This document shows, piece after piece, positions 1 to 64,000 of a stretch of DNA of 64,000 bases (position 1 is its first letter; each line of letters begins with the position of its first letter). The notes beneath the pieces were generated by a model, which made no database searches, was not told the origin of the DNA, and saw nothing but the letters and a program-made list of their open reading frames with translations. Position numbers and translations under genes: made by a program. Source of the stretch: Candidatus Gastranaerophilales bacterium (GTDB lineage: Bacteria > Cyanobacteriota > Vampirovibrionia > Gastranaerophilales > Gastranaerophilaceae). Where the stretch lies: positions 1 through 64,000 of the forward strand of contig CALUTJ010000012.1 of NCBI GenBank assembly GCA_944323685.1, written 5' to 3'.

Positions 1-126
1 TTGCCTTCTTTTTCGGCTGAACTGTGGTGAAGCCTGAAAAATGGCTTCACTATGTGAACAATGTGTCACTCCAAAAAATTCGTTCATGTCGCTTTGCTCC
101 TTATCTCGAATTTTTCTCGGACAAAA
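1..126 (-). repeat. Dispersed structured repeat, copy A (long form, cut by window edge)
   Basis: This is the reverse complement of the same element found at six other places in the window. Read on the minus strand it starts with GTCCGAG at 126, carries the inverted repeat AAAAATTCG...CGAATTTTT (here with one extra T), and contains the long-form hairpin GTGAAGCC...GGCTTCAC. The right half lies beyond the window start. It ends 21 bp before the start codon of the prenyltransferase gene, so that gene's promoter must overlap or lie inside the repeat. Confidence 0.9.
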
Positions 127-146
127 TTTATGTTATGCTTTTTAGT

Positions 147-1055
147 ATGAAAAATTTACTTTTTTGGCTTGATTGTACACGTGCATACGCGCTGCCGATG
201 TCTGTTACCGCATGGGCAATAGCTTTCAGCGCGGGTGTTGCCGCCAAAGGCAATGTTTTGTACGGCATTGTTGCTTTAATAGGGATTGTATGCGCACATT
301 TAGGCGCAAATTTGTTTGATGATATCATTGATTACAAAAATTATTTGAAAAAATTAAAGGAACAAGACAGCGGCAAAACCATTAATTTAAAAAAAGGCAA
401 ATGCAGATGTTTTATTGAAGGCAAAATCACGGTATTAAAAGCGCTTAAAGTTTGCGGGCTTTTATTCGGTGCGGCACTTGTTATCGGGGCATTTTTTGTA
501 GAAATATACAGGCTGCCTGTTCTTGAGCTTATTGCAATAAGCGGGGTTTTATGCTTAATCTATCCTAAATCTGGCTTTGTTGGCCTGAGCGAAATTATTA
601 TAGGCTCAATATTTTCTCCTTTGTTATTCAGCGGCGTGTACTATGTAATGACGGGGGAATTTTCAAAAGCGCTTTTGTGGTTTTCTCTGTCGTTTGCAAT
701 TGTAACAGTGACGCTTTTGTATACTGATTTCTTTCTTGATTATCAAAGTGACAAACTCTCGGGCAAAAAGACAATACCGGTAATCTGCGGCAGCAAAAGC
801 AATGCATATTACTTTTATATATTTATGATTTTTTTAATATACGCCCTTTTGTTCTCGGGTATACATGCACATTTGTTATCGTTTAAATTTTTTATAATAT
901 TCCTTTCAATAATCCCTGCCCTAAGCACGATTAAAAGGCTTCAAAAATATATTGACAAAGAAATTAAAGACGAAAAAGAATTTATGTCGGCAATGAACAA
1001 CGTACAAAAATTTATCGCAATATTTGCAATTTTAAGTATTGTAAGTTTTCTTTAA
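147..1055 (+). CDS. UbiA-family polyprenyltransferase (MenA/UbiA-like)
   Basis: A 302-residue polytopic membrane protein of the UbiA superfamily, which transfers a polyprenyl chain from its diphosphate to an aromatic acceptor, for example in quinone synthesis. Both Asp-rich motifs that bind Mg-prenyl diphosphate are visible: N55-x2-D58-D59-x2-D62 in a NLFDDIIDY stretch, and D194-x3-D198-x3-D202. The rest is a series of hydrophobic helices. The open frame continues upstream to position 24, but that part is translated repeat copy A, so the start MKNLLFWLD at 147 is preferred (ATG at 135 is possible). A TATGCT box at 134-139 lies 7 bp before this ATG, which suggests a leaderless or nearly leaderless mRNA. 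The acceptor substrate cannot be told from sequence; no other quinone gene is nearby. Confidence 0.8.
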   Translation: MKNLLFWLDCTRAYALPMSVTAWAIAFSAGVAAKGNVLYGIVALIGIVCAHLGANLFDDIIDYKNYLKKLKEQDSGKTINLKKGKCRCFIEGKITVLKALKVCGLLFGAALVIGAFFVEIYRLPVLELIAISGVLCLIYPKSGFVGLSEIIIGSIFSPLLFSGVYYVMTGEFSKALLWFSLSFAIVTVTLLYTDFFLDYQSDKLSGKKTIPVICGSKSNAYYFYIFMIFLIYALLFSGIHAHLLSFKFFIIFLSIIPALSTIKRLQKYIDKEIKDEKEFMSAMNNVQKFIAIFAILSIVSFL

Positions 1056-1098
1056 TTATTTGCAAAAAAATCACTGTCCGTCAGCTGCTGTATAAAAA

Positions 1099-2238
1099 CT
1101 ATCTTGTTTCGTAGATTTGTTTTTGCAGGTAGCTGTATTTTGGATAGTAGGTTTCGGGGTCTTCTTTGGCTGCTTTAATCTCTTCCGAACATTTAACAAA
1201 AAGTTCCGCTAAAACAGGGTCAAACTGGGTGCCTGCGCATCTTTTGATTTCTTCAATAGCGGTTTCATGCGGAAGTGCTTTGCGATAAGAACGTGTCGAG
1301 GTCATGGCATCGTAAGTATCAGCCAGAGCGATTATACGTCCTGAAATAGGTATTTCTTCTCCTTTTAAACCGTAAGGGTAGCCCTTTCCGTCCCAGCGTT
1401 CGTGGTGTGCACGCAGCCAGTTTGATACAACGGTAAGTTTTTTAATCCCCATAAGCATTTTTTCGGCACGTGCGGGGTGAGATTTCATAAGTTCGTACTC
1501 TTCATCCGTGAGTTTGTCAGGTTTACACAGAATTTTTTGCGGAATACCTATTTTGCCGATATCGTGCAAAAGCCCCGCGGTTTCAATCTCTTCGAGAGTT
1601 GTATCATCGAGGTTGAGATTTTTTGCCAGAATCAAAGAATACATTGTTACACGCAGCGAATGACCATGTGTGTAGGGGTCTTTAGCGTCAAGTGCCGAGG
1701 CAATCAGTTTTATTGTTTTGTAAAACAGCTCTCTTAAGTCCTTTAAGATAACCGTTTTGTTGTTAACAAGGTCGAATTTTTTTATACCTGAATCAATTGT
1801 CATCTTGAGTTCTTCGGGGTCAAAAGGTTTTACAATGTACTGGTATAAGTGGCAATCGTTAATGGAATCAACAATCGCATCAACATCTAAATGCCCTGTC
1901 AAAAGAATTTTTACGATGTCGGGGTATTCCCCTGCCACGCGTTTTAAAAATTCCGTGCCTTCCATTTCCGGCATCTTCTGGTCACTTACGATAAGTGCAA
2001 TTTCGTCTCCCTTGCCTTCAACAATTTCAAGGGCTTCCTTGCCGTTTGACGCGGTTATGATATTGTAGTCGTGGCGAAGTGTCCTGCGCAGCAGCTGCAA
2101 GTTGTTTATTTCGTCATCGACCAACAATATTGTATGTTTTTCGTTTTTCTGATTCAGTTGAAGGATTTCGCTTAAGCTCTCTTCAAAGGAATCTTCTTTT
2201 AATAATGCAAAGTTGTCCATAAATACACCATAATACAT
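1099..2238 (-). CDS. Two-component response regulator with HD-GYP phosphodiesterase domain (RpfG-like)
   Basis: A 379-residue cytoplasmic regulator. Residues about 35-155 form a receiver domain with the acidic pair D41/D42, phospho-acceptor D86 (SDQKMP), T114 and K137. Residues about 175-355 form an HD-GYP domain with H225-D226-I-G-K229 and the signature HHERWDGKGYP at 278-288, the metal and substrate residues of cyclic-di-GMP phosphodiesterases. Phosphorylation of the receiver probably controls c-di-GMP breakdown, which could bear on the flagellar genes at 16-20 kb. No histidine kinase is adjacent. A second in-frame ATG at 2220 (MDNFALL) is an equally plausible start, since neither has a strong ribosome binding site. 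It converges on the prenyltransferase gene. Confidence 0.92.
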   Translation of the reverse strand: MYYGVFMDNFALLKEDSFEESLSEILQLNQKNEKHTILLVDDEINNLQLLRRTLRHDYNIITASNGKEALEIVEGKGDEIALIVSDQKMPEMEGTEFLKRVAGEYPDIVKILLTGHLDVDAIVDSINDCHLYQYIVKPFDPEELKMTIDSGIKKFDLVNNKTVILKDLRELFYKTIKLIASALDAKDPYTHGHSLRVTMYSLILAKNLNLDDTTLEEIETAGLLHDIGKIGIPQKILCKPDKLTDEEYELMKSHPARAEKMLMGIKKLTVVSNWLRAHHERWDGKGYPYGLKGEEIPISGRIIALADTYDAMTSTRSYRKALPHETAIEEIKRCAGTQFDPVLAELFVKCSEEIKAAKEDPETYYPKYSYLQKQIYETR

Positions 2239-2384
2239 GTTTTATTTCGACCAAATCGGGTCAAAACTTTATAACTTTATTCAAAAACTTTACAAAAGTT
2301 TATAAAAAAGTTACAACGTGGTTTATTATATATTATTTTAGGGATAATTAAAATACGGCATTTAAAGCACTTTATACAAAAATT

Positions 2385-2496
2385 GTCCGAGAAAAATTCG
2401 TGATAAGGAGCAAAGCGACGTGAACGAATTTTTGGAGTGTCACCTTGAAAAGATAAGCAATTACGGCTCGAGGCGGCAACAGCGACACTAGATTAG
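2385..2496 (+). repeat. Dispersed structured repeat, copy B (short form)
   Basis: Short-form copy beginning GTCCGAGAAAAATTCG and ending with CACTAGATTAG. It contains the 10-bp inverted repeat AAAAATTCGT/ACGAATTTTT and, after an AAGGAG box, a GTG-started leader ORF (VNEFLECHLEK...) that stops at TAG within the element. Compared with other copies it lacks several bases around the CTCGA hairpin, so it looks partly decayed. The right end lies 16 bp before the ATG of the PPC-domain gene. Confidence 0.9.
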
Positions 2497-2512
2497 ATAT
2501 ACGGGGAGAATA

Positions 2513-2944
2513 ATGTTTACAAAACAGTATGAAAGAGGCAGAACATTTGTGGCAAAGCTGGATTATCAATCTGATTTGCTTGAGGAATTAAACAAAATTT
2601 GCTGCGAAAAATACATAAACGCGGGATATATTCAGGTTATCGGTGCTGTATCAAGCCTGAAATACGGCTTTTATGACCAGAACACAAAAGAATACATATA
2701 CAATACGTACGCTTATGACGAATCTCTGGAAATAGTTTCCTGTAGCGGCAATGTTTCCGTAAAAGACGGAAAACCTTTCTGTCATGTACACATTGTGGCT
2801 TCCGATAAAAAAGGCAAATGTGTAGGCGGACATCTTGCCGCAGGTACTTCTGTTTTTGCGGCAGAAGTTGTGATTCAGGAAATTCTGGGCGAGGACTTGA
2901 TAAGAGAATTAGACGAAACCACAAAGCTCACTCTGTGGAAATAA
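2513..2944 (+). CDS. PPC/DUF296 domain protein
   Basis: A 143-residue single-domain protein of the PPC (plants and prokaryotes conserved, DUF296) family. The core pattern is visible: a central H91-V-H93-I strand followed by GKCVGGHL (G105-G106-H107), the histidines that bind a metal in prokaryotic members. Bacterial members are usually stand-alone trimers with unknown or nucleic-acid-related roles, so no specific function is claimed. A CGGGGAGAATA ribosome binding site precedes the ATG. The gene begins just after repeat copy B and ends at a strong bidirectional terminator, so it is probably a monocistronic unit whose 5' leader contains, or directly follows, the repeat. Confidence 0.82.
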   Translation: MFTKQYERGRTFVAKLDYQSDLLEELNKICCEKYINAGYIQVIGAVSSLKYGFYDQNTKEYIYNTYAYDESLEIVSCSGNVSVKDGKPFCHVHIVASDKKGKCVGGHLAAGTSVFAAEVVIQEILGEDLIRELDETTKLTLWK

Positions 2945-2950
2945 AAACAA

Positions 2951-2985
2951 AAAGCCTTTCTTGTTACGGAAAGGCTTTTTGATAT
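2951..2985. terminator. Bidirectional intrinsic terminator
   Basis: A 10-bp stem AAAGCCTTTC/GAAAGGCTTT with an 8-nt loop followed by a T run. The leading A run makes it work on either strand. It sits between the convergent PPC gene and the repeat-protein gene. Confidence 0.88.
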
Positions 2986-2998
2986 TTTCTATAAATTT

Positions 2999-4570
2999 TT
3001 ATTGTTTTTTGCTGTTTTCAACAATTTTGGCCATAACATCATTGAAAAATTTGTCGGGAGTCATACCGTCAACAACTTTGCAGTTTGCAAGTTCGTTGTT
3101 GCGAAGGTTATTTAATCTGACAGCAGCTTCTTCAACAGGCATTTTTTTGTATATGGAAAATATTTTACGGTCGTTAATTAAAATGTCATAGAAATAAGAC
3201 AAACCTGTTTTAACGTTGCCTTCCTGCTTCAAGCTTTCTCTGGCGTATGACTGTTCAAGGATATTAGCGGCTTGATGATATCTTTTATCACCTCTGCCTG
3301 CGGCATCTGCACAGAAAGAACCTGCAATATCTCTCATTTTGTCAAGATCAATATGCCCGTCTCTTGTGTTTTCGCCGATAATTCTGTCTACTTCTTCCTG
3401 ACTTGCTTTTTGAATTTTGTCAATTTTATCTATAACTTCCTTTTTTGTAACTTCTATTGCCGGTTTTGCTGTTACATTTGCAGCATCAGCAGCAGGTTTT
3501 GCTTCTGTTTTTGCCGGAGCAGGTTCTTGTTTGGCTGCATCAGTCTTTGCTGCATCAGCTTTAGGCGCATCGGCTTTAGGTGCCTGCTCTGCCGGTTTTG
3601 CTTCGGGTTGAGCTGCGGGAGCGTCTGTCTTCGGTGCATCTGTCTTTGGGGCATCTGCTTTTGGCGCGTCAGCTTTGGGAGCCTGCTCTGCCGGTTTTGC
3701 TTCAGGTTGAGCTGCGGGAGCGTCTGTCTTCGGTGCGTCAGCTTTGGGGGCATCGGCTTTTGGTACATCAGCTTTGGGAGCCTGCTCCGCCGGTTTTGCC
3801 TCAGGTTGAGCAGCGGGAGCGTCTGTTTTTGGCGCGTCAGCTTTAGAGGCGTCAGCTTTAGGAGCATCGGTTTTAGGTGCCTGCTCTGCCGGTTTTGCTT
3901 CCGGTTGAGCAGCGGGAGCGTCTGTCTTCGGTGCATCAGCTTTGGGGGCATCGGCTTTTGGTACATCAGCTTTGGGAGCCTGCTCCGCCGGTTTTGCCTC
4001 AGGTTGAGCAGCGGGAGCGTCTGTCTTCGGTGCATCAGCTTTAGGAGCATCAGCTTTTGGTGCGTCTGCCTTGGGGGCGTCGGCTTTCGGTGTTTCTACC
4101 TTTGCTGTTTCCGCTTTTGCTGCTGTTTCTTTAGCTTCGGTAGCTGCTTTATTTGCCGCAGCGGCTGCATCATTTTCTGCTGTTTTGGCTTCTTGTGCAG
4201 CTTTTTTACCCATATCAACAATTTCTTCTTTAGCTTCATTCAATGCATTTTTTGCATTTTTGCCTCTGCCTTTGACAAGGTAAATTCCTAATCCTGCAAG
4301 TACTACCGCACCTGCAACGTATGGCAGAGCTTTTTTAAAACTTTTTACGGATTTTTTTGAGGTATCTTCTTTAGCGGGTTGAGTTTGAGCCGCAGGAGCT
4401 GTTTGATAAATCTGGGCTGTTTGAGCTGCCGGAGCTGTCTGAGCAGCAGTCTGCGGAGTCTGAGCTGTGCCGGTTTTTGCAGCAGCGGAAGCAGCTGCTT
4501 TAGCCTGAGTTGCGGCAACCAAATTGCCTGTTTGAGGTAAAGACAATGTGCTGATTGACTTAATGTCCAT
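2999..4570 (-). CDS. Ala/Pro/Lys/Asp-rich repeat protein with one hydrophobic segment
   Basis: A 523-residue protein of unknown function. Residues 1-75 are Ala/Gln/Thr-rich and have no Sec signal peptide. Residues about 81-99 (ALPYVAGAVVLAGLGIYLV) are a probable membrane helix, followed by a basic stretch and an Ala/Lys/Glu-rich helix to about 160. Residues 183-347 are five tandem 33-residue repeats built on TDAPAAQPEAKPAEQAP and KADAPK units. Residues about 370-523 are a non-repetitive, probably helical C-terminal domain. The layout (membrane anchor, extended Pro/Lys spacer, folded end) recalls TolA/TonB-type spacers, but I see no homology to them. AAGGGAGA precedes the ATG. Long open frames on the opposite strand here are by-products of the repeats. 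Confidence 0.85.
   Translation of the reverse strand: MDIKSISTLSLPQTGNLVAATQAKAAASAAAKTGTAQTPQTAAQTAPAAQTAQIYQTAPAAQTQPAKEDTSKKSVKSFKKALPYVAGAVVLAGLGIYLVKGRGKNAKNALNEAKEEIVDMGKKAAQEAKTAENDAAAAANKAATEAKETAAKAETAKVETPKADAPKADAPKADAPKADAPKTDAPAAQPEAKPAEQAPKADVPKADAPKADAPKTDAPAAQPEAKPAEQAPKTDAPKADASKADAPKTDAPAAQPEAKPAEQAPKADVPKADAPKADAPKTDAPAAQPEAKPAEQAPKADAPKADAPKTDAPKTDAPAAQPEAKPAEQAPKADAPKADAAKTDAAKQEPAPAKTEAKPAADAANVTAKPAIEVTKKEVIDKIDKIQKASQEEVDRIIGENTRDGHIDLDKMRDIAGSFCADAAGRGDKRYHQAANILEQSYARESLKQEGNVKTGLSYFYDILINDRKIFSIYKKMPVEEAAVRLNNLRNNELANCKVVDGMTPDKFFNDVMAKIVENSKKQ
3530..4024 (-). repeat. Five tandem 99-bp coding repeats
   Basis: Five in-frame 33-codon repeats encoding TDAPAAQPEAKPAEQAP plus a 16-residue variable tail of KxDxP units. 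Units 1 and 3 encode identical 33-residue sequences; the others differ by a few substitutions (KTDAPKADAS in unit 2, KTDAAK in unit 5). The near identity suggests recent expansion or unequal recombination, so copy number probably varies between strains. Confidence 0.92.
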
Positions 4571-4753
4571 ATAAATCTCCCTTATTTGAATATGTTGTTA
4601 ACACAATATAATCTAAATTCAAACAAAATAATTTTTGCTATAAAACTTATTTATATTTTACAATTCATAACAATTACTAAAAAGCTTAAACATATTGCAT
4701 ATATCACGGATTCTCGGTATTATATATACTGTTAAAAATAATAAGGATAAAAG

Positions 4754-6634
4754 ATGTCATCAGACAGTAATAATACAGAATTTATAAACACTGCGGATAA
4801 TACACAAAACGAAACCATTTCAGTAAAATTTGAAAGCACGTCACACGAGGAGGTTGAAAACTCAAAATTTCAGGCAGTAATAAGAGCCTTAGCCGCAAAC
4901 GTCGGTATCGCTCTTGTAAAATTCATCTGCTTTTTATTCTCTTCAAGCTCCGCAATGCTTGCCGAAGCAATCCACTCGGGCGTGGATTCTTTTAACAGTA
5001 TTTGTCTGCTTGTAGGCATAAAAAGAGGCTCAAGGCCTGCTGACAACGTCCACCCCTTCGGCTACGGGCTGGAAGCAAATGTCTGGGCGATGTTCGCTTC
5101 CATATTGATGCTGGGCGGTACTTTTGTTGCTTTGTATCACGGGTTTGAAAAACTCGTCCATGCCGAAGACGCCGCAGAACTGCTTAAAAATTATCCTTAT
5201 ATAGCCATAGCGCTTATTTGCAGCATATGTTTTGAAGGCTGGGCTGTAATGAGCGCGTCTAAAGCAGTATTGCACGAGGTCGGTATTCAGGAAAAAAACG
5301 TTTTAAAAGAATTTTTTATCTCCGTCAAATATATAGGAAAAATCAAAAGCCCTACGACAAAGTTTGTATGGTACGAAGACACGGCTGCTTTTAGCGGTGT
5401 AATTGTGGCTTTTATTGCACTGACACTGTCTAAATTTGTCATGCCCGCCTCACTGGCGTATATTCCCGATGCTATTGCGTCTATAATAATCGGTACTATA
5501 CTGTTTTTCCTTGCTATTTATCTTTTGAAAAACAACGTCAGCAGTTTGACCGTTCAGGCGGCAGAGCCTAAGGTTGAAGAAAAAATCAGACAGGTAGCGT
5601 CTACAATCCACGGTATTACGGACGTTGTGGAGTTAAAAACGATTGATTTGGGCTCCTCGGGTGTAATTATCAATATGACAATCGAAGTCGACCCCGAAAC
5701 CCAGATGAAAGACGCCGACGATATTGCGGATATGCTGGAGCGCAAAATCAGAAAAGTTATAAAAAATATAGCTCATATAACGATAGAATTGCAGGCACAT
5801 GATGCCGAAGACAACTGGGAAGAGAAATTCCACAAATTAATTAAAGAAGGCGAAAAACTGGAAACTATAGACAGCCACGAGGCTCAGATGCTTTCCAACT
5901 TCTTTGGTTTTGCCAATACGGTTGTTAAAGAAATCATGATTCCGAGAACTGAAATCTCAATGATTAGTGTTGAGCAAAACATCAACGAACTCGCGGATTT
6001 AATTATCAATTCCGGCCACACACGCATCCCTGTTTACAGAGATAACGTTGATAACATAATCGGTGTTATAAACGCAAAAGATGTATTGAAAGTAATCAAA
6101 AACAACCATGTCGACGACAATTTCTCAATAGAATTGCTGGCAAGAGAGCTCTTAATCGTTCCTGAAAACAAATTCATCTCCGATATGCTCAGTGACTTTA
6201 TTGCTTCCAAAAACCAGATAGCCGCAGTAGTCGACGAACACGGCGGGGTTGCCGGTATTGTTACGATTGAAGATATTCTCGAAGAAATTGTCGGCGAAAT
6301 ATACGACGAGTTTGATAAAGTGGAAACACCCGAAGTAGTGAAAATAGACGACAACACTTTAAATGTTTCCTGCAAAATGGATATCGATGATATCAATGAA
6401 CGTTTTGATTTAGATATTCCTAACGAAGATTTCCAGACAATCGGCGGTTATGTTTTCGGCCTGTTAGGAAGAGAACCCGAACTTAACGATGTTATTGAGG
6501 ACAAAAATATTACCTATACAATTTTAGAAATCGACGGCAGAAGGATTTCGCGCATAAAAATGTATAAACAGACTCCTTTTGTTGACGCTAAAGACGTAAA
6601 AACCGAAGAGGAAGAAAAAAACTCAGACGGGTAA
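4754..6634 (+). CDS. CDF-family cation efflux transporter fused to a CBS pair and a CorC/HlyC domain
   Basis: A 626-residue protein with an unusual architecture. Residues about 38-262 are a cation diffusion facilitator membrane domain with H74-S-G-V-D78, H100-P-F-G-Y-G, D209 and D239 in the positions of CDF metal-site motifs. Residues about 270-350 match a CDF cytoplasmic domain. Residues about 385-515 are a CBS pair in the style of CNNM/CorC proteins (EIMIPRTE, GHTRIPVYRD, VVDEHGGVAGIVTIEDILEE). Residues about 525-610 are a CorC/HlyC domain (FQTIGGYVFGLLGR). Normally the CBS-CorC module follows a DUF21/CNNM membrane domain in Mg/Co efflux proteins; here a CDF pump takes that place. The likely role is nucleotide-gated export of a divalent metal. 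AAGGAT precedes the ATG; there is no sign of a frameshift or of two joined genes. Confidence 0.9.
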   Translation: MSSDSNNTEFINTADNTQNETISVKFESTSHEEVENSKFQAVIRALAANVGIALVKFICFLFSSSSAMLAEAIHSGVDSFNSICLLVGIKRGSRPADNVHPFGYGLEANVWAMFASILMLGGTFVALYHGFEKLVHAEDAAELLKNYPYIAIALICSICFEGWAVMSASKAVLHEVGIQEKNVLKEFFISVKYIGKIKSPTTKFVWYEDTAAFSGVIVAFIALTLSKFVMPASLAYIPDAIASIIIGTILFFLAIYLLKNNVSSLTVQAAEPKVEEKIRQVASTIHGITDVVELKTIDLGSSGVIINMTIEVDPETQMKDADDIADMLERKIRKVIKNIAHITIELQAHDAEDNWEEKFHKLIKEGEKLETIDSHEAQMLSNFFGFANTVVKEIMIPRTEISMISVEQNINELADLIINSGHTRIPVYRDNVDNIIGVINAKDVLKVIKNNHVDDNFSIELLARELLIVPENKFISDMLSDFIASKNQIAAVVDEHGGVAGIVTIEDILEEIVGEIYDEFDKVETPEVVKIDDNTLNVSCKMDIDDINERFDLDIPNEDFQTIGGYVFGLLGREPELNDVIEDKNITYTILEIDGRRISRIKMYKQTPFVDAKDVKTEEEEKNSDG

Positions 6635-6739
6635 CAAACATTTGTAACGAAATTGTAACATTGGCACTAATTTTGTCAAAAATAAAATCTCCGATAACTT
6701 TACATGAACAGAAGTGTAAGAAATAGGAGATTTTTTATT

Positions 6740-7489
6740 ATGCAAGTAGGTTCGGTAAATTCTAAAGTAACATCCGCCCAGCAGCAGCCGGTTAAAAAAA
6801 GCAATGCTAAACGCACCGCCGCATATATAGGCGCAGGTATCGGCACTGCCGCAGCCATTACGGGGGCAATTGTATACAGAAAAAATATTGCAAACGCTTT
6901 TAAAGCGTTTAAAGATATGCTCACACCTTTAAAAACAACAATTGGCGACAACATGTCAGATATCGGCGCTAAAGCTAAAGACAAAGCAGGTAAAGTTGCC
7001 CAAAAAGTTAAAAATACAGTTGACGACGGCGTAGAAGTATTAAAAGAGCAGGCAGCTAAAGGCAAAGAAAAACTCTCGGAAACCGCTGAAAAAGTTAAAG
7101 ATAAAGTCGATGACGGCGTTGATGCATTAAAAGATAAAGCCGCTAAAGGCAAAGAAAAACTCTCAGAAACCGCTGAAAAAGTTAAAGATAAAGTCGATGA
7201 CGGCGTTGATGCATTAAAAGAAAAAGCCGGACAGGTAAAAGACGAAGTTAAAGAAAAAATTGCTAACTCAGAAACCGCACAAAACATTAAAAATGAAGCC
7301 AAAAATATCTTCCAAAAAACAGGCGAGTTCTTTAAAAAAGGTTTTAATAAAACCGCAGGTTTTGTAAAAACAGCCTTCAACTGGGTTAAAGACAAAGTTG
7401 TAAACGCTTACAACCAAATCAAAACCTTCCTTGCCAATATGAAAAAAGAAGCAGCAGAACAGGTTGCGCAAAGCCCAAAACAAGCATAA
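6740..7489 (+). CDS. Lys/Ala/Asp-rich helical repeat protein with one hydrophobic segment
   Basis: A 249-residue protein of unknown function, taken from ATG 6740 (MQVGSVNSK) because AGGAGA lies just upstream; an in-frame start at 6704 lacks such support. Residues about 25-50 (AAYIGAGIGTAAAITGAIVY) are a probable membrane helix. Residues about 85-185 are amphipathic helical repeats of the type GKEKLSETAEKVKDKVDDGV, similar in texture to LEA, apolipoprotein or YtxH-like proteins. The C-terminus is Lys-rich and helical. The plan resembles the repeat protein at 2999-4570 (short N-terminus, one hydrophobic helix, charged repeats), although the repeat units differ. Confidence 0.8.
   Translation: MQVGSVNSKVTSAQQQPVKKSNAKRTAAYIGAGIGTAAAITGAIVYRKNIANAFKAFKDMLTPLKTTIGDNMSDIGAKAKDKAGKVAQKVKNTVDDGVEVLKEQAAKGKEKLSETAEKVKDKVDDGVDALKDKAAKGKEKLSETAEKVKDKVDDGVDALKEKAGQVKDEVKEKIANSETAQNIKNEAKNIFQKTGEFFKKGFNKTAGFVKTAFNWVKDKVVNAYNQIKTFLANMKKEAAEQVAQSPKQA
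7055..7228 (+). repeat. Two near-identical 87-bp coding repeats
   Basis: Two adjacent 29-codon units differ at only two positions that I can see (TCGG/TCAG near the start and GAT/GAA near the end). A third, more diverged unit precedes them. They encode the helical repeat of the preceding entry and look like a recent tandem duplication. Confidence 0.9.
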
Positions 7490-7513
7490 AGAAAATCTCA
7501 TAATTTGATATAA

Positions 7514-7548
7514 CGGCAGACTTATTAACAAAGTCTGCCGTCTTTATT
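7514..7548 (+). terminator. Intrinsic terminator
   Basis: A perfect 10-bp stem CGGCAGACTT/AAGTCTGCCG with a 7-nt loop, followed by TCTTTATTG. It ends the helical-repeat gene, only 14 bp before the bioB start codon. Confidence 0.85.
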
Positions 7549-7549
7549 G

Positions 7550-7555
7550 TATTAT
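7550..7555 (+). promoter_or_regulatory. Probable -10 box for leaderless bioB transcript
   Basis: TATTAT lies 6 bp before the ATG at 7562, so transcription would begin at or next to the start codon. The terminator hairpin immediately upstream means that bioB must have its own promoter here. No clear -35 box is visible. Confidence 0.45.
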
Positions 7556-7561
7556 ATTGTT

Positions 7562-8470
7562 ATGCTTGATAAAGAAGAACTTTTAAGATTATACAATCTG
7601 GATTTGCAGGAGCTTTTGAACATCTCGCAAATGTATGTAAAAAACGGGGTGGAGTTTTGTTCGCTCATAAACGCAAGAAACGGCAAATGCTCGCAGAATT
7701 GCAAATATTGCGCACAAAGCTCTCATTACAATACGGAGATTAATTCTTTCCCTTTGATTGATATCGAAAAGGTTAAAGAGGCTGCTTATGATGCATTAGC
7801 GCACAGGGTTTCGAGATTCGCCATAGTTACTTCGGGCAAAACTCCCGAGGAAAGCGATTTTGATAAAATGCTTGAAATGATAAAAGAAATTAATAAGATA
7901 GAAGGTCTTAAAAGTTGCGCGTCTATCGGCATTTTAACGGAAGAACAGGCTAAAAAACTGGCACAGGCAGGCTTAAAACGTTTTCATCATAATATCAATA
8001 CCGCAGGCAGTTATTACCCTGAAGTATGTACAACCCATTCTTTTGAAGAGCGCATAAACACCTGCAAACTGGTTAAAAAATACGGTATGGAACTTTGCTG
8101 CGGCGTCATACTCGGTATGGGAGAAACCGTGGAACAACGCGTAGAAATGGCGTTAACACTTGCTCAGATCAAGCCCGATTCCATACCGGTGAATATTTTA
8201 ATGCCGATTGCACATACCCCGTTTGAAAGTTATATCGATAAAATCGATGAAGAAAATATATTGAGAACTCTTGCCGTGATAAAAATTGCAAACCCTAAAT
8301 CGGTCTTGAGATTGTGCGGCGGAAGAATGAGACTGGGTAAAGAAAATCAGGAAAAAGCTTTGACAACTTCGGTAGACGGGCTTATGGTCGGAAATTATCT
8401 TACCACAACAGGTGCAAAACTTGCTCAGGATATTGAAATGGTACAAAAATTAGGAAAGAGAATAGTCTGA
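7562..8470 (+). CDS. bioB: Biotin synthase (radical SAM)
   Basis: A 302-residue radical SAM enzyme that inserts sulfur into dethiobiotin in the last step of biotin synthesis. C43-S-Q-N-C47-K-Y-C50 is the CxxxCxxC ligand set for the 4Fe-4S cluster, followed by AQSSHY as in BioB. Other family stretches are GLKRFHHNINT and LRLCGGRMRLG near the C-terminus, which contains the arginine that contacts the second cluster. The ATG at 7562 has no ribosome binding site and lies 6 bp after a TATTAT box, so a leaderless message is likely; a TTG at 7547 is in frame but falls in the terminator tail. It overlaps ruvA by one base (TGATG). No other biotin gene is nearby. Confidence 0.92.
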   Translation: MLDKEELLRLYNLDLQELLNISQMYVKNGVEFCSLINARNGKCSQNCKYCAQSSHYNTEINSFPLIDIEKVKEAAYDALAHRVSRFAIVTSGKTPEESDFDKMLEMIKEINKIEGLKSCASIGILTEEQAKKLAQAGLKRFHHNINTAGSYYPEVCTTHSFEERINTCKLVKKYGMELCCGVILGMGETVEQRVEMALTLAQIKPDSIPVNILMPIAHTPFESYIDKIDEENILRTLAVIKIANPKSVLRLCGGRMRLGKENQEKALTTSVDGLMVGNYLTTTGAKLAQDIEMVQKLGKRIV

Positions 8471-9111
8471 TGTTTGATTATATTAAAGGCAAAATCGTTT
8501 CAAAACAAAACAACACGGCTGCAGCGGCTTCTTTTGTGGTGGAAAACAACAATATAGGATATCTGATAAACACAACCGGCAGAACGGTTGCGGCTATAGG
8601 GGCGGAAGGCTCAGACACAAAGGTTTATACAACCCTTATCCATAGAGAAGATGCAATGATTCTTTGCGGATTTATAAATAAAGAAGACAGAGATATTTTC
8701 AATATTTTGACAACAGTGTCAGGGGTAGGCATGAAGGTTGCCCTTGTTTTACTTGACGAATTTTCCGGCTGCGATTTGATATCGGTTGTAATAAAAGGTG
8801 ATTACAAAGAACTTTCAAGAGCAAAAGGCGTAGGGCCAAAACTTGCACAAAAAATCATACTCGAGCTTAAAGACAAACTGATTAACAGACAGAAAAATGC
8901 ACCTCTTGATATTTCGGACGTTACGGATTCTGCGCAAACAGCAGAAGTTTCGTCAGAATCGTTAAATGAAGTTCAGGCGGTGCTGTTGTCTCTGGGGTAT
9001 TCTCTTCAGGAGGCAAAAGCAGCTATAAAACAGGCGTGCAAAGTTGCGGAGAAAAAAGCTTCCGCGGAAGATATTTTAAAGGAAGCCCTGAGCTGCCTTT
9101 CTCAGCAATAA
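8470..9111 (+). CDS. ruvA: Holliday junction branch migration protein RuvA
   Basis: A 213-residue protein, close to the usual RuvA length. It binds four-way DNA junctions and loads RuvB helicase. The N-terminal OB fold (MFDYIKGKI...LIHREDAMILCGF) is followed by two helix-hairpin-helix motifs (LTTVSGVGMKVALVLL and LSRAKGVGPKLAQKIILELKDKL) and a C-terminal UBA-like domain III (LSLGYSLQEAKAAIK) that contacts RuvB. It starts inside the bioB stop codon, so the two are translationally coupled. ruvB and ruvC are not in the window. Confidence 0.95.
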   Translation: MFDYIKGKIVSKQNNTAAAASFVVENNNIGYLINTTGRTVAAIGAEGSDTKVYTTLIHREDAMILCGFINKEDRDIFNILTTVSGVGMKVALVLLDEFSGCDLISVVIKGDYKELSRAKGVGPKLAQKIILELKDKLINRQKNAPLDISDVTDSAQTAEVSSESLNEVQAVLLSLGYSLQEAKAAIKQACKVAEKKASAEDILKEALSCLSQQ

Positions 9112-9159
9112 ATTACATTGATGTAAAACAACGGGTTTTATGCTAAGATAGACCCTGTT

Positions 9160-10713
9160 ATGGTAGCACAGGTTATTACATCCACAGTTATAGGTCTTGA
9201 GGCGTACAAAATCACGGTAGAGGTTGATTTTGTGCAATCCATTCCTGCGGTTATAATTGTAGGATTGCCTGATGCAGCTGTGTCAGAGGCAAAAGAAAGA
9301 GTGCGCTCAGCTATTAAAAATTCGGGGTTTTCATTCCCTAACCAGAAAGTTGTAATCAACCTTGCACCTGCGGATATCAGAAAAGAAGGCTCAATATACG
9401 ATTTACCCATAGCTGTCGGAATTTTAGCCCGTGACGGCATAGTCGATGAAAATTTGATTAAAAATACGGCATTTCTGGGCGAATTATCATTGGACGGCTC
9501 TTTAAGAACCATAAACGGCATTTTGCCGATAGTTTCGGGGTTAAAAGATTTAAAAATCGAACAGGTCGTTGTCCCCCGTGAAAACGCTAAAGAAGCCGCT
9601 CTAGTTCCGGACATAAAAGTTTTGTGTGCTGACACTCTGGCTGACGTGGTAAGCCATTTTTGCGCAATCCCCGAGAACAGAAAAGAGCTTGAAACCTGCG
9701 AGGTCGATATTGAAGAATACTTAAACGAATATACGACAACGCATTATGAATTTGATTTTAAAGATATCAAAGGCCAGATAAAAGCCAAAAAAGCTCTTGA
9801 AATAGCCGCAGCAGGCGGACACAATATACTGATGACAGGGCCGCCTGGGTCGGGCAAAACGCTTTTGTCCAAAAGTTTCGCTTCGATACTGCCGCCGCTG
9901 GAACTTGATGAAGCAATAGAACTCACAAAAATTTACAGCGTATCGGGACTGCTGCACCATGACAACCCGCTTATCAACAAAAGACCGTTTCGAGCCGTTC
10001 ATCATACTGCTTCGGCAGTTGGGATAATAGGCGGCGGGTCACATCCCAAACCGGGAGAAATTACGCTTGCGCACCGCGGAGTTTTGTTTCTTGATGAAAT
10101 TGTGGAATTTCCGCGCCCCGTGCTCGAGGTTTTAAGACAGCCTCTGGAAGACGGTGAGGTTGTTATTTCGCGCGCACAAACCAGCATAAAATACCCTGCG
10201 GACTTTATACTGCTCGGGGCGATGAATCCTTGTCCGTGCGGATATCTCGGGGATTCTCAAAAACAGTGTACGTGTTCGGAATTTCAGATTCAAAGATACC
10301 GTTCAAGGCTTTCGGGACCGCTGCTTGACAGAATCGATATCCAGATAGAAGTGCCAAGATTAACAACAGAAGAGCTGCTTAATACAAAAGTAAAATCGGA
10401 ATCCTCCGCACAAATCCGCGAAAGGGTTGTAAAAGCGCGTAAAATCCAATCACAGCGTTATAAAGATTACCCGATTTTTACAAACTCCCAGCTTACGGCC
10501 GAGTTGATTAAAAAGTTTTGCAAGCTCGATGAAAATTGCGAAACCCTTTTGAAAACGGCTATATCAAGATTTAATCTCTCGGGCAGGTCTTATGACAGAA
10601 TCCTTAAACTCTCAAGAACAATTGCGGATTTAGACGGCTGCGAAAATATCGAAAGTACACATATTGCTCAGGCGTTGCAGTACAGAAATTTTATCGAAAA
10701 TACCACGGCATAA
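9160..10713 (+). CDS. YifB/ComM-family Mg-chelatase-like AAA+ ATPase
   Basis: A 517-residue protein. Residues 1-170 form the Lon-protease-like fold typical of YifB (GLPDAAVSEAKERVRSAI, NLAPADIRKEG). Residues about 195-400 are a Mg-chelatase-type AAA+ module with Walker A TGPPGSGKT at 226-234, the Walker B stretch LFLDEIVEF, and the cysteine-rich CPCGYLGDSQKQCTC insertion. The C-terminal helical domain ends in SGRSYDRILKLSRTIADLDG. ComM acts as a branch-migration helicase in natural transformation in some Proteobacteria; the function here is inferred only from family. TATGCTAAGAT lies 10-15 bp before the ATG and there is no clear ribosome binding site. Confidence 0.92.
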   Translation: MVAQVITSTVIGLEAYKITVEVDFVQSIPAVIIVGLPDAAVSEAKERVRSAIKNSGFSFPNQKVVINLAPADIRKEGSIYDLPIAVGILARDGIVDENLIKNTAFLGELSLDGSLRTINGILPIVSGLKDLKIEQVVVPRENAKEAALVPDIKVLCADTLADVVSHFCAIPENRKELETCEVDIEEYLNEYTTTHYEFDFKDIKGQIKAKKALEIAAAGGHNILMTGPPGSGKTLLSKSFASILPPLELDEAIELTKIYSVSGLLHHDNPLINKRPFRAVHHTASAVGIIGGGSHPKPGEITLAHRGVLFLDEIVEFPRPVLEVLRQPLEDGEVVISRAQTSIKYPADFILLGAMNPCPCGYLGDSQKQCTCSEFQIQRYRSRLSGPLLDRIDIQIEVPRLTTEELLNTKVKSESSAQIRERVVKARKIQSQRYKDYPIFTNSQLTAELIKKFCKLDENCETLLKTAISRFNLSGRSYDRILKLSRTIADLDGCENIESTHIAQALQYRNFIENTTA

Positions 10714-10758
10714 AATAAAATTTGTTAACAATTTATAAACTCTTATCGCTTTTGTCTG

Positions 10759-10786
10759 TTGTATTTTAATGCTGTCATGATACAAT
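10759..10786 (+). promoter_or_regulatory. Probable sigma70-type promoter of the 2-oxoacid oxidoreductase operon
   Basis: TTGTAT (-35, 10759-10764) and TACAAT (-10, 10781-10786) are separated by 16 bp. Transcription would begin about 10793 and give a 5' leader of about 30 nt before the ferredoxin-like subunit ATG at 10825. Confidence 0.5.
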
Positions 10787-10824
10787 TAAAGCAGACTGAA
10801 TTATACTTTAAAATCGAGATATTT

Positions 10825-11034
10825 ATGGGCAGGATTGTTATAGACAAAGAAGTGTGTAAGGGTTGCTATTTATGTGTTAAAGCATGCCCGAAAGGCTTGC
10901 TGAAAAAAAGCAAAGAACCAAACCTGCACGGTGATTTTCCGGTAGAATTTGTTGATGAAAATAACGAATGCATCGGGTGCGCAATGTGCGCCATGAATTG
11001 CCCTGATGTTGCAATAAGAGAGGTTTACAGATAG
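10825..11034 (+). CDS. korD: 2-oxoacid:ferredoxin oxidoreductase, delta (ferredoxin-like) subunit
   Basis: A 69-residue protein with two 4Fe-4S motifs, C11-K-G-C-Y-L-C-V-K-A-C-P and C49-I-G-C-A-M-C-A-M-N-C-P, the usual electron-transfer subunit of four-subunit 2-oxoacid:ferredoxin oxidoreductases. The start at 10825 is preferred over the in-frame upstream codon at 10759, because residues from MGRIVIDKEVC match the family start and the promoter occupies the region before. It overlaps the alpha subunit by one base. Substrate (2-oxoglutarate, branched-chain keto acids or pyruvate) cannot be decided from this subunit. Confidence 0.88.
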   Translation: MGRIVIDKEVCKGCYLCVKACPKGLLKKSKEPNLHGDFPVEFVDENNECIGCAMCAMNCPDVAIREVYR

Positions 11035-12125
11035 TGGCAAAAGTATTGGTAAAAGGGAATGAAGCAATTGCGCAGGCTGCTATCAATGCGGGCTGTCAGT
11101 GTTATTTCGGTTATCCTATCACCCCGCAAAGCGAAATAGGCGAATACATGGGCAAACATCTGCCGGAAATGGGCAGGGTGTTTATTACGGCAGAGAGTGA
11201 ACTCGCGTCAATAAATATGGTTATAGGTGCAGGCACTACAGGCACAAAGGCAATGACTTCTTCCTCGTCCTGCGGTATAGCTCTGATGCAAGAGGCAATT
11301 TCTGCAATGTGCTGTGCCGAGGTTCCGGGGGTGATTGTCAGTGTTATGAGAGGCGGGCCGGGGCTGGGCAATATCGCACCCGCGCAGGGCGATTATTTTC
11401 AGGCTCTTAAAGGCGGCGGCAACGGAGATTATAAGGTAATAGTGCTATCTCCTTCCACTGTTCAAGAGGCAATCGACCTTACTTACAGAGCATTCCACAT
11501 TGCAATAAAATACAGAAACCCCGTTATGTTGCTTGCAGACGGCGTTTTAGGACAAATGATGGAGCCTGCGGAATTTGGCGAATATCCTTATCAGGACCCC
11601 GATGTTACTCAATGGGCGCTTGACGGAGCAAACAATCGTCCCGCAAGAAATATCGTGTCGCTTCACATGCCTGAAGGCAACATGGAAGCTTTGACCAACA
11701 GAATTTTTGAAAAATATGAACAGATAGCTAAAAACGAAACCACCTACGAAGATTATATGCTCTCTGACGCAAAACTTGTTTTAACTGCATTCGGCTCTGT
11801 TGCAAGGGTAGCAAAAGCGGCTGTAAAAAAAGCCAGAGATAACGGAATGAAAGTCGGACTTTTCCGTCCCGTTACATTGTTTCCGTTTCCTGACAAAGAT
11901 TTGCACGAAACTGCCAAAAAGGCGGATATGATTCTCGATTTGGAATTAAACAAAGGACAAATGCTTTTAGATGTTCGCTCTGCCGTGTTCGGAGCTTGCC
12001 CCGTTGAGTTTTACGGAAGACCGGCAGGCGGTTTGCTTACACCTGATATGATTTACAATAAAATTAAAGAACTGTATTCAAAATCTGAAGGCAGCGTCCA
12101 AAAAACGGGGGCAGCGTTGAGGTAA
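11034..12125 (+). CDS. korA: 2-oxoacid:ferredoxin oxidoreductase, alpha subunit
   Basis: A 363-residue subunit that with beta forms the thiamine-diphosphate catalytic core, oxidising a 2-oxoacid plus CoA to acyl-CoA, CO2 and reduced ferredoxin. Family stretches seen are GNEAIAQAAINAG, FGYPITPQSEI, TAESELASINMVIGA, TSSSSCGIALMQEA and MRGGPGLGNIAPAQGDYFQA. The start is GTG, sharing a base with the korD stop (TAGTG). Subunit size and separation match the VorB/KorA type rather than single-chain pyruvate:ferredoxin oxidoreductase. Such enzymes fit an anaerobic fermentative metabolism. Confidence 0.92.
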   Translation: MAKVLVKGNEAIAQAAINAGCQCYFGYPITPQSEIGEYMGKHLPEMGRVFITAESELASINMVIGAGTTGTKAMTSSSSCGIALMQEAISAMCCAEVPGVIVSVMRGGPGLGNIAPAQGDYFQALKGGGNGDYKVIVLSPSTVQEAIDLTYRAFHIAIKYRNPVMLLADGVLGQMMEPAEFGEYPYQDPDVTQWALDGANNRPARNIVSLHMPEGNMEALTNRIFEKYEQIAKNETTYEDYMLSDAKLVLTAFGSVARVAKAAVKKARDNGMKVGLFRPVTLFPFPDKDLHETAKKADMILDLELNKGQMLLDVRSAVFGACPVEFYGRPAGGLLTPDMIYNKIKELYSKSEGSVQKTGAALR

Positions 12126-12127
12126 TT

Positions 12128-12886
12128 ATGGAAACGTTAGTATACAAAAGACCCGAATCACTTTTAAAAGACGGACATTTTACTTTTTGCCCGGGCTGCG
12201 GTCACGGTGTTGTTTTAAGAATAATTGCGGAACTGATAGACGAATTTAACCTTCAAAAAGACACCATCGCCATTTCTTCCGTGGGTTGTTCAATATTTTT
12301 GGAAAAATTCTTTAACCTTGACGTAGCGGGTGCTTCGCACGGACGTTCTCCTTGTGTTGCAACAGGGGTAAAAAGATGCAAACCCGATAAGTTTGTGTTT
12401 ACTTATCAGGGTGACGGAGATGCCGCCACTATCGGTTTTAACGAAACAATACACACTGCCTGCCGCGGTGAACATATCACTACAATAATGATTAACAATA
12501 CCAATTTCGGTATGACAGGCGGTCAGGCCAGTGCAACAACTCTTGTAGGTCAGGTTACAACTACTACACCCGCAGGCAGAAAGGCCGAATTAACCGGTTA
12601 CCCGCTGCACGCCGCAGAAATAGTGGCAAAATGCGACGGTACCGCTTATGCCGCGAGAGTTGCAATAACAACTACACAAAATATTATTAAGGCTAAAAAA
12701 GCAATCAAAAAAGCTTTTGAAGCTCAAATAAAAGGATTGGGCTACGGCTTTGTCGAGGTTCTGGCAGCTTGTCCGACAAACTGGCACATGACACCTTCCG
12801 AAGCTGTTGAACATATAGATAACGTAATAGAAACAATACACCCGCTCGGGGTATTTAAAGACATTACCGAACAGGAGAATTTATAA
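12128..12886 (+). CDS. korB: 2-oxoacid:ferredoxin oxidoreductase, beta (thiamine diphosphate) subunit
   Basis: A 252-residue subunit binding thiamine diphosphate and Mg: CPGCGHG at 21-27, SVGCS at 51-55, G95-D-G-D-A-A (the Mg motif start) and N123-N-T-N-F-G-M-T-G-G-Q further on. This is the KorB/VorA class. It starts 2 bp after the alpha subunit stop and overlaps the gamma subunit by one base (TAATG), giving the compact order D-A-B-C seen in many anaerobes. Confidence 0.93.
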   Translation: METLVYKRPESLLKDGHFTFCPGCGHGVVLRIIAELIDEFNLQKDTIAISSVGCSIFLEKFFNLDVAGASHGRSPCVATGVKRCKPDKFVFTYQGDGDAATIGFNETIHTACRGEHITTIMINNTNFGMTGGQASATTLVGQVTTTTPAGRKAELTGYPLHAAEIVAKCDGTAYAARVAITTTQNIIKAKKAIKKAFEAQIKGLGYGFVEVLAACPTNWHMTPSEAVEHIDNVIETIHPLGVFKDITEQENL

Positions 12887-13458
12887 TGAACGGTGATATG
12901 AGTGTGATTATATCAGGTTTCGGCGGTCAGGGCGCTTTATTTGCAGGTATTTTGCTCTGCCATGCCGCAGTAGTTGAAGGAAAACATACAACGTGGTTTC
13001 CGGCTTACGGTGCAGAAATGAGAGGCGGCGCCGTAAACTGTTCAGTAAATATATCCGATTCCGATGTCCCGTCGCCGATTATCGATGAGGCCGATGCCGT
13101 AATCGCTTTGAACGACGCTTCTCAGGAAAAATTTGAACACAAAGTCAAATCAGGCGGATTTATGATAATAAATTCCTCTCTTTCACATTTAAAAACCAGA
13201 AGAACGGATATAAACTATATAAAAATTCCGCTTAACGAACTTGCTCAAAAACTTACAAAACAGCCCGCTTTTGTTAATGTTATTGCACTCGGTGCGTTTC
13301 TTGAAAAAACCAAGATTTTAAAAATTGAATCCGTAAAAGAAGTTATGAAGGAAATGGCAAAAACCGTTTCTGCCAAAAAAGCGGCTCTGCTGCCGAACAA
13401 TCTGGAATCCATTGATTTCGGCGCAAGTATTATAAAACAGCAGATGGTTACGGCTTAA
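12886..13458 (+). CDS. korC: 2-oxoacid:ferredoxin oxidoreductase, gamma subunit
   Basis: A 190-residue gamma subunit of the same enzyme. It begins with the family pattern IISGFGGQGALFAGILLCHAA and continues with WFPAYGAEMRGGAVNCSVNIS, as in KorC/VorC. ACAGGAGAAT provides a good ribosome binding site inside the end of korB. Only 4 bp separate it from the following nucleoside phosphorylase gene, so the operon continues. Confidence 0.92.
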   Translation: MNGDMSVIISGFGGQGALFAGILLCHAAVVEGKHTTWFPAYGAEMRGGAVNCSVNISDSDVPSPIIDEADAVIALNDASQEKFEHKVKSGGFMIINSSLSHLKTRRTDINYIKIPLNELAQKLTKQPAFVNVIALGAFLEKTKILKIESVKEVMKEMAKTVSAKKAALLPNNLESIDFGASIIKQQMVTA

Positions 13459-13462
13459 AAAT

Positions 13463-14263
13463 ATGCAGGATACGATTGAATACATAACCGCAAAGATAAA
13501 AGATTTCAAACCCGAGCTCGGCATTATATTAGGTTCGGGGCTGGGAGATTTTGCCGACAATGTTGACGGTGTCAGGGTTAAGTATCAGGACATTCCGGGG
13601 TTTGAAAAATCAACCGTGGCAGGACATAAAGGCCAGCTTGTTTTCGGCAGGGTTGAAGGGAAAAACGCCGTAATAATGCAGGGAAGATACCATTATTACG
13701 AAGGATACCATATAAGCAGGATTGTTTATCCGGTTAAGGTGATGAAAAAACTCGGCGTTAAAACGCTTATAATCACGAACGCAGCAGGCAGCGTAAACAA
13801 AAAATACACAGCCGGCGACCTTATGGTAATAAAAGACCACATAAACCTTATGGGAGTTAACCCGTTGATAGGCGAGAACGATTCCTCTTTAGGCGACAGA
13901 TTTCCGGATATGAGCGAGATTTACAAAAAATCCCTTATAGACAAAACTCTTGATAAAGCCAAAGAACTCCACATGCCTGTCTGGAAAGGGGTATATGCGG
14001 CAATGAGCGGCCCGAGTTATGAAACGCCTGCGGAGATTAATATGCTCAGAATCATGGGTGCTGACGCTGTCGGCATGTCTACGGTGCCCGAGGCTCTTGT
14101 TGCCAACTATTGCGGCATGGAGGTGCTCGGCATAAGCTGCATTACAAATTCCGCTGCGGGGGTGCATCCTTCACGCCTTTCTCATGCCGAAGTGGTTGAA
14201 ACAGCCGCAAAAGTCAAAGAATCTTTTAAAAAGCTCCTTGTTTCCGTAATTCGGGAGATATAA
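13463..14263 (+). CDS. punA: Purine nucleoside phosphorylase (trimeric class)
   Basis: A 266-residue enzyme that phosphorolyses purine nucleosides to base and ribose-1-phosphate in salvage. LGIILGSGLGDFAD near residue 18, AGHKGQLVFG and GRYHYYEGY in the first half, ITNAAGSVN in the middle, SGPSYETPAEINML and MSTVPEALVAN in the second half mark the low-molecular-mass (trimeric) PNP family. Length is normal. It lies in the same tight operon as the 2-oxoacid oxidoreductase genes and the two MurNAc-recycling genes, which points to use of scavenged nucleosides and cell-wall sugars. Confidence 0.93.
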   Translation: MQDTIEYITAKIKDFKPELGIILGSGLGDFADNVDGVRVKYQDIPGFEKSTVAGHKGQLVFGRVEGKNAVIMQGRYHYYEGYHISRIVYPVKVMKKLGVKTLIITNAAGSVNKKYTAGDLMVIKDHINLMGVNPLIGENDSSLGDRFPDMSEIYKKSLIDKTLDKAKELHMPVWKGVYAAMSGPSYETPAEINMLRIMGADAVGMSTVPEALVANYCGMEVLGISCITNSAAGVHPSRLSHAEVVETAAKVKESFKKLLVSVIREI

Positions 14264-14270
14264 TAATTTT

Positions 14271-15407
14271 ATGAAACAAAATTTTAAAACCGCAATAGGT
14301 CTTATGTCCGGAACTTCAATGGACGGCATTGATGCTGCGCTGGTGCACATTGACGACGATTTCAATTTTGAATTTGTAAAAGGATACTCTCTTGATTATC
14401 CCGAACACGTCAGACAAAAGCTTCTGCAAATAGCTGACAATCGCGGTTGCAGCGAAGATATCTGTTTTATGGATTTTGTTACCGGCAGACTTTTTGCAAA
14501 ATGCGCAAACGAATTGATAAAAAGTGCGGGTTTGACTTCAAAAAACATTGATTTTATTGCTTCTCACGGACAGACGGTTTTTCATATACCCGAGGACAGA
14601 CAAATCGATGGTATATCAACAAAAAGCACTTTACAAATAGGCAATATTTCAGTTATCGCACAGCTTACGGGCGTAACCACGGTCGGAGATTTCCGTTCAA
14701 AAGACATTGCCTGCGGCGGTCAGGGTGCGCCTTTAGTGCCTTTTGCCGATGAGCTTATATTTAAAAAAGACAAAAACAGAGCGATTCAAAACATAGGCGG
14801 TATAGGCAACGTCACGGTTCTGTCAAAAAGCTGCAATACTTTTGCTTTTGATACGGGGCCGGGGAATATGCTCATTGACGGGGCAGTACAAAAGCTGTTT
14901 AATCTGCCTTATGACAAAGACGGACAAATTGCGGCACAGGGAAAAATTGATGAGCAATTTTTAAACTTTTTGCTGCAAGAGGAGTATTACAAAAAATCTC
15001 CGCCAAAATCAACGGGGCGTGAGCTTTTTAACAGCGGATATCTTCAAAATATTTTGCAAAATGAAAAAGCACCGCAAAATAAATACGATACGGTTGCAAC
15101 CCTGACAGCTCTCAGTGCAAAAACCATTGCGCAGGCATACAAAAATTTTGTACTGCCGAAAACCTGTATTGATGAAATCGTATTAGGCGGCGGCGGCGCT
15201 TTTAACAAGACTCTTAAGGATTTTATAAAAGATTATACAAAACTGCCCGTTAAAACCCATGAGGATTTCGGCATTGATAACAAATTTAAAGAAGCCATTG
15301 CTTTTGCCCTGCTCGGGTTTTGTACAATGAACCGTACAACAAACAACCTACCTGACTGTACAGGTGCCGAAAAAAGAGTTATCATGGGGACAGTTGCATA
15401 TATTTAA
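14271..15407 (+). CDS. anmK: Anhydro-N-acetylmuramic acid kinase
   Basis: A 378-residue cytoplasmic kinase that opens and phosphorylates 1,6-anhydro-MurNAc to MurNAc-6-phosphate during peptidoglycan recycling. The N-terminal IGLMSGTSMDGIDAALV is the AnmK signature; ASHGQTVFH, NIGGIGNVTVL, FDTGPGNMLID and VLGGGGAFN are the further ASKHA-fold phosphate and sugar motifs. It is followed 12 bp later by murQ, which uses its product, so the two steps are encoded together. Confidence 0.94.
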   Translation: MKQNFKTAIGLMSGTSMDGIDAALVHIDDDFNFEFVKGYSLDYPEHVRQKLLQIADNRGCSEDICFMDFVTGRLFAKCANELIKSAGLTSKNIDFIASHGQTVFHIPEDRQIDGISTKSTLQIGNISVIAQLTGVTTVGDFRSKDIACGGQGAPLVPFADELIFKKDKNRAIQNIGGIGNVTVLSKSCNTFAFDTGPGNMLIDGAVQKLFNLPYDKDGQIAAQGKIDEQFLNFLLQEEYYKKSPPKSTGRELFNSGYLQNILQNEKAPQNKYDTVATLTALSAKTIAQAYKNFVLPKTCIDEIVLGGGGAFNKTLKDFIKDYTKLPVKTHEDFGIDNKFKEAIAFALLGFCTMNRTTNNLPDCTGAEKRVIMGTVAYI

Positions 15408-15419
15408 CAGGAAACCTCT

Positions 15420-16307
15420 ATGGATAAAGAAACCGCCACCGAACTTATCAACCGCAATACCGTTAACATTGATATGGTCGGGACACACGATATTCTTATG
15501 ATGCTGAATAACGAGGACATGACCGTTGCTTCTGCCGTACAAAAATGTATCCCGAGTATTGCAAAAGCAGTTGATATGATTGTCAAAAGCTTTCTTAACG
15601 GCGGCAGGCTTATATATGTCGGCGCAGGGACAAGCGGCAGGTTAGGAGTGTTAGACGCTTCCGAGTGTCCGCCCACTTTCAGCGTGCCTAAAGACATGGT
15701 TAAAGGTATTATCGCAGGCGGCGACAGAGCTTTAAAAGAAGCTGTTGAGGGTGCAGAAGATTCCGAAGAGCTGGCTATCGTTGACTTTAAAATAAATGAT
15801 ATCTGCTCAAATGATACCATAGTAGGTATTTCTGCCTCAGGGAACCCTAAATACGTTATAAAATTTTTGGAAATTGCCAAGATTAAAAAATGTCAGACCG
15901 TTGCAATCACATCTAACCCCGATGCTTTGACAAAAAAGTACGCCGATTGCTTTATCTGTGTGGAAACAGGGGCGGAAGCAATCTCGGGCTCCACCAGATT
16001 GAAAGCCGGCACTGCGCAAAAAATGATTTTGAACATGCTTTCAACAGCGTCCATGGTAAAAATCGGAAAGACTTATCACAACCTGATGATAGATGTAAAA
16101 CCGACAAATGCCAAACTACAAAGACGCGCCGTGACAATTGTGTCTGAAATATGCGGCTGCAAACCTTCGACCGCAAGAAATGTGCTGGAATCAAACGGCT
16201 ACAGCACAAAACATGCCGTTTTATTTATTCTGTACGGACTCAGCTATGACGAAGCCGACAAACTGTTAAAAGAAAACAACGGTATATTAAGAAAAATTTT
16301 TGAGTAA
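15420..16307 (+). CDS. murQ: N-acetylmuramic acid 6-phosphate etherase
   Basis: A 295-residue SIS-domain enzyme that cleaves the lactyl ether of MurNAc-6-phosphate to GlcNAc-6-phosphate and lactate. The stretches YVGAGTSGRLGVLDASECPPTF, AGGDRALKEAVEGAEDS, ISASGNPKYV and GSTRLKAGTAQKMILNMLST are diagnostic. It ends the operon that begins with korD. A structured element in the 80 bp before the convergent fliN end may help termination. Confidence 0.95.
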   Translation: MDKETATELINRNTVNIDMVGTHDILMMLNNEDMTVASAVQKCIPSIAKAVDMIVKSFLNGGRLIYVGAGTSGRLGVLDASECPPTFSVPKDMVKGIIAGGDRALKEAVEGAEDSEELAIVDFKINDICSNDTIVGISASGNPKYVIKFLEIAKIKKCQTVAITSNPDALTKKYADCFICVETGAEAISGSTRLKAGTAQKMILNMLSTASMVKIGKTYHNLMIDVKPTNAKLQRRAVTIVSEICGCKPSTARNVLESNGYSTKHAVLFILYGLSYDEADKLLKENNGILRKIFE

Positions 16308-16323
16308 TTTTTCTTACCGTAAA

Positions 16324-16369
16324 CCGGACCCGATAACAGCAGTTTAACACACAGATACTGCGTATCCGG
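16324..16369. other. Hairpin element between murQ and fliN, related to the one upstream of motA
   Basis: Nested inverted repeats CCGGA...TCCGG (outer) and GCAGT...ACTGC (inner) form a possible long hairpin. The stretch CCCGATAA, a gap of about 15 bp, then CAGATACTGCGTATC and, a little later, CCCGC is repeated with changes at 20317-20372. It lies 3' of both convergent operons. Function unknown; there is no long T run, so it is not a standard terminator. Confidence 0.4.
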
Positions 16370-16387
16370 CTAAGCTTCTCCCGCAAA

Positions 16388-16945
16388 TTATAAACTCTTA
16401 ATTCTTTCCTGAGGTTCGGTTATGCTTGTAATACGCAGTCCAAAGTTGTCTTCAATAACAACAACCTCGCCGTTTGCAATGTGTTTTCCGTTTGCAAACA
16501 GTTCTACCGATTCACCCGCAATCTTGTCGAGTTCTATGATTGAACCTCTTGTAAGTTCAAGCACTTTTTTAACGGGAAGCTGGCATCTGCCTAATTCTAC
16601 CGTCAATTCAAGCTTGATATCCATTAAAAGTTCAAGGTTTTTGTTTGTATCGGTATTTGTCGGGGTGTAGCTGTCAAACGGAGTAAATTCCAGAGGTCTT
16701 ACCGTAACGGAATCAGATTCGTGCATGGAAGGGTCAATGTGCACTTCGTTATCTTCAGACTCCTGTCCTGAAACTTCGTTATCCATTTGAGCAAAATCGT
16801 AGTTTTCAACACTCTGCGGCTCAACGGCTTCCGACGGTATATCGCTGCCGGAAATATTTTCAGCAGGATTTACATTATTGATGCTGCCGTCTGAGGGAAT
16901 TTCATTCGGGTTAAATTCATCATTTTGCATATTATCTTCTGACAT
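16388..16945 (-). CDS. fliN: Flagellar motor switch protein FliN
   Basis: A 185-residue protein. Residues about 1-95 are an acidic, low-complexity N-terminus longer than in typical FliN. Residues about 105-180 are the SpoA/FliN C-terminal domain: [36 protein letters not shown]...[27 protein letters not shown]. FliN forms the lower part of the C-ring and, with FliM, switches rotation. It is the last gene of the minus-strand motA-motB-fliL-fliM-fliN run, 12 bp after fliM. Confidence 0.94.
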
Positions 16946-16957
16946 GAAAAATCCTTT

Positions 16958-17977
16958 CTAAAAATATCTCTTTAACGCGTCAACATAATAATCGTATCTG
17001 TCGGTAACTTTAACACAGACCTTGTCTTTTACCCGACCGGGCCGTGCGTAGAATTTTCTTTCGTCGTTAACTTCCACAATCAAATCTTCGGTTGCCGCAT
17101 TATCTAATTTTAATACATCGCCTTCTTTTAAATCAAGAAAATCCTGCAAGGTTATTTCGGTTTGACCGAACAAAACTTTGATATCCACTAAAGAAGTATC
17201 AAGTTTTTTAATCATTTTCTGGCGTTCTTCACTTGTTGCAATAAGCCCTTTTGTCTGGAAAATATGCTGCGTTGTCAATTGAGACAGTACATTTTCCAAA
17301 ACCGGATACGGGAAACAAAGACTCAACAAACCGTAGTACTTGCCAGCAATGTGGACTTCCAAAGTTATAAGCGCAACAATTTCACCGGGGGTTGCAACCT
17401 GAATACCCGAATAGTTGTTGTCAAGACCGATAAGGTTTGCGTCTACGGGTATAACGTGCGACCACGCCTCTGCAAGAGTTTGTACGGTGCGCTCAATCAT
17501 TTTTTTGATAAGTGATTCTTCCACATCCGTAAGCTCTCTGGGTTTGGATTCAATGTTGCCGACCCCGCCGAGCATTCTGTCTACTATACTTGAAAGAACT
17601 TCAAAACTTATGCCAAGCAGTATCTGCCCCGGAAGCGGATTAAGTTCAAATATCGCAATAGAGATAGGGTTCGGCACGGAACGCATAAATTCGTCATAAG
17701 TAAGCTGGTCAACGGAAACAACGTCAACTTCCAAATGCATTCTTAAATACGCTGTCAAAACAAGCGCAAGCTGTCTTGAAAACTCTTTGTGAATATCCTG
17801 CAAACCTCTTAAGTGGTCTTTGGAGAATTTATCCGGACGTCTGAAATTGTACAACTTGTAGCCTTTGCGGTGTTCGTCCGTACCGTCAAAAGTATTCATG
17901 AGCATATCCTTGTCGGCGATATCAATATCGCCGGGAAACATGTCTAAATTGTCGTTGTCTTGTTCAAAATCGGACAT
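16958..17977 (-). CDS. fliM: Flagellar motor switch protein FliM
   Basis: A 339-residue C-ring protein. YNFRRPDKFSKDHLRGLQDIH (about residues 43-63) is the FliM signature, the middle domain contains NPLPGQILLG and DRMLGG, and the C-terminal SpoA domain runs from about 250 (LVDIKVLFGQTEITLQDFLDLKEGDVLKLD). The N-terminus is acidic but I do not see the usual LSQxEIDALL CheY-phosphate binding peptide, so coupling to chemotaxis may differ or be absent. It sits between fliL and fliN in the motor operon. Confidence 0.94.
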   Translation of the reverse strand: MSDFEQDNDNLDMFPGDIDIADKDMLMNTFDGTDEHRKGYKLYNFRRPDKFSKDHLRGLQDIHKEFSRQLALVLTAYLRMHLEVDVVSVDQLTYDEFMRSVPNPISIAIFELNPLPGQILLGISFEVLSSIVDRMLGGVGNIESKPRELTDVEESLIKKMIERTVQTLAEAWSHVIPVDANLIGLDNNYSGIQVATPGEIVALITLEVHIAGKYYGLLSLCFPYPVLENVLSQLTTQHIFQTKGLIATSEERQKMIKKLDTSLVDIKVLFGQTEITLQDFLDLKEGDVLKLDNAATEDLIVEVNDERKFYARPGRVKDKVCVKVTDRYDYYVDALKRYF

Positions 17978-17993
17978 TTTTCTCCCCCGGAAC

Positions 17994-18599
17994 TTATTGC
18001 ATAATGAATTGTCCGAAGCTTACTCTTATAACTTCTCTTTCGCCGTCAAATATACCGTTTACGGCTTCCGCAATCTGCTGCTTTGCCAGCTCTTTGCCTG
18101 CGGTGGTGGCAAGTTCGTCAGAGGTTTTGCTCGTCAAAACGGTTATGACGGCATCTCTTATTGCAGGTTTATACTGTTCCATTTCTTCGATTAAAGCTTT
18201 TTTAGGGTCGGGTGCGGCTGCGCCGTGTCCGCCATGTCCGCCTGATGATTTTTCTTCAACAGCGGGTTCGGGCATGGGGTTTGTTACTTCTACCGCAACA
18301 TTAGCTTTGAGATATCTTCTCGGCTGAATGTCGCTCAAGTTCATTGTAAAATCGCCTAAATCAAGCACAATACCTCTTTCAGGCTTGTCAAGCTGTTCTG
18401 ATTCATCTTCGGCAGATTCTTGCAGGGTAATGGATTTCAGTTGTGTTGACAACAGATTCGACTGCAAAAAGTAACTTACACCTATAAAAATGATACACAC
18501 AATAGTTGTTGTAACAATATTGATTAGTATAAAAGAGGGGTTGTTGCCTTCCTGTTTTATATCTTTATCGTTAGTATTTTCCTGTGTAGGTTTTGCCAT
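17994..18599 (-). CDS. fliL: Flagellar basal-body associated protein FliL
   Basis: A 201-residue protein with a cytoplasmic N-terminus, one membrane helix at about residues 25-46 (FILINIVTTTIVCIIFIGVSYFL) and a periplasmic domain with the FliL pattern VLDLGDFTMNLSD...RYLKANVAVEV...IRDAVITVLTSKTSDEL...GKELAKQQIAEAVN. A Gly/His-rich insert (SSGGHGGHG) is unusual. FliL rings support stator units. Position between motB and fliM supports the call. Confidence 0.9.
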   Translation of the reverse strand: MAKPTQENTNDKDIKQEGNNPSFILINIVTTTIVCIIFIGVSYFLQSNLLSTQLKSITLQESAEDESEQLDKPERGIVLDLGDFTMNLSDIQPRRYLKANVAVEVTNPMPEPAVEEKSSGGHGGHGAAAPDPKKALIEEMEQYKPAIRDAVITVLTSKTSDELATTAGKELAKQQIAEAVNGIFDGEREVIRVSFGQFIMQ

Positions 18600-18619
18600 T
18601 TCATATCTCCAAAGTAAAC

Positions 18620-19363
18620 TTATTTTCTGTCAGAACTTAATACTATTATATCCACTCTTCTGTTTTTTGCGCGTCCTTGAGGTGTAGTATTTTTTTCTAT
18701 CGGCATATATTCACCGTATCCGACTGCTGACAACCTGCCGGGCGCAAAACCGTGCGCTTGTGTAAGATATTTGATGATGTTTGTTGCTCTTGCCGTGGAC
18801 AACTCCCAGTTAGAAGGAAATTTTTCATTGCGAATAGGCATGGAATCAGTGTGTCCTTCGATAAGTACGGGATTTTTAAACTTGTCCAGAGTCTTTGCTA
18901 TTTTATCAAGCGTCAATTTTGCCTGCGGTTTTATTATAGCAGATCCGGGGTCAAATAGCATAGTATCGTTAAGTCTGATTACTACCCCGCGGTCGGATTT
19001 TATAACTTTTGCAGAGTTATCAACTTCAATTTCTTTTTGAATTTGTTCTATAAGCTGTTTAGAATCTAATATGCCGTCACCGCCGTCGAGTATGGATTTA
19101 CCGGTGTTTTCAAGCACTCCTTCGGTTGGCTGTTTCACGGGCGGAAGCTCTGAAGTTTCTTCGCTTTTTTCTTTTTGTTCAACGGTTTTTGCGGCAAAAA
19201 CTTTTTGTATAGACTTGTTAACATCCTTAACTTTCATATCACCCATGGAACTTGTTGCAAACATTACCATAAAAAGTGCAAGCAGCATTGTTACAAAATC
19301 CGCATAAGATATAACCCAGCGGTTTATATAGTCATTGGAATTTGTGTAATACTCGTTTTTCAT
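18620..19363 (-). CDS. motB: Flagellar motor stator protein MotB
   Basis: A 247-residue stator subunit. The single N-terminal helix contains the proton-binding aspartate D22 in WVISYADFVTMLLALFMVMF. After a linker, the OmpA-like peptidoglycan-binding domain carries IEGHTDSMPI, NWELSTARA and GYGEYMPI...GRAKNRRVDI. It anchors the stator to the cell wall and forms the ion channel with MotA. Its start overlaps the motA stop by one base (TAATG). Confidence 0.95.
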   Translation of the reverse strand: MKNEYYTNSNDYINRWVISYADFVTMLLALFMVMFATSSMGDMKVKDVNKSIQKVFAAKTVEQKEKSEETSELPPVKQPTEGVLENTGKSILDGGDGILDSKQLIEQIQKEIEVDNSAKVIKSDRGVVIRLNDTMLFDPGSAIIKPQAKLTLDKIAKTLDKFKNPVLIEGHTDSMPIRNEKFPSNWELSTARATNIIKYLTQAHGFAPGRLSAVGYGEYMPIEKNTTPQGRAKNRRVDIIVLSSDRK

Positions 19364-20163
19364 TATCTTGCGCCGTAAACTCCCGCTTGGTTTTTGTTAT
19401 CCGTTTTGTGGTATCCGTTGTGGTACTTTAAATAAGCCATAAGTTTTTCTTCAATAACCATGGGAGATTCTTCCATCTGTATTGACACAATACCCTGCAA
19501 TACAACTTCTTTAAAAAGAATCCTTTCTCTGGTATTCATTTTTAATTTGCCTGCAACGGGCAAAAACAAGAGGTTTGCAAACCCTACGCCGTAAAGCGTT
19601 GATACAAAAGCAACCGCAATACCCTGAGCAAGTATGTCCGGCTGTTGAATGTAGCCCATAATCTGTATTAAACCAAAAACCGCCCCCACAATGCCAAAAG
19701 TCGGTGCATAACCGCCTAATGCTTCAAACACACGTGAGTTAATAAGCTCTTCCTCTTCATCATAAGAAATCTCCGCTTTTAAAATGTCATAAATCATCTG
19801 CGGATTGTTGAAGTCAATAGAAAGCTGTATCCCTCTTTTTAAAAACGGGTCTTGAATTTTATCAACCAGACCATTGAGCGCAAAAAGCCCTTTTACCCTT
19901 GCCTGATGAGCAAGATAGATTATTTCGTCAATCACTCTCATATGAGGCTTTTCCCTCTCCGCAAAAACCTCAAAAGAAGCCTTAAAAGCATTTATCAGTG
20001 TAGAGGGTTTGAAATTGACCACAGCCGCACAAAACGTGCCGCCTAAAACTATCATTACGGCCGAAGGCTGAATCAGCGATACCATTGAAGCGCCCTCTGT
20101 TCTGTGTGAAAACAGTATCAATATAACTGCCGCAAATATGGCTATTATTGCCGGAAAATTCAA
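19363..20163 (-). CDS. motA: Flagellar motor stator protein MotA
   Basis: A 266-residue inner-membrane stator subunit with four membrane helices. Family features are IVLGGTFCAAVVNF, the cytoplasmic loop with many charged residues (AEREKPHMRVIDEIIYLAHQAR), ALGGYAPTFGIVGAVFGLI and the last helices near GIAVAFVSTLYGVGFANLLFLPVAGKL. The start is TTG, supported by GGGAGAGGTAAGA just upstream; there is no suitable ATG. It is the first gene of the motor operon. The promoter should lie in the roughly 350 bp up to 20510, which also contains a structured element at 20315-20375. Confidence 0.94.
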   Translation of the reverse strand: MNFPAIIAIFAAVILILFSHRTEGASMVSLIQPSAVMIVLGGTFCAAVVNFKPSTLINAFKASFEVFAEREKPHMRVIDEIIYLAHQARVKGLFALNGLVDKIQDPFLKRGIQLSIDFNNPQMIYDILKAEISYDEEEELINSRVFEALGGYAPTFGIVGAVFGLIQIMGYIQQPDILAQGIAVAFVSTLYGVGFANLLFLPVAGKLKMNTRERILFKEVVLQGIVSIQMEESPMVIEEKLMAYLKYHNGYHKTDNKNQAGVYGAR

Positions 20164-20314
20164 ATCTTACCTCTCCCGATACCGCACGCGCAACGTGCCT
20201 GCGCCTTTGTGCAATATTATCCCTAATTTCTTTATTAATATAATTTTTCCACATTTCATGTTTTGGGAATATACATTATTTGGTGGATTTTGTATATTTC
20301 ATACAGTCAACTGC

Positions 20315-20375
20315 CCCCGATAAAATAACTATACGGCAAGCAGATACTACGTATCTGACTTACCCGCCTCTACTT
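20315..20375. other. Hairpin element upstream of motA, related to the one after fliN
   Basis: Contains CCCGATAA and a perfect 7-bp hairpin CAGATAC-TAC-GTATCTG followed by CCCGC, matching 16328-16383 in order and spacing. The motor operon is therefore flanked by two related elements. The intervening and following bases (to about 20450) have no gene. Role unknown: it could be part of a motA leader on the minus strand or a small dispersed repeat. Confidence 0.4.
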
Positions 20376-20519
20376 TTAGCCTCATTTGTCCGGCAGAGTG
20401 TGTACCACCACAAGCGAGGTCTCACTCAGACATTTTTTGTAACGATTTATTAACTTGATGACAAAATAAAATTTGTTCGGGTTTAAATCATAAGCGAGAG
20501 AATTTTGACGGGAGGAAAA

Positions 20520-20942
20520 ATGAATATAAGACCGGTAAGCGGTTTTTCAGCTTATAACACTAACAAATCAATTTTTAAAAATAATTTGAGAACAAATTTT
20601 AAAGCCGTTGAAAATTATGACGACGACGAAAAAATAATAAAATCTCAAAGCCCCGATGATGATATAGCTTCAGGTCATCTTATTAATACCGTGCAGGGCG
20701 GTTTATTGATGTTCAGCGCGATTGTAGGTCTTGTTACGGGAATGGGGCTTGAAAAAGGAATGGACAGCGCTTATACAAAACAAAAACTCGAAAATTTTGA
20801 AAAAGTTGTTAACGACCCTGAAATCAAAAAAGACACTTTTATGGTCAAAGATGTAACCGGTGATGAAAAACCTGATATGATTCTTTTCAAAAAAGACGGG
20901 TCAAAAGTCGTTTTTGATTTGGCTGACGGAAAGGTCAAATAA
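20520..20942 (+). CDS. Hypothetical membrane protein
   Basis: A 140-residue protein that I do not recognise. The ATG at 20520 follows GGGAGGAAAA. The N-terminus (MNIRPVSGFSAYNTNK) is polar and has no signal peptide; residues about 57-80 (GGLLMFSAIVGLVTGMGLEKGMD) are hydrophobic and probably one membrane helix; the C-terminal half is soluble with a DVTGDEKPDMILFKKDG stretch like a short calcium-loop or FG-GAP-like repeat (weak resemblance). It is one of several lineage-type proteins here with a polar N-terminus and one central hydrophobic segment. Confidence 0.72.
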   Translation: MNIRPVSGFSAYNTNKSIFKNNLRTNFKAVENYDDDEKIIKSQSPDDDIASGHLINTVQGGLLMFSAIVGLVTGMGLEKGMDSAYTKQKLENFEKVVNDPEIKKDTFMVKDVTGDEKPDMILFKKDGSKVVFDLADGKVK

Positions 20943-21482
20943 TTAAAAAATTTTCGGCGGCGCAACCCTTACACCCGCAAAATTTTTTTGAGGCCATTCA
21001 CAAGCTTTTAAACAAACTTTTGAAAAAATATACAACTATGTATATGAAAAATATTTTGCACATGTTCTTGCGCATGTGAGCAGCCTTAAAACGAATTGTT
21101 GTATTTTAAAAAAGTATGTTTGAAAAAAGAAAAATAAAAAATTAAAAAATGCATGCTGAAAGTAAGAAGTAAAATTTGAAAAAATTTTTTCATTTTTTTA
21201 TTTCTTTCTTTTACTTTCTTTCTTTTATTTTATTTTATTTTCTTTTATTTTATTTTATTTACTTTACTTTCTTTTATAGCATAGCGAATGCATAGCGAAC
21301 GCAATGCGACATCTATGCTGCTGCAATGCATTTGCATAAGCGGAATCGCTTACGACAAAAGACTTTACGATTTTTTAAAATTTATTTCGAAATGCTAATT
21401 CGCAAAAATTTTTTGATAAAAAATTTAAAAAATTTTCAAAAAAATAAAAAAATTTAAAAATTTTTATAATTGTATTAAAAAA
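20943..21482. other. 540-bp intergenic stretch without a gene
   Basis: Very AT-rich, lying between two convergent genes. It holds an imperfect hairpin CACATG...CATGTG near 21060, the G-free tract listed separately, a small hairpin TAAGCG-GAAT-CGCTTA near 21340, and long A/T runs near 21400-21480. Stop codons are frequent in all frames. No RNA gene is recognised. Confidence 0.6.
21181..21278. repeat. G-free polypyrimidine/TTTTA low-complexity tract
   Basis: About 98 bases without a single G on the plus strand, made of TTTC, TTTTA and TTTAC units in imperfect tandem. The minus strand is correspondingly purine-rich. Such tracts change length by slippage and can form unusual DNA structure. Confidence 0.85.
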
Positions 21483-22469
21483 TTATATTAATTTAATAAC
21501 ATCATCCAAATTTATATCAAGACACTTGAGTTCGTCACAGGTTGTTTGTCTTTTATCCCACAGGCATGGACGGCAGCTGCAAGCGTTATTTTTTATTGCG
21601 ATGAATCTTTCGTCATCTGGAATTAATTTTTTTTCATCGGTCGGGCCAAAAAGAGCCAGTGTTTTTGTTCCGACTCCAACGCCTATATGCATGGGGGCGG
21701 AATCGGAACAGATTAAAACTTCTGCCCTTTTTGTAAGACGTGCCAAATCCATGATATTTTTTGTGGTTCCGTAAAGGTTTACAAAATCCGGTGCATTACC
21801 AACGATTTCAACAATTTTTTCAATACATTCCCTGTCATCGGGGCCGCCTATAAGGTACACTTTTTTACCCGCAGCCAGTACTTTTTTTACAAGCTCAGCC
21901 CAGATTTCCGGCTTCCAGGTTTTTATCATATTTTTTACGACACTCATTTTGCTCACACCGGGGTGAATCAAAACTGAATTCGGTTCTTTTTCGACTTCTC
22001 CCGCATCGATTTCCGGATACGGAGTTTTTATATCGGTAACAGGTGTCACAAGCTCGTGGTACATTTTTGAGGCATACTGATTTTTTTTGAGCTTAACGGC
22101 TTTTGTCAGCAAAATTCTGCTCAAAGCACCGCTTTCATAACCGTAGCGATAGGTTATACCCGTTAAAAACAGCAACACCGGTATAAGCTGGTTTGCGCCG
22201 GAAGAAAACACCATATCGTATCTGCCACACTGCGCTTTTATCAAAAATTTAAACAGTTCCCAGTACCTGTGTTTGCCTTTAATATCCACGCAAATAACGT
22301 TATCGATTAAATTTGTGAGATTTTTAACCGATTTGCTGCGCGGTTCTAAAGCGAGTGTGATTTTAGCCTGCGGATATTCTTTTTTTAAGCTTGATACAGC
22401 AGGCAAAAAGAGTATTTCGTCCCCTATGCCGCCGAAATTAAGCATTAATATTTTTTTTGGCGTTCTCAT
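21483..22469 (-). CDS. Glycosyltransferase family 9 (ADP-heptose:LPS heptosyltransferase-like)
   Basis: A 328-residue GT-B enzyme. The N-terminus KILMLNFGGIGDEILFLPAVSSLKKEYP is the GT9 start, and the C-terminal half has IHPGVS, VYLIGGPDDRECIEKI, CSDSAPMHIGVGVGTKTLALFGPTD, the nucleotide-sugar site. A Cys-rich tail (CSCRPCLWDKRQTTCDELKC) is as seen in some members. It probably adds heptose or a related sugar to a lipid-linked core glycan and so supports an outer membrane. No other LPS gene is adjacent. Confidence 0.87.
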   Translation of the reverse strand: MRTPKKILMLNFGGIGDEILFLPAVSSLKKEYPQAKITLALEPRSKSVKNLTNLIDNVICVDIKGKHRYWELFKFLIKAQCGRYDMVFSSGANQLIPVLLFLTGITYRYGYESGALSRILLTKAVKLKKNQYASKMYHELVTPVTDIKTPYPEIDAGEVEKEPNSVLIHPGVSKMSVVKNMIKTWKPEIWAELVKKVLAAGKKVYLIGGPDDRECIEKIVEIVGNAPDFVNLYGTTKNIMDLARLTKRAEVLICSDSAPMHIGVGVGTKTLALFGPTDEKKLIPDDERFIAIKNNACSCRPCLWDKRQTTCDELKCLDINLDDVIKLI

Positions 22470-22511
22470 AATTTTGTGTATTCAGCCTTAAAAATTCCAC
22501 GTGTAATTAAC

Positions 22512-22859
22512 TTAAAAAGGCTTTGTCTGGCTCAATTTATTTCTTAATTCTCTGAATCTTGCGATGTCTTCCTGTGCTTTGGAAGATTCTTTAAACACAA
22601 CCTGAGAAGACGGATGAACCATCAAAACATAGTCCATATGAATTTCAAGGAAGTTATAGCGTCTCGGCGGCTGGTTTGAGTTGCGAGGGTAAATCTCAAC
22701 GTTTGTAACCGCAAGAAATCTTCTTTCCTTATCATTCAAAAGGTCTGTAAGTTCACGGTTTGTGTTTGTGTACTTAGAAACGTGCACGGTGCCTTTTATA
22801 TCGTGGTCTACCGTTAAAATACATACTTCTATAGGAATTGTATCGTTATGTTTTGCCAT
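22512..22859 (-). CDS. Conserved hypothetical protein
   Basis: A 115-residue soluble protein without a recognised motif. The pattern (IPIEVCILTVDHDIKGTVHVSKY...RFLAVTNVEIYPR...YNFLEIHMDYVLMVHP) looks like a small all-beta domain followed by a helix. AGGTGA precedes the ATG at good spacing. It stands alone between the GT9 gene and a GNAT-like gene on the same strand. Confidence 0.72.
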   Translation of the reverse strand: MAKHNDTIPIEVCILTVDHDIKGTVHVSKYTNTNRELTDLLNDKERRFLAVTNVEIYPRNSNQPPRRYNFLEIHMDYVLMVHPSSQVVFKESSKAQEDIARFRELRNKLSQTKPF

Positions 22860-22981
22860 TTGTTCACCTAAAAATCTTATATAAACGAATTATATTATAA
22901 TTTTTGTCACTTAGCAATGTTTAATTTCTGCAAAAGATGACTGCAAAACAATTGTAACGAGGTGTTGAATACACGGCCGGA

Positions 22982-23719
22982 TTATTTTTTGTTCATTTTT
23001 TCAAAAACTCTTTGATACCATGGTGAGGGGTCAACGGTTTCATCAAGTTTTTTGTCCATAAAGGTTATATAGTCGGGGTAATCTCCGCGGTATTTATTTA
23101 TTTTGTCAATTACGGCTTTTTCCTGCGGGTTGTTGTAATTCATTGCCCTGTAGCCGTTTTTTAGCTGAAAAGGCACGGCGAGATTGTCGGAGGCTAAAAA
23201 TGCATCCGAATAAATGCCTTTTGAACATCCGATTGCTTTATCCATAAGGATTTTGCCGACATGGTTGCGTCTGTATTTGTTTTTTACCGCAACAGAATCG
23301 ACATAACAGGTTTTTTCATCACTCAAGCCGGAACAATCATCATTAAAAGTTTGAACCACAACAGCCCCGCAAAGCTCGCCGATAGCATTTCTTGCTTCAA
23401 GTGCGGTCAGGTTGCCGTCATCTTGTATAAACATTTTTTTGTAATATCTGTTCACTTTATCCAGCATATCCAGATATTTTTCAAAGTTATCGGGATGTTT
23501 GTAGCGGGTTAGCGAAGGGTCATTTGTGTTATAGATAAAATTGTCAGTAAAAAATTTTGACATTTCATACATTTTTGAGTCGCAATTTGCATCTTTAATC
23601 GTGAACTCTTTGACGTACAATGTCCCTTTATCAGTTTTTATTTGAAATTTCGGAACCGGATTGTTTTTTGAACCGAAAGACGGTGTATGGTTATTTATTG
23701 CAATCTTTGATATAGCCAC
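22982..23719 (-). CDS. GNAT-like N-acetyltransferase domain protein
   Basis: A 245-residue protein. YVDSVAVKNKYRRNHVGKILMDKAI (about 142-166) matches the beta4-alpha3 acetyl-CoA pyrophosphate loop (V-x-x-x-Y-R-x-x-x-G-K). LKNGYRAMNY later fits the last GNAT strand. The N-terminal 40 residues (MAISKIAINNHTPSFGSKNN) are an extra, polar extension. The start is GTG at 23717-23719, supported by AGGAGA upstream. Substrate unknown. Confidence 0.65.
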   Translation of the reverse strand: MAISKIAINNHTPSFGSKNNPVPKFQIKTDKGTLYVKEFTIKDANCDSKMYEMSKFFTDNFIYNTNDPSLTRYKHPDNFEKYLDMLDKVNRYYKKMFIQDDGNLTALEARNAIGELCGAVVVQTFNDDCSGLSDEKTCYVDSVAVKNKYRRNHVGKILMDKAIGCSKGIYSDAFLASDNLAVPFQLKNGYRAMNYNNPQEKAVIDKINKYRGDYPDYITFMDKKLDETVDPSPWYQRVFEKMNKK

Positions 23720-23811
23720 AGCTTTCTCTCCTGATATCGGGCATGAAAACTCATAACAAATTTTTTTTGTTATTTTTTGGCCAAGTGTTAAATTATGTAA
23801 CTAAGTATTGT

Positions 23812-24846
23812 TTAAAACTGCTTGAGGAATCTTACATCATTGTTGAAGAAGAGTCTGATGTCATCGATACCCCATTTAAGCATAGCAAGTCTTTCGACCC
23901 CCATACCAAAAGCAAAACCTGAGTACACTTCGGGGTCTACACCGACGTTTCTTAAAACATTGGGGTCAACCATACCGCTGCCGAGGATTTCCAGCCAGCC
24001 TGTACCGGAGCACACGCGGCAGCCTTTGCCCTGACACATAATACACTGTACGTCAACCTCTGCTGACGGTTCAGTGAAGGGGAAGAAACTGCTTCTGAAT
24101 CTTGTCGGCCTTGCCGAGCCGAAATACAATCTCAAAAATTCGTTCATAACTCCTTTTAAATCGGCAAAAGTAATATCTTTGTCCACAAGCAGACCTTCTA
24201 TCTGGTGGAAAAGATTGTTTTTTCTTGCGCTAACGGATTCTTTTCTGTAAACACGCCCCGGAGAGATAACTCTGATAGGCGGTTTGCTGGTGAGCATCTG
24301 GTGTATTTGAGCACCCGAGGTCTGGCTTCTTAAAACAACATTAGGTGCCACTTTTGTATAGAAAGTATCCTGCATATCTCTTGCAGGGTGGTCTTTAGGG
24401 GTGTTTAACATATCAAAGTTAAAGTATTCTGTTTCAACTTCGGGTGAGTTTTCGTTATGCACGATAGAAAAGCCCATGCCCTGAAAGATTTCTACAATTT
24501 CGTCCACTGTTTGAGTAAGAGGGTGCACCTTGCCAAACGGAGTGTAAGCCCCGGGCAAAGTAATATCAATTCTTTCTTTTTCAAGTTTTTCGTTAAGTTC
24601 TTTACGGTAAAAAATTTGAAACTTTTCGTTTAATTTTTCTTCAATGTCCTTTGTAATCTGATTTGACATTGAACCGACAATTCTTTTGTCCTCGTTAGAG
24701 AGGTCTTTCAGATTTTTTTTGATGTTATTGAGTTCGCTTTTACGGCTCAGGTATGTGTTTTTAACTTCTTCGATATCAGCCGTGGATTGGATTTTTTCAA
24801 TGGCTTCAAGTGCGCTTTTATGAATTTTTTCCAGAGTTTCTTTCAT
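23812..24846 (-). CDS. pheS: Phenylalanyl-tRNA synthetase alpha subunit
   Basis: A 344-residue class II synthetase subunit, usual length. It has an N-terminal coiled coil (residues 1-90), motif 2 around GRVYRKESVSARKNNLFHQIEGLLVD, and motif 3 GFAFGMGVERLAMLKWGIDDIR near the end. A CIMCQGKGCRVCSGTGW cysteine cluster lies before motif 3, as in many bacterial PheS. AGAGGGTAAAA precedes the ATG. pheT is not next to it, so the subunits are encoded apart. Confidence 0.95.
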   Translation of the reverse strand: MKETLEKIHKSALEAIEKIQSTADIEEVKNTYLSRKSELNNIKKNLKDLSNEDKRIVGSMSNQITKDIEEKLNEKFQIFYRKELNEKLEKERIDITLPGAYTPFGKVHPLTQTVDEIVEIFQGMGFSIVHNENSPEVETEYFNFDMLNTPKDHPARDMQDTFYTKVAPNVVLRSQTSGAQIHQMLTSKPPIRVISPGRVYRKESVSARKNNLFHQIEGLLVDKDITFADLKGVMNEFLRLYFGSARPTRFRSSFFPFTEPSAEVDVQCIMCQGKGCRVCSGTGWLEILGSGMVDPNVLRNVGVDPEVYSGFAFGMGVERLAMLKWGIDDIRLFFNNDVRFLKQF

Positions 24847-24959
24847 TTTTACCCTCTTAAATACTTTATTTATAAAAATATTATATTATAAATAATTAAA
24901 TTGGTTGCAATTTAATCAAACATTTTTTATTCAGTCCAAGGTTGCAGCTGCAACAGGCG

Positions 24960-27900
24960 TTAGTCGTCAAGTGATTTTACAGCAATGCCTACTTTTTCGG
25001 CAAAGTTGTTGTTTATGGCATGCACAAGCTCATTCGATGCATCCACCCAGAAATGAGAATCGCAAAGTATACGCGAGTCGCTTCCGTCTTCTTCTTTTAC
25101 GTCAACAACAAGCGGGTCGCCGCCTTTAAAGTGAGAAAGCACATCTTTAAGCCCGACAAGTTCTTCAAATTTCATTTCATCTTTTAAAGAAATGGTCACT
25201 ATGTTGCTGTTTTCAATTGCTTTTACGGAATCAACGATTATGTTGAACTGGTCTTCGTCTTTTTTCTGTACTTTTCCCGACATTATGACCTTTTTTTCGG
25301 ACTCGATAAAAGAGTTATAATTTATCAAAGTTTTGTGGAACGCCACAAATTCAACTTTTCCTGTTAAATCTTCTATTACCCCGGCTTTTAAGAATTTTGT
25401 CGGGTCTTTTTTAGTCGGAATCTGCCTTACCTGTGACAGAAGTCCGCAAATTGTAACGGGTTTGTCGTTTGGCATGTCCTTAAGTTCCGCAATATTGTGC
25501 GTAGTCAAAAACGGGAGCTTGTCCACAATGCTCGAAAGCGGGTGGCTGGTAACGTAAAAGCCGAGATACTCTTTTTCAAACGCCTGAATTTGTTTGTCGT
25601 CGAATTCGGCATCACTTCCGGTTAATGTGTATTTATCAAGCTCAACACCCGTGCTGGTTGTCATGCCTGCAAACAAGCTGGCCTGACCGAGCATTTTTGA
25701 CTCGTTTTGTCTTTTAGCCGATGCCATTAAGGGTTCAAGGTTTTCTATAAGCTGCTTACGGCTTTTTTCTATGTTTGCAAAAGCTCCTGATTTAATCAAA
25801 CTTTCAAGAGTCCTTGTATTCAGGGCTTTTGTATCAATCCTTGTACAAAAATCATACAGAGATTTAAACTCTCCGTCAGCGGTTTCTCTTTCTTTTTCGA
25901 TAAGTTCGATTACCCCCTCGCCCACGTTTTTTATGGAAGCAAGACCGAAACGGATATTGTTTCCGTCAGGGGTAAATTTTGCGTTTGATTTATTGACATC
26001 GGGCGCAAGAACCTTGATTCCCATTTTTTGACATTCTGCAATATAAAGCTGAGTTTTTTCCTGATCACTCGATACGCTGGATAACAGAGCAGACATATAT
26101 TCTACAGGGTAGTGCGCTTTAAGATATGCGGTCTGATATGATACAAACGCATAAGCGGCAGAGTGGCTTCTGTTAAAGCAGTAAGATGCAAACTTTTCAA
26201 TCTGTTCAAAAAGTTCCGTGGCGCCTTTTTCTGTCATACCGTGAGCAGCCGAGCGTTCAATAAACAGCCCTTTTTGTTCCGCCATTTTTTCAATCTGTTT
26301 TTTACCCATCATACGGCGGACGTTATCTGCCTGACCCAGCGAGTAATCCGCAAGGGTCTGGAATATCTGCATGATTTGTTCCTGATAAACAATTGTCCCG
26401 TAGGTATCTTTTAAGATAGGTTCAAGAAGAGGGTGCGCGTACTCAATTTTTTGTCTGCCGTGTTTACGTTCAACAAAGTCCTGCACCATGCCTGACCCTA
26501 ACGGCCCCGGTCTAAACAAAGCAACTAAAGCGCCTAAGTCTTCAAATACCGAGGGTTTCAGGTCTTTAACAAGCTTTTTCATTCCGGAAGATTCAAGCTG
26601 GAATACCCCGTCCGTATCGCCTCTTTGAAGCAGGTCAAAAGTTAATTTGTCATCAAGCGGAATCTGGTTGATTTCAAGCCACTCACCCGTGCGTTTTTGA
26701 ATCATTTTTAACGCATTATGAATAATGGTGAGGTTTCTTAACCCCAAAAAGTCCATTTTTAACAGCCCGATGTGCTCGTCTTCTATCATCGTATATTCGG
26801 TTACGATAATGCCTTCTTTTGAAGGTTCAACCGGAACAACATCCGACAACGGCATTTTAGAGATGATTACACCCGCAGCGTGCATGCCGGTATTATTTTT
26901 AAGCCCCTCAATGGCTTTTGCCATATCAACAAGCTTTTTAACCGTCGGGTCGGTATCATAGAGCTTTTTAAGCTCCATACCCTCTTTGAGTGCGTCATCG
27001 ATTTTTATTTTAGGCTCGGCCGGAATAAGCTGTGCCCACTGGTTGCTCTGGGCAAAAGGAATGTCATAAACACGTGCAACCGATTTCATGGCGTTTCTGG
27101 CAGCAAGTGTACCGAAAGTAACAATCTGACAGACTTTATCAGACCCGTATTTTTTTGTTACATAGTCAATTACCTCGCCGCGGCGTTCAACACAAAAATC
27201 CACGTCCACATCAGGCATGCTTACACGTTCGGGGTTTAAGAATCTTTCAAACAACAGATTGTGCTTAATAGGGTCAAGGTCTGTAATTTCCAATACATAA
27301 GAAACAAGGCTGCCCGCTGCCGAACCGCGCCCGGGGCCTACGGGGATATCGTTTCTTTTTGCGTACTGGATGAAGTCTGACACGATAAGGAAGTATTCGG
27401 CAAACCCCATTTTGTTTATAACACCTAGTTCGTATTCCAGACGTTCTTTTAACTCGGGCGTAAGCGCACCGTATCTTTTTTTAATCCCCTTCATACACAT
27501 GTAATCAAGGTAGGTCTCTGACGTATAGTTAGGCGGAATTTCAAAATAAGGAATGTGATATTTGCCCATTTCTATTATCAAATGACATTTATCAGCAACT
27601 TCCACCGTGTTTTTTATGCACTCCTCAAACAGGTCGGCGTCCATCCAGCGAAAGGAGTCTCTCAACTGTTCGGGAGTTTTTACATAAAACTCATCGTTCG
27701 GAAAACGGAATCTGTCGTTGCTTTCTTTAAGCGCGTTTGTCTGGATACATAAAAGCGTATCATGCCAGTCTGCGTCTTCTTTTTTGAGGTAGTGGCTGTC
27801 GTTTGTGATAACCATTTTTATGTCCAGTTCTTTAGCCAGCTCTATCAAACCTGGGTTGGACATTTTTTGCTTTTCAAGCCCGTGGTCTTGAAGTTCTATG

Positions 27901-28406
27901 TAGTAATCATCGCCGAACAGACCTTTATAGAATCTGGCCGTTTCATAAGAAAATTCTTTTTCCCCTCTTATAAAGCCCTGCGCAATTTCACCCTGAACAC
28001 AGGCTGAAAGACAGATTAAACCTTCGTGGTATTGTTCAATCAGCTCATGATTTATACGGGGTTTGTAATACATACCCTGACATTTTGCTATAGAGACAAG
28101 TTTTACAAGGTTTTTGTAGCCTGTCTGGTCTTTTGCAATAAGTACAAGGTGGTAGGGGTGTGTTTTTGCGGGGTTTTTCTCGGTAATATCTCCGTCATAC
28201 ACGTAAAATTCGCAGCCGATAAGCGGTTTTAGACCGTTTTCTTTGGCTGTTTCATACATTTGAATAGCACCGTACATGTTGCCGTGGTCGGTTATTGCAA
28301 CTGCCGGCATGTCGTTTTCTTTTGCAAATTTGCAAAGGTCTTTGATTCTTATTGCACCGTCTAATAAACTGTTTTCTGTGTGTAAATGCAGCGGTACGTA
28401 TTGCAT
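24960..28406 (-). CDS. dnaE: DNA polymerase III alpha subunit
   Basis: An 1148-residue replicative polymerase of the DnaE type. The PHP domain is at the N-terminus (LHTENSLLDGAIRIKDL, AITDHGNMYGA), the polymerase palm contains GPGRGSAAGSLVSYVLEITDLDP and MPDVDVDFC with its acidic residues, KMDFLGLRNL and FRPGPLGSGM follow, and fingers and beta-clamp binding parts lie between. An OB-fold domain near residues 970-1060 (VTICGLLSQVRQI) completes the chain. GGGGTAATTTA precedes the ATG. pheS lies 113 bp downstream. Confidence 0.96.
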   Translation of the reverse strand: MQYVPLHLHTENSLLDGAIRIKDLCKFAKENDMPAVAITDHGNMYGAIQMYETAKENGLKPLIGCEFYVYDGDITEKNPAKTHPYHLVLIAKDQTGYKNLVKLVSIAKCQGMYYKPRINHELIEQYHEGLICLSACVQGEIAQGFIRGEKEFSYETARFYKGLFGDDYYIELQDHGLEKQKMSNPGLIELAKELDIKMVITNDSHYLKKEDADWHDTLLCIQTNALKESNDRFRFPNDEFYVKTPEQLRDSFRWMDADLFEECIKNTVEVADKCHLIIEMGKYHIPYFEIPPNYTSETYLDYMCMKGIKKRYGALTPELKERLEYELGVINKMGFAEYFLIVSDFIQYAKRNDIPVGPGRGSAAGSLVSYVLEITDLDPIKHNLLFERFLNPERVSMPDVDVDFCVERRGEVIDYVTKKYGSDKVCQIVTFGTLAARNAMKSVARVYDIPFAQSNQWAQLIPAEPKIKIDDALKEGMELKKLYDTDPTVKKLVDMAKAIEGLKNNTGMHAAGVIISKMPLSDVVPVEPSKEGIIVTEYTMIEDEHIGLLKMDFLGLRNLTIIHNALKMIQKRTGEWLEINQIPLDDKLTFDLLQRGDTDGVFQLESSGMKKLVKDLKPSVFEDLGALVALFRPGPLGSGMVQDFVERKHGRQKIEYAHPLLEPILKDTYGTIVYQEQIMQIFQTLADYSLGQADNVRRMMGKKQIEKMAEQKGLFIERSAAHGMTEKGATELFEQIEKFASYCFNRSHSAAYAFVSYQTAYLKAHYPVEYMSALLSSVSSDQEKTQLYIAECQKMGIKVLAPDVNKSNAKFTPDGNNIRFGLASIKNVGEGVIELIEKERETADGEFKSLYDFCTRIDTKALNTRTLESLIKSGAFANIEKSRKQLIENLEPLMASAKRQNESKMLGQASLFAGMTTSTGVELDKYTLTGSDAEFDDKQIQAFEKEYLGFYVTSHPLSSIVDKLPFLTTHNIAELKDMPNDKPVTICGLLSQVRQIPTKKDPTKFLKAGVIEDLTGKVEFVAFHKTLINYNSFIESEKKVIMSGKVQKKDEDQFNIIVDSVKAIENSNIVTISLKDEMKFEELVGLKDVLSHFKGGDPLVVDVKEEDGSDSRILCDSHFWVDASNELVHAINNNFAEKVGIAVKSLDD

Positions 28407-28507
28407 TAAATTACCCCATTCCCCTGTCTGTCAACATTTGTTTCTTATTTATTTAATCACAGTCAGACTTTTTTTTCAGCAGATTTTATAGAAACGTAAA
28501 GCAAATA

Positions 28508-28540
28508 TAAAATAACCCTGTCCTGATTAAAGGACAGGGT
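28508..28540 (-). terminator. Intrinsic terminator of the small heat-shock gene
   Basis: A perfect 10-bp stem ACCCTGTCCT/AGGACAGGGT with a 6-nt loop; on the minus strand it is followed by TATTTTAT. It lies 42 bp after the hsp20 stop codon. Confidence 0.8.
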
Positions 28541-28581
28541 ATAATTGATGTTTAGGATAGAGATGATAGGTTAATAAAAGA

Positions 28582-29037
28582 TTACTCTACAACAAGTTTT
28601 TTGTTGTTATTTTCTTCTTTTTTCATTTTTGGTGCATCTATTTTTAATACACCGTGTTCAAGTTTTGCTTTAGTATTTTCGGTATCAATTTCTTCAGAGA
28701 AGTAAACCGTTCTTGAAAATTCGCCGTATTGAAATTCAGATTTCTTATAGGTTTTAGAACTTTCTTCTTTTTCTTCTTCTTTTTTTGCATTGATAGTGAT
28801 GTGAGATTTATCCATATCAATATCCAAATCTTCTTTTTTAATACCCGGAAGCTCTGCTTTGATTTCAAAACGGTCTTCTTTTTCTTTAATTTCAACAGGC
28901 ATCATCAATTTGTCGGAATCTTCGGTAAAACCGTATTCAGGATACAAATTGCCAAAGTTTCTGTTCAAAATTGAACTGATTTCATCGTTAACTGTTTTTA
29001 AAAATGTGTCCGGTGTTTTCTTTATTAAAAATCTCAT
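28582..29037 (-). CDS. Hsp20/alpha-crystallin family small heat-shock protein
   Basis: A 151-residue holdase chaperone. The alpha-crystallin domain spans about 48-142, beginning PVEIKEKEDRFEIKAELPGIKKEDLDI and ending with the conserved G-x-L-x-I motif in HGVLKIDAPK. AAAGGAG precedes the ATG. It stands as a single gene with its own terminator. No CIRCE-type inverted repeat is visible upstream. Confidence 0.93.
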   Translation of the reverse strand: MRFLIKKTPDTFLKTVNDEISSILNRNFGNLYPEYGFTEDSDKLMMPVEIKEKEDRFEIKAELPGIKKEDLDIDMDKSHITINAKKEEEKEESSKTYKKSEFQYGEFSRTVYFSEEIDTENTKAKLEHGVLKIDAPKMKKEENNNKKLVVE

Positions 29038-29286
29038 AATTTACTCCTTTCGGTTTTTAATTACTTCATCCTCATCACATCTATATTATTGCGCTGTTTT
29101 TTGCTTACTCTTTGTTTTTTAACCAAAAATTAACAATCTTTTTTTGCGCATTTTAATGCTTATACAGACATTAATGTAAACTTATGTAAACATTTTAAGC
29201 AAAATCATCATTTTTCTCTAAAGTTCATTAAGCTTTAAGCCGATAACAAACATGTGGAACAAAATAATTAAACAGGAGAAGATAAA

Positions 29287-29667
29287 ATGACAGAAAACAT
29301 TCGCGGAATTGGTATCAACACAGGCGCAGTAAATCCTTACGGCAATCAGGCAAAAGGCAGCGAGGCAAAACCGGAAGAAGCAAAACCGGAAGTTGCACAA
29401 AACGCTCCTCAAAATAATGCGGTTAAACCTGAGGATGTATTAACTTATATGGCAAATTCGGCAGTAATTGTTAATCCGAAAGCCACAACAAGAACTTATG
29501 ACGTAGCAAAATATGTCACACCGGAACAGGCTGCACGTATTGCAGGTTTTGTAACAAGCTTTGAAGATCAGGTAGCACAAGGCTTGATTGCAATAAACGA
29601 AATGGAAGAATTTAACGGTCTTTCAGAACCCGCAAAATATGAAATAGCAGCATCAATGGTTAAATAA
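29287..29667 (+). CDS. Hypothetical protein
   Basis: A 126-residue protein that I do not recognise. The first 55 residues are polar and rich in Ala, Pro, Glu and Lys (AKPEEAKPEVAQNAPQNNAVKPE); residues 55-126 appear helical with TPEQAARIAGFVTSFEDQVAQGLIAINEMEEF. There is no signal peptide or membrane helix. GGAGAAGATAAA precedes the ATG and a terminator follows, so it is very likely a real single-gene unit. Confidence 0.75.
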   Translation: MTENIRGIGINTGAVNPYGNQAKGSEAKPEEAKPEVAQNAPQNNAVKPEDVLTYMANSAVIVNPKATTRTYDVAKYVTPEQAARIAGFVTSFEDQVAQGLIAINEMEEFNGLSEPAKYEIAASMVK

Positions 29668-29736
29668 TAAGTGCGAAAAAGATTTTTCATACACTTCTAC
29701 CCTCTCCAACTTCTCCGATATTAATATACGTTTGAG

Positions 29737-29767
29737 GCCTTTAGCATAATGTCTGAAGGCTTTTTTA
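29737..29767 (+). terminator. Intrinsic terminator
   Basis: An 8-bp stem GCCTTTAG/CTGAAGGC (one G-T pair) with an 8-nt loop, followed by TTTTTTA. It ends the preceding hypothetical gene. Confidence 0.8.
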
Positions 29768-29834
29768 TTTGCGCTATTTATGTATTTTAGCGGCAAAATC
29801 CGTGTATTTTATCACGCAATCTTTTCAAACGATG

Positions 29835-29840
29835 TATAAT
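29835..29840 (+). promoter_or_regulatory. -10 box of a probable leaderless gene
   Basis: A perfect TATAAT lies 6 bp before the ATG at 29847, the same spacing as at bioB. No convincing -35 box is seen. Confidence 0.5.
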
Positions 29841-29846
29841 TTCAGT

Positions 29847-30059
29847 ATGTACATAATTGAATTGATTGCGAAGTTAATAAAACACGAGAAAAAAGAAAAA
29901 CCAAACAACATGCCGCCGGAAATTGATTACGAAAACACATGCGAACATATATTTTTACCGGTTGACAGCACCGGCGAAACCCTCGCCTGTTCAAAATGCG
30001 GTCTGGTTGTAAAAAACGACCCGACAAAAATAAAACCGAAAAATCCCTTTACAATGTAA
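29847..30059 (+). CDS. Small zinc-ribbon-like protein
   Basis: A 70-residue protein, MYIIELIAKLIKHEKK..., with a short amphipathic N-terminal helix and a probable zinc site C-E-H...C-S-K-C in CEHIFLPVDSTGETLACSKCGLVV. The start at 29847 is chosen because the TATAAT box lies just before it, so in-frame codons further upstream would not be transcribed from this promoter. Function unknown; possibly a nucleic-acid or protein-binding adapter. Confidence 0.65.
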   Translation: MYIIELIAKLIKHEKKEKPNNMPPEIDYENTCEHIFLPVDSTGETLACSKCGLVVKNDPTKIKPKNPFTM

Positions 30060-30077
30060 AGATATTTGACATTTGTA

Positions 30078-30106
30078 TTTACGTACACGGGTTGCTGAAA
30101 TATAAT
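30078..30106 (+). promoter_or_regulatory. Probable promoter of the leader before the MerR-like gene
   Basis: TTTACG (30078-30083) and a perfect TATAAT (30101-30106) are 17 bp apart. Transcription would begin about 30113, giving a leader of about 118 nt. Confidence 0.5.
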
Positions 30107-30149
30107 ACTTATAATTAATATATATTTCATAAGTTCAAGAGGCGAACTC

Positions 30150-30183
30150 CCGCGCAATACAAAACAAATTGCGGACGTTTTTT
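30150..30183 (+). terminator. Terminator-like hairpin in a 5' leader (candidate attenuator)
   Basis: CGCAAT...ATTGCG (extendable to CCGCGCAAT/ATTGCGG with a bulge), then GACGTTTTTT. It lies between the promoter above and the coding start at 30231, so read-through would be needed for expression. A small upstream hairpin GTTC...GAAC lies at about 30133-30147. Confidence 0.5.
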
Positions 30184-30230
30184 GAAGGGGTCTTCATAAA
30201 AATCAGGGATTTCGAAAAGGAAGGGTAACC

Positions 30231-30914
30231 TTGGCTAATATAGTTAACGGACATTTTAAGTCTTCATTAAAAAATTTCTCCGTCGAAACAGTCAGAAATC
30301 TTTTAAATACGGATAACAAAGGCATTGCAAAGTTGTGTGCACAGGTTTCTTTAATGCCTAAAAAAGATGAATACGGCAGAACATATTTCACCAAAGATGA
30401 TTTGGAAATCTTAAGACGCGTAAAAGCAATGAACCTCGAAGTTCAAGAGGTTAAAAATCACAACAAAAAGGCTTATGCTTCCGTTCCGGTAAAATCAAAA
30501 AAACCGGCTAATGCTCCCGTGCAGGAAACATACAGCGCCCCGCAGCCGGAACAGTCAGTTCCAAACCGTTTGCCTGACGGGGTTCAGCCCATGCCTTCAA
30601 AATCAGTTAACTTCCCTATGAAGATGAATTCTAACCTCGCAATAGAAAAAATCTGCTCTGCTTTTTCAGATATGGAATCTAACCTCAGAGAAAAAATGTC
30701 GCAGATTCTGGAAGAAAAACTTGACGAAAAACTTGACGGTATGGACGAGGTTGTTGTCGAGCTTGTCAGATGTAAAACTGAAAACGAAACTCTGCGCTAT
30801 AAAATGAATGAACTCAACAAAGAATTGTATAATCTCAAAAATGAACTCGCCAGATATAAAGCGCTCGGTATGGGGTTTTATATAAAAACTAACGGCAATT
30901 CTACACTTTTGTAA
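30231..30914 (+). CDS. MerR-like DNA-binding protein with C-terminal coiled coil
   Basis: A 227-residue protein. Residues about 10-70 (FSVETVRNLLNTDNKGIAKLCAQ...DEYGRTYFTKDDLEILRRVKAM) resemble a MerR-type winged helix, in which a hairpin with G-R-x-Y/F precedes a helix beginning D/E-D-L-x-x-L. Residues about 85-130 are a Pro/Ser-rich linker and 140-215 a heptad-rich coiled coil (ETLRYKMNELNKELYNLKNELA), suggesting dimerisation. The start is TTG, preceded by AAAGGAAGGG. The leader has a terminator-like hairpin. Targets unknown. Confidence 0.7.
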   Translation: MANIVNGHFKSSLKNFSVETVRNLLNTDNKGIAKLCAQVSLMPKKDEYGRTYFTKDDLEILRRVKAMNLEVQEVKNHNKKAYASVPVKSKKPANAPVQETYSAPQPEQSVPNRLPDGVQPMPSKSVNFPMKMNSNLAIEKICSAFSDMESNLREKMSQILEEKLDEKLDGMDEVVVELVRCKTENETLRYKMNELNKELYNLKNELARYKALGMGFYIKTNGNSTLL

Positions 30915-30959
30915 CAGTCGGGAATTATTTTTGTTTTGTATTTTTTGATTGTATAATAT

Positions 30960-31080
30960 GTCCGAGAAAAATTCGTGATAAGTAGCAAAGCGACGTGAAC
31001 GAATTTTTGGAGTGTCACATTGAAAAGGTAAGCCGTGACGGCTCAAAGGTTCGAGGCGGCAACTGCGACACCAGATTAGA
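30960..31080 (+). repeat. Dispersed structured repeat, copy C (short form)
   Basis: GTCCGAG...CCAGATTAGA, with the AAAAATTCGT/ACGAATTTTT inverted repeat. It shares with copy D the variants AAGTAGC (others AAGGAGC), AAGCCGTGACGG and CACCAGATTAG. The leader ORF from GTG 30994 runs out of the repeat and stops at TGA 31088-31090, where TGAGGGAG also provides the ribosome binding site of the radical SAM gene 13 bp further. Confidence 0.92.
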
Positions 31081-31102
31081 TATCACCTGAGGGAGAAAAT
31101 TT

Positions 31103-31726
31103 ATGAGCAAAAATAATTACGTATATGTTTTAGACGGCAAAATATATATAAATTTAACAAATTTATGTACTAATGATTGCGTGTTTTGTATCCGTTCAAT
31201 AAAAGACGATGTCGTCGGAGCAAATCTTTTTCTTGATACTGAAAAACTTGACGTTAACGAAGTAAAAAACCAGCTTGATAATATAAAACCTCAGGATTAT
31301 AAAGAGATAGTATTTTGCGGTTACGGCGAACCGATTTTAAAACTTGAAGAGCTGAAAGAAGTTGCAAAATACATAAAAGAAAAATACCCTCACCTTAAAA
31401 CGAGAATCAACACAAACGGCCACGGCAATCTTGTCTACAAACGCAACATCGTACCCGAGTTAAAAGGGCTTATCGACAGCGTTTCAATCAGCTTTAACGG
31501 TGAAAACAAAAAAGTATATGATGAACTTTCACAGCCTAAAATAGACAATGCCTATGAAGGTATGAAAGAATTTATTAAAGAATGCGTAAAAGCAAATATA
31601 CAAACAACTGCAACAATAGTCACCGGATATAAAAATTATAAAGTCGATTTAGCCGATTGCAAAAAACAGATAGAGGCTCTTGGCGCAACTTTCAGAGAAC
31701 GTCCGTGGCTTGATAACGGATATTAA
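31103..31726 (+). CDS. TatD-associated radical SAM protein
   Basis: A 207-residue compact radical SAM protein. The cluster ligands are in LTNLCTNDCVFCIRS (CxxxCxxC), preceded by YVLDGKIYINLT, as in the family linked to TatD nucleases. GYGEPILKLEELKEVAKYIKEKYP, RINTNGHG and VSISFNGENKKVYDEL are the further SAM-binding parts. The substrate of this family is not established as far as I know. No tatD gene is adjacent. GGGAGAAAAT precedes the ATG. The gene is bracketed by repeat copies C and D in the same orientation. Confidence 0.87.
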   Translation: MSKNNYVYVLDGKIYINLTNLCTNDCVFCIRSIKDDVVGANLFLDTEKLDVNEVKNQLDNIKPQDYKEIVFCGYGEPILKLEELKEVAKYIKEKYPHLKTRINTNGHGNLVYKRNIVPELKGLIDSVSISFNGENKKVYDELSQPKIDNAYEGMKEFIKECVKANIQTTATIVTGYKNYKVDLADCKKQIEALGATFRERPWLDNGY

Positions 31727-31730
31727 TTAT

Positions 31731-31851
31731 GTCCGAGAAAAATTCGTGATAAGTAGCAAAGCGACGTGAACGAATTTTTGGAGTGTCACATTGAAAAGGC
31801 AAGCCGTGACGGCTCGAAGGCTCGAGGCGGCAACTGCGACACCAGATTAGA
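31731..31851 (+). repeat. Dispersed structured repeat, copy D (short form)
   Basis: Begins 5 bp after the radical SAM stop codon and is nearly identical to copy C (I count about four differences), including their private variants. Its leader ORF ends at TAA just beyond the repeat, and no gene follows closely. Confidence 0.92.
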
Positions 31852-31860
31852 ATAAATAAA

Positions 31861-32026
31861 ATTTGTTCAAATTCTCCCGCCGCCTTGCATTATCAACGAT
31901 AACGGCCGGATGATTAAGCTATGTAACGCTATACGTCACTTTGTTTGACGCTAAAATACCTTTGATTTAACATGTTCCTAATCTCGGAGAGTCACCCGGG
32001 TGTATTATGAAAGGGAATATTACAAA
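31861..32026 (+). other. Structured 5' region of metK
   Basis: About 165 bp with several small inverted repeats: TTATC-AAC-GATAA near 31890, CGTCA...TGACG (31934-31950), and the perfect palindrome CACCCGGGTG (31993-32002) just before the ribosome binding site. It could be a cis-acting leader, but I could not match the core of a SAM-I/IV, SAM-II, SMK or SAH riboswitch. Confidence 0.35.
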
Positions 32027-33301
32027 ATGACATCAAAAAGATTTCTTTTTACATCGGAATCAGTTACGGAAGGCCATCCCGATAAAGTTTGCGACCAGAT
32101 TTCCGATGCAATTTTGGATGAATTTCTTACAAAAGACCAAAGCTCAAGAGTTGCTGCGGAAACTACGGTAACAACAGGCATGGCTCTTGTATGCGGTGAA
32201 ATTACATCTGACTGCTACGTGGATATCCCGTCAGTAGTAAGAAATACTATCAAAAATATCGGTTATGCAGGCGCCGAAGGCGGCGGTTTTGATTACAAAA
32301 ACTGTGCCGTATTAACTTCTATTGACGAGCAGTCAACGGATATTGCAGGCGGTGTTAACAAAGCGCTTGAGTCAAGAAGCAACAATGCAGATACATCTTC
32401 AAGCGAAACAGAAAACGTCGGCGCAGGCGACCAGGGTATTATGTTCGGTTTTGCGTGTGACGAAACACCCGAACTTATGCCTCTGCCAATCAGCCTTGCT
32501 CACAGATTGGCTCACAGACTTGCTCAGGTCAGAAAAAACGGCTCTTTAGGCTACTTAAGACCTGACGGAAAATCTCAGGTTACTGTTGAATACGTAGACG
32601 GCAGACCGTCAAGAATTGATACTATCGTTCTTTCAACTCAACATGACCCTGAAATCAAAGGCGTTTCCGACAACAAAGAAGTTCAGGAAATCATAAAACA
32701 GGATTTAATAGAAAAAGTTATCAATCCTGTGTTTGAAAACGATGCCATAAAACCTGATAAGGATACAAAATATTTAATCAATCCGTCAGGCAGATTCGTA
32801 ATCGGCGGCCCTCAGGGTGATGCCGGTTTGACAGGCAGAAAAATCATTGTTGATACATACGGCGGTTATTCCCGTCACGGCGGCGGTGCTTTCTCGGGCA
32901 AAGACCCCACAAAAGTTGACCGTTCAGCAGCTTATGCGGCACGCTATGTTGCCAAAAACGTTGTAAAAGCAGGACTCGCTCAAAAATGCGAGGTTGAACT
33001 CGGTTATGCAATCGGTGTTGCCGAACCTGTTTCTATCATGGTTGATACTTTCGGCACGGGTGTTATTTCGGACGATGAAATCTCGGCTCTTGTTGAAAAG
33101 AATTTTGACCTCAGACCCGCTGCAATTATCAAGCAGTTTGACTTAAGAGGTTTGCCGGCTAAAAACGGCGGCAAATTCTATCAATTGCTTGCCGCATACG
33201 GGCATATGGGCAGAACTGATATCGATGTTCCGTGGGAACACACAGACAAAGCCGCTCTGTTAAAAGAGCAGGCAGGCTTAAACTGCTGCGGCTGCAAATA
33301 A
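32027..33301 (+). CDS. metK: S-adenosylmethionine synthetase
   Basis: A 424-residue enzyme that makes SAM from methionine and [27 protein letters not shown] at the N-terminus, [23 protein letters not shown] in the middle and [21 protein letters not shown] with [23 protein letters not shown] mark the ATP and methionine sites. The length is a little above the usual 385-400 because of small insertions. The ATG at 32027 (MTSKRF) is preferred to an in-frame upstream codon at 32000, as the family begins here and AAAGGGAAT lies just before. A terminator follows at 33315. Confidence 0.96.
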
Positions 33302-33314
33302 ATTAATTTAAAGG

Positions 33315-33348
33315 GAATGGGCTGTTTTTTAACAGCTCATTCTTTTAT
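33315..33348 (+). terminator. Intrinsic terminator of metK
   Basis: A 12-bp stem GAATGGGCTGTT/AACAGCTCATTC (one G-T pair) with a 4-nt loop, followed by TTTTATTC. Confidence 0.88.
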
Positions 33349-33363
33349 TCGGTTGGGGTTTGG

Positions 33364-34497
33364 ATGAATAAAATTAATACACTTTATCTGGTTTGTGCTT
33401 ATACTTTGATTGCTGCTTTTTTAGTATTCCTGTTTATTTTTCCCGAAACGCAGACAAAAGTTTTTTTAGGTCAGGCAAAAGATTATATGGGGGATTTTTT
33501 CAACCTTATTTATTACGCAAGAGATTTAAACCCGTATAATTTTGGAGATGTAATTGAATATTCGGGCGACAGGGTTTATCCGCCGATTGCCGGCATGTTT
33601 TTTTATTATTTTTCAAAAATCTGTCCGTATCCTGACACCGTGGCAAATCTCAGAACATACCCGCAAATCGGTCTGGCAATAAGCACGTGCTTTTTTAGCG
33701 TGTGCACCTTTGTGATGTTTTATATTTTTGAAAAAGTGTCTGATTTTAAAAACAAATTCTGGATTCTTTTGTCGCTTGCTTTATCAGGTTTGTTTATGTT
33801 TTCGCTCGAAAGAGGAAACCTTATAATTTTAACTGTAATTTTTGTCAGTCTGTTTTTATTTAAAGACAAATTAAAGCTCAATGACAATACGGCAATACTT
33901 GCGCTGGCAGGTGCAACCGTGTTAAAAATCATACCGGGGTTATTGTCTCTAACATATTTGTATAAAAAACAATATAAAAACTTTTTTAAATTTTTATTAT
34001 GTTTTGCAGCATTGTTTTTTGTACCGTTTTTGTTTATAAAAGGCGGGTTTCAAAATCTGTTTATATTTTTAGGCAATTTAAACGAAACCAAGGGCGCATA
34101 TACCTATTTTTCTCTGGCAAATTTCCCTTTTGATATAAAAATTGCAATGGTATTTGTTGTCACTGCCCTTATAGTCGCGGTCATATCGCTGGTTTTAAAT
34201 TACAAAGTTAAAGACGAATTTGAACAAATAACCTCTCTTGTGCTTTCCGTATATTTTTTGTTTACCAACAACGGTACTTATGTACTTTTATTGTTGTTTC
34301 CGTGCTTTATTTTGTTTATGAATAAAAAAGTTTTTAAAAAACTTGATTATCTCTATCTTGCGTGTTTTCTTGTGATGTTCAATCCTTTGCAAATAATGCT
34401 CGGAGAGATTTATTTAAACAAAACCCTGATAAAGGTATTTGCCTTTATATTTCTGCTGGCATTAACATTAAATAATATGTCCGAGAAAAATTCGTGA
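33364..34497 (+). CDS. GT87-like polytopic membrane glycosyltransferase; C-terminus rewritten by a repeat
   Basis: A 377-residue protein with about nine membrane helices. An early periplasmic loop contains GDFFNLIYYARDLNPYNFGD and RVYPPIAGMFFYY, the D...YPP pattern seen in GT87/DUF2029 polyprenyl-phosphate-sugar mannosyltransferases. The final residues MSEKNS and the stop codon are encoded by repeat copy E. If the repeat and one copy of its 12-bp flanking duplication are removed, the frame continues for another 14 codons to NNINVCKNHKKINNNL and a stop at 34701-34703. The original tail was therefore probably longer and basic. The gene likely remains functional because only the extreme end changed. 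Confidence 0.72.
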   Translation: MNKINTLYLVCAYTLIAAFLVFLFIFPETQTKVFLGQAKDYMGDFFNLIYYARDLNPYNFGDVIEYSGDRVYPPIAGMFFYYFSKICPYPDTVANLRTYPQIGLAISTCFFSVCTFVMFYIFEKVSDFKNKFWILLSLALSGLFMFSLERGNLIILTVIFVSLFLFKDKLKLNDNTAILALAGATVLKIIPGLLSLTYLYKKQYKNFFKFLLCFAALFFVPFLFIKGGFQNLFIFLGNLNETKGAYTYFSLANFPFDIKIAMVFVVTALIVAVISLVLNYKVKDEFEQITSLVLSVYFLFTNNGTYVLLLLFPCFILFMNKKVFKKLDYLYLACFLVMFNPLQIMLGEIYLNKTLIKVFAFIFLLALTLNNMSEKNS

Positions 34498-34660
34498 TAA
34501 GGAGCAAAGCAACGTGAACGAATTTTTGGAGTGGCACATTGTTCACATAGTGAAGCCATTTTTCAGGATTCACCACAGTTCAGCCGAAAAAGAAGGCAAA
34601 GGTGAGCAGTGACGGCTCGAAGGCTCGAGGCGGCAACTGCGACACTAGATTAAATAATAT
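34467..34660 (+). repeat. Dispersed structured repeat, copy E (long form) with 12-bp flanking direct repeats
   Basis: The core at 34479-34652 begins GTCCGAG and ends CTAGATTA. The long-form insert (about 56 bp with hairpin GTGAAGCC...GGATTCAC, one mismatch) replaces an A between CACATTG and AAAGGTGAGC of short copies. ATTAAATAATAT occurs immediately left (34467-34478) and at the right end (34649-34660), as expected of a target-site duplication; the first four bases also match the usual element end. The insert shifts the leader ORF, which then ends early. Confidence 0.88.
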
Positions 34661-34717
34661 AAATGTGTGTAAAAATCACAAAAAAATTAACAATAACTTA
34701 TAAATTTTACCTATTTT

Positions 34718-34747
34718 TTGGTATTTTTAACTAAAAAATGGTAGAAT
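34718..34747 (+). promoter_or_regulatory. Probable ilvB promoter
   Basis: TTGGTA (34718-34723) and TAGAAT (34742-34747) with an 18-bp spacer, about 40 bp before the ilvB ATG. TTTTGGAG provides the ribosome binding site. No leader peptide rich in Leu, Val or Ile is seen. Confidence 0.5.
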
Positions 34748-34786
34748 ATTGAAAAAACATTATTATTTTGGAGTAAAAACTAAAAC

Positions 34787-36529
34787 ATGAGCGGTACTGA
34801 AACTCAACAGCAAACAAAAACTAATATATTAACAGGGGCACAGATTTTTCTGGAATGTTTAAAAAAAGAAGGTGTAAAAGAAATTTTCGGCTACCCCGGC
34901 GGTGTAATCCTTTCTATATATGAAGCTTTATATAATGATAAAGATATCAAACATTACCTTGTAAGACATGAACAGGCAGCTGTCCACGCGGCGGAAGGCT
35001 ACGCGCGTGTTACGGGCAAACCGGGGGTTGTGCTTGTAACCTCAGGCCCCGGCGCAACAAACTGCATAACGGGTATTGCAAATGCCTACTACGATGGTTA
35101 TCCCATAGTTGTATTTACGGGGCAGGTAGGCGTAAACCAGATAGGCAACGATGCTTTTCAGGAGGCCGATATTATCGGTATAACCCGTTCCTGCTGCAAA
35201 CATAACTATCTTGTCAAAGACGTAAAAGATTTACCGCGAATCATAAAAGAGGCTTTTCATATAGCCACAACAGGCAAACCTGGCCCTGTTGTCGTTGACA
35301 TGCCGAAAGATATTCTAACGGCATCAACTGATTTTATCTGGCCCGAAAATATTAAATTACCGGGGTATAATCCTAATTACAACGGACACCCGAAACAAAC
35401 AACAAAGGCTCTTGAGCTGCTTTGTGATGCAGAAAGACCCGTCATCATCGCAGGCGGCGGAATTGTTGCCTCAGAGGCCATGGAGGAACTGAAACAACTT
35501 GCTGACAAATTGCATGTTCCGGTCACAAATACTTTAATGGCAAAAGGTGTTTTCCCCGAAACTGACGAAAAATCACTGGGCATGCTCGGTATGCACGGAA
35601 ATTTCTGGGCAAACCACGCCGTTACAAACTGCGATGTGCTTTTTGCAATAGGTACACGCTTTAATGACAGAATAACAGGCTGCCTCAAGCGTTTTGCAAG
35701 AGATGCACAGATTATACACGTTGATATTGACCCCTGCTCCATAAACAAAAACGTTAAGGTCGATATCCCGATTATAGGTGACGCCAAAAATGTTTTAAAA
35801 GCGATGCTCGAGGAGTTTAACAACAACAATCCCGAAATCCACTACGAGGTTAAACAGTCTTGGCTTGAACAAATCAATGAGTGGAAAAACAAACGACCCA
35901 AAATAGAACAAAACACTGACAAATTGAGTTCTATTACCGTCATACAAAAAATTTACGAATACACAAAAGACTTTGACCCCATAGTCACAACAGAAGTAGG
36001 CCAGCACCAGATGTGGACGGCACAGCTGTGGAAATGCGATAAACCAAGACGTTTTGTCACTTCTGGCGGTTTAGGCACAATGGGGTTTGGCTTCCCCGCA
36101 GCCATGGGTATAGCCGTAGCCGACAAAGACCGTCTGGTTTTAAACATCGCGGGTGACGGCAGTATCCAGATGAATATTCAGGAGCTTGCAACCTGCGTAC
36201 AGTACAATTTGCCGGTTATAAACATAATTATCGACAACGGATATCTGGGTATGGTGCGCCAATGGCAGGAAAAGCTCTACCACAAGCACTATTCCGAAAC
36301 CAGAATCACGGGGCCTGATTTTGTAAAGGTAGCTGAAGCTTACGGCGCCAGAGGTTTCAGAATTACAAAAGAAGAAGAGATTATTCCTGTCTTGCAGCAG
36401 GCTATTGACTGCAAACAACCGGTATTTATCGATGTTGTTGTTGATGAGTACGAAATGGTTTACCCGTGGGTATTAGCAGGGAACCCGATAAACAAAATGC
36501 TCATGTCAAACAACTGTCCGATTAATTAA
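34787..36529 (+). CDS. ilvB: Acetolactate synthase large subunit
   Basis: A 580-residue thiamine-diphosphate enzyme for the first common step of branched-chain amino acid synthesis. FGYPGGVILSIYEAL with the catalytic glutamate in RHEQAAVHAAEGYAR, SGPGATN, the FAD region IGTRFNDRITG, and the ThDP motif GDGSIQMNIQELAT...NGYLGMVRQWQ are all present. Length is typical. ilvN follows 19 bp later. Confidence 0.95.
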   Translation: MSGTETQQQTKTNILTGAQIFLECLKKEGVKEIFGYPGGVILSIYEALYNDKDIKHYLVRHEQAAVHAAEGYARVTGKPGVVLVTSGPGATNCITGIANAYYDGYPIVVFTGQVGVNQIGNDAFQEADIIGITRSCCKHNYLVKDVKDLPRIIKEAFHIATTGKPGPVVVDMPKDILTASTDFIWPENIKLPGYNPNYNGHPKQTTKALELLCDAERPVIIAGGGIVASEAMEELKQLADKLHVPVTNTLMAKGVFPETDEKSLGMLGMHGNFWANHAVTNCDVLFAIGTRFNDRITGCLKRFARDAQIIHVDIDPCSINKNVKVDIPIIGDAKNVLKAMLEEFNNNNPEIHYEVKQSWLEQINEWKNKRPKIEQNTDKLSSITVIQKIYEYTKDFDPIVTTEVGQHQMWTAQLWKCDKPRRFVTSGGLGTMGFGFPAAMGIAVADKDRLVLNIAGDGSIQMNIQELATCVQYNLPVINIIIDNGYLGMVRQWQEKLYHKHYSETRITGPDFVKVAEAYGARGFRITKEEEIIPVLQQAIDCKQPVFIDVVVDEYEMVYPWVLAGNPINKMLMSNNCPIN

Positions 36530-36548
36530 TTTATCAAGGATTTTTAAG

Positions 36549-37073
36549 ATGAATAACAACAATAATAATAAAAACCATGTAATTTCCGTTCTCGTAAAAG
36601 ACGAGGCAGGTATAGTATCACGCGTAAGCGGCTTATTCTCGGGCAGAGGCTACAGTATAGAAAGCATAACGGCAGCCCAGACAAGTGAAAAAGGCTACGC
36701 CAGAATTACCATAGAAACCTCGGGCGGGGATGAAAACGTTATTGAGCAGATAACAAAACAGCTTAACAGACTTATCCCCGTACTAAAAGTTGTTGATTTA
36801 GGCGATGTGGAATCTATCGAACGCGAGTTGATTTTGTGCAAGGTTATTGCCAAAGACGAAGACAGGTCGGAAATTTTAAGAATTGCCGAAATTTTTAACG
36901 CAAAAATTATTGATGTTACACAAAGAACCTATACCCTCGAGGCAATAGGAGATGAAAGACAAATCCGTTCTCTCATTGAACTTTTAAGACCCATAGGCAT
37001 TAAAGAACTCGTCCGTTCGGGTAAAGTCGGCATAACCCGTTCCAACCAGTTTACGAGTACAAAAACAGAGTAG
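36549..37073 (+). CDS. ilvN: Acetolactate synthase small (regulatory) subunit
   Basis: A 174-residue regulatory subunit. The N-terminal ACT domain (HVISVLVKDEAGIVSRVSGLFSGRGYSIESITAAQTSEKGYARITI) is the valine-binding part; the C-terminal domain (ELILCKVIAKDEDRSEILRIAEIFNAKIIDV) is as in IlvN/IlvH. It activates IlvB and confers feedback inhibition. It is 5 bp from the next gene, so the operon continues. Confidence 0.95.
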   Translation: MNNNNNNKNHVISVLVKDEAGIVSRVSGLFSGRGYSIESITAAQTSEKGYARITIETSGGDENVIEQITKQLNRLIPVLKVVDLGDVESIERELILCKVIAKDEDRSEILRIAEIFNAKIIDVTQRTYTLEAIGDERQIRSLIELLRPIGIKELVRSGKVGITRSNQFTSTKTE

Positions 37074-37078
37074 CCGTT

Positions 37079-38458
37079 ATGCAGCAGATAGCGTTTATTC
37101 CCATAGATAACAGACCTGTATGCTATACTTTGCCGCAGCAAATTGCCGCAATGGACAAAAATATACATCTGTATCTGCCTGACCGAAATTTGCTGGGAGA
37201 TTTAACAAAGCAGGCTGATATTGACGGAATTTTAAACTGGCTGGAAAATTTACACGAGGTAGACAAAGTAATAGTTTCGCTCGATACTATCGCCTACGGC
37301 GGTCTTGTACCTTCAAGAAGATGCAGCGATACTTTTGAACAAATCGTCGAACGTATTGAAAAATTTAAAAACATCTTAAACAAAAAACATTCCGAAGTAT
37401 ACGCTTTCTCAAGCATAATGCGGATTTCCAACAACAATTGCAACGAGGAAGAAAAAGAGTACTGGAACCTTTACGGCAAAAAAATCTTCAAATACTCTTT
37501 TGATTACCACAAAAACGGGTTTGCAAACACCGATGTTCCGCCCGATATTCTTGATGATTACTTGAAAACAAGAAACAGAAACTTTGACATCAATAAACTG
37601 TATATAAAATGGTCGGAAGAACATTTTTTTAACACGCTTGTCTTTTCAAAAGACGATTGTGCCGAATTTGGCTTAAACGTAACGGAAGCAAAGGTTTTGA
37701 ACGTAAACATCCTCGCTCACAAACTCAATGCACTGATAAAAACCGGTGCCGATGAAATTCCGCTGACTCTTCTGGCGCGTGCCGTATCAGAAAACAAACA
37801 CATAAAAATTGCCCCTGTTTTTACGCAAAAAGATTACATTAACAATATTTCAAGATATGAAGACGTTCCAGTATACGAATCCGTAAAAGGCCAAATTGAA
37901 CTGGCAGGCTGCGAAATCTGTGACAACACTGACGATGCGGATATTGTTATGCTTGTAAACAACTTTAAAAATGAACAGGGCGAGCTTGTTATGGGTGTTG
38001 ATGTTGAAGGGTTTGACTCAGAATTTGAACTCCCGAAAAAGCCTTATCTTGTTGTCGATATCTTAAACGCAAACGGGGCTGACAATGCCTTTGTAAAACG
38101 ACTTCTGGAAAAAGAAATTGATTGGAACAATTTTCTCGGATACGCGGGCTGGAACACAACAGGCAACTCTTTAGGCAGTGCTCTTTGCTGTGCAATTGTC
38201 AAATATCTTGCGCAAAATCCGGATATCAATGCTTTCAAAAAAGTTCAAACAGTGCGTTTTCTTGACGATTGGGCTTATCAGGCAAACGTAAGAAAAATTC
38301 TTAAATCACATTTAAAAGAAATAAACATTGAAGAACTTGAAAACGAAATGAAACCTTATGAAGGATTTTTAAAAGAAAAATTTGATGTACAATTTTCACG
38401 GGTAAATTATTCTTATCCGTGGAACAGATTTTTTGAAATAGAGGCGGATTTATTATGA
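37079..38458 (+). CDS. DUF4127 family protein
   Basis: A 459-residue protein of the DUF4127 family, recognised by FIPIDNRPVCYTLPQQIA at the N-terminus and VSLDTIAYGGLVPSRR, then FLGYAGWNTTGNSLGSALCCAI towards the C-terminus. The conserved Asp and Arg residues in the first motif suggest an enzyme, but the biochemical activity is not known to me. It starts 5 bp after ilvN and overlaps the next peptidase gene by 4 bp (ATGA), so it is co-transcribed with both. Confidence 0.85.
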   Translation: MQQIAFIPIDNRPVCYTLPQQIAAMDKNIHLYLPDRNLLGDLTKQADIDGILNWLENLHEVDKVIVSLDTIAYGGLVPSRRCSDTFEQIVERIEKFKNILNKKHSEVYAFSSIMRISNNNCNEEEKEYWNLYGKKIFKYSFDYHKNGFANTDVPPDILDDYLKTRNRNFDINKLYIKWSEEHFFNTLVFSKDDCAEFGLNVTEAKVLNVNILAHKLNALIKTGADEIPLTLLARAVSENKHIKIAPVFTQKDYINNISRYEDVPVYESVKGQIELAGCEICDNTDDADIVMLVNNFKNEQGELVMGVDVEGFDSEFELPKKPYLVVDILNANGADNAFVKRLLEKEIDWNNFLGYAGWNTTGNSLGSALCCAIVKYLAQNPDINAFKKVQTVRFLDDWAYQANVRKILKSHLKEINIEELENEMKPYEGFLKEKFDVQFSRVNYSYPWNRFFEIEADLL

Positions 38459-39714
38459 CTAAAGATATTACTGAACTGAGAAAAGAAAACGAGTTGATAG
38501 ATTTATTCTGCACACTTGCGGAGATTCCTTCTCCGTCAGGCGAAGAGGATAAGGTTTCGGCAAAAATTGTTGAAATTTTGACAAAAGCAGGTATTGACGC
38601 AAAAGAAGACCATTTTAAAAACGTCAGAGCAAAAATTCCCGCAACAAACCCGAATAAAAAACCGCTTCTTCTGTCAGCGCACATGGACGTTGTCGGTGAC
38701 GCTTCTCCGGTAAACATGAGGATTTCGGCTGACGGCAAATTTATTGAAACCGATAAATCAAGACCGTTAGGCGCAGATGACAAAGTAGGCGATGCAGCAG
38801 CGATTTATCTTGCGCTGAATCTTGCCAAAAATCCCGATATGGTTCAAGGCGGACACGGCGGGCTGGAACTTGTTTTCACAAAAGACGAAGAACAGAATAT
38901 GACCGGAATCCACAACGTAAAATTTGATGAGATAGATTCAGAGTATGTTCTGGTACTTGATGCGGACAAACTCGGACAGATTCAAATTTCGGGTGCAAGC
39001 TATACAAACGGAACACTTACCGTTACCACGCCTAAAGGCGGACATTCCGGTATTGATATAGGTGATAAAACAAGATTAAACGCCGTAAAACTGATAGGCG
39101 AACTCGTTAATGAAATCCCTCAGGGAGAATACAAGCGCGATGAATACGGCACGGTTACTTCAATCAACATCGGCTGTATAGTCGGCGGCGGGGTTGAACC
39201 GGTTATACAAAAAATTGCACAAAAAGGAATCAATGCCGACAGCTACATAGAATACGTTGCTGACAACTGTTTGACTAACATAATCAACACAAAAGCCATG
39301 GCGAAATATTCCATAAGAAGCTCCGAAGAAGCCAATGAACAACAGCTTATAAACTATATCAAACAAATTACAGAAAACTTTAACAAAAAATATGAGGGTC
39401 TCGCACACGCGGAATTTGTTGCACAATCAAAAATGAAAGCGTTTGAAAAATCCGGAGATGAAACAATTCAAAAAATTTGTGTGCAGGCCTGCGAAAATAT
39501 CGGCATAAAAGGCGATGTTTCTTCCTTCCATGCCGGTGCGGAAACCCATATTTACGCACACGAAAAAAACAAACACGGTCAGGTCTTAAAACCGTATCTG
39601 CTCGGGCTTGCTGATATTTATAACATGCATTCAAGCGATGAGATGGTTAATATAGAATCTTTCTTAAAAGGGTATGAATTTTTGAAAGAATCTTTTATAA
39701 TTTTCAATAAATAA
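38455..39714 (+). CDS. M20-family metallopeptidase (PepT-like)
   Basis: A 419-residue cytoplasmic zinc peptidase. Metal ligands are visible: H76-M-D78 in LLSAHMDVVG, D108 in PLGADDKVG, the catalytic/ligand pair E145-E146 in FTKDEEQ, D171 and a C-terminal histidine in the SFHAGAETH or NMHSSDE stretch. A lid domain (TPKGGHSGIDIGDKTRLNAVKL) is present, as in PepT/PepV-type tripeptidases and dipeptidases. Translation is coupled to DUF4127 through ATGA. Confidence 0.87.
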   Translation: MTKDITELRKENELIDLFCTLAEIPSPSGEEDKVSAKIVEILTKAGIDAKEDHFKNVRAKIPATNPNKKPLLLSAHMDVVGDASPVNMRISADGKFIETDKSRPLGADDKVGDAAAIYLALNLAKNPDMVQGGHGGLELVFTKDEEQNMTGIHNVKFDEIDSEYVLVLDADKLGQIQISGASYTNGTLTVTTPKGGHSGIDIGDKTRLNAVKLIGELVNEIPQGEYKRDEYGTVTSINIGCIVGGGVEPVIQKIAQKGINADSYIEYVADNCLTNIINTKAMAKYSIRSSEEANEQQLINYIKQITENFNKKYEGLAHAEFVAQSKMKAFEKSGDETIQKICVQACENIGIKGDVSSFHAGAETHIYAHEKNKHGQVLKPYLLGLADIYNMHSSDEMVNIESFLKGYEFLKESFIIFNK

Positions 39715-39723
39715 GGAGCTGCT

Positions 39724-40140
39724 ATGAAAAAAACATCATTACTATTAGTCCCTGTCCTTGCCGCAGTTTGTGCAATACCGGCTTTTTGTGCTGCGGATAT
39801 GAACAAAAATAAACTTGAAGACAGCATAAGAGATTGCAGATATTTTAAAACATCATCTTTTATCAACAGAGATAATGAAAGTGTTAAGTATGTTGAAAAG
39901 ATTCAGGGTTACGTCAACGGAAAATGCAGATATATTACTGAATTTCACTACAAGAGCGGCAAAGCCGAAGGCAAAATCTGTGATTTGGATAACGACCAGC
40001 GTATGGCCCTGTACAGAGCAAAAATGAATACAAATACAAATACAAATGATATGATTTATGTCCGTTGCGAAAGTTACAATCTTGTGAACAACAACTGGGT
40101 TAAAAACGATAAAGGAGCAACCCTCGGCATACGTCGTTAA
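39724..40140 (+). CDS. Secreted hypothetical protein
   Basis: A 138-residue protein with a clear Sec signal peptide (MKKTSLLLVPVLAAVCAIPAFCA, cleavage probably after AFCA). The mature part has four cysteines (RDCRYF, GKCRY, KICDL, RCESY), which could form two disulfides, and no recognised domain. AAGGAGCTGCT precedes the ATG. It follows the peptidase by 9 bp and ends the ilvB operon. Confidence 0.78.
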   Translation: MKKTSLLLVPVLAAVCAIPAFCAADMNKNKLEDSIRDCRYFKTSSFINRDNESVKYVEKIQGYVNGKCRYITEFHYKSGKAEGKICDLDNDQRMALYRAKMNTNTNTNDMIYVRCESYNLVNNNWVKNDKGATLGIRR

Positions 40141-40206
40141 AATACAAAAAATTAAACAAATTGCCCCGTATTAATATTTTTAGTAGAATTGTATACAGCT
40201 AAAATT

Positions 40207-40326
40207 GTCCGAGAAAAATTCGTGATAAGGAGCAAAGCGACGTGAACGAATTTTTGGAGTGTCACATTGAAAAGGTGAGCAGTGACGGCTCGAAGGCTCG
40301 AGGCGGCAACTGCGACACTAGATTAG
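40207..40326 (+). repeat. Dispersed structured repeat, copy F (short form)
   Basis: The best-preserved short copy: GTCCGAGAAAAATTCG, AAGGAGC box, GTG at 40242, CTCGA-AGGC-TCGAG hairpin, GTGTC...GACAC pairing and the CTAGATTAGA end. Its leader ORF has no stop and continues in frame into the methyltransferase gene, adding 35 codons. The right end is 20 bp before that gene's own TTG start. Confidence 0.93.
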
Positions 40327-40346
40327 AATATATACGGGGTAATTTT

Positions 40347-41435
40347 TTGAACACATTAACTCTTAAAGCTACTGCTGTTGGCAGTTTGCCGTATAAAAAT
40401 CCTAAAGAAGCAATAGATTTGATTTTTGACGAATTTAAGGAAATCCCTTTCTGGCCGCAGTTGTCAGGTGTTAATAAACACGAAGAAATGACCGTGCAAT
40501 ATATTCAGGGTATTCCTGGCATTGTCTATGACGAAGCCAATTGCAAATACTATTATGACGCCCAGTCTGACGAATTTTTTGAAGCGCTGGAAGAATTTTT
40601 TATGGACTATGAAGCCATAATAAACGAAAAAGATTTTACAAACCTCGATAAATACGCAATAACACAGCCTTATACATCGGCAATCCCTCTATATTTGGAA
40701 AAATTTAAACAGGGCGGGTATAATTTTGCAAAATGCCATATAATAGGGCCTTTCACGTGGGGCACCAGCCTTTGCGATGAAAATAATCTTTGTGCCTTTT
40801 ATGACGAAACTTACAGAGAAGTTTTGATAAAAGGCCTGACCCTTAAAGCCGTCTGGCAGATTCAACAAATTAAAAAAGCAAATCCAAAAGCAGTTACCAT
40901 AATGTTTATGGACGACCCCGTTATGTCACAATTCGGCACCTCGGCATTTATTACCGTAAAAAAAGAAGAAGTAACTGCCGCCATAAAAGACATATCAGAG
41001 GTAATAAAAGATTTCGGAGCGCTCAGCGCCGTCCACTGCTGCGGAAAATCAGACTGGTCCGTACTTATAGATGCAGGCGTAAATATCATCAACTTTGATG
41101 CATTTGCTTATTCAAAAAGCCTCGGGGCTTATGCCGGTGAAATGGAAAAATTTCTTAAAAACGGCGGATACATCGCCTGGGGAATTGTTCCGACACTTGA
41201 TAAAGACGCGCTTGAAAAAACCGGCCTTGAAGAATTATGCAACAAATACGAAAACGCCGTGGACGACCTTGTTAAAAGGTCTAAAGGCAAAATTGACAGA
41301 GAACTTGTTATCAAACAGAGCTTTTTTACCCCCTCGTGCGGTGCGGGGTCTTTGCCGATGAACCTTGCACAAAAGGCAATGAAGCTTGTTAACGACCTGT
41401 CAGACGCTATGAAATCAAAATACGGGGAGAATTAA
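40347..41435 (+). CDS. MetE/UROD-superfamily methyltransferase-like protein
   Basis: A 362-residue protein of the cobalamin-independent methionine synthase / uroporphyrinogen decarboxylase superfamily, about the size of a single MetE catalytic domain. KATAVGSLPYKNPKEAIDLI at the start, IGPFTWGTSL in the middle, and probable zinc ligands H-C-C in VHCCGKSDW and a late cysteine in FTPSCGAGSLP fit MetE-type or corrinoid-dependent (MtaA, CmuA, core-MetE) methyltransferases. The start is taken as TTG 40347 after CGGGGT; initiation at GTG 40242 inside repeat F would add 35 residues. It overlaps the CooC-like gene by one base. Confidence 0.75.
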   Translation: MNTLTLKATAVGSLPYKNPKEAIDLIFDEFKEIPFWPQLSGVNKHEEMTVQYIQGIPGIVYDEANCKYYYDAQSDEFFEALEEFFMDYEAIINEKDFTNLDKYAITQPYTSAIPLYLEKFKQGGYNFAKCHIIGPFTWGTSLCDENNLCAFYDETYREVLIKGLTLKAVWQIQQIKKANPKAVTIMFMDDPVMSQFGTSAFITVKKEEVTAAIKDISEVIKDFGALSAVHCCGKSDWSVLIDAGVNIINFDAFAYSKSLGAYAGEMEKFLKNGGYIAWGIVPTLDKDALEKTGLEELCNKYENAVDDLVKRSKGKIDRELVIKQSFFTPSCGAGSLPMNLAQKAMKLVNDLSDAMKSKYGEN

Positions 41436-42184
41436 TGACATTATCAATTGCAATTACAGGTAAAAGCGGAAGCGGTAAAACAACAATAACCAAAAATTTT
41501 GTAAAAGTGCTGAAAGAAACGTACCCCGACAAATCTATCCTGCTTTTTGATAATGACCTTTCAACAGAGCTTGCCCACAGCTACGGCAGAGATGTGAGAA
41601 ATACCATATACGGTATCAGAAGCGGCAAACATGAATACAAAACAGGTATTCCGTCACGCATGACAAAACAGGAATACATTGAATGGGCGCTTGAAGATAT
41701 CATTGTAGAAATAGAAGAAAACGTTGATTTAATCGTATCCTGGCTTGTTCCGTCAAAAGATTGCCGCTGTCCGATAACGGGACAAATCACTTATGCCGTA
41801 AAAAAACTTATCGACAGATATGATATAGTTGTTTTTGATTGCGAATTTGATTTAAAATATCTTCATCAGCTCGTCGATATTCCTATGGACGTAACCCTGA
41901 TTATCGCAAGACCAACGGAAGAATCCGTATTTCTTGCGCAGAGAATAGAAGAGTTCTCGGCAAAATATGCGGCAGGCGGGCAGATGGCGCTTGTGTTGAA
42001 CAACGTAAATAACGAAGAGCACAGTAAAGTCCACGAGTATTTGGAAAAATACGGGCTTGAAGTCCTCGGTGTAATACCGGAAGACAAAAATTTGATTCAA
42101 CACTCCATTGATAAAAACTCTCAAATAGTGGAAGATGCGCTTAAAGGCTTCTTTTTCAGGCTCAATCTTCCCCAATCCAGATAA
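41435..42184 (+). CDS. CooC-like deviant Walker A ATPase
   Basis: A 249-residue SIMIBI-class P-loop ATPase. The N-terminus has TGKSGSGKTTIT (deviant Walker A with the extra signature lysine), then LLFDNDLST, a C-x-C motif in SKDCRCPITGQ (about residues 110-118), VVFDCEFDLKYL and VLNNVNNEEHSK. CooC, which loads nickel into CO dehydrogenase, has the same fold and a C-x-C metal site; MinD/ParA relatives do not. No CODH gene is in the window. The gene sits between the MetE-like gene (one-base overlap) and folD (14 bp), so a role in metal or corrinoid handling for one-carbon metabolism is inferred. Confidence 0.75.
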   Translation: MTLSIAITGKSGSGKTTITKNFVKVLKETYPDKSILLFDNDLSTELAHSYGRDVRNTIYGIRSGKHEYKTGIPSRMTKQEYIEWALEDIIVEIEENVDLIVSWLVPSKDCRCPITGQITYAVKKLIDRYDIVVFDCEFDLKYLHQLVDIPMDVTLIIARPTEESVFLAQRIEEFSAKYAAGGQMALVLNNVNNEEHSKVHEYLEKYGLEVLGVIPEDKNLIQHSIDKNSQIVEDALKGFFFRLNLPQSR

Positions 42185-42198
42185 AAACGGGAATAATT

Positions 42199-43044
42199 AT
42201 GGCACAATTAATAGACGGCAGACTTGTTTCAAAAAAAATATGCGAAAATCTCTCTGACGAGATTCTGTTTCTTTCAAAAAAACCCTGTCTTGCGGTCATA
42301 ATAGTCGGCGAAGACCCCGCCAGCCGGATTTATGTAAATTTAAAAAGAAAAAAAGCTCAGGAACTGGGTATTAAATCCATAGTCGAACAAATGCCTACAG
42401 CAACATCTCAACAGGAGCTTCTCAACAAAATTGAACAACTAAACAATGACAACGAGGTTAACGCAATACTGGTGCAGCTTCCGTTACCTTCGCATATTGA
42501 CACAAAAGCCGTTCTGGAAAAAATTAATCCGCTGAAAGATGTCGATTGTTTCCACCCGTATAACATGGGACGTATTGCCACGGGCACAAAACCTTATGTG
42601 TATCCCTGTACTCCTAAAGGGATAATAAGGCTGCTTGAATACTACAACATTCCGCCGCAGGGCAAACATGCGGTTGTAATCGGCCGTTCAAATATCGTAG
42701 GCAGGCCGGTTGCACAGATGCTTTTGAACGAAAACGCAACCGTCACAATCTGCCACAGCAAAACTGCAAATCTTGCAGAAATCACCAAAACAGCCGATAT
42801 TTTAATATCCGCCGTAGGGCAAAAAAATCTCGTAAAACCAGATATGGTCAAAGAAGGTGTTGTTGTTATTGATGTCGGTATGAACAGAACGGACGAGGGC
42901 AAATTGTGCGGTGATGTTGATTTTTACGGCGTTGAGCCAAAAGCCTCTTTTATCACACCTGTCCCCGGCGGTGTCGGGCCGATGACAATTTGTTCCTTGA
43001 TGCAAAATACTTTTGATTTGTATAATATTCAATATAACAGTTAA
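42199..43044 (+). CDS. folD: Methylenetetrahydrofolate dehydrogenase / methenyltetrahydrofolate cyclohydrolase
   Basis: A 281-residue bifunctional enzyme that interconverts methylene-, methenyl- and 10-formyl-tetrahydrofolate with NADP. Signatures: VGEDPASRIYVNLKRKKAQELGI (with the catalytic lysine), VQLPLPSHID, PCTPKGIIRLLEYY, GRSNIVGRPVAQML and PVPGGVGPMTICSLM. Length is typical. It is the third gene of the one-carbon cluster. Confidence 0.96.
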   Translation: MAQLIDGRLVSKKICENLSDEILFLSKKPCLAVIIVGEDPASRIYVNLKRKKAQELGIKSIVEQMPTATSQQELLNKIEQLNNDNEVNAILVQLPLPSHIDTKAVLEKINPLKDVDCFHPYNMGRIATGTKPYVYPCTPKGIIRLLEYYNIPPQGKHAVVIGRSNIVGRPVAQMLLNENATVTICHSKTANLAEITKTADILISAVGQKNLVKPDMVKEGVVVIDVGMNRTDEGKLCGDVDFYGVEPKASFITPVPGGVGPMTICSLMQNTFDLYNIQYNS

Positions 43045-43053
43045 GGAAATTGA

Positions 43054-43878
43054 ATGGGTAATTTTAAATATACATACAATACCGAAGAATTTAACAGGTT
43101 TTTTGAAACCCGTCTTTCTCCTGCGCTGCAACCGGTTGCCGCAAAAAAATTACCGTTTTCCTTAAAGAAAAAATCACTCGCTCAGGAGGCTTTTAACACC
43201 ACCTGCAATATACTCGGACGTTTTGTTCCTTACGAAGGAAAATCAACCGAAGAAACTTACAAATTTTTAAAAGATTTAAGAATTTTCCCCGATTTTATGT
43301 CCGTAAAATATAACGGCTGTTTTACCGGAAACAGCTCGGGCAGAGCGTTTGACGCAAAATCAATTGAACTTTACAAAAATGACGGCAGAAAAAACGTAAG
43401 GGTTTGGAACGGCGTTCTTGTATCAACGCAGTATCATGCCAGAACCTTCGGCAAAGTGTTGTTTAAAAAACGCGGTTTAAGCGCCGGCACCCCCGATGCG
43501 GTAAAATTGATTTTCAGCAAAAAAAATTACGAAGACATTCTTGACAAAACGGTTTTGAGAAAAGGTGAAAGCTATTGCGATGTTATAAACGCAAACTACC
43601 ATATAACTTTTACAAATACCCGCGACCAGAAAAATTTTTCCGATGACGAATTCTGCAAAAAAATATGTACGGTAGTTAAAAAATATAACTGCAATATTTC
43701 TTTTGTAATACTAAATAACAACCTTTTTGTTGCAATAACTTCAACTGACAGCGAACCTACCTACAGCGAAAACGGCTGGTTTGATTTTAAACACAATTTT
43801 AACGACTTAGATTTTATGAAAGATATTATCCAGCAGTTTGAAACCGTTGTTATGACATTGAAACTTTTGAACTCATAG
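43054..43878 (+). CDS. Hypothetical protein
   Basis: A 274-residue protein that I do not recognise. It has no signal peptide and no membrane helix; it is basic, with alternating predicted strands and helices (CDVINANYHITFTNTRDQK, CNISFVILNNNLFVAITST). AAGGAAATTGA precedes the ATG and it follows folD by 9 bp, so it may be co-transcribed with the one-carbon genes. No function is proposed. Confidence 0.72.
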   Translation: MGNFKYTYNTEEFNRFFETRLSPALQPVAAKKLPFSLKKKSLAQEAFNTTCNILGRFVPYEGKSTEETYKFLKDLRIFPDFMSVKYNGCFTGNSSGRAFDAKSIELYKNDGRKNVRVWNGVLVSTQYHARTFGKVLFKKRGLSAGTPDAVKLIFSKKNYEDILDKTVLRKGESYCDVINANYHITFTNTRDQKNFSDDEFCKKICTVVKKYNCNISFVILNNNLFVAITSTDSEPTYSENGWFDFKHNFNDLDFMKDIIQQFETVVMTLKLLNS

Positions 43879-43973
43879 AGAGTGTAAAATTTTGTTACTA
43901 CAAAAATTAAAACTAGCAAAAAATATATAAACAGTTATTTTAATACTAATATCTGTGAAGTTAAGGAGTAACT

Positions 43974-44465
43974 ATGACTATAAACCCGATAGCAAAATTT
44001 AACCCGCAAATTGATAAACAATTTGATGATAAAATTGCAGTTGTAATGTTTGACAATTCCTTTAACGGGACTCATAGCCGTATGTATTATGCATTGCCTA
44101 AAGACAGGGCAGACGAGTTTGTACAAGACTACAAAAATACAGGCAAAAAAAATATAAAACAATTTAGTGCAATTACCGCTTTAGGTACAATTGCTACAGG
44201 TGTTTTAGGTTTTGCCGCTGCCAGAAAATCAAATATATTGTTAAAAATATTATCTACAGGGGCATTTGCCGTAACAGGTTTAATCGGTTCATCTGTAGCA
44301 GGACTTGTTAAAGCAAATAACAATCTTAATAAACTTACAGACAAATACGATGCAATGGGATTTAATCATGCACCCGATGCGGATGACATTGCTATTATGA
44401 AAGTTGATTTTAAAGCTTTTCAACCGTCTGAATCAAATACATCCGAAACTTCAAAGGAGAATTAA
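43974..44465 (+). CDS. Hypothetical membrane protein
   Basis: A 163-residue protein. The N-terminal 60 residues are soluble (MTINPIAKFNPQIDKQFDDK), residues about 65-115 contain two hydrophobic segments (ITALGTIATGVLGFAAA, TGAFAVTGLIGSSVAGLV), and the tail is acidic and Ser/Thr-rich. AAGGAGTAACT precedes the ATG. It overlaps the next small gene by one base (TAATG), so the two are coupled. Function unknown. Confidence 0.75.
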   Translation: MTINPIAKFNPQIDKQFDDKIAVVMFDNSFNGTHSRMYYALPKDRADEFVQDYKNTGKKNIKQFSAITALGTIATGVLGFAAARKSNILLKILSTGAFAVTGLIGSSVAGLVKANNNLNKLTDKYDAMGFNHAPDADDIAIMKVDFKAFQPSESNTSETSKEN

Positions 44466-44806
44466 TGACAAGAATCGTAAGAATACAACAGCCCGTAGTT
44501 ATTCCTCTAACAGTTTCAAACTTATCAATATCGGACTTGCAGGCTCAAATAGCGGAGCTCAGGTATCAAAAACAAACGGGAGCAATCTCTGCCGAAGAAG
44601 CTGATGCAAGAATACTTGTACTGCAAGCTAAATTAGAAGAGCTTGAAAATACTCCGACGCCTCAAGCTGAACCTCAACAATCCGAAACTGTTGTCGAAAC
44701 CCCTGTGTCTGATATCGAAGATACCCCCGACAGTGCTGATTCTTACGCTAATGACGATTTTTATTCACTTCAGGCACAAAACAACAGAGCCTTTCACAAT
44801 ATCTGA
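44465..44806 (+). CDS. Hypothetical acidic protein
   Basis: A 113-residue protein. A helix of about 40 residues (LSISDLQAQIAELRYQKQTGAISAEEADARILVLQAKLEEL) is followed by an acidic, Pro/Glu/Asp-rich disordered tail. The helical part resembles a short coiled coil or SHOCT-like segment (G-x-I-x-x-E-E-A-D-x-R). It is translationally coupled to the gene before and converges directly on the minus-strand gene after it. Confidence 0.68.
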   Translation: MTRIVRIQQPVVIPLTVSNLSISDLQAQIAELRYQKQTGAISAEEADARILVLQAKLEELENTPTPQAEPQQSETVVETPVSDIEDTPDSADSYANDDFYSLQAQNNRAFHNI

Positions 44807-45373
44807 TTACCAGTTTTTGTATTTGTAAATTCTGTCAAACGCCTGTCTGAAATTCTTGTTACTTATTTTTAAAATCTGTTTTTTATACGGGTTTATAATA
44901 CACATGTTATTTGCACAGTTCTGAAAAAGGTAGTTCTGGATGCAATCAACCGTTCCTGTTTTGTTGCAATATACCGTAGAAGTTCTCTCCTGCGGGTCGG
45001 GATAATAGTAATAGAGCGATTTCAGCTCCGAATGACTGTTCATCAGTCTTTCTAAATCGTCTAAAAACACGTTATCGTCCGTACAATCACCGAGATATGC
45101 GTAATATATTATTTTTCTGTTTGACCTCAAGAAATTTGCAAACTTGTCGCTCGGCAGCGTGTTTTCATAAACTCTTGCGGGAATATCCTGTGCATCTCTG
45201 ACAATGCCTGCCTTTTCATCTTTTTCTTTTTGCATGGCTTTTTTCTGGTCGCTTGTCGGCGGTCTGTCAGGTACTTTCGTATTCGGGTTGCTGTTTGTAA
45301 CATAAATAAACCCGATTATTATTAAAAATGCCAAAATTTTTGCAAATACGTGATTGTTATTTCTGTTAGTCAT
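44807..45373 (-). CDS. Membrane-anchored hypothetical protein, possibly thioredoxin-like
   Basis: A 188-residue protein with an N-terminal anchor (FAKILAFLIIIGFIYVTN, about residues 10-27), a charged linker and a periplasmic domain. The part from RKIIYYAYLGDCTDDNVFLDDLERLMNSHSELKSLYYYYPD to the C-terminal QAFDRIYKY has the strand-helix order of a thioredoxin fold with four or more cysteines, but no CxxC. The resemblance is weak. Its stop codon abuts that of the preceding plus-strand gene. Confidence 0.68.
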   Translation of the reverse strand: MTNRNNNHVFAKILAFLIIIGFIYVTNSNPNTKVPDRPPTSDQKKAMQKEKDEKAGIVRDAQDIPARVYENTLPSDKFANFLRSNRKIIYYAYLGDCTDDNVFLDDLERLMNSHSELKSLYYYYPDPQERTSTVYCNKTGTVDCIQNYLFQNCANNMCIINPYKKQILKISNKNFRQAFDRIYKYKNW

Positions 45374-45571
45374 ATTACTGCCGGTTTGATTTGTATCTTA
45401 ACTGTTGTCACAATTTATTTTCACATGTGTTTTATTTTAATACAAATTGTAATAATTTCTTTACCAAAGTATTTTTAATCGGAATAAAAAACAGTATTTT
45501 ATGGTAGAGTGGTTGTGTGTGACATTTTATTGAAACCACGAAAAATACACTGTTTATTGAAAGGGATTAAG

Positions 45572-46213
45572 ATGAGTAAATTCAATTTGTTAGCATATAT
45601 TCTGCCTCCTGAAGAAAAAGTTTTTTATTCACTTTTTGAAGAAAGCGCTCAGGTATGTTTTGAAGTTGCATCTTTGTACAAGGATATCGTCACAAGCTCT
45701 TTAACTGATGAACATGTTATTAACGTCAAAAGACTAAAACATAAAAGCAACGACCTGCTAAAAGAAACTTTGCATCAGTTGAATGTTACATTGATTACCC
45801 CGATAGACAGAGAAGATATCCAATCTATAGCGTCTTTGCTCAACAAAATTACAAAAAGAATCGTCAAAGCATCTTTAAACCTTAAAGTATACAGATTGGA
45901 AAACTTTACGGAAAACATGCAAAAACAGGCACAAACCCTGTATCAGGCAACGGAAGAATTGAAAATCATTATCCACAACTTTAAAAAATCAAGCTCTATT
46001 AAAGAAATGACCGAAACAAACCTTAAGATGAAAGAAATTGAATCTTACGGGGATGAAATCCACTACCACGCCATTGATGAGTTGTTCTCAGGCAAATACG
46101 ACGCGCTTACGGTTATCAAACTCAGAGATATCCACAAAGATATCGAAAACGCGTTAGACAGCTGTTTTTCCGTATCAGACGCGGTTGTTAACGTTGTGTT
46201 AAAGCAGTCATAA
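45572..46213 (+). CDS. DUF47 (PhoU-like) family protein
   Basis: A 213-residue helical protein of the DUF47/PhoU-related family (LPPEEKVFYSLFEESAQVCFEVASLYKDIV, VKRLKHKSNDLLKETLHQLNVTLITPIDREDIQSIASLL, ELFSGKYDALTVIKLRDIHKDIENALDSCFSVSDAVVNVV). These proteins usually accompany PiT phosphate transporters and modulate them, as here, 52 bp upstream of one. The ATG at 45572 follows GAAAGGGATTAAG; longer in-frame readings lack such a site. Confidence 0.92.
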   Translation: MSKFNLLAYILPPEEKVFYSLFEESAQVCFEVASLYKDIVTSSLTDEHVINVKRLKHKSNDLLKETLHQLNVTLITPIDREDIQSIASLLNKITKRIVKASLNLKVYRLENFTENMQKQAQTLYQATEELKIIIHNFKKSSSIKEMTETNLKMKEIESYGDEIHYHAIDELFSGKYDALTVIKLRDIHKDIENALDSCFSVSDAVVNVVLKQS

Positions 46214-46265
46214 CTTTGACCTGTTGAAATCGGCAAACGGTAGTATTGAAGGAAAGATAAAATAT

Positions 46266-47279
46266 ATGACAGTTTCTATAGTATTGTTGGTTATGGTAAT
46301 AGTAGGCGCACTGGTGTTTGAATATATAAACGGTTTCCACGATGCAGCCAACGCCATTGCTACGGTAGTTTCAACAAAAGTGCTCACTCCGAGGCAAGCC
46401 GTTGTATACGGTGCAGTACTTGAGTTTACCGGCGCGCTGACGGGGACACATGTTGCTAAGACAATAGGTGCGGGTATCATTGACCCTTCAACGATTACAC
46501 TGCATGTAATATTTTGCGCCCTGTGTGCGGCAATTATATGGAACTTGATAACATGGTTTTTCGGGCTTCCGTCAAGCTCTTCTCACGCTTTAATCGGTGG
46601 TCTTATCGGCGCGGCTGTTGTTAATGCAGGCTGGAACTGCGTAAGATTTTTAGAACTTGCGGACAAAGTTATCGCGCCTATGTTTATGGCGCCGTTGATA
46701 GGTTTCTTTACGGGGCTTATTGTCATGGCAATACTTTTGAGAATATTTTATAAAGCCAATCCCGATAAAATCAACAGAAGATTCAGACGCTGCCAGATAT
46801 TTTCAGCAGGTTTGATGGCCTTAAGCCACGGCTCAAACGATGCTCAAAAAACAATGGGTATTATTACTCTTGCTCTTTTAGCCGGCGGAATAATTAAAGG
46901 CGGAGCAAACGGCGAGTTTGAAATCCCTGTTTATGTAATCTTAGCCTGTGCAACCGTTATGTGCTGCGGTGTAATGTCAGGCGGCTGGAAAATTATTAAA
47001 ACAATGGGCAGCAAAATTATTAAACTCAAACCCATTAACGGCTTTGCCGCAGAAACCTCGGCTGCTTCAATAATTTTGCTGGCATCTCATTTCGGTGTAC
47101 CGCTGAGTACAACCCATGTTATTTCTACGGCAATCATGGGGGTCGGAACAACTTATAAAGCTCATGCAGTAAAATGGGGTGTTATTGGAAACATCGTCTG
47201 GGCCTGGGTTTTAACAATACCGGTTTGTATTATGATTTCGGCTGTACTGTTTAGTCTGTACAAATATATTATCTTGTAA
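46266..47279 (+). CDS. PiT-family inorganic phosphate transporter
   Basis: A 337-residue membrane protein with about ten helices. The two PiT signature repeats are visible: EYINGFHDAANAIATVVSTKVLTPRQAV at the N-terminus and ALSHGSNDAQKTMGIITLALL in the second half, plus FGLPSSSSHALIGGLIGAA and FGVPLSTTHVISTAIMGVG. It takes up metal-phosphate by proton or sodium symport. The ATG at 46266 follows AAGGAAAG. It forms a two-gene unit with DUF47. Confidence 0.94.
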   Translation: MTVSIVLLVMVIVGALVFEYINGFHDAANAIATVVSTKVLTPRQAVVYGAVLEFTGALTGTHVAKTIGAGIIDPSTITLHVIFCALCAAIIWNLITWFFGLPSSSSHALIGGLIGAAVVNAGWNCVRFLELADKVIAPMFMAPLIGFFTGLIVMAILLRIFYKANPDKINRRFRRCQIFSAGLMALSHGSNDAQKTMGIITLALLAGGIIKGGANGEFEIPVYVILACATVMCCGVMSGGWKIIKTMGSKIIKLKPINGFAAETSAASIILLASHFGVPLSTTHVISTAIMGVGTTYKAHAVKWGVIGNIVWAWVLTIPVCIMISAVLFSLYKYIIL

Positions 47280-47333
47280 AAAACAAGTATTTTGCTTATG
47301 TTATAATCTTTTTGGAAAAGGAAAAGATTATAT

Positions 47334-48263
47334 ATGAAAGTTAGTGTAAAAGTACCTGCTACAACAGCAAATTTAGGCCCCGGTTTTGATTGCCTCGGGC
47401 TTGCATTGCCGATATACAACACCGTTACGGTAGAAGAAACAATCATGCCGGGAACGGGTATTGAGATAAATATTATTGACGAAACACATGAGCAGGATAT
47501 TATATCTATTCCTACGGATGAAAATAATATTGTGTATAAAGCCATTGAGCTTTTGTATAATTCAATAGGCCAAACGCCGAGCGAACTTAAAATCACAATC
47601 AAAACACATATACCTATAGCAAGAGGGCTTGGCAGTTCAGCTGCCGTAATTGTCGGCGGATTGATTGCGGCTAACGAGCTTTTGGGCAGACCTGCCGATG
47701 AAGCCGCTTTGCTTTCAATTGCAACAGAAATAGAAAATCATCCCGATAACATTACACCGGCGGTTGTCGGCGGTTTTGTGGTTGCGTCTATCGAAGAAGA
47801 CGGCAGTGTTGTTTACAGCAAAATGAACTGGCCTAAAGATTGGAATATAACGGTTTGTATCCCCGATTACGAACTCGCTACCGATATTGCGCGTTCGGTT
47901 TTGCCGGCGGAAGTTCCGATGAAAGACGCCATTTTTAACCTAAAACACGCTGCAATGCTTGTTCAGGCAGTTAATACTCATGACGAAAAATTGATGAAAA
48001 TTGCGCTACATGATAAACTGCACCAGCAATACAGAGAAAAATTGATTCCGGGTTTAAAAGAAATTAACGAAGCTTTAAAACACGAAGAAAATGTCATGGG
48101 CGTGGTTATCAGCGGTGCAGGGCCTTCCGTGCTTGTTATTTCGCACGGGAATAACCTTGATAAAATAAGAGAAACCGTTTCAAAAGTATGGTTGGATTTG
48201 AACGTAAAATCTAAAATTTTAACCCTGCAAGTTGAAGAAAACGGCGCCACTGTGTTAGATTAA
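47334..48263 (+). CDS. thrB: Homoserine kinase
   Basis: A 309-residue GHMP kinase making O-phosphohomoserine for threonine synthesis. VKVPATTANLGPGFDCLGLALPIYN at the N-terminus, the ATP loop IPIARGLGSSAAVIVGGLIAAN, the ENHPDNITPAVVGGFV motif and GVVISGAGPSVLVI near the end identify ThrB. AAAGGAAAAG precedes the ATG. thrC is not in the window. Confidence 0.94.
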   Translation: MKVSVKVPATTANLGPGFDCLGLALPIYNTVTVEETIMPGTGIEINIIDETHEQDIISIPTDENNIVYKAIELLYNSIGQTPSELKITIKTHIPIARGLGSSAAVIVGGLIAANELLGRPADEAALLSIATEIENHPDNITPAVVGGFVVASIEEDGSVVYSKMNWPKDWNITVCIPDYELATDIARSVLPAEVPMKDAIFNLKHAAMLVQAVNTHDEKLMKIALHDKLHQQYREKLIPGLKEINEALKHEENVMGVVISGAGPSVLVISHGNNLDKIRETVSKVWLDLNVKSKILTLQVEENGATVLD

Positions 48264-48351
48264 AAAACTTTTTTAAAATAAAAGGCAATTTTTTTTCCTA
48301 AAATGTTTTTAATTATACATAAGGTTATGGTTAGTTTTAGGAGAAATTTTT

Positions 48352-48696
48352 ATGGCAGAAGTAGGCGCAGTTAATTCATCATCAAAAACTTATTCATCTC
48401 AGACACAGAATAACGTAGAACAAAATAATAATGAATTAAGCTGGTTAAAATATACGGGGTTATTCCCTTATGCAGCAATAACTGCTGCTGAATGGGCAAA
48501 AGAAAATCCTCAAAAAACAGCTGATGTTATGGATACTTTTTGTACGGCAACAATGCCTGCTTATGCAGTTGCCAAACTGGTTAACTCAGACGAAAACAAA
48601 GCCGTAGAAAACAACGAAAAACCTTTTGACGGTATTAAAAAGAATTTTAAAACAGCAATAAATATACTTTGCCCTATTACTAATTTGTTCGGTTAA
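48352..48696 (+). CDS. Hypothetical protein
   Basis: A 114-residue protein with a Ser/Asn/Gln-rich N-terminus (AVNSSSKTYSSQTQNNVEQNNNE) and a moderately hydrophobic centre (LFPYAAITAAEWAKENPQKTADVMDTFCTATMPAYAVAKLV). There is no signal peptide. TAGGAGAAATTTTT precedes the ATG. It resembles in general plan the other polar-start, hydrophobic-centre proteins of this window; function unknown. Confidence 0.7.
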   Translation: MAEVGAVNSSSKTYSSQTQNNVEQNNNELSWLKYTGLFPYAAITAAEWAKENPQKTADVMDTFCTATMPAYAVAKLVNSDENKAVENNEKPFDGIKKNFKTAINILCPITNLFG

Positions 48697-48762
48697 TATA
48701 GTTGGTAAAAGACAAGCAGTATCAAAAAATAAATCTTTATATAAAAAAGTCAAAACAAATGC

Positions 48763-48795
48763 AAAAAGACCGTCATTAATATGACGGTCTTTTTT
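48763..48795. terminator. Bidirectional intrinsic terminator
   Basis: A stem of 12 or more bp, AAAAGACCGTCAT/ATGACGGTCTTTT, with a 4-nt loop and T/A runs on both sides, between two convergent genes. Confidence 0.9.
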
Positions 48796-48808
48796 ATTAC
48801 AAAATTAT

Positions 48809-49144
48809 TTATTCTTGAGTCTGTTTTTTGGCATTTTTATCTATACCCATGCTTTCAAGCGATTTTATAAAATTTTCCGCTGCTGATTTTTGAATTTCCG
48901 GCGGAACAACTCTTAAAAGTTCTATGGTTTTAGAAATCACAGGATCTTTGTCATACCATCTGTTGCCGTTTATGGGTTTTACCATCTCGTAAAATTTGTC
49001 TATAGTTTCTTTAGAAACTTTTTCTTCTATTTTTGCAAGAAAAATCTCTGCTTGCGCTTTTAGTTCATCCTGATAATTGCGCAAAAGCTCAACAACTTCC
49101 ATCAAAACCGGATCATGGTCATACCATCTTTTATATTGAGGCAT
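48809..49144 (-). CDS. Hypothetical two-repeat helical protein coupled to murA
   Basis: A 111-residue protein made of two related units: RWYDHDPVLMEVVELLR...QAEIFLAKIEEK from R6 and RWYDKDPVISKTIELLR...AAENFIKSLESM from R62, a spacing of 56 residues. It has no signal peptide, membrane helix or recognised domain. Its start lies 14 bp inside the end of murA on the same strand, so translation is probably coupled. Function unknown. Confidence 0.75.
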   Translation of the reverse strand: MPQYKRWYDHDPVLMEVVELLRNYQDELKAQAEIFLAKIEEKVSKETIDKFYEMVKPINGNRWYDKDPVISKTIELLRVVPPEIQKSAAENFIKSLESMGIDKNAKKQTQE

Positions 49145-50468
49145 TTATACTTCCTTTATTTGTAACCTCGGCAACATTTTTTGTCAAAATATCACTTTCA
49201 TCATTGTATCTTACTATATTTGCCCCCAAATTGGCAAATTTTGTTTCAAAAAGTTCGTACCCTCTGTCAATATGGTGAAGGGCTTCTATATCGCTTTCAC
49301 CTTCTGCTGTAAGGGCTGCAATGATAAGAGATGCCCCTGCGCGAAGGTCACTTGCTTTAACATTTGCTCCGGTAAGTTTATCAACTCCTCTTATCAGGGC
49401 GTGGTTTCTTTCCTGATGTATATCAGCCCCCATGCGGCGGAGTTCCGGAACCTGCATGAATCTGTTTTCGTACAAACTTTCGGTTACTATACTTACACCG
49501 TCAGCTGTTGTCAACATTGCCATTGCAATAGCCTGCAAATCTGTCGGAAATCCGGGATAAGGCTGGGTAACAATGTTAACCGGATTTAAACGCTGATTAC
49601 AACTTACTTCCATAACAGTGGGTTCTAAAAGTTTTATGTTTGCTCCCATTTTTATGAGTTTAGAATTGTAAAAAGTCAAATGTGAAGGCAAAACATTTTT
49701 TATAATACCTTTACCTTTTGTGGCAATAATAGCCGCCATATAGGTTCCGGCTTCGATTCTGTCAGGAATGGTAGTATATTCAATCGGATGAAGATCTTCT
49801 TGTTTTACGCCGTTTATGACAATTTCCGAAGTTCCTGCACCTGAAACATCAGCCCCCATTGCATTTAAAAAGTTTGCAAGGTCAACAATTTCCGGTTCTT
49901 GAGCTGCGTTTTGGATTCTGGTAGCACCTTCTGCCAGTATTGCGGCAAGAACAAGGTTTTCTGTAGCGCCAACTGACGGAATATCAAGATAAATATCCGT
50001 ACCAACCAGTTTTGGTGCCTTTGCGTGGACGTAGCCGTTTTCTATTTTTATTTCCGCACCCAGAGCCTCAAGCCCTTTTATGTGGAAGTCAACTCTTCTT
50101 TCACCTATTGCACAACCGCCCGGTAAAGCAACAATGGCTTCTTTACATCTCGAAACAAGCGCACCCAGTATTATAAAAGATGCACGCATTTTGCTGACAA
50201 GCTCATATTTTGCAGTAATACTTGATATATCCGCAGCGTCGATTGCCACTTTTTTTGCAATTTTATCGTATTTGGTTTTTACGCCTAATTCTTCGATTAC
50301 TCTGAGCATAATATTTACATCAGTAAGCTCAGGTACATTGTGTATAACTGTTTCGCCTTCAGGCAGAATTGCGGCTGCCATAAGTTTGAGGACGGAGTTT
50401 TTTGCACCGCTTATGGACACTTCGCCTTTTAATGAATTACCGCCTATTATTTTTAGTTTTTCAACCAA
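49131..50468 (-). CDS. murA: UDP-N-acetylglucosamine 1-carboxyvinyltransferase
   Basis: A 445-residue enzyme for the first committed step of peptidoglycan synthesis. K23-N24 in ISGAKNSVLKLM and the catalytic cysteine C119 in LPGGCAIGERRVDFH (the fosfomycin target) are present, as are SVGATENLVLAA, PDRIEAGTYMAA and PGFPTDLQA. The chain is a little longer than usual at the C-terminus. The start is TTG, supported by the strong GGAGGGATATC site; there is no good ATG. Confidence 0.95.
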   Translation of the reverse strand: MVEKLKIIGGNSLKGEVSISGAKNSVLKLMAAAILPEGETVIHNVPELTDVNIMLRVIEELGVKTKYDKIAKKVAIDAADISSITAKYELVSKMRASFIILGALVSRCKEAIVALPGGCAIGERRVDFHIKGLEALGAEIKIENGYVHAKAPKLVGTDIYLDIPSVGATENLVLAAILAEGATRIQNAAQEPEIVDLANFLNAMGADVSGAGTSEIVINGVKQEDLHPIEYTTIPDRIEAGTYMAAIIATKGKGIIKNVLPSHLTFYNSKLIKMGANIKLLEPTVMEVSCNQRLNPVNIVTQPYPGFPTDLQAIAMAMLTTADGVSIVTESLYENRFMQVPELRRMGADIHQERNHALIRGVDKLTGANVKASDLRAGASLIIAALTAEGESDIEALHHIDRGYELFETKFANLGANIVRYNDESDILTKNVAEVTNKGSINASI

Positions 50469-50670
50469 GATATCCCTCCGGGATTATGTTTTTATCCGTA
50501 AAATATATTCCTCTATTATCATAATATAACCAACAAAGATTGTCGTACATAATTTAATTAATGTAAATTCACTTATATTAATTTATTAGAGCGGTCTTTT
50601 TCTTGTATTTGCGGTGTTGTTAAAAAACTGAACACAAAAAATTGTAGTATGTAAAAAATTTTTGATTACT

Positions 50671-50847
50671 TCTAATCTGGTGTCGCAGTTGCCGCCCCGA
50701 GCCTTCGAGCCGTCACTGCTCACCTTTGCCTTCTTTTTCGGCTGAACTGTGGTGAAGCCTGAAAAATGGCTTCACTATGTGAACAATGTGTCACTCCAAA
50801 AATTCGTTCACGTCTCTTTGCTCCTTATCACGAATTTTTCTCGGACA
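50671..50847 (-). repeat. Dispersed structured repeat, copy G (long form)
   Basis: A complete long-form copy on the minus strand, from GTCCGAG at 50847 to CCAGATTAGA at 50671, with the perfect GTGAAGCC...GGCTTCAC hairpin. It lies in the 610-bp gap between murA and the spoIID-like gene, which are transcribed divergently. The 200 bp between murA and this copy contain only AT-rich sequence, including the presumed murA promoter. Confidence 0.93.
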
Positions 50848-50926
50848 AATTAAGCCTTTTGCTCTTTAACAAAAAATCCATCTTAATATTTGTTAATATT
50901 TTACGATTTTAGTAGCAAAAAAATTT

Positions 50927-51027
50927 TTGACAAGATTTCATGCTCATGTAAACTCCTCTATAAACTCCGTAATACTAATTCTATCCATCTCGGCTTTAGT
51001 CTATTTTAGAAAAAGCCGATTTTTTTT
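50927..51027 (+). ncRNA. Candidate small RNA or attenuated leader with own promoter and terminator
   Basis: TTGACA (50927-50932) and TAAACT (50949-50954) with a 16-bp spacer form a good sigma70-type promoter. Starting near 50961, an RNA of about 65 nt would end at the stem TCGGCTTT/AAAGCCGA (50990-51019) followed by eight T. A second TATAAT box at 51046-51051 could drive the spoIID-like gene separately. There is no open reading frame with a start in this span. Confidence 0.45.
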
Positions 51028-51078
51028 GCCGTTTTTTTTACTTTTTATAATAAAATTGAATTAAAAGAGAGAGTTATT

Positions 51079-52860
51079 ATGTTTAAAAAAATATTTTTAT
51101 TAGTGTTAACGTTTATTTTAACTTGCGGGTTAAATAATTCCGCTCAAGCCGTACCTGCGGCAGAAGGAACCATTGTCAAAGTCGGAATAAGCAATCAGGA
51201 TTTTTCTAATTATTATTTTACACAAACAAAATTGACAGCTACAGATGCGTTTACCATTACTGATAAAGCTACAAATACCCTTCTTGGCAGCTTTAATGCT
51301 CAGGATATTGTTGAGGTAAGCATAAAAAATAACTTTTTTACAGTCAGACAGGATAATAAAGAAATAGCCGGAGACATAAAAGGCCCTGTTTCAATAGATT
51401 CGCCAAACGGATTTGTTACGGTAGCAGATTTAAAACGTGCAGGAAAACCAGCGTATTACAGAGGGACACTTGAAATAACGCAGGCACCTAAAAAGGATAA
51501 TTTGTTTAATATTATAAATGTGCTCGATGTAGAATCTTACCTGAGAGGTGTTGTTCCTAATGAAATGCCGGTCAGATTCGGTATGGAAGCACTAAAAGCA
51601 CAGGCAATACTCGCAAGAAACTATGTACTAAAACCACGGGAAACAAATTATCACAATTATGATGTATGCGACTCAGTGGCGTGTCAGGTATATTTTGGCG
51701 CTAATACAGAAAACGAACTGTCCGACAAAGCAATATACGAAACCCAAAACATAGTTGCAATGCACAATAACGAACTTATACTTGCTTTATACAGCTCTAC
51801 GGCAGGCGGTTATACGGAAAGTTATGAAAACGCTTTTTCTGTTGACATGGCTAACGGGGTGAAGATGTTTCCGGGGGTAGCAAAACCTTTTTTAAAAGGC
51901 GTTCCCGATAAAGAAAAAACTCCTGTGTTAACCGATGAAAAAGAAGCAAAAAAGTTTTATACAACCAAACCTGAAACGTTCGACAATGATTCTCCTTATT
52001 TCAGATGGGTCAGAGAGTGGGACATAAAAGAGCTTGAGGACGTTCTTAAAAATACGCTTGTTACACAGTCGGCAACGGGTTTTGTCAAACCAAAACTCAC
52101 AAAAAGTTCGGACTTTGGCACATTAAAAGACATTAAAGTCGTTAAAAGAGGTGTGTCAGGCAAAGCAATGTCCATAAATATTATCACCGACAAAAATATT
52201 TTTAACGTCCAAAAAGAACTTGTCATAAGGAGAACTTTCAAAAAAGATAACAAAGCACTGCCCTCTGCAAATATTGTGTTTGATTTTGAAACCGTAAAAG
52301 TCGAAAAACCCGAAAGCAAACTAGTTTGGGAAAACTGGGATGACACTCAAACTACCGGAAATAAAGAGCCGGAAAAATCTAAAAAAGCCGACTCTAAAGA
52401 CAAAGACACAACGACAAAGGTAATTGTATACGGCGGCGGCTACGGGCACGGTGTGGGCATGAGCCAGTACGGTGCGGGTAATATGGCTAAAAAAGGCTAT
52501 TCTTATGCTGAAATAATACAGCATTATTTTACGGATACCGCTATCACCACAACGCCCGTAACATTGTCTTGCAACACAGGTGAAGATACTGCTGTTCAGA
52601 CATTTTATGTAGCCGATAAAAAACAAAAAGCTTATCTTGTTGCGGAGAACAAATTTCAGTTTACAACAATGACCGTAGTAATAAACAGTCAGGAATTTAA
52701 ACTTGAGATTGTACCTCAGCTGTTTAAGCCCGAAAAATTTGATATTACCCAATATTTAAAAGAAGGCGAAAACAAAATAACATATCTGCTTCCGTATTCG
52801 GAATCACATAAAAAACCCGTAAGATTGTTTGTAGAATTAAAAGAGGCTGAAAATAAATGA
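51079..52860 (+). CDS. SpoIID/LytB domain protein
   Basis: A 593-residue exported protein with a signal peptide (MFKKIFLLVLTFILTCGLNNSAQA). The SpoIID domain begins at about 145: LDVESYLRGVVPNEMP with catalytic E162, MEALKAQAILARNYV, CDSVACQVYFGA with C197 and C202, STAGGYTESYENAF. It resumes near 452 with GGYGHGVGMSQYGAGNMAKKG after an insertion of about 200 residues including a Lys/Asp-rich stretch. SpoIID is a lytic transglycosylase acting on denuded glycan. Cyanobacterial relatives use it outside sporulation, as is likely here. It overlaps murJ by 4 bp. Confidence 0.9.
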   Translation: MFKKIFLLVLTFILTCGLNNSAQAVPAAEGTIVKVGISNQDFSNYYFTQTKLTATDAFTITDKATNTLLGSFNAQDIVEVSIKNNFFTVRQDNKEIAGDIKGPVSIDSPNGFVTVADLKRAGKPAYYRGTLEITQAPKKDNLFNIINVLDVESYLRGVVPNEMPVRFGMEALKAQAILARNYVLKPRETNYHNYDVCDSVACQVYFGANTENELSDKAIYETQNIVAMHNNELILALYSSTAGGYTESYENAFSVDMANGVKMFPGVAKPFLKGVPDKEKTPVLTDEKEAKKFYTTKPETFDNDSPYFRWVREWDIKELEDVLKNTLVTQSATGFVKPKLTKSSDFGTLKDIKVVKRGVSGKAMSINIITDKNIFNVQKELVIRRTFKKDNKALPSANIVFDFETVKVEKPESKLVWENWDDTQTTGNKEPEKSKKADSKDKDTTTKVIVYGGGYGHGVGMSQYGAGNMAKKGYSYAEIIQHYFTDTAITTTPVTLSCNTGEDTAVQTFYVADKKQKAYLVAENKFQFTTMTVVINSQEFKLEIVPQLFKPEKFDITQYLKEGENKITYLLPYSESHKKPVRLFVELKEAENK

Positions 52861-54467
52861 CAGACAGCGCAAATAGTACATCACAAAATGCGTCTAAAAC
52901 CCAGAGTCTGCTAAAAGCAGCGTGGATAATAGCTTTTGTAACCATAATAAGCAAACTGATAGGTTTTTTGCGCGATATTGTTATCGCCAACTTTTACGGT
53001 GCCGGCATGGTGTCTGACGCTTATTTTTACGCATACCAGATTCCTGCGATTTCTATAATTTTGCTGGGCGGAATCGGCGGGCCTTTCCACAGTGCGGTGG
53101 TATCCGTATTTTCAAAAATGATACCTAACCTTGAAGAAAAAGCACCAAAAAATGTTAATAAATTATTCAATACGTTTTTAACAACGTCTTTTCTTGTGTT
53201 TTTGATTCTGGGTGTACTTGTTTTTGCGTTTTCAGATGTGATTATGCAGCTGATTATTTCTAAAGGTTCGCCTGAATTAATACACCTTGCAAGTTTACAT
53301 TTAAAAATAATGGCGCCGGTTTTAACGGTCGGCGGTGTTGTCGGTATTTATTACGGTATTTTGATTGTATACAAGGAGTTTTTAATCCCCAATATTTCGC
53401 CGATTCTTATGAGTGTGGCCATTATTGCAATAATTTCTCTTGTTCACAATGACAACTCCGGTATTGTTCTTGCCGCTGCAACAACAGTCGGTGCATTATG
53501 CCAGTTTGTGTATCAACTGCCAAAACTTAAGCAGCTCGGGTTTAAATTTAAACCAAACCTTGATGTTATGAACAACCCGCAGTTTAAAAACATTCTTGAA
53601 CTTTTGTTTCCGGCAATATTGAGTTCTACTGTCGGGCAGGTGTATATTTATGTTGATATGTTTTTTGCCTCGCAGCTGCAAGAAGGTGCGTGGTCTGCAA
53701 TAGGTTATGCAAACAGACTTTTTCAGTTTCCTGTAGGGGTGCTTGTCACCGCGTTTCTTGTACCTTTGTTTCCCATTTTTTCAAAACTTGTCGGAGAAAA
53801 GGATTACGACAACATTAGATACTATTTTAACAAGGGTGTGGGGCTGCTGAATTTTGTTGCATTTCCCATACTTGTATTAATTTTGTTGCTTTCTACAAAC
53901 GCAATACAATTGATTTTTCAACGCGGCGCTTTTAACGAAGTCGCTACAATGATGGTATCAGAGGCATTGTGTTATTTGTCAATTTCTATCATATTCTATG
54001 TGTTCAGAGATTCCATAACCAGAGTATTCTATGCGTTTAATGACTCTAAAACGCCGTTTCTGGTCGCATTGTCGTCTATTGTTATAAAATTTATTTTAAA
54101 CTTTTTGTTTGTAAAACAACTGGGCATAGGCGGTATTACGCTTTCAACTTCTTTTGTAACATTGATAAACGGCTTCTGGCTCGGACTTTTGATAAAGAAA
54201 AAGATGAGTATGGATTACGGCATATATTTTAAAAACCTGTTTAAAATGGCCGTAATATCTATCGCAACATATTACGTATGTCTTGGTGCATACAAATTGT
54301 GGGACAAACATTTTGAACCGACACAGTTTTTGTTAATTGTAAAAATTCTTTTAATAACCCTTCTGTGCGCAATTGTTTACAGCGTCTTTGCCGCAATTGT
54401 CAGAATCCCCTATGTATTTGAACTTTACGGCAGAGTAAAAGGCAAATTGATGAAATTCAAAGGATAA
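52857..54467 (+). CDS. murJ: Lipid II flippase MurJ
   Basis: A 536-residue MOP-superfamily transporter with about fourteen helices. The N-terminal segment TIISKLIGFLRDIVIANFYGAGMVSDAYFYAYQIP is typical of MurJ/MviN, as are QVYIYVDMFFASQLQEGAWSAIGYANRLFQFPVGVLVTAFLVPLFP and IFQRGAFN. It moves lipid II across the inner membrane. It is coupled to the SpoIID gene by ATGA and followed 3 bp later by tsaC, so a cell-wall synthesis/remodelling operon. Confidence 0.95.
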   Translation: MTDSANSTSQNASKTQSLLKAAWIIAFVTIISKLIGFLRDIVIANFYGAGMVSDAYFYAYQIPAISIILLGGIGGPFHSAVVSVFSKMIPNLEEKAPKNVNKLFNTFLTTSFLVFLILGVLVFAFSDVIMQLIISKGSPELIHLASLHLKIMAPVLTVGGVVGIYYGILIVYKEFLIPNISPILMSVAIIAIISLVHNDNSGIVLAAATTVGALCQFVYQLPKLKQLGFKFKPNLDVMNNPQFKNILELLFPAILSSTVGQVYIYVDMFFASQLQEGAWSAIGYANRLFQFPVGVLVTAFLVPLFPIFSKLVGEKDYDNIRYYFNKGVGLLNFVAFPILVLILLLSTNAIQLIFQRGAFNEVATMMVSEALCYLSISIIFYVFRDSITRVFYAFNDSKTPFLVALSSIVIKFILNFLFVKQLGIGGITLSTSFVTLINGFWLGLLIKKKMSMDYGIYFKNLFKMAVISIATYYVCLGAYKLWDKHFEPTQFLLIVKILLITLLCAIVYSVFAAIVRIPYVFELYGRVKGKLMKFKG

Positions 54468-54470
54468 TTT

Positions 54471-55067
54471 ATGGATATTTTCAGCGATACAACTTATGTT
54501 AAAAAGTTAAACGAAAAATTAAAACAAGGCGGAGTAATTGCCTTTGTAACAGATACCGTCTGGGGTGTGGGCTGTCTTCCCGACAATGAAAAAGGGGTGG
54601 AAAATATTTATGAACTCAAAAATCGTGACCGCTCAAAGCCGTTGATTTTGATGTCAGACTGCGTAGAACACCTTTTGCCTTATGTAAAAGATATTCCGCC
54701 GAAAGCTCATGAGTTGATGAAAAAACATTTCCCCGGTGCATTGACTTTGATTTTTGAAAAGTCTGACAAAACACCCGATTATGTAACTTCGTTTAAAAAT
54801 ACCGTCGGAATCCGCGTGCCGGATAATCCGTTTTTTAAAAGTCTTTGTGAGGTTATAGACGGGCATGTTCTTGCAACAACAAGCGCAAATCTTTCAGGGC
54901 AAAAGGCGGCTTCTACATACAAAGAAGCTGTTGAAAACATCGGTAATCACGTTGAATACGTGTTTGAAGACTACGGCTTTAAAGCTCAAGGACTGGCATC
55001 CACGGTTGCACTTGCTTTGAATGACGAAATAAAAGTTTTGCGCCAGGGCGAAGTTGTTATTGATTAA
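54471..55067 (+). CDS. tsaC: YrdC/Sua5-family threonylcarbamoyl-AMP synthase
   Basis: A 198-residue protein of the YrdC/Sua5 family, which makes threonylcarbamoyl-AMP for the t6A37 modification of tRNAs. GGVIAFVTDTVWGVGCLPDNEKGVENIYELKNRDRSKPLILM, KKHFPGALTLIFEKSD, TVGIRVPDNP and TTSANLSGQKA are the conserved motifs (including the K-R-P-K-like basic pocket in NRDRSKP). It has no C-terminal Sua5 domain. It ends a three-gene operon with spoIID and murJ. Confidence 0.92.
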   Translation: MDIFSDTTYVKKLNEKLKQGGVIAFVTDTVWGVGCLPDNEKGVENIYELKNRDRSKPLILMSDCVEHLLPYVKDIPPKAHELMKKHFPGALTLIFEKSDKTPDYVTSFKNTVGIRVPDNPFFKSLCEVIDGHVLATTSANLSGQKAASTYKEAVENIGNHVEYVFEDYGFKAQGLASTVALALNDEIKVLRQGEVVID

Positions 55068-55152
55068 AATATCCTTCAAAGAAATTCATAACAAGAAATA
55101 TTAAGCCAAACAAAAGCTGTATTTGCAACGGTATACAGGATTGGGAATAAAC

Positions 55153-55187
55153 AAAAGAGGTCTTAAAATAAGACCTCTTTTGTAATG
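55153..55187. terminator. Bidirectional intrinsic terminator
   Basis: A 13-bp stem AAAAGAGGTCTTA/TAAGACCTCTTTT with a 3-nt loop and T/A runs on both sides. It lies between tsaC and a small minus-strand ORF. Confidence 0.88.
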
Positions 55188-55209
55188 CAACATTTTTTAC
55201 ATATAGACA

Positions 55210-55359
55210 TTATTCAAAAGACATTACATCATGCCCGGGAATTCTCTCTAAGGAATTTTCTTTAAGTGATGCGGCAACTCTTTCCGCAATACCTTTTCTG
55301 AAGGTAGGTGCTTTTTCTGCTGCGACATCTTCTACTTTAGATAAAATTCTCCTAAACAT
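55210..55359 (-). CDS. Possible small protein of 49 residues
   Basis: MFRRILSKVEDVAAEKAPTF... encodes a basic, helical 49-residue protein (RKGIAERVAASLKENSLERI). AAAAGGTAACAAC before the ATG is a plausible ribosome binding site; the frame is also open from an ATG at 55383. The shared terminator just after its stop supports a real transcript, but the short length leaves doubt. No homology is recognised. Confidence 0.45.
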   Translation of the reverse strand: MFRRILSKVEDVAAEKAPTFRKGIAERVAASLKENSLERIPGHDVMSFE

Positions 55360-55580
55360 GTTGTTACCTTTTAAACCACTCATTACAGACCTCATTTCTA
55401 GACCTTTTTTGCAAAAAGATTTAAGTTAATTAAAGTAAATAAACACAAAATATATTTGATGACCAATTGTTACTTATTATATTATGCAACTTTTTTGTGA
55501 TTTTGCCAATACATTTGTAGTAGTAAATCTAAAATTGTTACATTTACACTTGCAAAAATTACTCAAAGTTAATAAAAATG

Positions 55581-55609
55581 TGGACATTCAGACATGTTAA
55601 TACTAAGAT
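55581..55609 (+). promoter_or_regulatory. Probable fabI promoter
   Basis: TGGACA (55581-55586) and TAAGAT (55604-55609) with a 17-bp spacer, ending 28 bp before the fabI ATG. Confidence 0.45.
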
Positions 55610-55637
55610 ACAATTATACAAATTAAGGAGATTTTCT

Positions 55638-56453
55638 ATGAAATTAATGGAAGGCAAAAAAGGTATTATTTTCGGTGTTTCTAACTCCAGAGGTATCGCT
55701 TATGCTATTGCTAAGCAAATTCACGAAGCAGGTGCCGAAATTGCATTCACATACGCTAACGAAGCTATGGAATCAAGAGTACGTCCTCTGGCAGAAGAGA
55801 TGAACGCAAAAATGATTGTTGAATGCGATGTTACCAACGAAGAACAGGTAAAAAGCGTTTTTGCACAGTACGAAAAAATATACGGAAAGCTGGATTTTGT
55901 TATCCACGCTGTTGCCTTTGCAAATAAAGAAGACTTGATGGGCGACTTTATCGACACATCAAAAGAAGGCTGGGACACAGCTTTAAGCGTAAGCGCATAT
56001 TCTCTGGTATCTTTGGCCAGAGCCGCAAAACCTTTATTTAACGAAGGCGGTGCAATATTAGCCTTGACATATCTCGGTTCGGAAAAAGTTGTTGCAAACT
56101 ACAACGTAATGGGTGTTGCTAAAGCTACTTTAGAAGCTTCTGCAAGATATCTTGCTGACAGCCTTGGCAAAATCGGCGTAAGAGTAAACTGTCTTTCTGC
56201 CGGTGCTGTTAAAACTCTTGCAGCCAAAGGCATTTCCGGATTTGACAGAATGCTTAAAGCAGCTATTTTAAAAGCTCCTTTAAGAAGAAATGTTTCTCTT
56301 GAAGATGTCGGCAAAACAGGTTTATACCTCGTTTCTGACTTAGCTTCAGGAGTTACCGGTGAAGTTGTTCACGTAGATTGCGGCTGCCATTGTGTATACG
56401 CATCTATAGATGAGATGGAAGCAACTTACACTTATCAAAAAGAACATCAATAA
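55638..56453 (+). CDS. fabI: Enoyl-[acyl-carrier-protein] reductase (NADH)
   Basis: A 271-residue short-chain dehydrogenase of the FabI type that reduces the enoyl-ACP double bond in fatty acid elongation. The nucleotide site is IIFGVSNSRGIAYAIAK, and Y145, Y155 and K162 (LTYLGSEKVVANYNVMGVAKA) match the FabI active-site Tyr-Tyr-Lys spacing, which separates it from FabG. ATG 55638 follows AAGGAG. The last residues include an unusual CGCHCVYA cysteine cluster. It is a single gene with a terminator. Confidence 0.95.
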   Translation: MKLMEGKKGIIFGVSNSRGIAYAIAKQIHEAGAEIAFTYANEAMESRVRPLAEEMNAKMIVECDVTNEEQVKSVFAQYEKIYGKLDFVIHAVAFANKEDLMGDFIDTSKEGWDTALSVSAYSLVSLARAAKPLFNEGGAILALTYLGSEKVVANYNVMGVAKATLEASARYLADSLGKIGVRVNCLSAGAVKTLAAKGISGFDRMLKAAILKAPLRRNVSLEDVGKTGLYLVSDLASGVTGEVVHVDCGCHCVYASIDEMEATYTYQKEHQ

Positions 56454-56464
56454 GTTTTTACACG

Positions 56465-56492
56465 GGGCAAGCCTTTTGGTTTGCCCTTTGTT
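56465..56492 (+). terminator. Intrinsic terminator of fabI
   Basis: A 9-bp stem GGGCAAGCC/GGTTTGCCC (one G-T pair) with a TTTT loop, followed by TTTG. The T run is short. Confidence 0.65.
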
Positions 56493-56548
56493 ATTTATGA
56501 TTTTAATTTATAATTTATTTTTAGTCGAAACTATAAGGAAGTAGAAAA

Positions 56549-57979
56549 ATGATGAAGAAAAACAAAACAAAAATTGTTGCCACGCTTGGCCCTGCAAGTT
56601 GTGAAGAATCAATTATCGAAGAACTTGTGCTCTCAGGTGCTACAATGTTCAGAATCAACACTTCTCACAACACTGCGGAAGCTCACGCTGAAACAATTAA
56701 AAAAATCAGAAGCGTTGAAAAAAGATTAAAAACTTTTATCCCTGTACTGGTTGACCTTCAGGGACCAAAAATAAGAGTAGGCAACCTGATTGAGCCTATT
56801 CCGATAGAACCGGGAAAAGAACTTGTTCTTGAATACGGTCTTGAACAAAAAGACCCTAACATTGTACCTGTTGACTACAAAGGCGTAGCTGATGATGTAC
56901 GTGAAGGTGAATATATTCTTTTAGACGACGGTAAAATCAGAATACAGGTTGTTAAAAAAGAAGGTACTAAAGTTCATGTAAAAGTTATTGACGGTGAATT
57001 GTTGAAACCAAGAAAAGGCATCAATATCCCCGGCGGAACAAAGAGCCTTTCTGCAATTACAGAACGTGACGTTGATTTCATCAAATTTGCAGTAGACAAC
57101 GATGCAGACTACCTTGCATTGTCTTTTGTACGTGACAAAGATGATATACTGCTTGCTAAAAAATATTTAAGCCACTTTGGTGCTGATATTCCTATAGTAG
57201 CTAAGATTGAAAAGCCCGAAGCCGTTAAAAACATCGAGTCAATCCTTGATGTAGTTGATGCCGTAATGGTTGCAAGAGGCGATCTGGGTATTGAACTTGC
57301 TCCGGAAAAAGTTCCCATGGTGCAAAAACAAATTGTTGATGCAGCATTTGCTCACAGAAAAACTTGTATCGTAGCTACACAAATGCTGGAATCAATGATA
57401 GATAACCCGATTCCGACAAGAGCAGAAGCTTCCGACGTTGCTAACGCTATCTTAGACGGTGCTGACGCAGTTATGTTATCAGGCGAAACAGCTGCCGGCA
57501 AACACCCTGTAGAAGCTGTTAAAATGATGGCTATGATTGCTCACGAAGTAGAACAAAGCAATTTTGTAAGCTACAATCTTGACTTGCCGATGAATCCAAA
57601 CTACGAACCTACACCTCAGGCAGTTGCTGCTGCTGCTGTCAAAATGGCTAATGATTTGGGTGCTAAAGCAATTCTTGCATTTACTCACACAGGTTACACG
57701 GTTAAACTGCTTTCTAAATTAAGACCGTCAGTTCCCGTAATGGCTATTTCCGACAGCGAAAAAGTTTGCAGAAAATTAAATCTGTTCTGGGATATGCACC
57801 CTTATCAAAAAGATTGGGACGTTGTTTTGAACGACGAGTTATTGAAAAAAATCGACAAATTGTTGCTTGAAAAAACAGAATACAAAAAAGACGACAGAGT
57901 TATCATTATCGGTTCTATTCCTAAACTTATTACCGGCAGAACAAACTTTGTACGTGTTCACAGAATGTGTGCTTTTTAA
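56549..57979 (+). CDS. pyk: Pyruvate kinase
   Basis: A 476-residue glycolytic enzyme making pyruvate and ATP from phosphoenolpyruvate and ADP. KTKIVATLGPAS, RINTSHN (a slight variant of the usual RxNFSHG), LVDLQGPKIRVG, LLDDGKI, VAKIEKPEAVKNI with the catalytic lysine, MVARGDLGIELAPEKVP, ATQMLESMIDNPIPTRAEASDVANAILDGADAVMLSGETAAGKHPVEAV are all present, then the C-terminal allosteric domain. AAGGAAG precedes the ATG. It has its own terminator. Confidence 0.96.
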   Translation: MMKKNKTKIVATLGPASCEESIIEELVLSGATMFRINTSHNTAEAHAETIKKIRSVEKRLKTFIPVLVDLQGPKIRVGNLIEPIPIEPGKELVLEYGLEQKDPNIVPVDYKGVADDVREGEYILLDDGKIRIQVVKKEGTKVHVKVIDGELLKPRKGINIPGGTKSLSAITERDVDFIKFAVDNDADYLALSFVRDKDDILLAKKYLSHFGADIPIVAKIEKPEAVKNIESILDVVDAVMVARGDLGIELAPEKVPMVQKQIVDAAFAHRKTCIVATQMLESMIDNPIPTRAEASDVANAILDGADAVMLSGETAAGKHPVEAVKMMAMIAHEVEQSNFVSYNLDLPMNPNYEPTPQAVAAAAVKMANDLGAKAILAFTHTGYTVKLLSKLRPSVPVMAISDSEKVCRKLNLFWDMHPYQKDWDVVLNDELLKKIDKLLLEKTEYKKDDRVIIIGSIPKLITGRTNFVRVHRMCAF

Positions 57980-58002
57980 ATTTCTGTATAAAACAATACA
58001 TA

Positions 58003-58035
58003 AAAAGACTATCACCAAAATGATAGTCTTTTTTA
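58003..58035 (+). terminator. Intrinsic terminator of pyk
   Basis: A 12-bp stem AAAAGACTATCA/TGATAGTCTTTT with a 6-nt loop, followed by further T. It probably also works for the minus strand. Confidence 0.9.
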
Positions 58036-58104
58036 TTATAAATGCATTTTATCAACAAGTTGACATTTGTTTCAGGCTAATATCTAAACTGCAAAATACA
58101 AAAA

Positions 58105-59043
58105 TCAGAAATTTATTCTCTCTTTTTCCACTACAACGGGTTTTGTGTTAACTCTTGTATAGATTGCACCAATGTATTCACCGAGCACCCCGAGGCAAAA
58201 CAGCTGTACCGAAGCAAAGAAAAACAGGCTGATTATAATAGGGGCCATGCCGAGTGTGAATTGTTCCCAGAAAATCAGTTTTAAAATAAAGTACAAAAAT
58301 GCGGTTAAAAGGCTGAGAAAAGAAAAACCAAAGCCCAAAAAGGTCATAATCCTTAGAGGGACTTTAGAATGTTTTACTATCCCGAGCATTGCATTATCAT
58401 AAAGGGTATAGAAATTGTTTTTTGTAATGCCTCTTTTTCTTGCGGGTTGGGTAAATTCCACAAAAGCTTTTTCGTATCCTATATCACAGATAAGCCCTCT
58501 TATGTACGGATAAGGGTCTTGCATATTTTTTATGATATCGATAACTTTTTTGTCGTACAGACCAAAGCCGGTGCAATTTTTTACAAGCCCCGAGTCATCG
58601 TCGGCAATACGTGAAAGAAATTCGTAATAGGCGCTTCTTATTAAAAACATAAGTAAGGTTTCTTCGCTTTTAGTTTTTTTGCCCAGTACAATCTTATAGC
58701 CCTGTTCCCATTTTTCTATAAAGTCTTTTATGAGTTCCGGCGGGTCTTGCAGGTCTGAGGCAAGATAAATGATAGCCTCTCCGCTTGATTGTATCATGCC
58801 GTAATAAGGGGAGCGTATGTGGCCGAAATTACGGGTATTTAGTATAACTTTAATCCTTTTATCTTTTTGCGCAAGTTCTCTCAGTTTTTGTTCCGTTTTG
58901 TCGGTTGAGCCGTTATCTAAGAGGATATATTCAAACTCGTATTTGTCACAAAAAGGTTCGATTGCTTTTGTAACTCTCTCGTAGAGTGTATCAAGATTTT
59001 CTTCTTCGTTATAACAGCTTGAAACAAGACTAATTTTTTTCAT
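58105..59043 (-). CDS. Family 2 glycosyltransferase with two C-terminal membrane helices (GtrB/DPM1-like)
   Basis: A 312-residue enzyme. SLVSSCYNEEENLDTLYERV, EYILLDNGSTDKTEQKL, the D-x-D-like site in YLASDLQDPPELI and LVKNCTGFGLYDKKVID place it in GT2, class of undecaprenyl- or dolichyl-phosphate glucosyl/mannosyltransferases; two helices at about 230-300 anchor it. It would make a polyprenyl-phosphate sugar used by membrane GT-C enzymes such as those divergently encoded next to it. It overlaps the GtrA-like gene by 14 bp. Confidence 0.9.
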   Translation of the reverse strand: MKKISLVSSCYNEEENLDTLYERVTKAIEPFCDKYEFEYILLDNGSTDKTEQKLRELAQKDKRIKVILNTRNFGHIRSPYYGMIQSSGEAIIYLASDLQDPPELIKDFIEKWEQGYKIVLGKKTKSEETLLMFLIRSAYYEFLSRIADDDSGLVKNCTGFGLYDKKVIDIIKNMQDPYPYIRGLICDIGYEKAFVEFTQPARKRGITKNNFYTLYDNAMLGIVKHSKVPLRIMTFLGFGFSFLSLLTAFLYFILKLIFWEQFTLGMAPIIISLFFFASVQLFCLGVLGEYIGAIYTRVNTKPVVVEKERINF

Positions 59044-59404
59044 ATTTAAATACCCAATTTTTGTTTAATAAAAATGCAATTATTGCGCATATTCCGGTTG
59101 AAACAAGACCGGCAAGGTAGAGGTTTATTCCGGCAAGTTCCGCCATACGCAGAATAATTATACCAAGTGTTGTTGTTATGGCATATACTGCAACAAATTT
59201 AAATATCAATTTATTGTTGTTATTTTTAAATACAATCGTGCCTGTGGTTTTGAAATTGAACAATACTCCGGCAATCGTAGACAGCACAACGGCAAGGGTA
59301 TAATGCAGACCCAAAAACAACAGCAGCGCATACGCCAGATAACCGAAGGCCGTATTTAAAACTCCGACAAAAATAAATTTTACAAAAAGCCAATCTATTT
59401 TCAT
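59030..59404 (-). CDS. GtrA-like membrane protein
   Basis: A 124-residue protein with four membrane helices: FIFVGVLNTAFGYLAYALLLFLG, LAVVLSTIAGVLFNFKTTGTIVF, KFVAVYAITTTLGIIIL and LVSTGICAIIAFLLNKNWVF, the standard GtrA pattern. GtrA-family proteins are thought to help flip polyprenyl-phosphate sugars made by the GT2 partner encoded directly downstream. Its start is 25 bp from the divergent membrane-protein gene. Confidence 0.9.
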   Translation of the reverse strand: MKIDWLFVKFIFVGVLNTAFGYLAYALLLFLGLHYTLAVVLSTIAGVLFNFKTTGTIVFKNNNNKLIFKFVAVYAITTTLGIIILRMAELAGINLYLAGLVSTGICAIIAFLLNKNWVFKYEKN

Positions 59405-59409
59405 AATTT

Positions 59410-59421
59410 TATAATATTATA
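59410..59421. promoter_or_regulatory. Palindromic -10 region of two divergent genes
   Basis: TATAATATTATA is a perfect 12-bp palindrome and provides a TATAAT box on both strands: one ending 14 bp before the plus-strand ATG at 59430, the other 11 bp before the gtrA ATG. Both transcripts would have little or no 5' leader. Confidence 0.5.
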
Positions 59422-59429
59422 AATGAGAG

Positions 59430-60797
59430 ATGGAAAAAAGTTTGTTTAAGACAGAAAATCTATTTTTAATATTTTGTTTATTCTGGGGGATAGTTTTTTT
59501 AATTATCAATCCGCCTTTGCAGGCTCCTGACGAAGCAGGACATTTTTTCAAGATGTGGGGGTATACTCAGGGGACATTAAGACACACGATAAAAGACGGC
59601 TGGAGCGGGATTGAAATTCCCAAAAGTATTGAACGGATTTATAGTTTTTACTCTCAACATGTTTATTCCGATAAAAAAATTCCTCTGATTGAAACCGTTA
59701 AATTTTCAAAAGTTAAATTAGAAAAAGATAACAAAGTATTTATAAAATTCGGAGCAACAAGTTACACTCCGTTATCATATTTTCCGTCATTTATCGTGTT
59801 ATGGATAATGAAATTTTTGAATGTAAAACCTCTGTGTATGATGTATATTTTGAGGTTTTGTTCATTACTTGTATATCTTGCGCTTACTTATTGTGCAATA
59901 AGGGTTGTTCCCTGTAAAAAATGGATGTTTTTATTTGCCGCTTTGCTGCCGATAAATGTTTATCAGGCCTCGGCAATCAGCACTGACGGAATAACGTTCG
60001 GGTTTGTATTTCTTTTTGCTGCATATACACTAAAACTCGCTTTTGATGATAATATCAGCAGGATTGAAAAAAAGCATCTGATTATCTGGGATGTATTGAT
60101 TACCTGTATAAGTATATTAAAATTTGCATATTTCCCTATGGTTTTATTGTATTTTTTGATACCTGAAAACAAATTTAACAGAACGAAAACATATTATACA
60201 AATTTTGCGGCAGTAGTTTTGTTTAATATTTTTGTGATAGCTTTTTTCCTTTTAGGTGTAATGAGTGCAAAAGGTTTGACAGAATACGCTTACGAAAATA
60301 AATTGCTGAGCAGTTTTGAAATGATAAAAAAGATAATATCGGCTCCGTTTGATTACGTTGTACTTGTTATTAAATCTACTTTCTTTTTAAAAGAGTTTTT
60401 CTATTTTAATATTATATCGAGTATCGGCGGAAATCTTGTCATGATACCGCCTTTTGCCTCACATTTAACCTGGTTTTTAATATTTTTATCAATATTTTAT
60501 AAAAATAAAACAGAAAAAATTATAAATCTGACTTTAAAAAACAAAGGCGTAATACTGATAATTTTGATACTCTGTCATTTTCTTATAATGACATCGGTTT
60601 ATTTGATATATCAGACAACACCTTATATTGTCGGTATTCAGGGAAGATATTTGACCCCGCTTTTGCCTTTATTTTTACTTTTGTTCAATTTCAAAAAAGT
60701 ATTTATACAAAACAAAGCCATAGCGTGTGCATTGTGTATAATGTCGCATTTTTTACTTTTGATGTCATTTATTATTATAATGGTTTATTACTATTAA
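59430..60797 (+). CDS. DUF2142-like polytopic membrane protein (putative GT-C glycosyltransferase)
   Basis: A 455-residue protein with ten or more membrane helices. The first periplasmic loop has INPPLQAPDEAGHFFKMWGYTQG, the P-D-E-x-x-H pattern of DUF2142 proteins, where the acidic pair resembles the GT-C catalytic site. A C-terminal loop contains VGIQGRYLTPLLPLFLLLF, also typical. It is the first of four related membrane-enzyme genes at the window end; the last one (63744) is its close paralogue. Confidence 0.78.
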   Translation: MEKSLFKTENLFLIFCLFWGIVFLIINPPLQAPDEAGHFFKMWGYTQGTLRHTIKDGWSGIEIPKSIERIYSFYSQHVYSDKKIPLIETVKFSKVKLEKDNKVFIKFGATSYTPLSYFPSFIVLWIMKFLNVKPLCMMYILRFCSLLVYLALTYCAIRVVPCKKWMFLFAALLPINVYQASAISTDGITFGFVFLFAAYTLKLAFDDNISRIEKKHLIIWDVLITCISILKFAYFPMVLLYFLIPENKFNRTKTYYTNFAAVVLFNIFVIAFFLLGVMSAKGLTEYAYENKLLSSFEMIKKIISAPFDYVVLVIKSTFFLKEFFYFNIISSIGGNLVMIPPFASHLTWFLIFLSIFYKNKTEKIINLTLKNKGVILIILILCHFLIMTSVYLIYQTTPYIVGIQGRYLTPLLPLFLLLFNFKKVFIQNKAIACALCIMSHFLLLMSFIIIMVYYY

Positions 60798-60812
60798 GAC
60801 GGTGTTGTTGTA

Positions 60813-62228
60813 ATGGAAAATAAAAAAACTATAATAAATCTTGTTTGTATTTTTTTATACGCCGCAGCAACCTTGTCAATGATTTTTTTTCACGAAATAT
60901 GGGCCGATGAGGCACAGGCATGGCTGGTTGTAAGAGATTTGAACTTTTGGGGCGTAATCTCTCATGTACGTACGGAAGGTCATCCTTTGTTGTGGTATTT
61001 GATTTTGATGCCGTTTGCAAAGACAAATTGCAGTGTTTTTGTGATGCAGATACTGAACTGGCTTTTTGCGACAATTGCTGCCGGAGTTTTTTTATGGAAA
61101 TCTCCGTTTAATAAAATTACAAACATAATTATACTTTTAAGTTCAGCTTTTTTATACTGGTATCCCGTTGTCGCAAGAAGTTACGGTCTGATGATTTTAT
61201 TTTTGGTTTTGTGTGCGGCTTTGTACGGAAAACAAAAAGAAAATCCGTATCTTTATACAATAAGTATTGCTCTGTTAGCACAAACTCATGTTATAGCTTT
61301 TGGTGTAAGTGCCGCGCTTGCGGGTGTTTTCTTTTACAAAAATATTTTTTGTGAAAAAGATAAAAATACACGCAATAAATATATTTTTCCTTTTTTAATA
61401 ACGATTTTTTCTCTTATATTTCTTGTTTTATATCTTAATGGAAGCCAGAACGAAAATTTTATAGTAAAGGGTTACAATATAAAAAATAACGCGGTTTTAT
61501 TAAAGGGATTGTATTTTGATATTGTTGAAAATATATACGGATATAAAAATTGGTTTTACTCAATTGCTGCAGGGCTATTTTGGATTTTTAACGCGGTTTT
61601 TCTTTTTATAAAAAGAAAAAGTTTATTTTTTATTTATGTGCTTAACTTTGTTTATGTTTTATCCGTTTTTGTTTTTATCTGGGGAATGATGCCTCAGAGG
61701 ACATTTTTGCTTTTGTTGGTGCCGTTATTTTGTTTGTTTGTTTTATACAAAGATTTAAACACTACAAACAAAATTGTTGTTAATACGGTTCTGGCTCTGA
61801 CATTTTTGTTTACGCTGCCCAATTCATTTGAAATTATAAAAAAAGATATTCAACATCCGTATTCGGATAGCAAAAATATTGCCCGATACATACAAAATAA
61901 CATCCCTCAAAATGCCGTGATAGTTACAAATTCGCCTATTTCAACAGCATCGATATTGTCTTATTTGCCAGAAGACAGGTGGAAAATTTTTTACATACCG
62001 TATAACGGATATTTTACTTATTATGACTGGAAAAAGCCGGTAAAAAGTCCATATTATCCTATAGCAGTTGATGAAATTTTAAAACAGGTTCCGGAAGTTT
62101 ATATTCTGACTGCGGTGTATTTGTCGTACAAAAATATTGTCCCGTTGTACGAGTCAGATTTAAAAACAATAATGCATAGTGAAATTTTTAGAATCTACAA
62201 ATTTGAAAGAACCAAAAATGGAAAATAA
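60813..62228 (+). CDS. Polytopic GT-C-type glycosyltransferase-like protein (PMT/GT39-like), first paralogue
   Basis: A 471-residue protein with about ten helices. HEIWADEAQAWLVVRDL and TEGHPLLWYLILMPFAK form the D-E...E-G-H-P loop pattern of GT-C enzymes such as PMT_2/ArnT relatives, where the first Asp-Glu binds metal and the polyprenyl-phosphate sugar. VVARSYGLM follows. The C-terminal soluble part is short. It shares its start (MENKKT) and many residues with the next gene, a tandem duplication. Confidence 0.78.
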   Translation: MENKKTIINLVCIFLYAAATLSMIFFHEIWADEAQAWLVVRDLNFWGVISHVRTEGHPLLWYLILMPFAKTNCSVFVMQILNWLFATIAAGVFLWKSPFNKITNIIILLSSAFLYWYPVVARSYGLMILFLVLCAALYGKQKENPYLYTISIALLAQTHVIAFGVSAALAGVFFYKNIFCEKDKNTRNKYIFPFLITIFSLIFLVLYLNGSQNENFIVKGYNIKNNAVLLKGLYFDIVENIYGYKNWFYSIAAGLFWIFNAVFLFIKRKSLFFIYVLNFVYVLSVFVFIWGMMPQRTFLLLLVPLFCLFVLYKDLNTTNKIVVNTVLALTFLFTLPNSFEIIKKDIQHPYSDSKNIARYIQNNIPQNAVIVTNSPISTASILSYLPEDRWKIFYIPYNGYFTYYDWKKPVKSPYYPIAVDEILKQVPEVYILTAVYLSYKNIVPLYESDLKTIMHSEIFRIYKFERTKNGK

Positions 62229-63717
62229 AAAAACACTGTTCATAAATATACCGGTGACTGTTTTGTATGCCGTTGTGACTTTTATATTTGTAATGCACCA
62301 TGAAATTTGGGCTGATGAAGCACAGGCGTGGCTTGTTGCAAAAAATTTGTCGGTATTTGACTTTAGTTTATTTAAACATCTTGTCAATGAAGGACATCCG
62401 TCGTTTTTTTATCTGTTAATAATGCCCTTTGCAAAATTAAATTTGCAAATAATTTTTATGCAAATTTTATGCTGGTTAGCTACGGTGGCGGGTGTATTTT
62501 TGCTGCTGCAATATTCTCCGTTTAACAAATTTGTAAAATTGGCAATAATAACAGGCGGCGGTTTTTTGTACTTTTTCCCCGTAATTGCGAGGAGCTATTC
62601 GATATTGCCGTTGATTATTTTTCTGATTGCAACTTTTTACAAAAAATCCGATGAACATCCTTGCCTGTATTCCATATTGCTGGCAGCAGCAGCAAATACG
62701 CATGTTATAATGTACGGTTTTTCTTTTTTGCTCGGTGCGGATTTTGTATACAAAAATTTTGAAGACATAAAAAATAATTTTAAAAAATATATTATTCCGT
62801 TATTTATTACAGTTGTTTCTTTAATTATACCGGTTGTACAACTTGCAGGCAGTGAAGCTTCAAACGGTTCAATAGAATTTAATTTTAACAATATTTTCGC
62901 TTCATTTATAAGAGTGATAGTACAATTTTTTGGCGGTGCAATAAATTATATTGATACATTTATGCTCAACAACATGTTTACACCGCCGGATATTGTTTTG
63001 TTTGTGTGTGCGACGGTTTTATTTATTGTTTTATTCTGTGTTTTGATAGCGCAACTCTGGTTAAAAGACAAAAAGATTTTTGCAATATGTTTTTTGAGCA
63101 TACTTTTCCAATTAATTATATATGTTTTTGCTTATTCCACATTAATTTATCCGACAAGAATTTTTTCCGCCTTTTTAATTTTAATTTTCGGATACTGGAT
63201 TTTGTATGAGCAAGATTCAACAATTAATAAAAAATTCATTAGTATAATTTTAGTGGTATTTTTTCTGTTTACGACGGCAAACGGAATTGCATTTATACAA
63301 AAAGATTTTAAATATAACTATTCGAGCGCAAAAGACACAGCGCAATACATAAAAAATAACACAGATAAAGATTCGTTGATTGTACCGACTGCTGATGCTT
63401 TCGGCATAGGTGTGTATTATTATTTGTCCGATTATAAGTTCTATTCCGTATACAAACATAACAGAATAAAATATATGATATGGAATAAAGAAAAATTTTT
63501 GGACAGAAACACCGCTCATATTGTTTTTACAAAAATGTTAGAAGATGACATTAAAAAGTTTAATTTGAAAGAGAAAAAAATATATATTCTGGCGTCAAAT
63601 TTTATGAATGCAAATAATTTTGAAGTTACAATGCCTGAAAAATACAAACTTTTATACGTTTCTCCGCCTTGTTTTGCTATCGGAGAAGCTTTTAAAATAT
63701 ATGAATATAAAAATTAA
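62218..63717 (+). CDS. Polytopic GT-C-type glycosyltransferase-like protein, second paralogue
   Basis: A 499-residue paralogue of the preceding protein, with the same MENKKT start, HHEIWADEAQAWLVAKNL, NEGHPSFFYLLIMPFAK and VIARSYSILP. The start at 62218 is inside the end of the first paralogue (11-bp overlap); a longer in-frame reading from 62179 is less likely because the paralogue begins at the equivalent MENKK. The C-terminal part (YIKNNTDKDSLIVPTADAFG) is similar to YIQNNIPQNAVIVTNSPIST in the first copy. Confidence 0.78.
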   Translation: MENKKTLFINIPVTVLYAVVTFIFVMHHEIWADEAQAWLVAKNLSVFDFSLFKHLVNEGHPSFFYLLIMPFAKLNLQIIFMQILCWLATVAGVFLLLQYSPFNKFVKLAIITGGGFLYFFPVIARSYSILPLIIFLIATFYKKSDEHPCLYSILLAAAANTHVIMYGFSFLLGADFVYKNFEDIKNNFKKYIIPLFITVVSLIIPVVQLAGSEASNGSIEFNFNNIFASFIRVIVQFFGGAINYIDTFMLNNMFTPPDIVLFVCATVLFIVLFCVLIAQLWLKDKKIFAICFLSILFQLIIYVFAYSTLIYPTRIFSAFLILIFGYWILYEQDSTINKKFISIILVVFFLFTTANGIAFIQKDFKYNYSSAKDTAQYIKNNTDKDSLIVPTADAFGIGVYYYLSDYKFYSVYKHNRIKYMIWNKEKFLDRNTAHIVFTKMLEDDIKKFNLKEKKIYILASNFMNANNFEVTMPEKYKLLYVSPPCFAIGEAFKIYEYKN

Positions 63718-63743
63718 CGGAATTATATTAAAATTAAAAGCAA

Positions 63744-64000
63744 ATGCAAAAAATAACAAAAATTATAACAAAACCCGAAAATATATTTTTAATATTATGC
63801 CTGTTATGGGGCCTGATATTTTTATGCGTAAACCCGCCGTTTCAATCTCCAGATGAACCGGAACACATGTTAAAAATGTGGGGTTACACTCAAAAAACTT
63901 TGCGTTATCAAGTTAAAAACGGCCAAACAGGTCTTGAGCTGCCGCAGAGTCTGGCTTATTTGTACAATTTTTATAATGTTTACAGACTTTCTAACAATAA
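63744..64000 (+). CDS. DUF2142-like membrane protein, partial (runs off the window end)
   Basis: The first 85 codons of a paralogue of the gene at 59430: an initial helix ENIFLILCLLWGLIFLCVN, then PPFQSPDEPEHMLKMWGYTQ and a helix-rich loop with GLELPQSLAYLYNFYN. Corresponding residues at 59430 are PPLQAPDEAGHFFKMWGYTQ. The frame is open to the last base and no stop is seen. Confidence 0.85.
   Translation, partial: MQKITKIITKPENIFLILCLLWGLIFLCVNPPFQSPDEPEHMLKMWGYTQKTLRYQVKNGQTGLELPQSLAYLYNFYNVYRLSNN

Follow-up and report, generated by a model that had tools for sequence, protein, structure and literature searches.

Can the cytoplasmic module of one transporter family bring a metal pump of another family under nucleotide control? 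This question is raised by a gene in a 64,000-nucleotide stretch of DNA (the window) from a Candidatus Gastranaerophilales bacterium, which a first-pass annotation had described as a complete CDF transporter attached to the CBS-CorC/HlyC module. The organism belongs to the class Vampirovibrionia (Melainabacteria), non-photosynthetic relatives of cyanobacteria, and the organisms that carry the fusion occur in animal guts; a search of the literature returned no study of metal control in them. The annotation had also stated that the combination was not known as described, and this agrees with a corpus of 5.39 million open papers, in which queries for the two families together, for their Pfam names together and for CDF with CBS returned no description of it. 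A 2023 review places CBS domains on CNNM, MgtE, ABC and MFS transporters and reports metal sensing only for CDFs (PMC10710835). CDFs are known to be regulated by metal at their own C-terminal domain (CTD), and control by nucleotides through CBS domains is undescribed in the searchable papers.

A CDF transporter and a CorB/CorC-type cytoplasmic part share one reading frame

The gene occupies positions 4754..6634 (+) as one uninterrupted frame of 626 codons (626 aa), preceded by AAGGA (4743-4747, +), a likely ribosome-binding site read directly 6 bases before the ATG; the N-terminal MSSDS is kept in homologues of the same genus. Pfam calls, all above the curated cut-offs, placed Cation_efflux (PF01545) at aa 43-265 (7.1e-32; 111.2 bits versus a cut-off of 26.6), ZT_dimer (PF16916) at aa 272-345 (1.8e-10), two stretches of CBS (PF00571, 1.8e-14; the best at 391-449) and CorC_HlyC (PF03471) at aa 530-606 (3.7e-20), and this order within a single frame bears out the proposed joining of a CDF to a CBS-CorC/HlyC module. 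The NCBIfam model of the CDF superfamily, TIGR01297, scored 141.4 (cut-off, 82.35), and the CorC-type NCBIfam models matched below their cut-offs. No CNNM (DUF21) membrane domain was found in the protein by Pfam; it is present in a separate gene, as the genome holds, besides its single fusion gene, one ordinary gene each for a CNNM and a CDF.

An AlphaFold2 model built with 51 sequences (mean pLDDT, 78; pTM, 0.43) comprises six transmembrane helices, the ZT_dimer domain, two helices of an acidic helical bundle (AHB; 355-368 and 374-387), the CBS pair and the CorC domain. On the plus strand, a disordered variable tail (aa 1-30, 4754..4843, pLDDT of ~28) is followed by the six-helix CDF membrane domain (aa 31-265, 4844..5548; TM1 31-63, TM2 66-92, TM3 105-136, TM4 147-176, TM5 200-228 and TM6 236-265), which is supported by PF01545, the model and a YiiP fold match. 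The CDF half ends with its C-terminal ZT_dimer domain (aa 272-345, 5567..5788; PF16916 and a fold match to the MamM CTD), and the junction of the halves lies at the AHB, which is of the CorB/CorC type according to model helices and profile alignment (aa 355-387, 5816..5914). Beyond it are the CBS pair (aa 391-520, 5924..6313; PF00571, conservation and the model of a relative, L054) and the CorC_HlyC transporter-associated domain (aa 528-606, 6335..6571; PF03471 and a fold match to 2r2z). The three characteristic stretches named in the first-pass annotation were found at 393-400 (EIMIPRTE), 496-515 (HGGVAGIVTIEDILEEIVGE) and 560-569 (FQTIGGYVFG). Its description of the module was right in the parts named and too short in extent, since the AHB ahead of the CBS pair also belongs to it, which means that the whole cytoplasmic part of a CorB/CorC transporter was taken over.

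Surroundings of the fusion gene

No Rfam element or riboswitch was found in the window, no metal- or nucleotide-linked gene adjoins the fusion gene, and the number of promoter-like sites (11, versus 6.7 expected by chance) is uninformative. Upstream, a gene at 2999-4570 (-) encodes a 523-aa protein with no Pfam match, which has an N-terminal hydrophobic helix and 2.6 copies of a 198-base unit forming a KADAPKADAPKTDAPAAQPEAKPAEQAP repeat array; it may be located at the surface or span the envelope. Just downstream, at 6704-7489 (+), a 261-aa protein contains an 87-base tandem repeat, translated as amphipathic KVKDKVDDGVDALKEKAAKGKEKLSETAE units, and has only sub-threshold apolipoprotein and YtxH-like matches. 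No gene neighborhood is conserved across orders. Two distant families of the class have the fusion gene near a gene that resembles flhA, of the flagellar export apparatus, by eye (L151, 925-3024; L152, 7194-9326), and no such neighbor was seen in the window's order.

The fusion is widespread in one class

After removal of duplicates, 64 distinct fusion proteins (36-95% identical) with the same architecture were collected, all of them in the class of the window organism. Full-length copies were present in 23/23 searched genomes of the genus (82-100% identity), in further genera and families of the order (~57-76%) and in three families of other orders of the class (39-44%); the nearest among the named relatives, labeled Candidatus Gastranaerophilales, is 84% identical to the window protein (L065), and another carrier is labeled Vampirovibrionales (L057). 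Since the join recurs in all of these genus genomes and in 64 distinct proteins, which come from numerous separate assemblies and have neither a stop nor a CNNM membrane domain between the parts, we rejected the possibility, raised by the first-pass annotation itself, that two neighboring genes were joined by an assembly or sequencing error. Nothing found speaks for such an error, to which we assign a negligible probability; one plasmid outside the class does have an adjoining CDF and CNNM, but as separate full-length genes.

That plasmid was the only record among 72,556 plasmids scanned in which both parts lie near each other. It comes from Azospirillum ramasamyi (NZ_CP029834.1; L209, 2405-5086) and carries a CDF gene and a full CNNM/hemolysin-family gene on the same strand, 400 bases apart, close to repA and parAB-type genes.

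In the samples and matches listed, no fusion was found outside the class. There was none in samples of four further GTDB phylum groups, whose loci were labeled Bacillota, Proteobacteria, Planctomycetota and Actinomycetota (249, 247, 149 and 198 genomes, respectively), and free-standing CDFs of the same branch were numerous in the last three of these; the Lentisphaerae-labeled sample had no CDF match at all and is uninformative on fusions there. In the sample from the organism's own phylum (244 genomes), fusions appeared only in the window's family, under a strict threshold that did not draw the more distant fusions of the class, and other groups had ordinary CNNMs. A scan of genome contigs gave at least 15 fusions among the matches listed, all labeled Gastranaerophilales or Vampirovibrionales except for one "uncultured bacterium."

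Several candidates were set aside. Long frames (up to 1251 aa) around CDFs in Planctomycetota- and Actinomycetota-labeled groups lacked CBS and CorC, their extra length being upstream of the CDF; a 589-aa frame (G253) from the organism's own phylum proved to be an ordinary CNNM; and an Elusimicrobia match spanning 1.7 kb (L133) consists of two ordinary CNNM genes in tandem. A CDF on the minus strand of a metagenome-assembled genome of a Bacillota group (L154, G515:C245) scored 279 bits, versus ~205 for other unfused relatives, and stops at residue 317 with the end of the contig. The rest of that genome yielded no CBS-CorC piece, and this CDF is unlikely to be a fusion.

Within the class, the fusion was absent from nearly complete genomes of several genera of the window's family (e.g., genus g6, family f1) and of family f6, and it was therefore lost or not kept everywhere. 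In these organisms, it is dispensable or has been replaced.

Both halves appear to have been inherited together under purifying selection

In a tree of the CDF part, 18/18 chosen fusions formed one clade (100/99) that joins free-standing CDFs with the same TM5 signature, and the branch separating 52 rows of this type (ED, see below) from nine standard CDFs reached 100/100. A tree of the CBS-CorC part likewise gathered all fusions into a single clade (100/98) distinct from the CNNM genes of the class itself, and both trees split the fusions alike into two groups, the window's order versus the others. That each half forms one clade fits one old fusion inherited as a unit, and the simplest account compatible with these sequence trees would be a single fusion in the ancestor of these orders, with joint inheritance since. 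The age and clade-wide spread of the fusion were missed in the first-pass annotation.

Within the genus, dN/dS was 0.013-0.020 in both halves, where computable, indicating strong purifying selection, and it did not exceed 0.025 where computable at the junction (aa 351-390). The N-terminal tail (aa 1-30) gave 0.11-0.40 where computable, and both tails of the protein evolve fast. These values bear on the reading that the CBS-CorC part is a passenger, acting elsewhere or vestigial, and without effect on the CDF. No result shows contact between the halves (pTM of the model, 0.43), which would agree with it, but the halves occur together in every complete locus of the clade found, and purifying selection is equal in both halves and the junction; we consider a passenger very improbable.

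The CDF half has the fold of YiiP and an atypical transport site

In the model, the membrane and ZT_dimer domains matched YiiP (5vrf) with a Z score of 21.9 over 282 residues (rmsd, 5.6) and human ZnTs about as well (Z, 21-22), and the ZT_dimer domain matched the MamM CTD (3w63) with an rmsd of 1.2 over 78 residues. The fusion thus shares its membrane and ZT_dimer fold with the Zn2+/H+ antiporter YiiP/FieF (CDF, TC 2.A.4), and it keeps the site A Asp of TM2, the Asp and His of site B and the Asp of TM5. In contrast to YiiP, it has Val for the TM5 His, Glu next to the Asp, no site C histidines and ~270 extra C-terminal residues made up of AHB, CBS pair and CorC domain.

All five residues singled out in the first-pass annotation (H74, D78, H100, D209 and D239) are present. 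At the site A positions of TM2 (4973..4987, +), which align with the HxxxD of free-standing CDFs, H74 and D78 are kept in 64/64 rows reaching the column; in the TM2-TM3 loop (5042..5053, +), D97 is kept in 64/64 and H100 in 62/64 rows of the fusion alignment. These two loop residues correspond to YiiP site B, whose third ligand position is Y104 in the window protein. The TM5 half of the transport site, E208 and D209 (5375..5380, +), was assigned by conservation and alignment with standard CDFs; V205, E208 and D209 are each found in 65/65 rows, and D239 is kept in every fusion reaching the column. D209 corresponds to the Asp of the HxxxD that is usual in TM5, and V205 stands at the His position (YiiP His153). 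The claim of a complete CDF accordingly holds for the fold, but the transport site is atypical: H74, D78 and D209 are present, and V205 and the invariant E208 deviate from the XX-HD of YiiP and most ZnTs. This quartet is not among the site A quartets found in passages of PMC5703985.

The ED pair of TM5 is common to the fusions and their free-standing bacterial relatives and therefore marks a branch and not the fusion. SLC30A9 (ZnT9) itself probably carries the ED signature in TM5; none of the PDB matches named was an SLC30A9 chain. Judging from the alignments, the CDF half belongs to an atypical CDF branch, a second point missed in the first-pass annotation. The free-standing ED-signature CDFs also share the HPFGYG loop with the fusions; after TM2, the fusions have NS whereas most of these relatives have NQ, and none of those examined carries the CBS-CorC module.

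A site A lacking the TM5 His of Zn-selective CDFs leaves the metal uncertain. The mitochondrial Zn2+ exporter SLC-30A9 of Caenorhabditis elegans carries H198, D202 and D221 at the same spacing as H74, D78 and D97 of the fusion; mutating H198/D202 or D221 impairs it, and it binds Zn2+, not Ca2+ or Mg2+ (PMC8901913). By this likeness, Zn2+ would be the likeliest substrate of the fused CDF, though not a safe assignment. That the fused transporter instead carries the substrate of the module's donor family, Mg2+ (or Co2+), appears quite unlikely to us. The module donors are Mg2+ exporters (PMC8242095), and the transport site has one His with several acids, versus the two-His Zn site; against this, free-standing relatives without the module share the atypical site, so that the site was unchanged by the fusion event, SLC-30A9 with its matching TM2 His/Asp and an Asp 19 residues on does not bind Mg2+ (PMC8901913), and the genome keeps a separate ordinary CNNM gene.

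The regulatory half has a conserved, predicted nucleotide pocket

The C-terminal zinc site of Shewanella YiiP (site C) consists of H234, H250 and H263, which align with V292, the Thr in IINMTIEV and D322 of the window protein. According to this alignment, the zinc-sensor histidines of a YiiP-type CTD are lost in the fusion.

The best PDB relative of the module by sequence was CorC 4hg0 (2.6e-66). The profile of the fused module aligned with 4hg0 across the CBS pair and the CorC domain (3.1e-65) and with MtCorB 7m1t from the AHB through the CBS pair, and the CorC domain of the window model superposed on 2r2z with an rmsd of 1.3 over 82 residues. The CNNM/CorB/CorC Mg2+ transporters (MtCorB, TpCorC) have the same complete cytoplasmic part of AHB, CBS pair and CorC domain, whereas the fusion has a CDF in place of their CNNM (DUF21) membrane domain. 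MgtE and the MFS and ABC transporters with CBS domains follow the same principle, the CBS pair serving as a plug-in nucleotide-sensing regulator (PMC10710835), but their membrane families are different and the CBS pair of the fusion comes with AHB and CorC domain, not alone.

ATP binding in MtCorB involves Thr207, Thr313 and Asp316 at the ribose and Ser234 and Arg235 at the phosphates, and the R235L variant, which models the ATP-free state, loses the CBS-pair dimer (PMC8242095). These five residues align, in that order, with I396, T504, D507, T423 and R424 of the fusion. T504 and D507 are invariant (65/65 rows), position 424 is Arg in 61/65 and Lys in 4/65 rows, and H422 is replaced by F or Y in four fusions; the predicted pocket consists of H422, T423, R424, T504 and D507. 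The ligand of a CBS pocket can be AMP, ADP, ATP or c-di-AMP. The conserved MtCorB contacts, together with superposition of the CBS pair of the L054 model on Mg-ATP-bound MtCorB 7msu (rmsd, 1.3 over 123 residues), suggest that the fusion CBS pair likely binds an adenine nucleotide.

Alternatively, the module could be only a scaffold that dimerizes or stabilizes the CDF, without nucleotide sensing, and the pocket residues could be kept for folding. CDFs act as dimers, CBS pairs dimerize, and the pocket varies in the few fusions noted above, all of which would suit a scaffold; the invariance of T504 and D507, whose counterparts contact the ribose in MtCorB (PMC8242095), does not, and a dimer contact is already supplied by the ZT_dimer domain. 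We regard a pure scaffold as rather unlikely.

A model for nucleotide-gated metal export

Moderately likely, and in our opinion the best explanation drawn from sequence and structure models, is that the protein is a homodimeric CDF exporter, probably of Zn2+, gated by an adenine nucleotide, be it Mg-ATP or another. A CDF would have gained at its C-terminus, in a single ancestor of the class, the entire cytoplasmic portion of a CNNM/CorB transporter. The resulting homodimeric antiporter would export a divalent transition metal, most likely Zn2+, out of the cytoplasm, with the CDF dimer holding two CBS pairs next to each other beneath the membrane. Mg-ATP, or a different adenine nucleotide, bound where the CBS pairs meet would then tighten or release the dimer, and the AHB and ZT_dimer domain would pass this movement on to the transmembrane helices and thereby set the transport rate. 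The nucleotide state would replace the zinc-sensing site C of the YiiP CTD.

Both borrowed parts are known regulatory devices, since Mg-ATP activates CNNM/CorB transport and metal binding to the CTD activates CDFs; CDFs are dimers whose CTD passes a metal signal to the membrane helices, and in CNNM/CorB, Mg-ATP between two CBS pairs sets the membrane domain (PMC10710835). Loss of the YiiP-type sensor alongside a conserved nucleotide pocket fits nucleotide gating, and the first-pass reading, in which nucleotide binding controls a metal exporter, can reasonably be drawn from the sequence. We infer the dimer, metal, direction, ligand and coupling of the fused transporter, and the explanation is weakest on how the halves are coupled (pTM, 0.43) and on the ligand. 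The more specific proposition, that a CDF exporter swapped its own CTD metal sensing for Mg-ATP gating through CBS-CorC so that export tracks the cell's energy or nucleotide state, has about an even chance of being correct.

Taken together, known parts stand here in a new, conserved combination that is probably functional, and its architecture suggests a metal pump under the control of cellular nucleotides, a prediction based on sequence and structure models. Within one branch, some CDFs have the module and others lack it, which constitutes a natural experiment. If the proposed gating is true, the same cytoplasmic module regulates two unrelated membrane transport folds, which would reveal the elements of CNNM regulation that can be transferred and help to clarify what role the CorC_HlyC domain plays.
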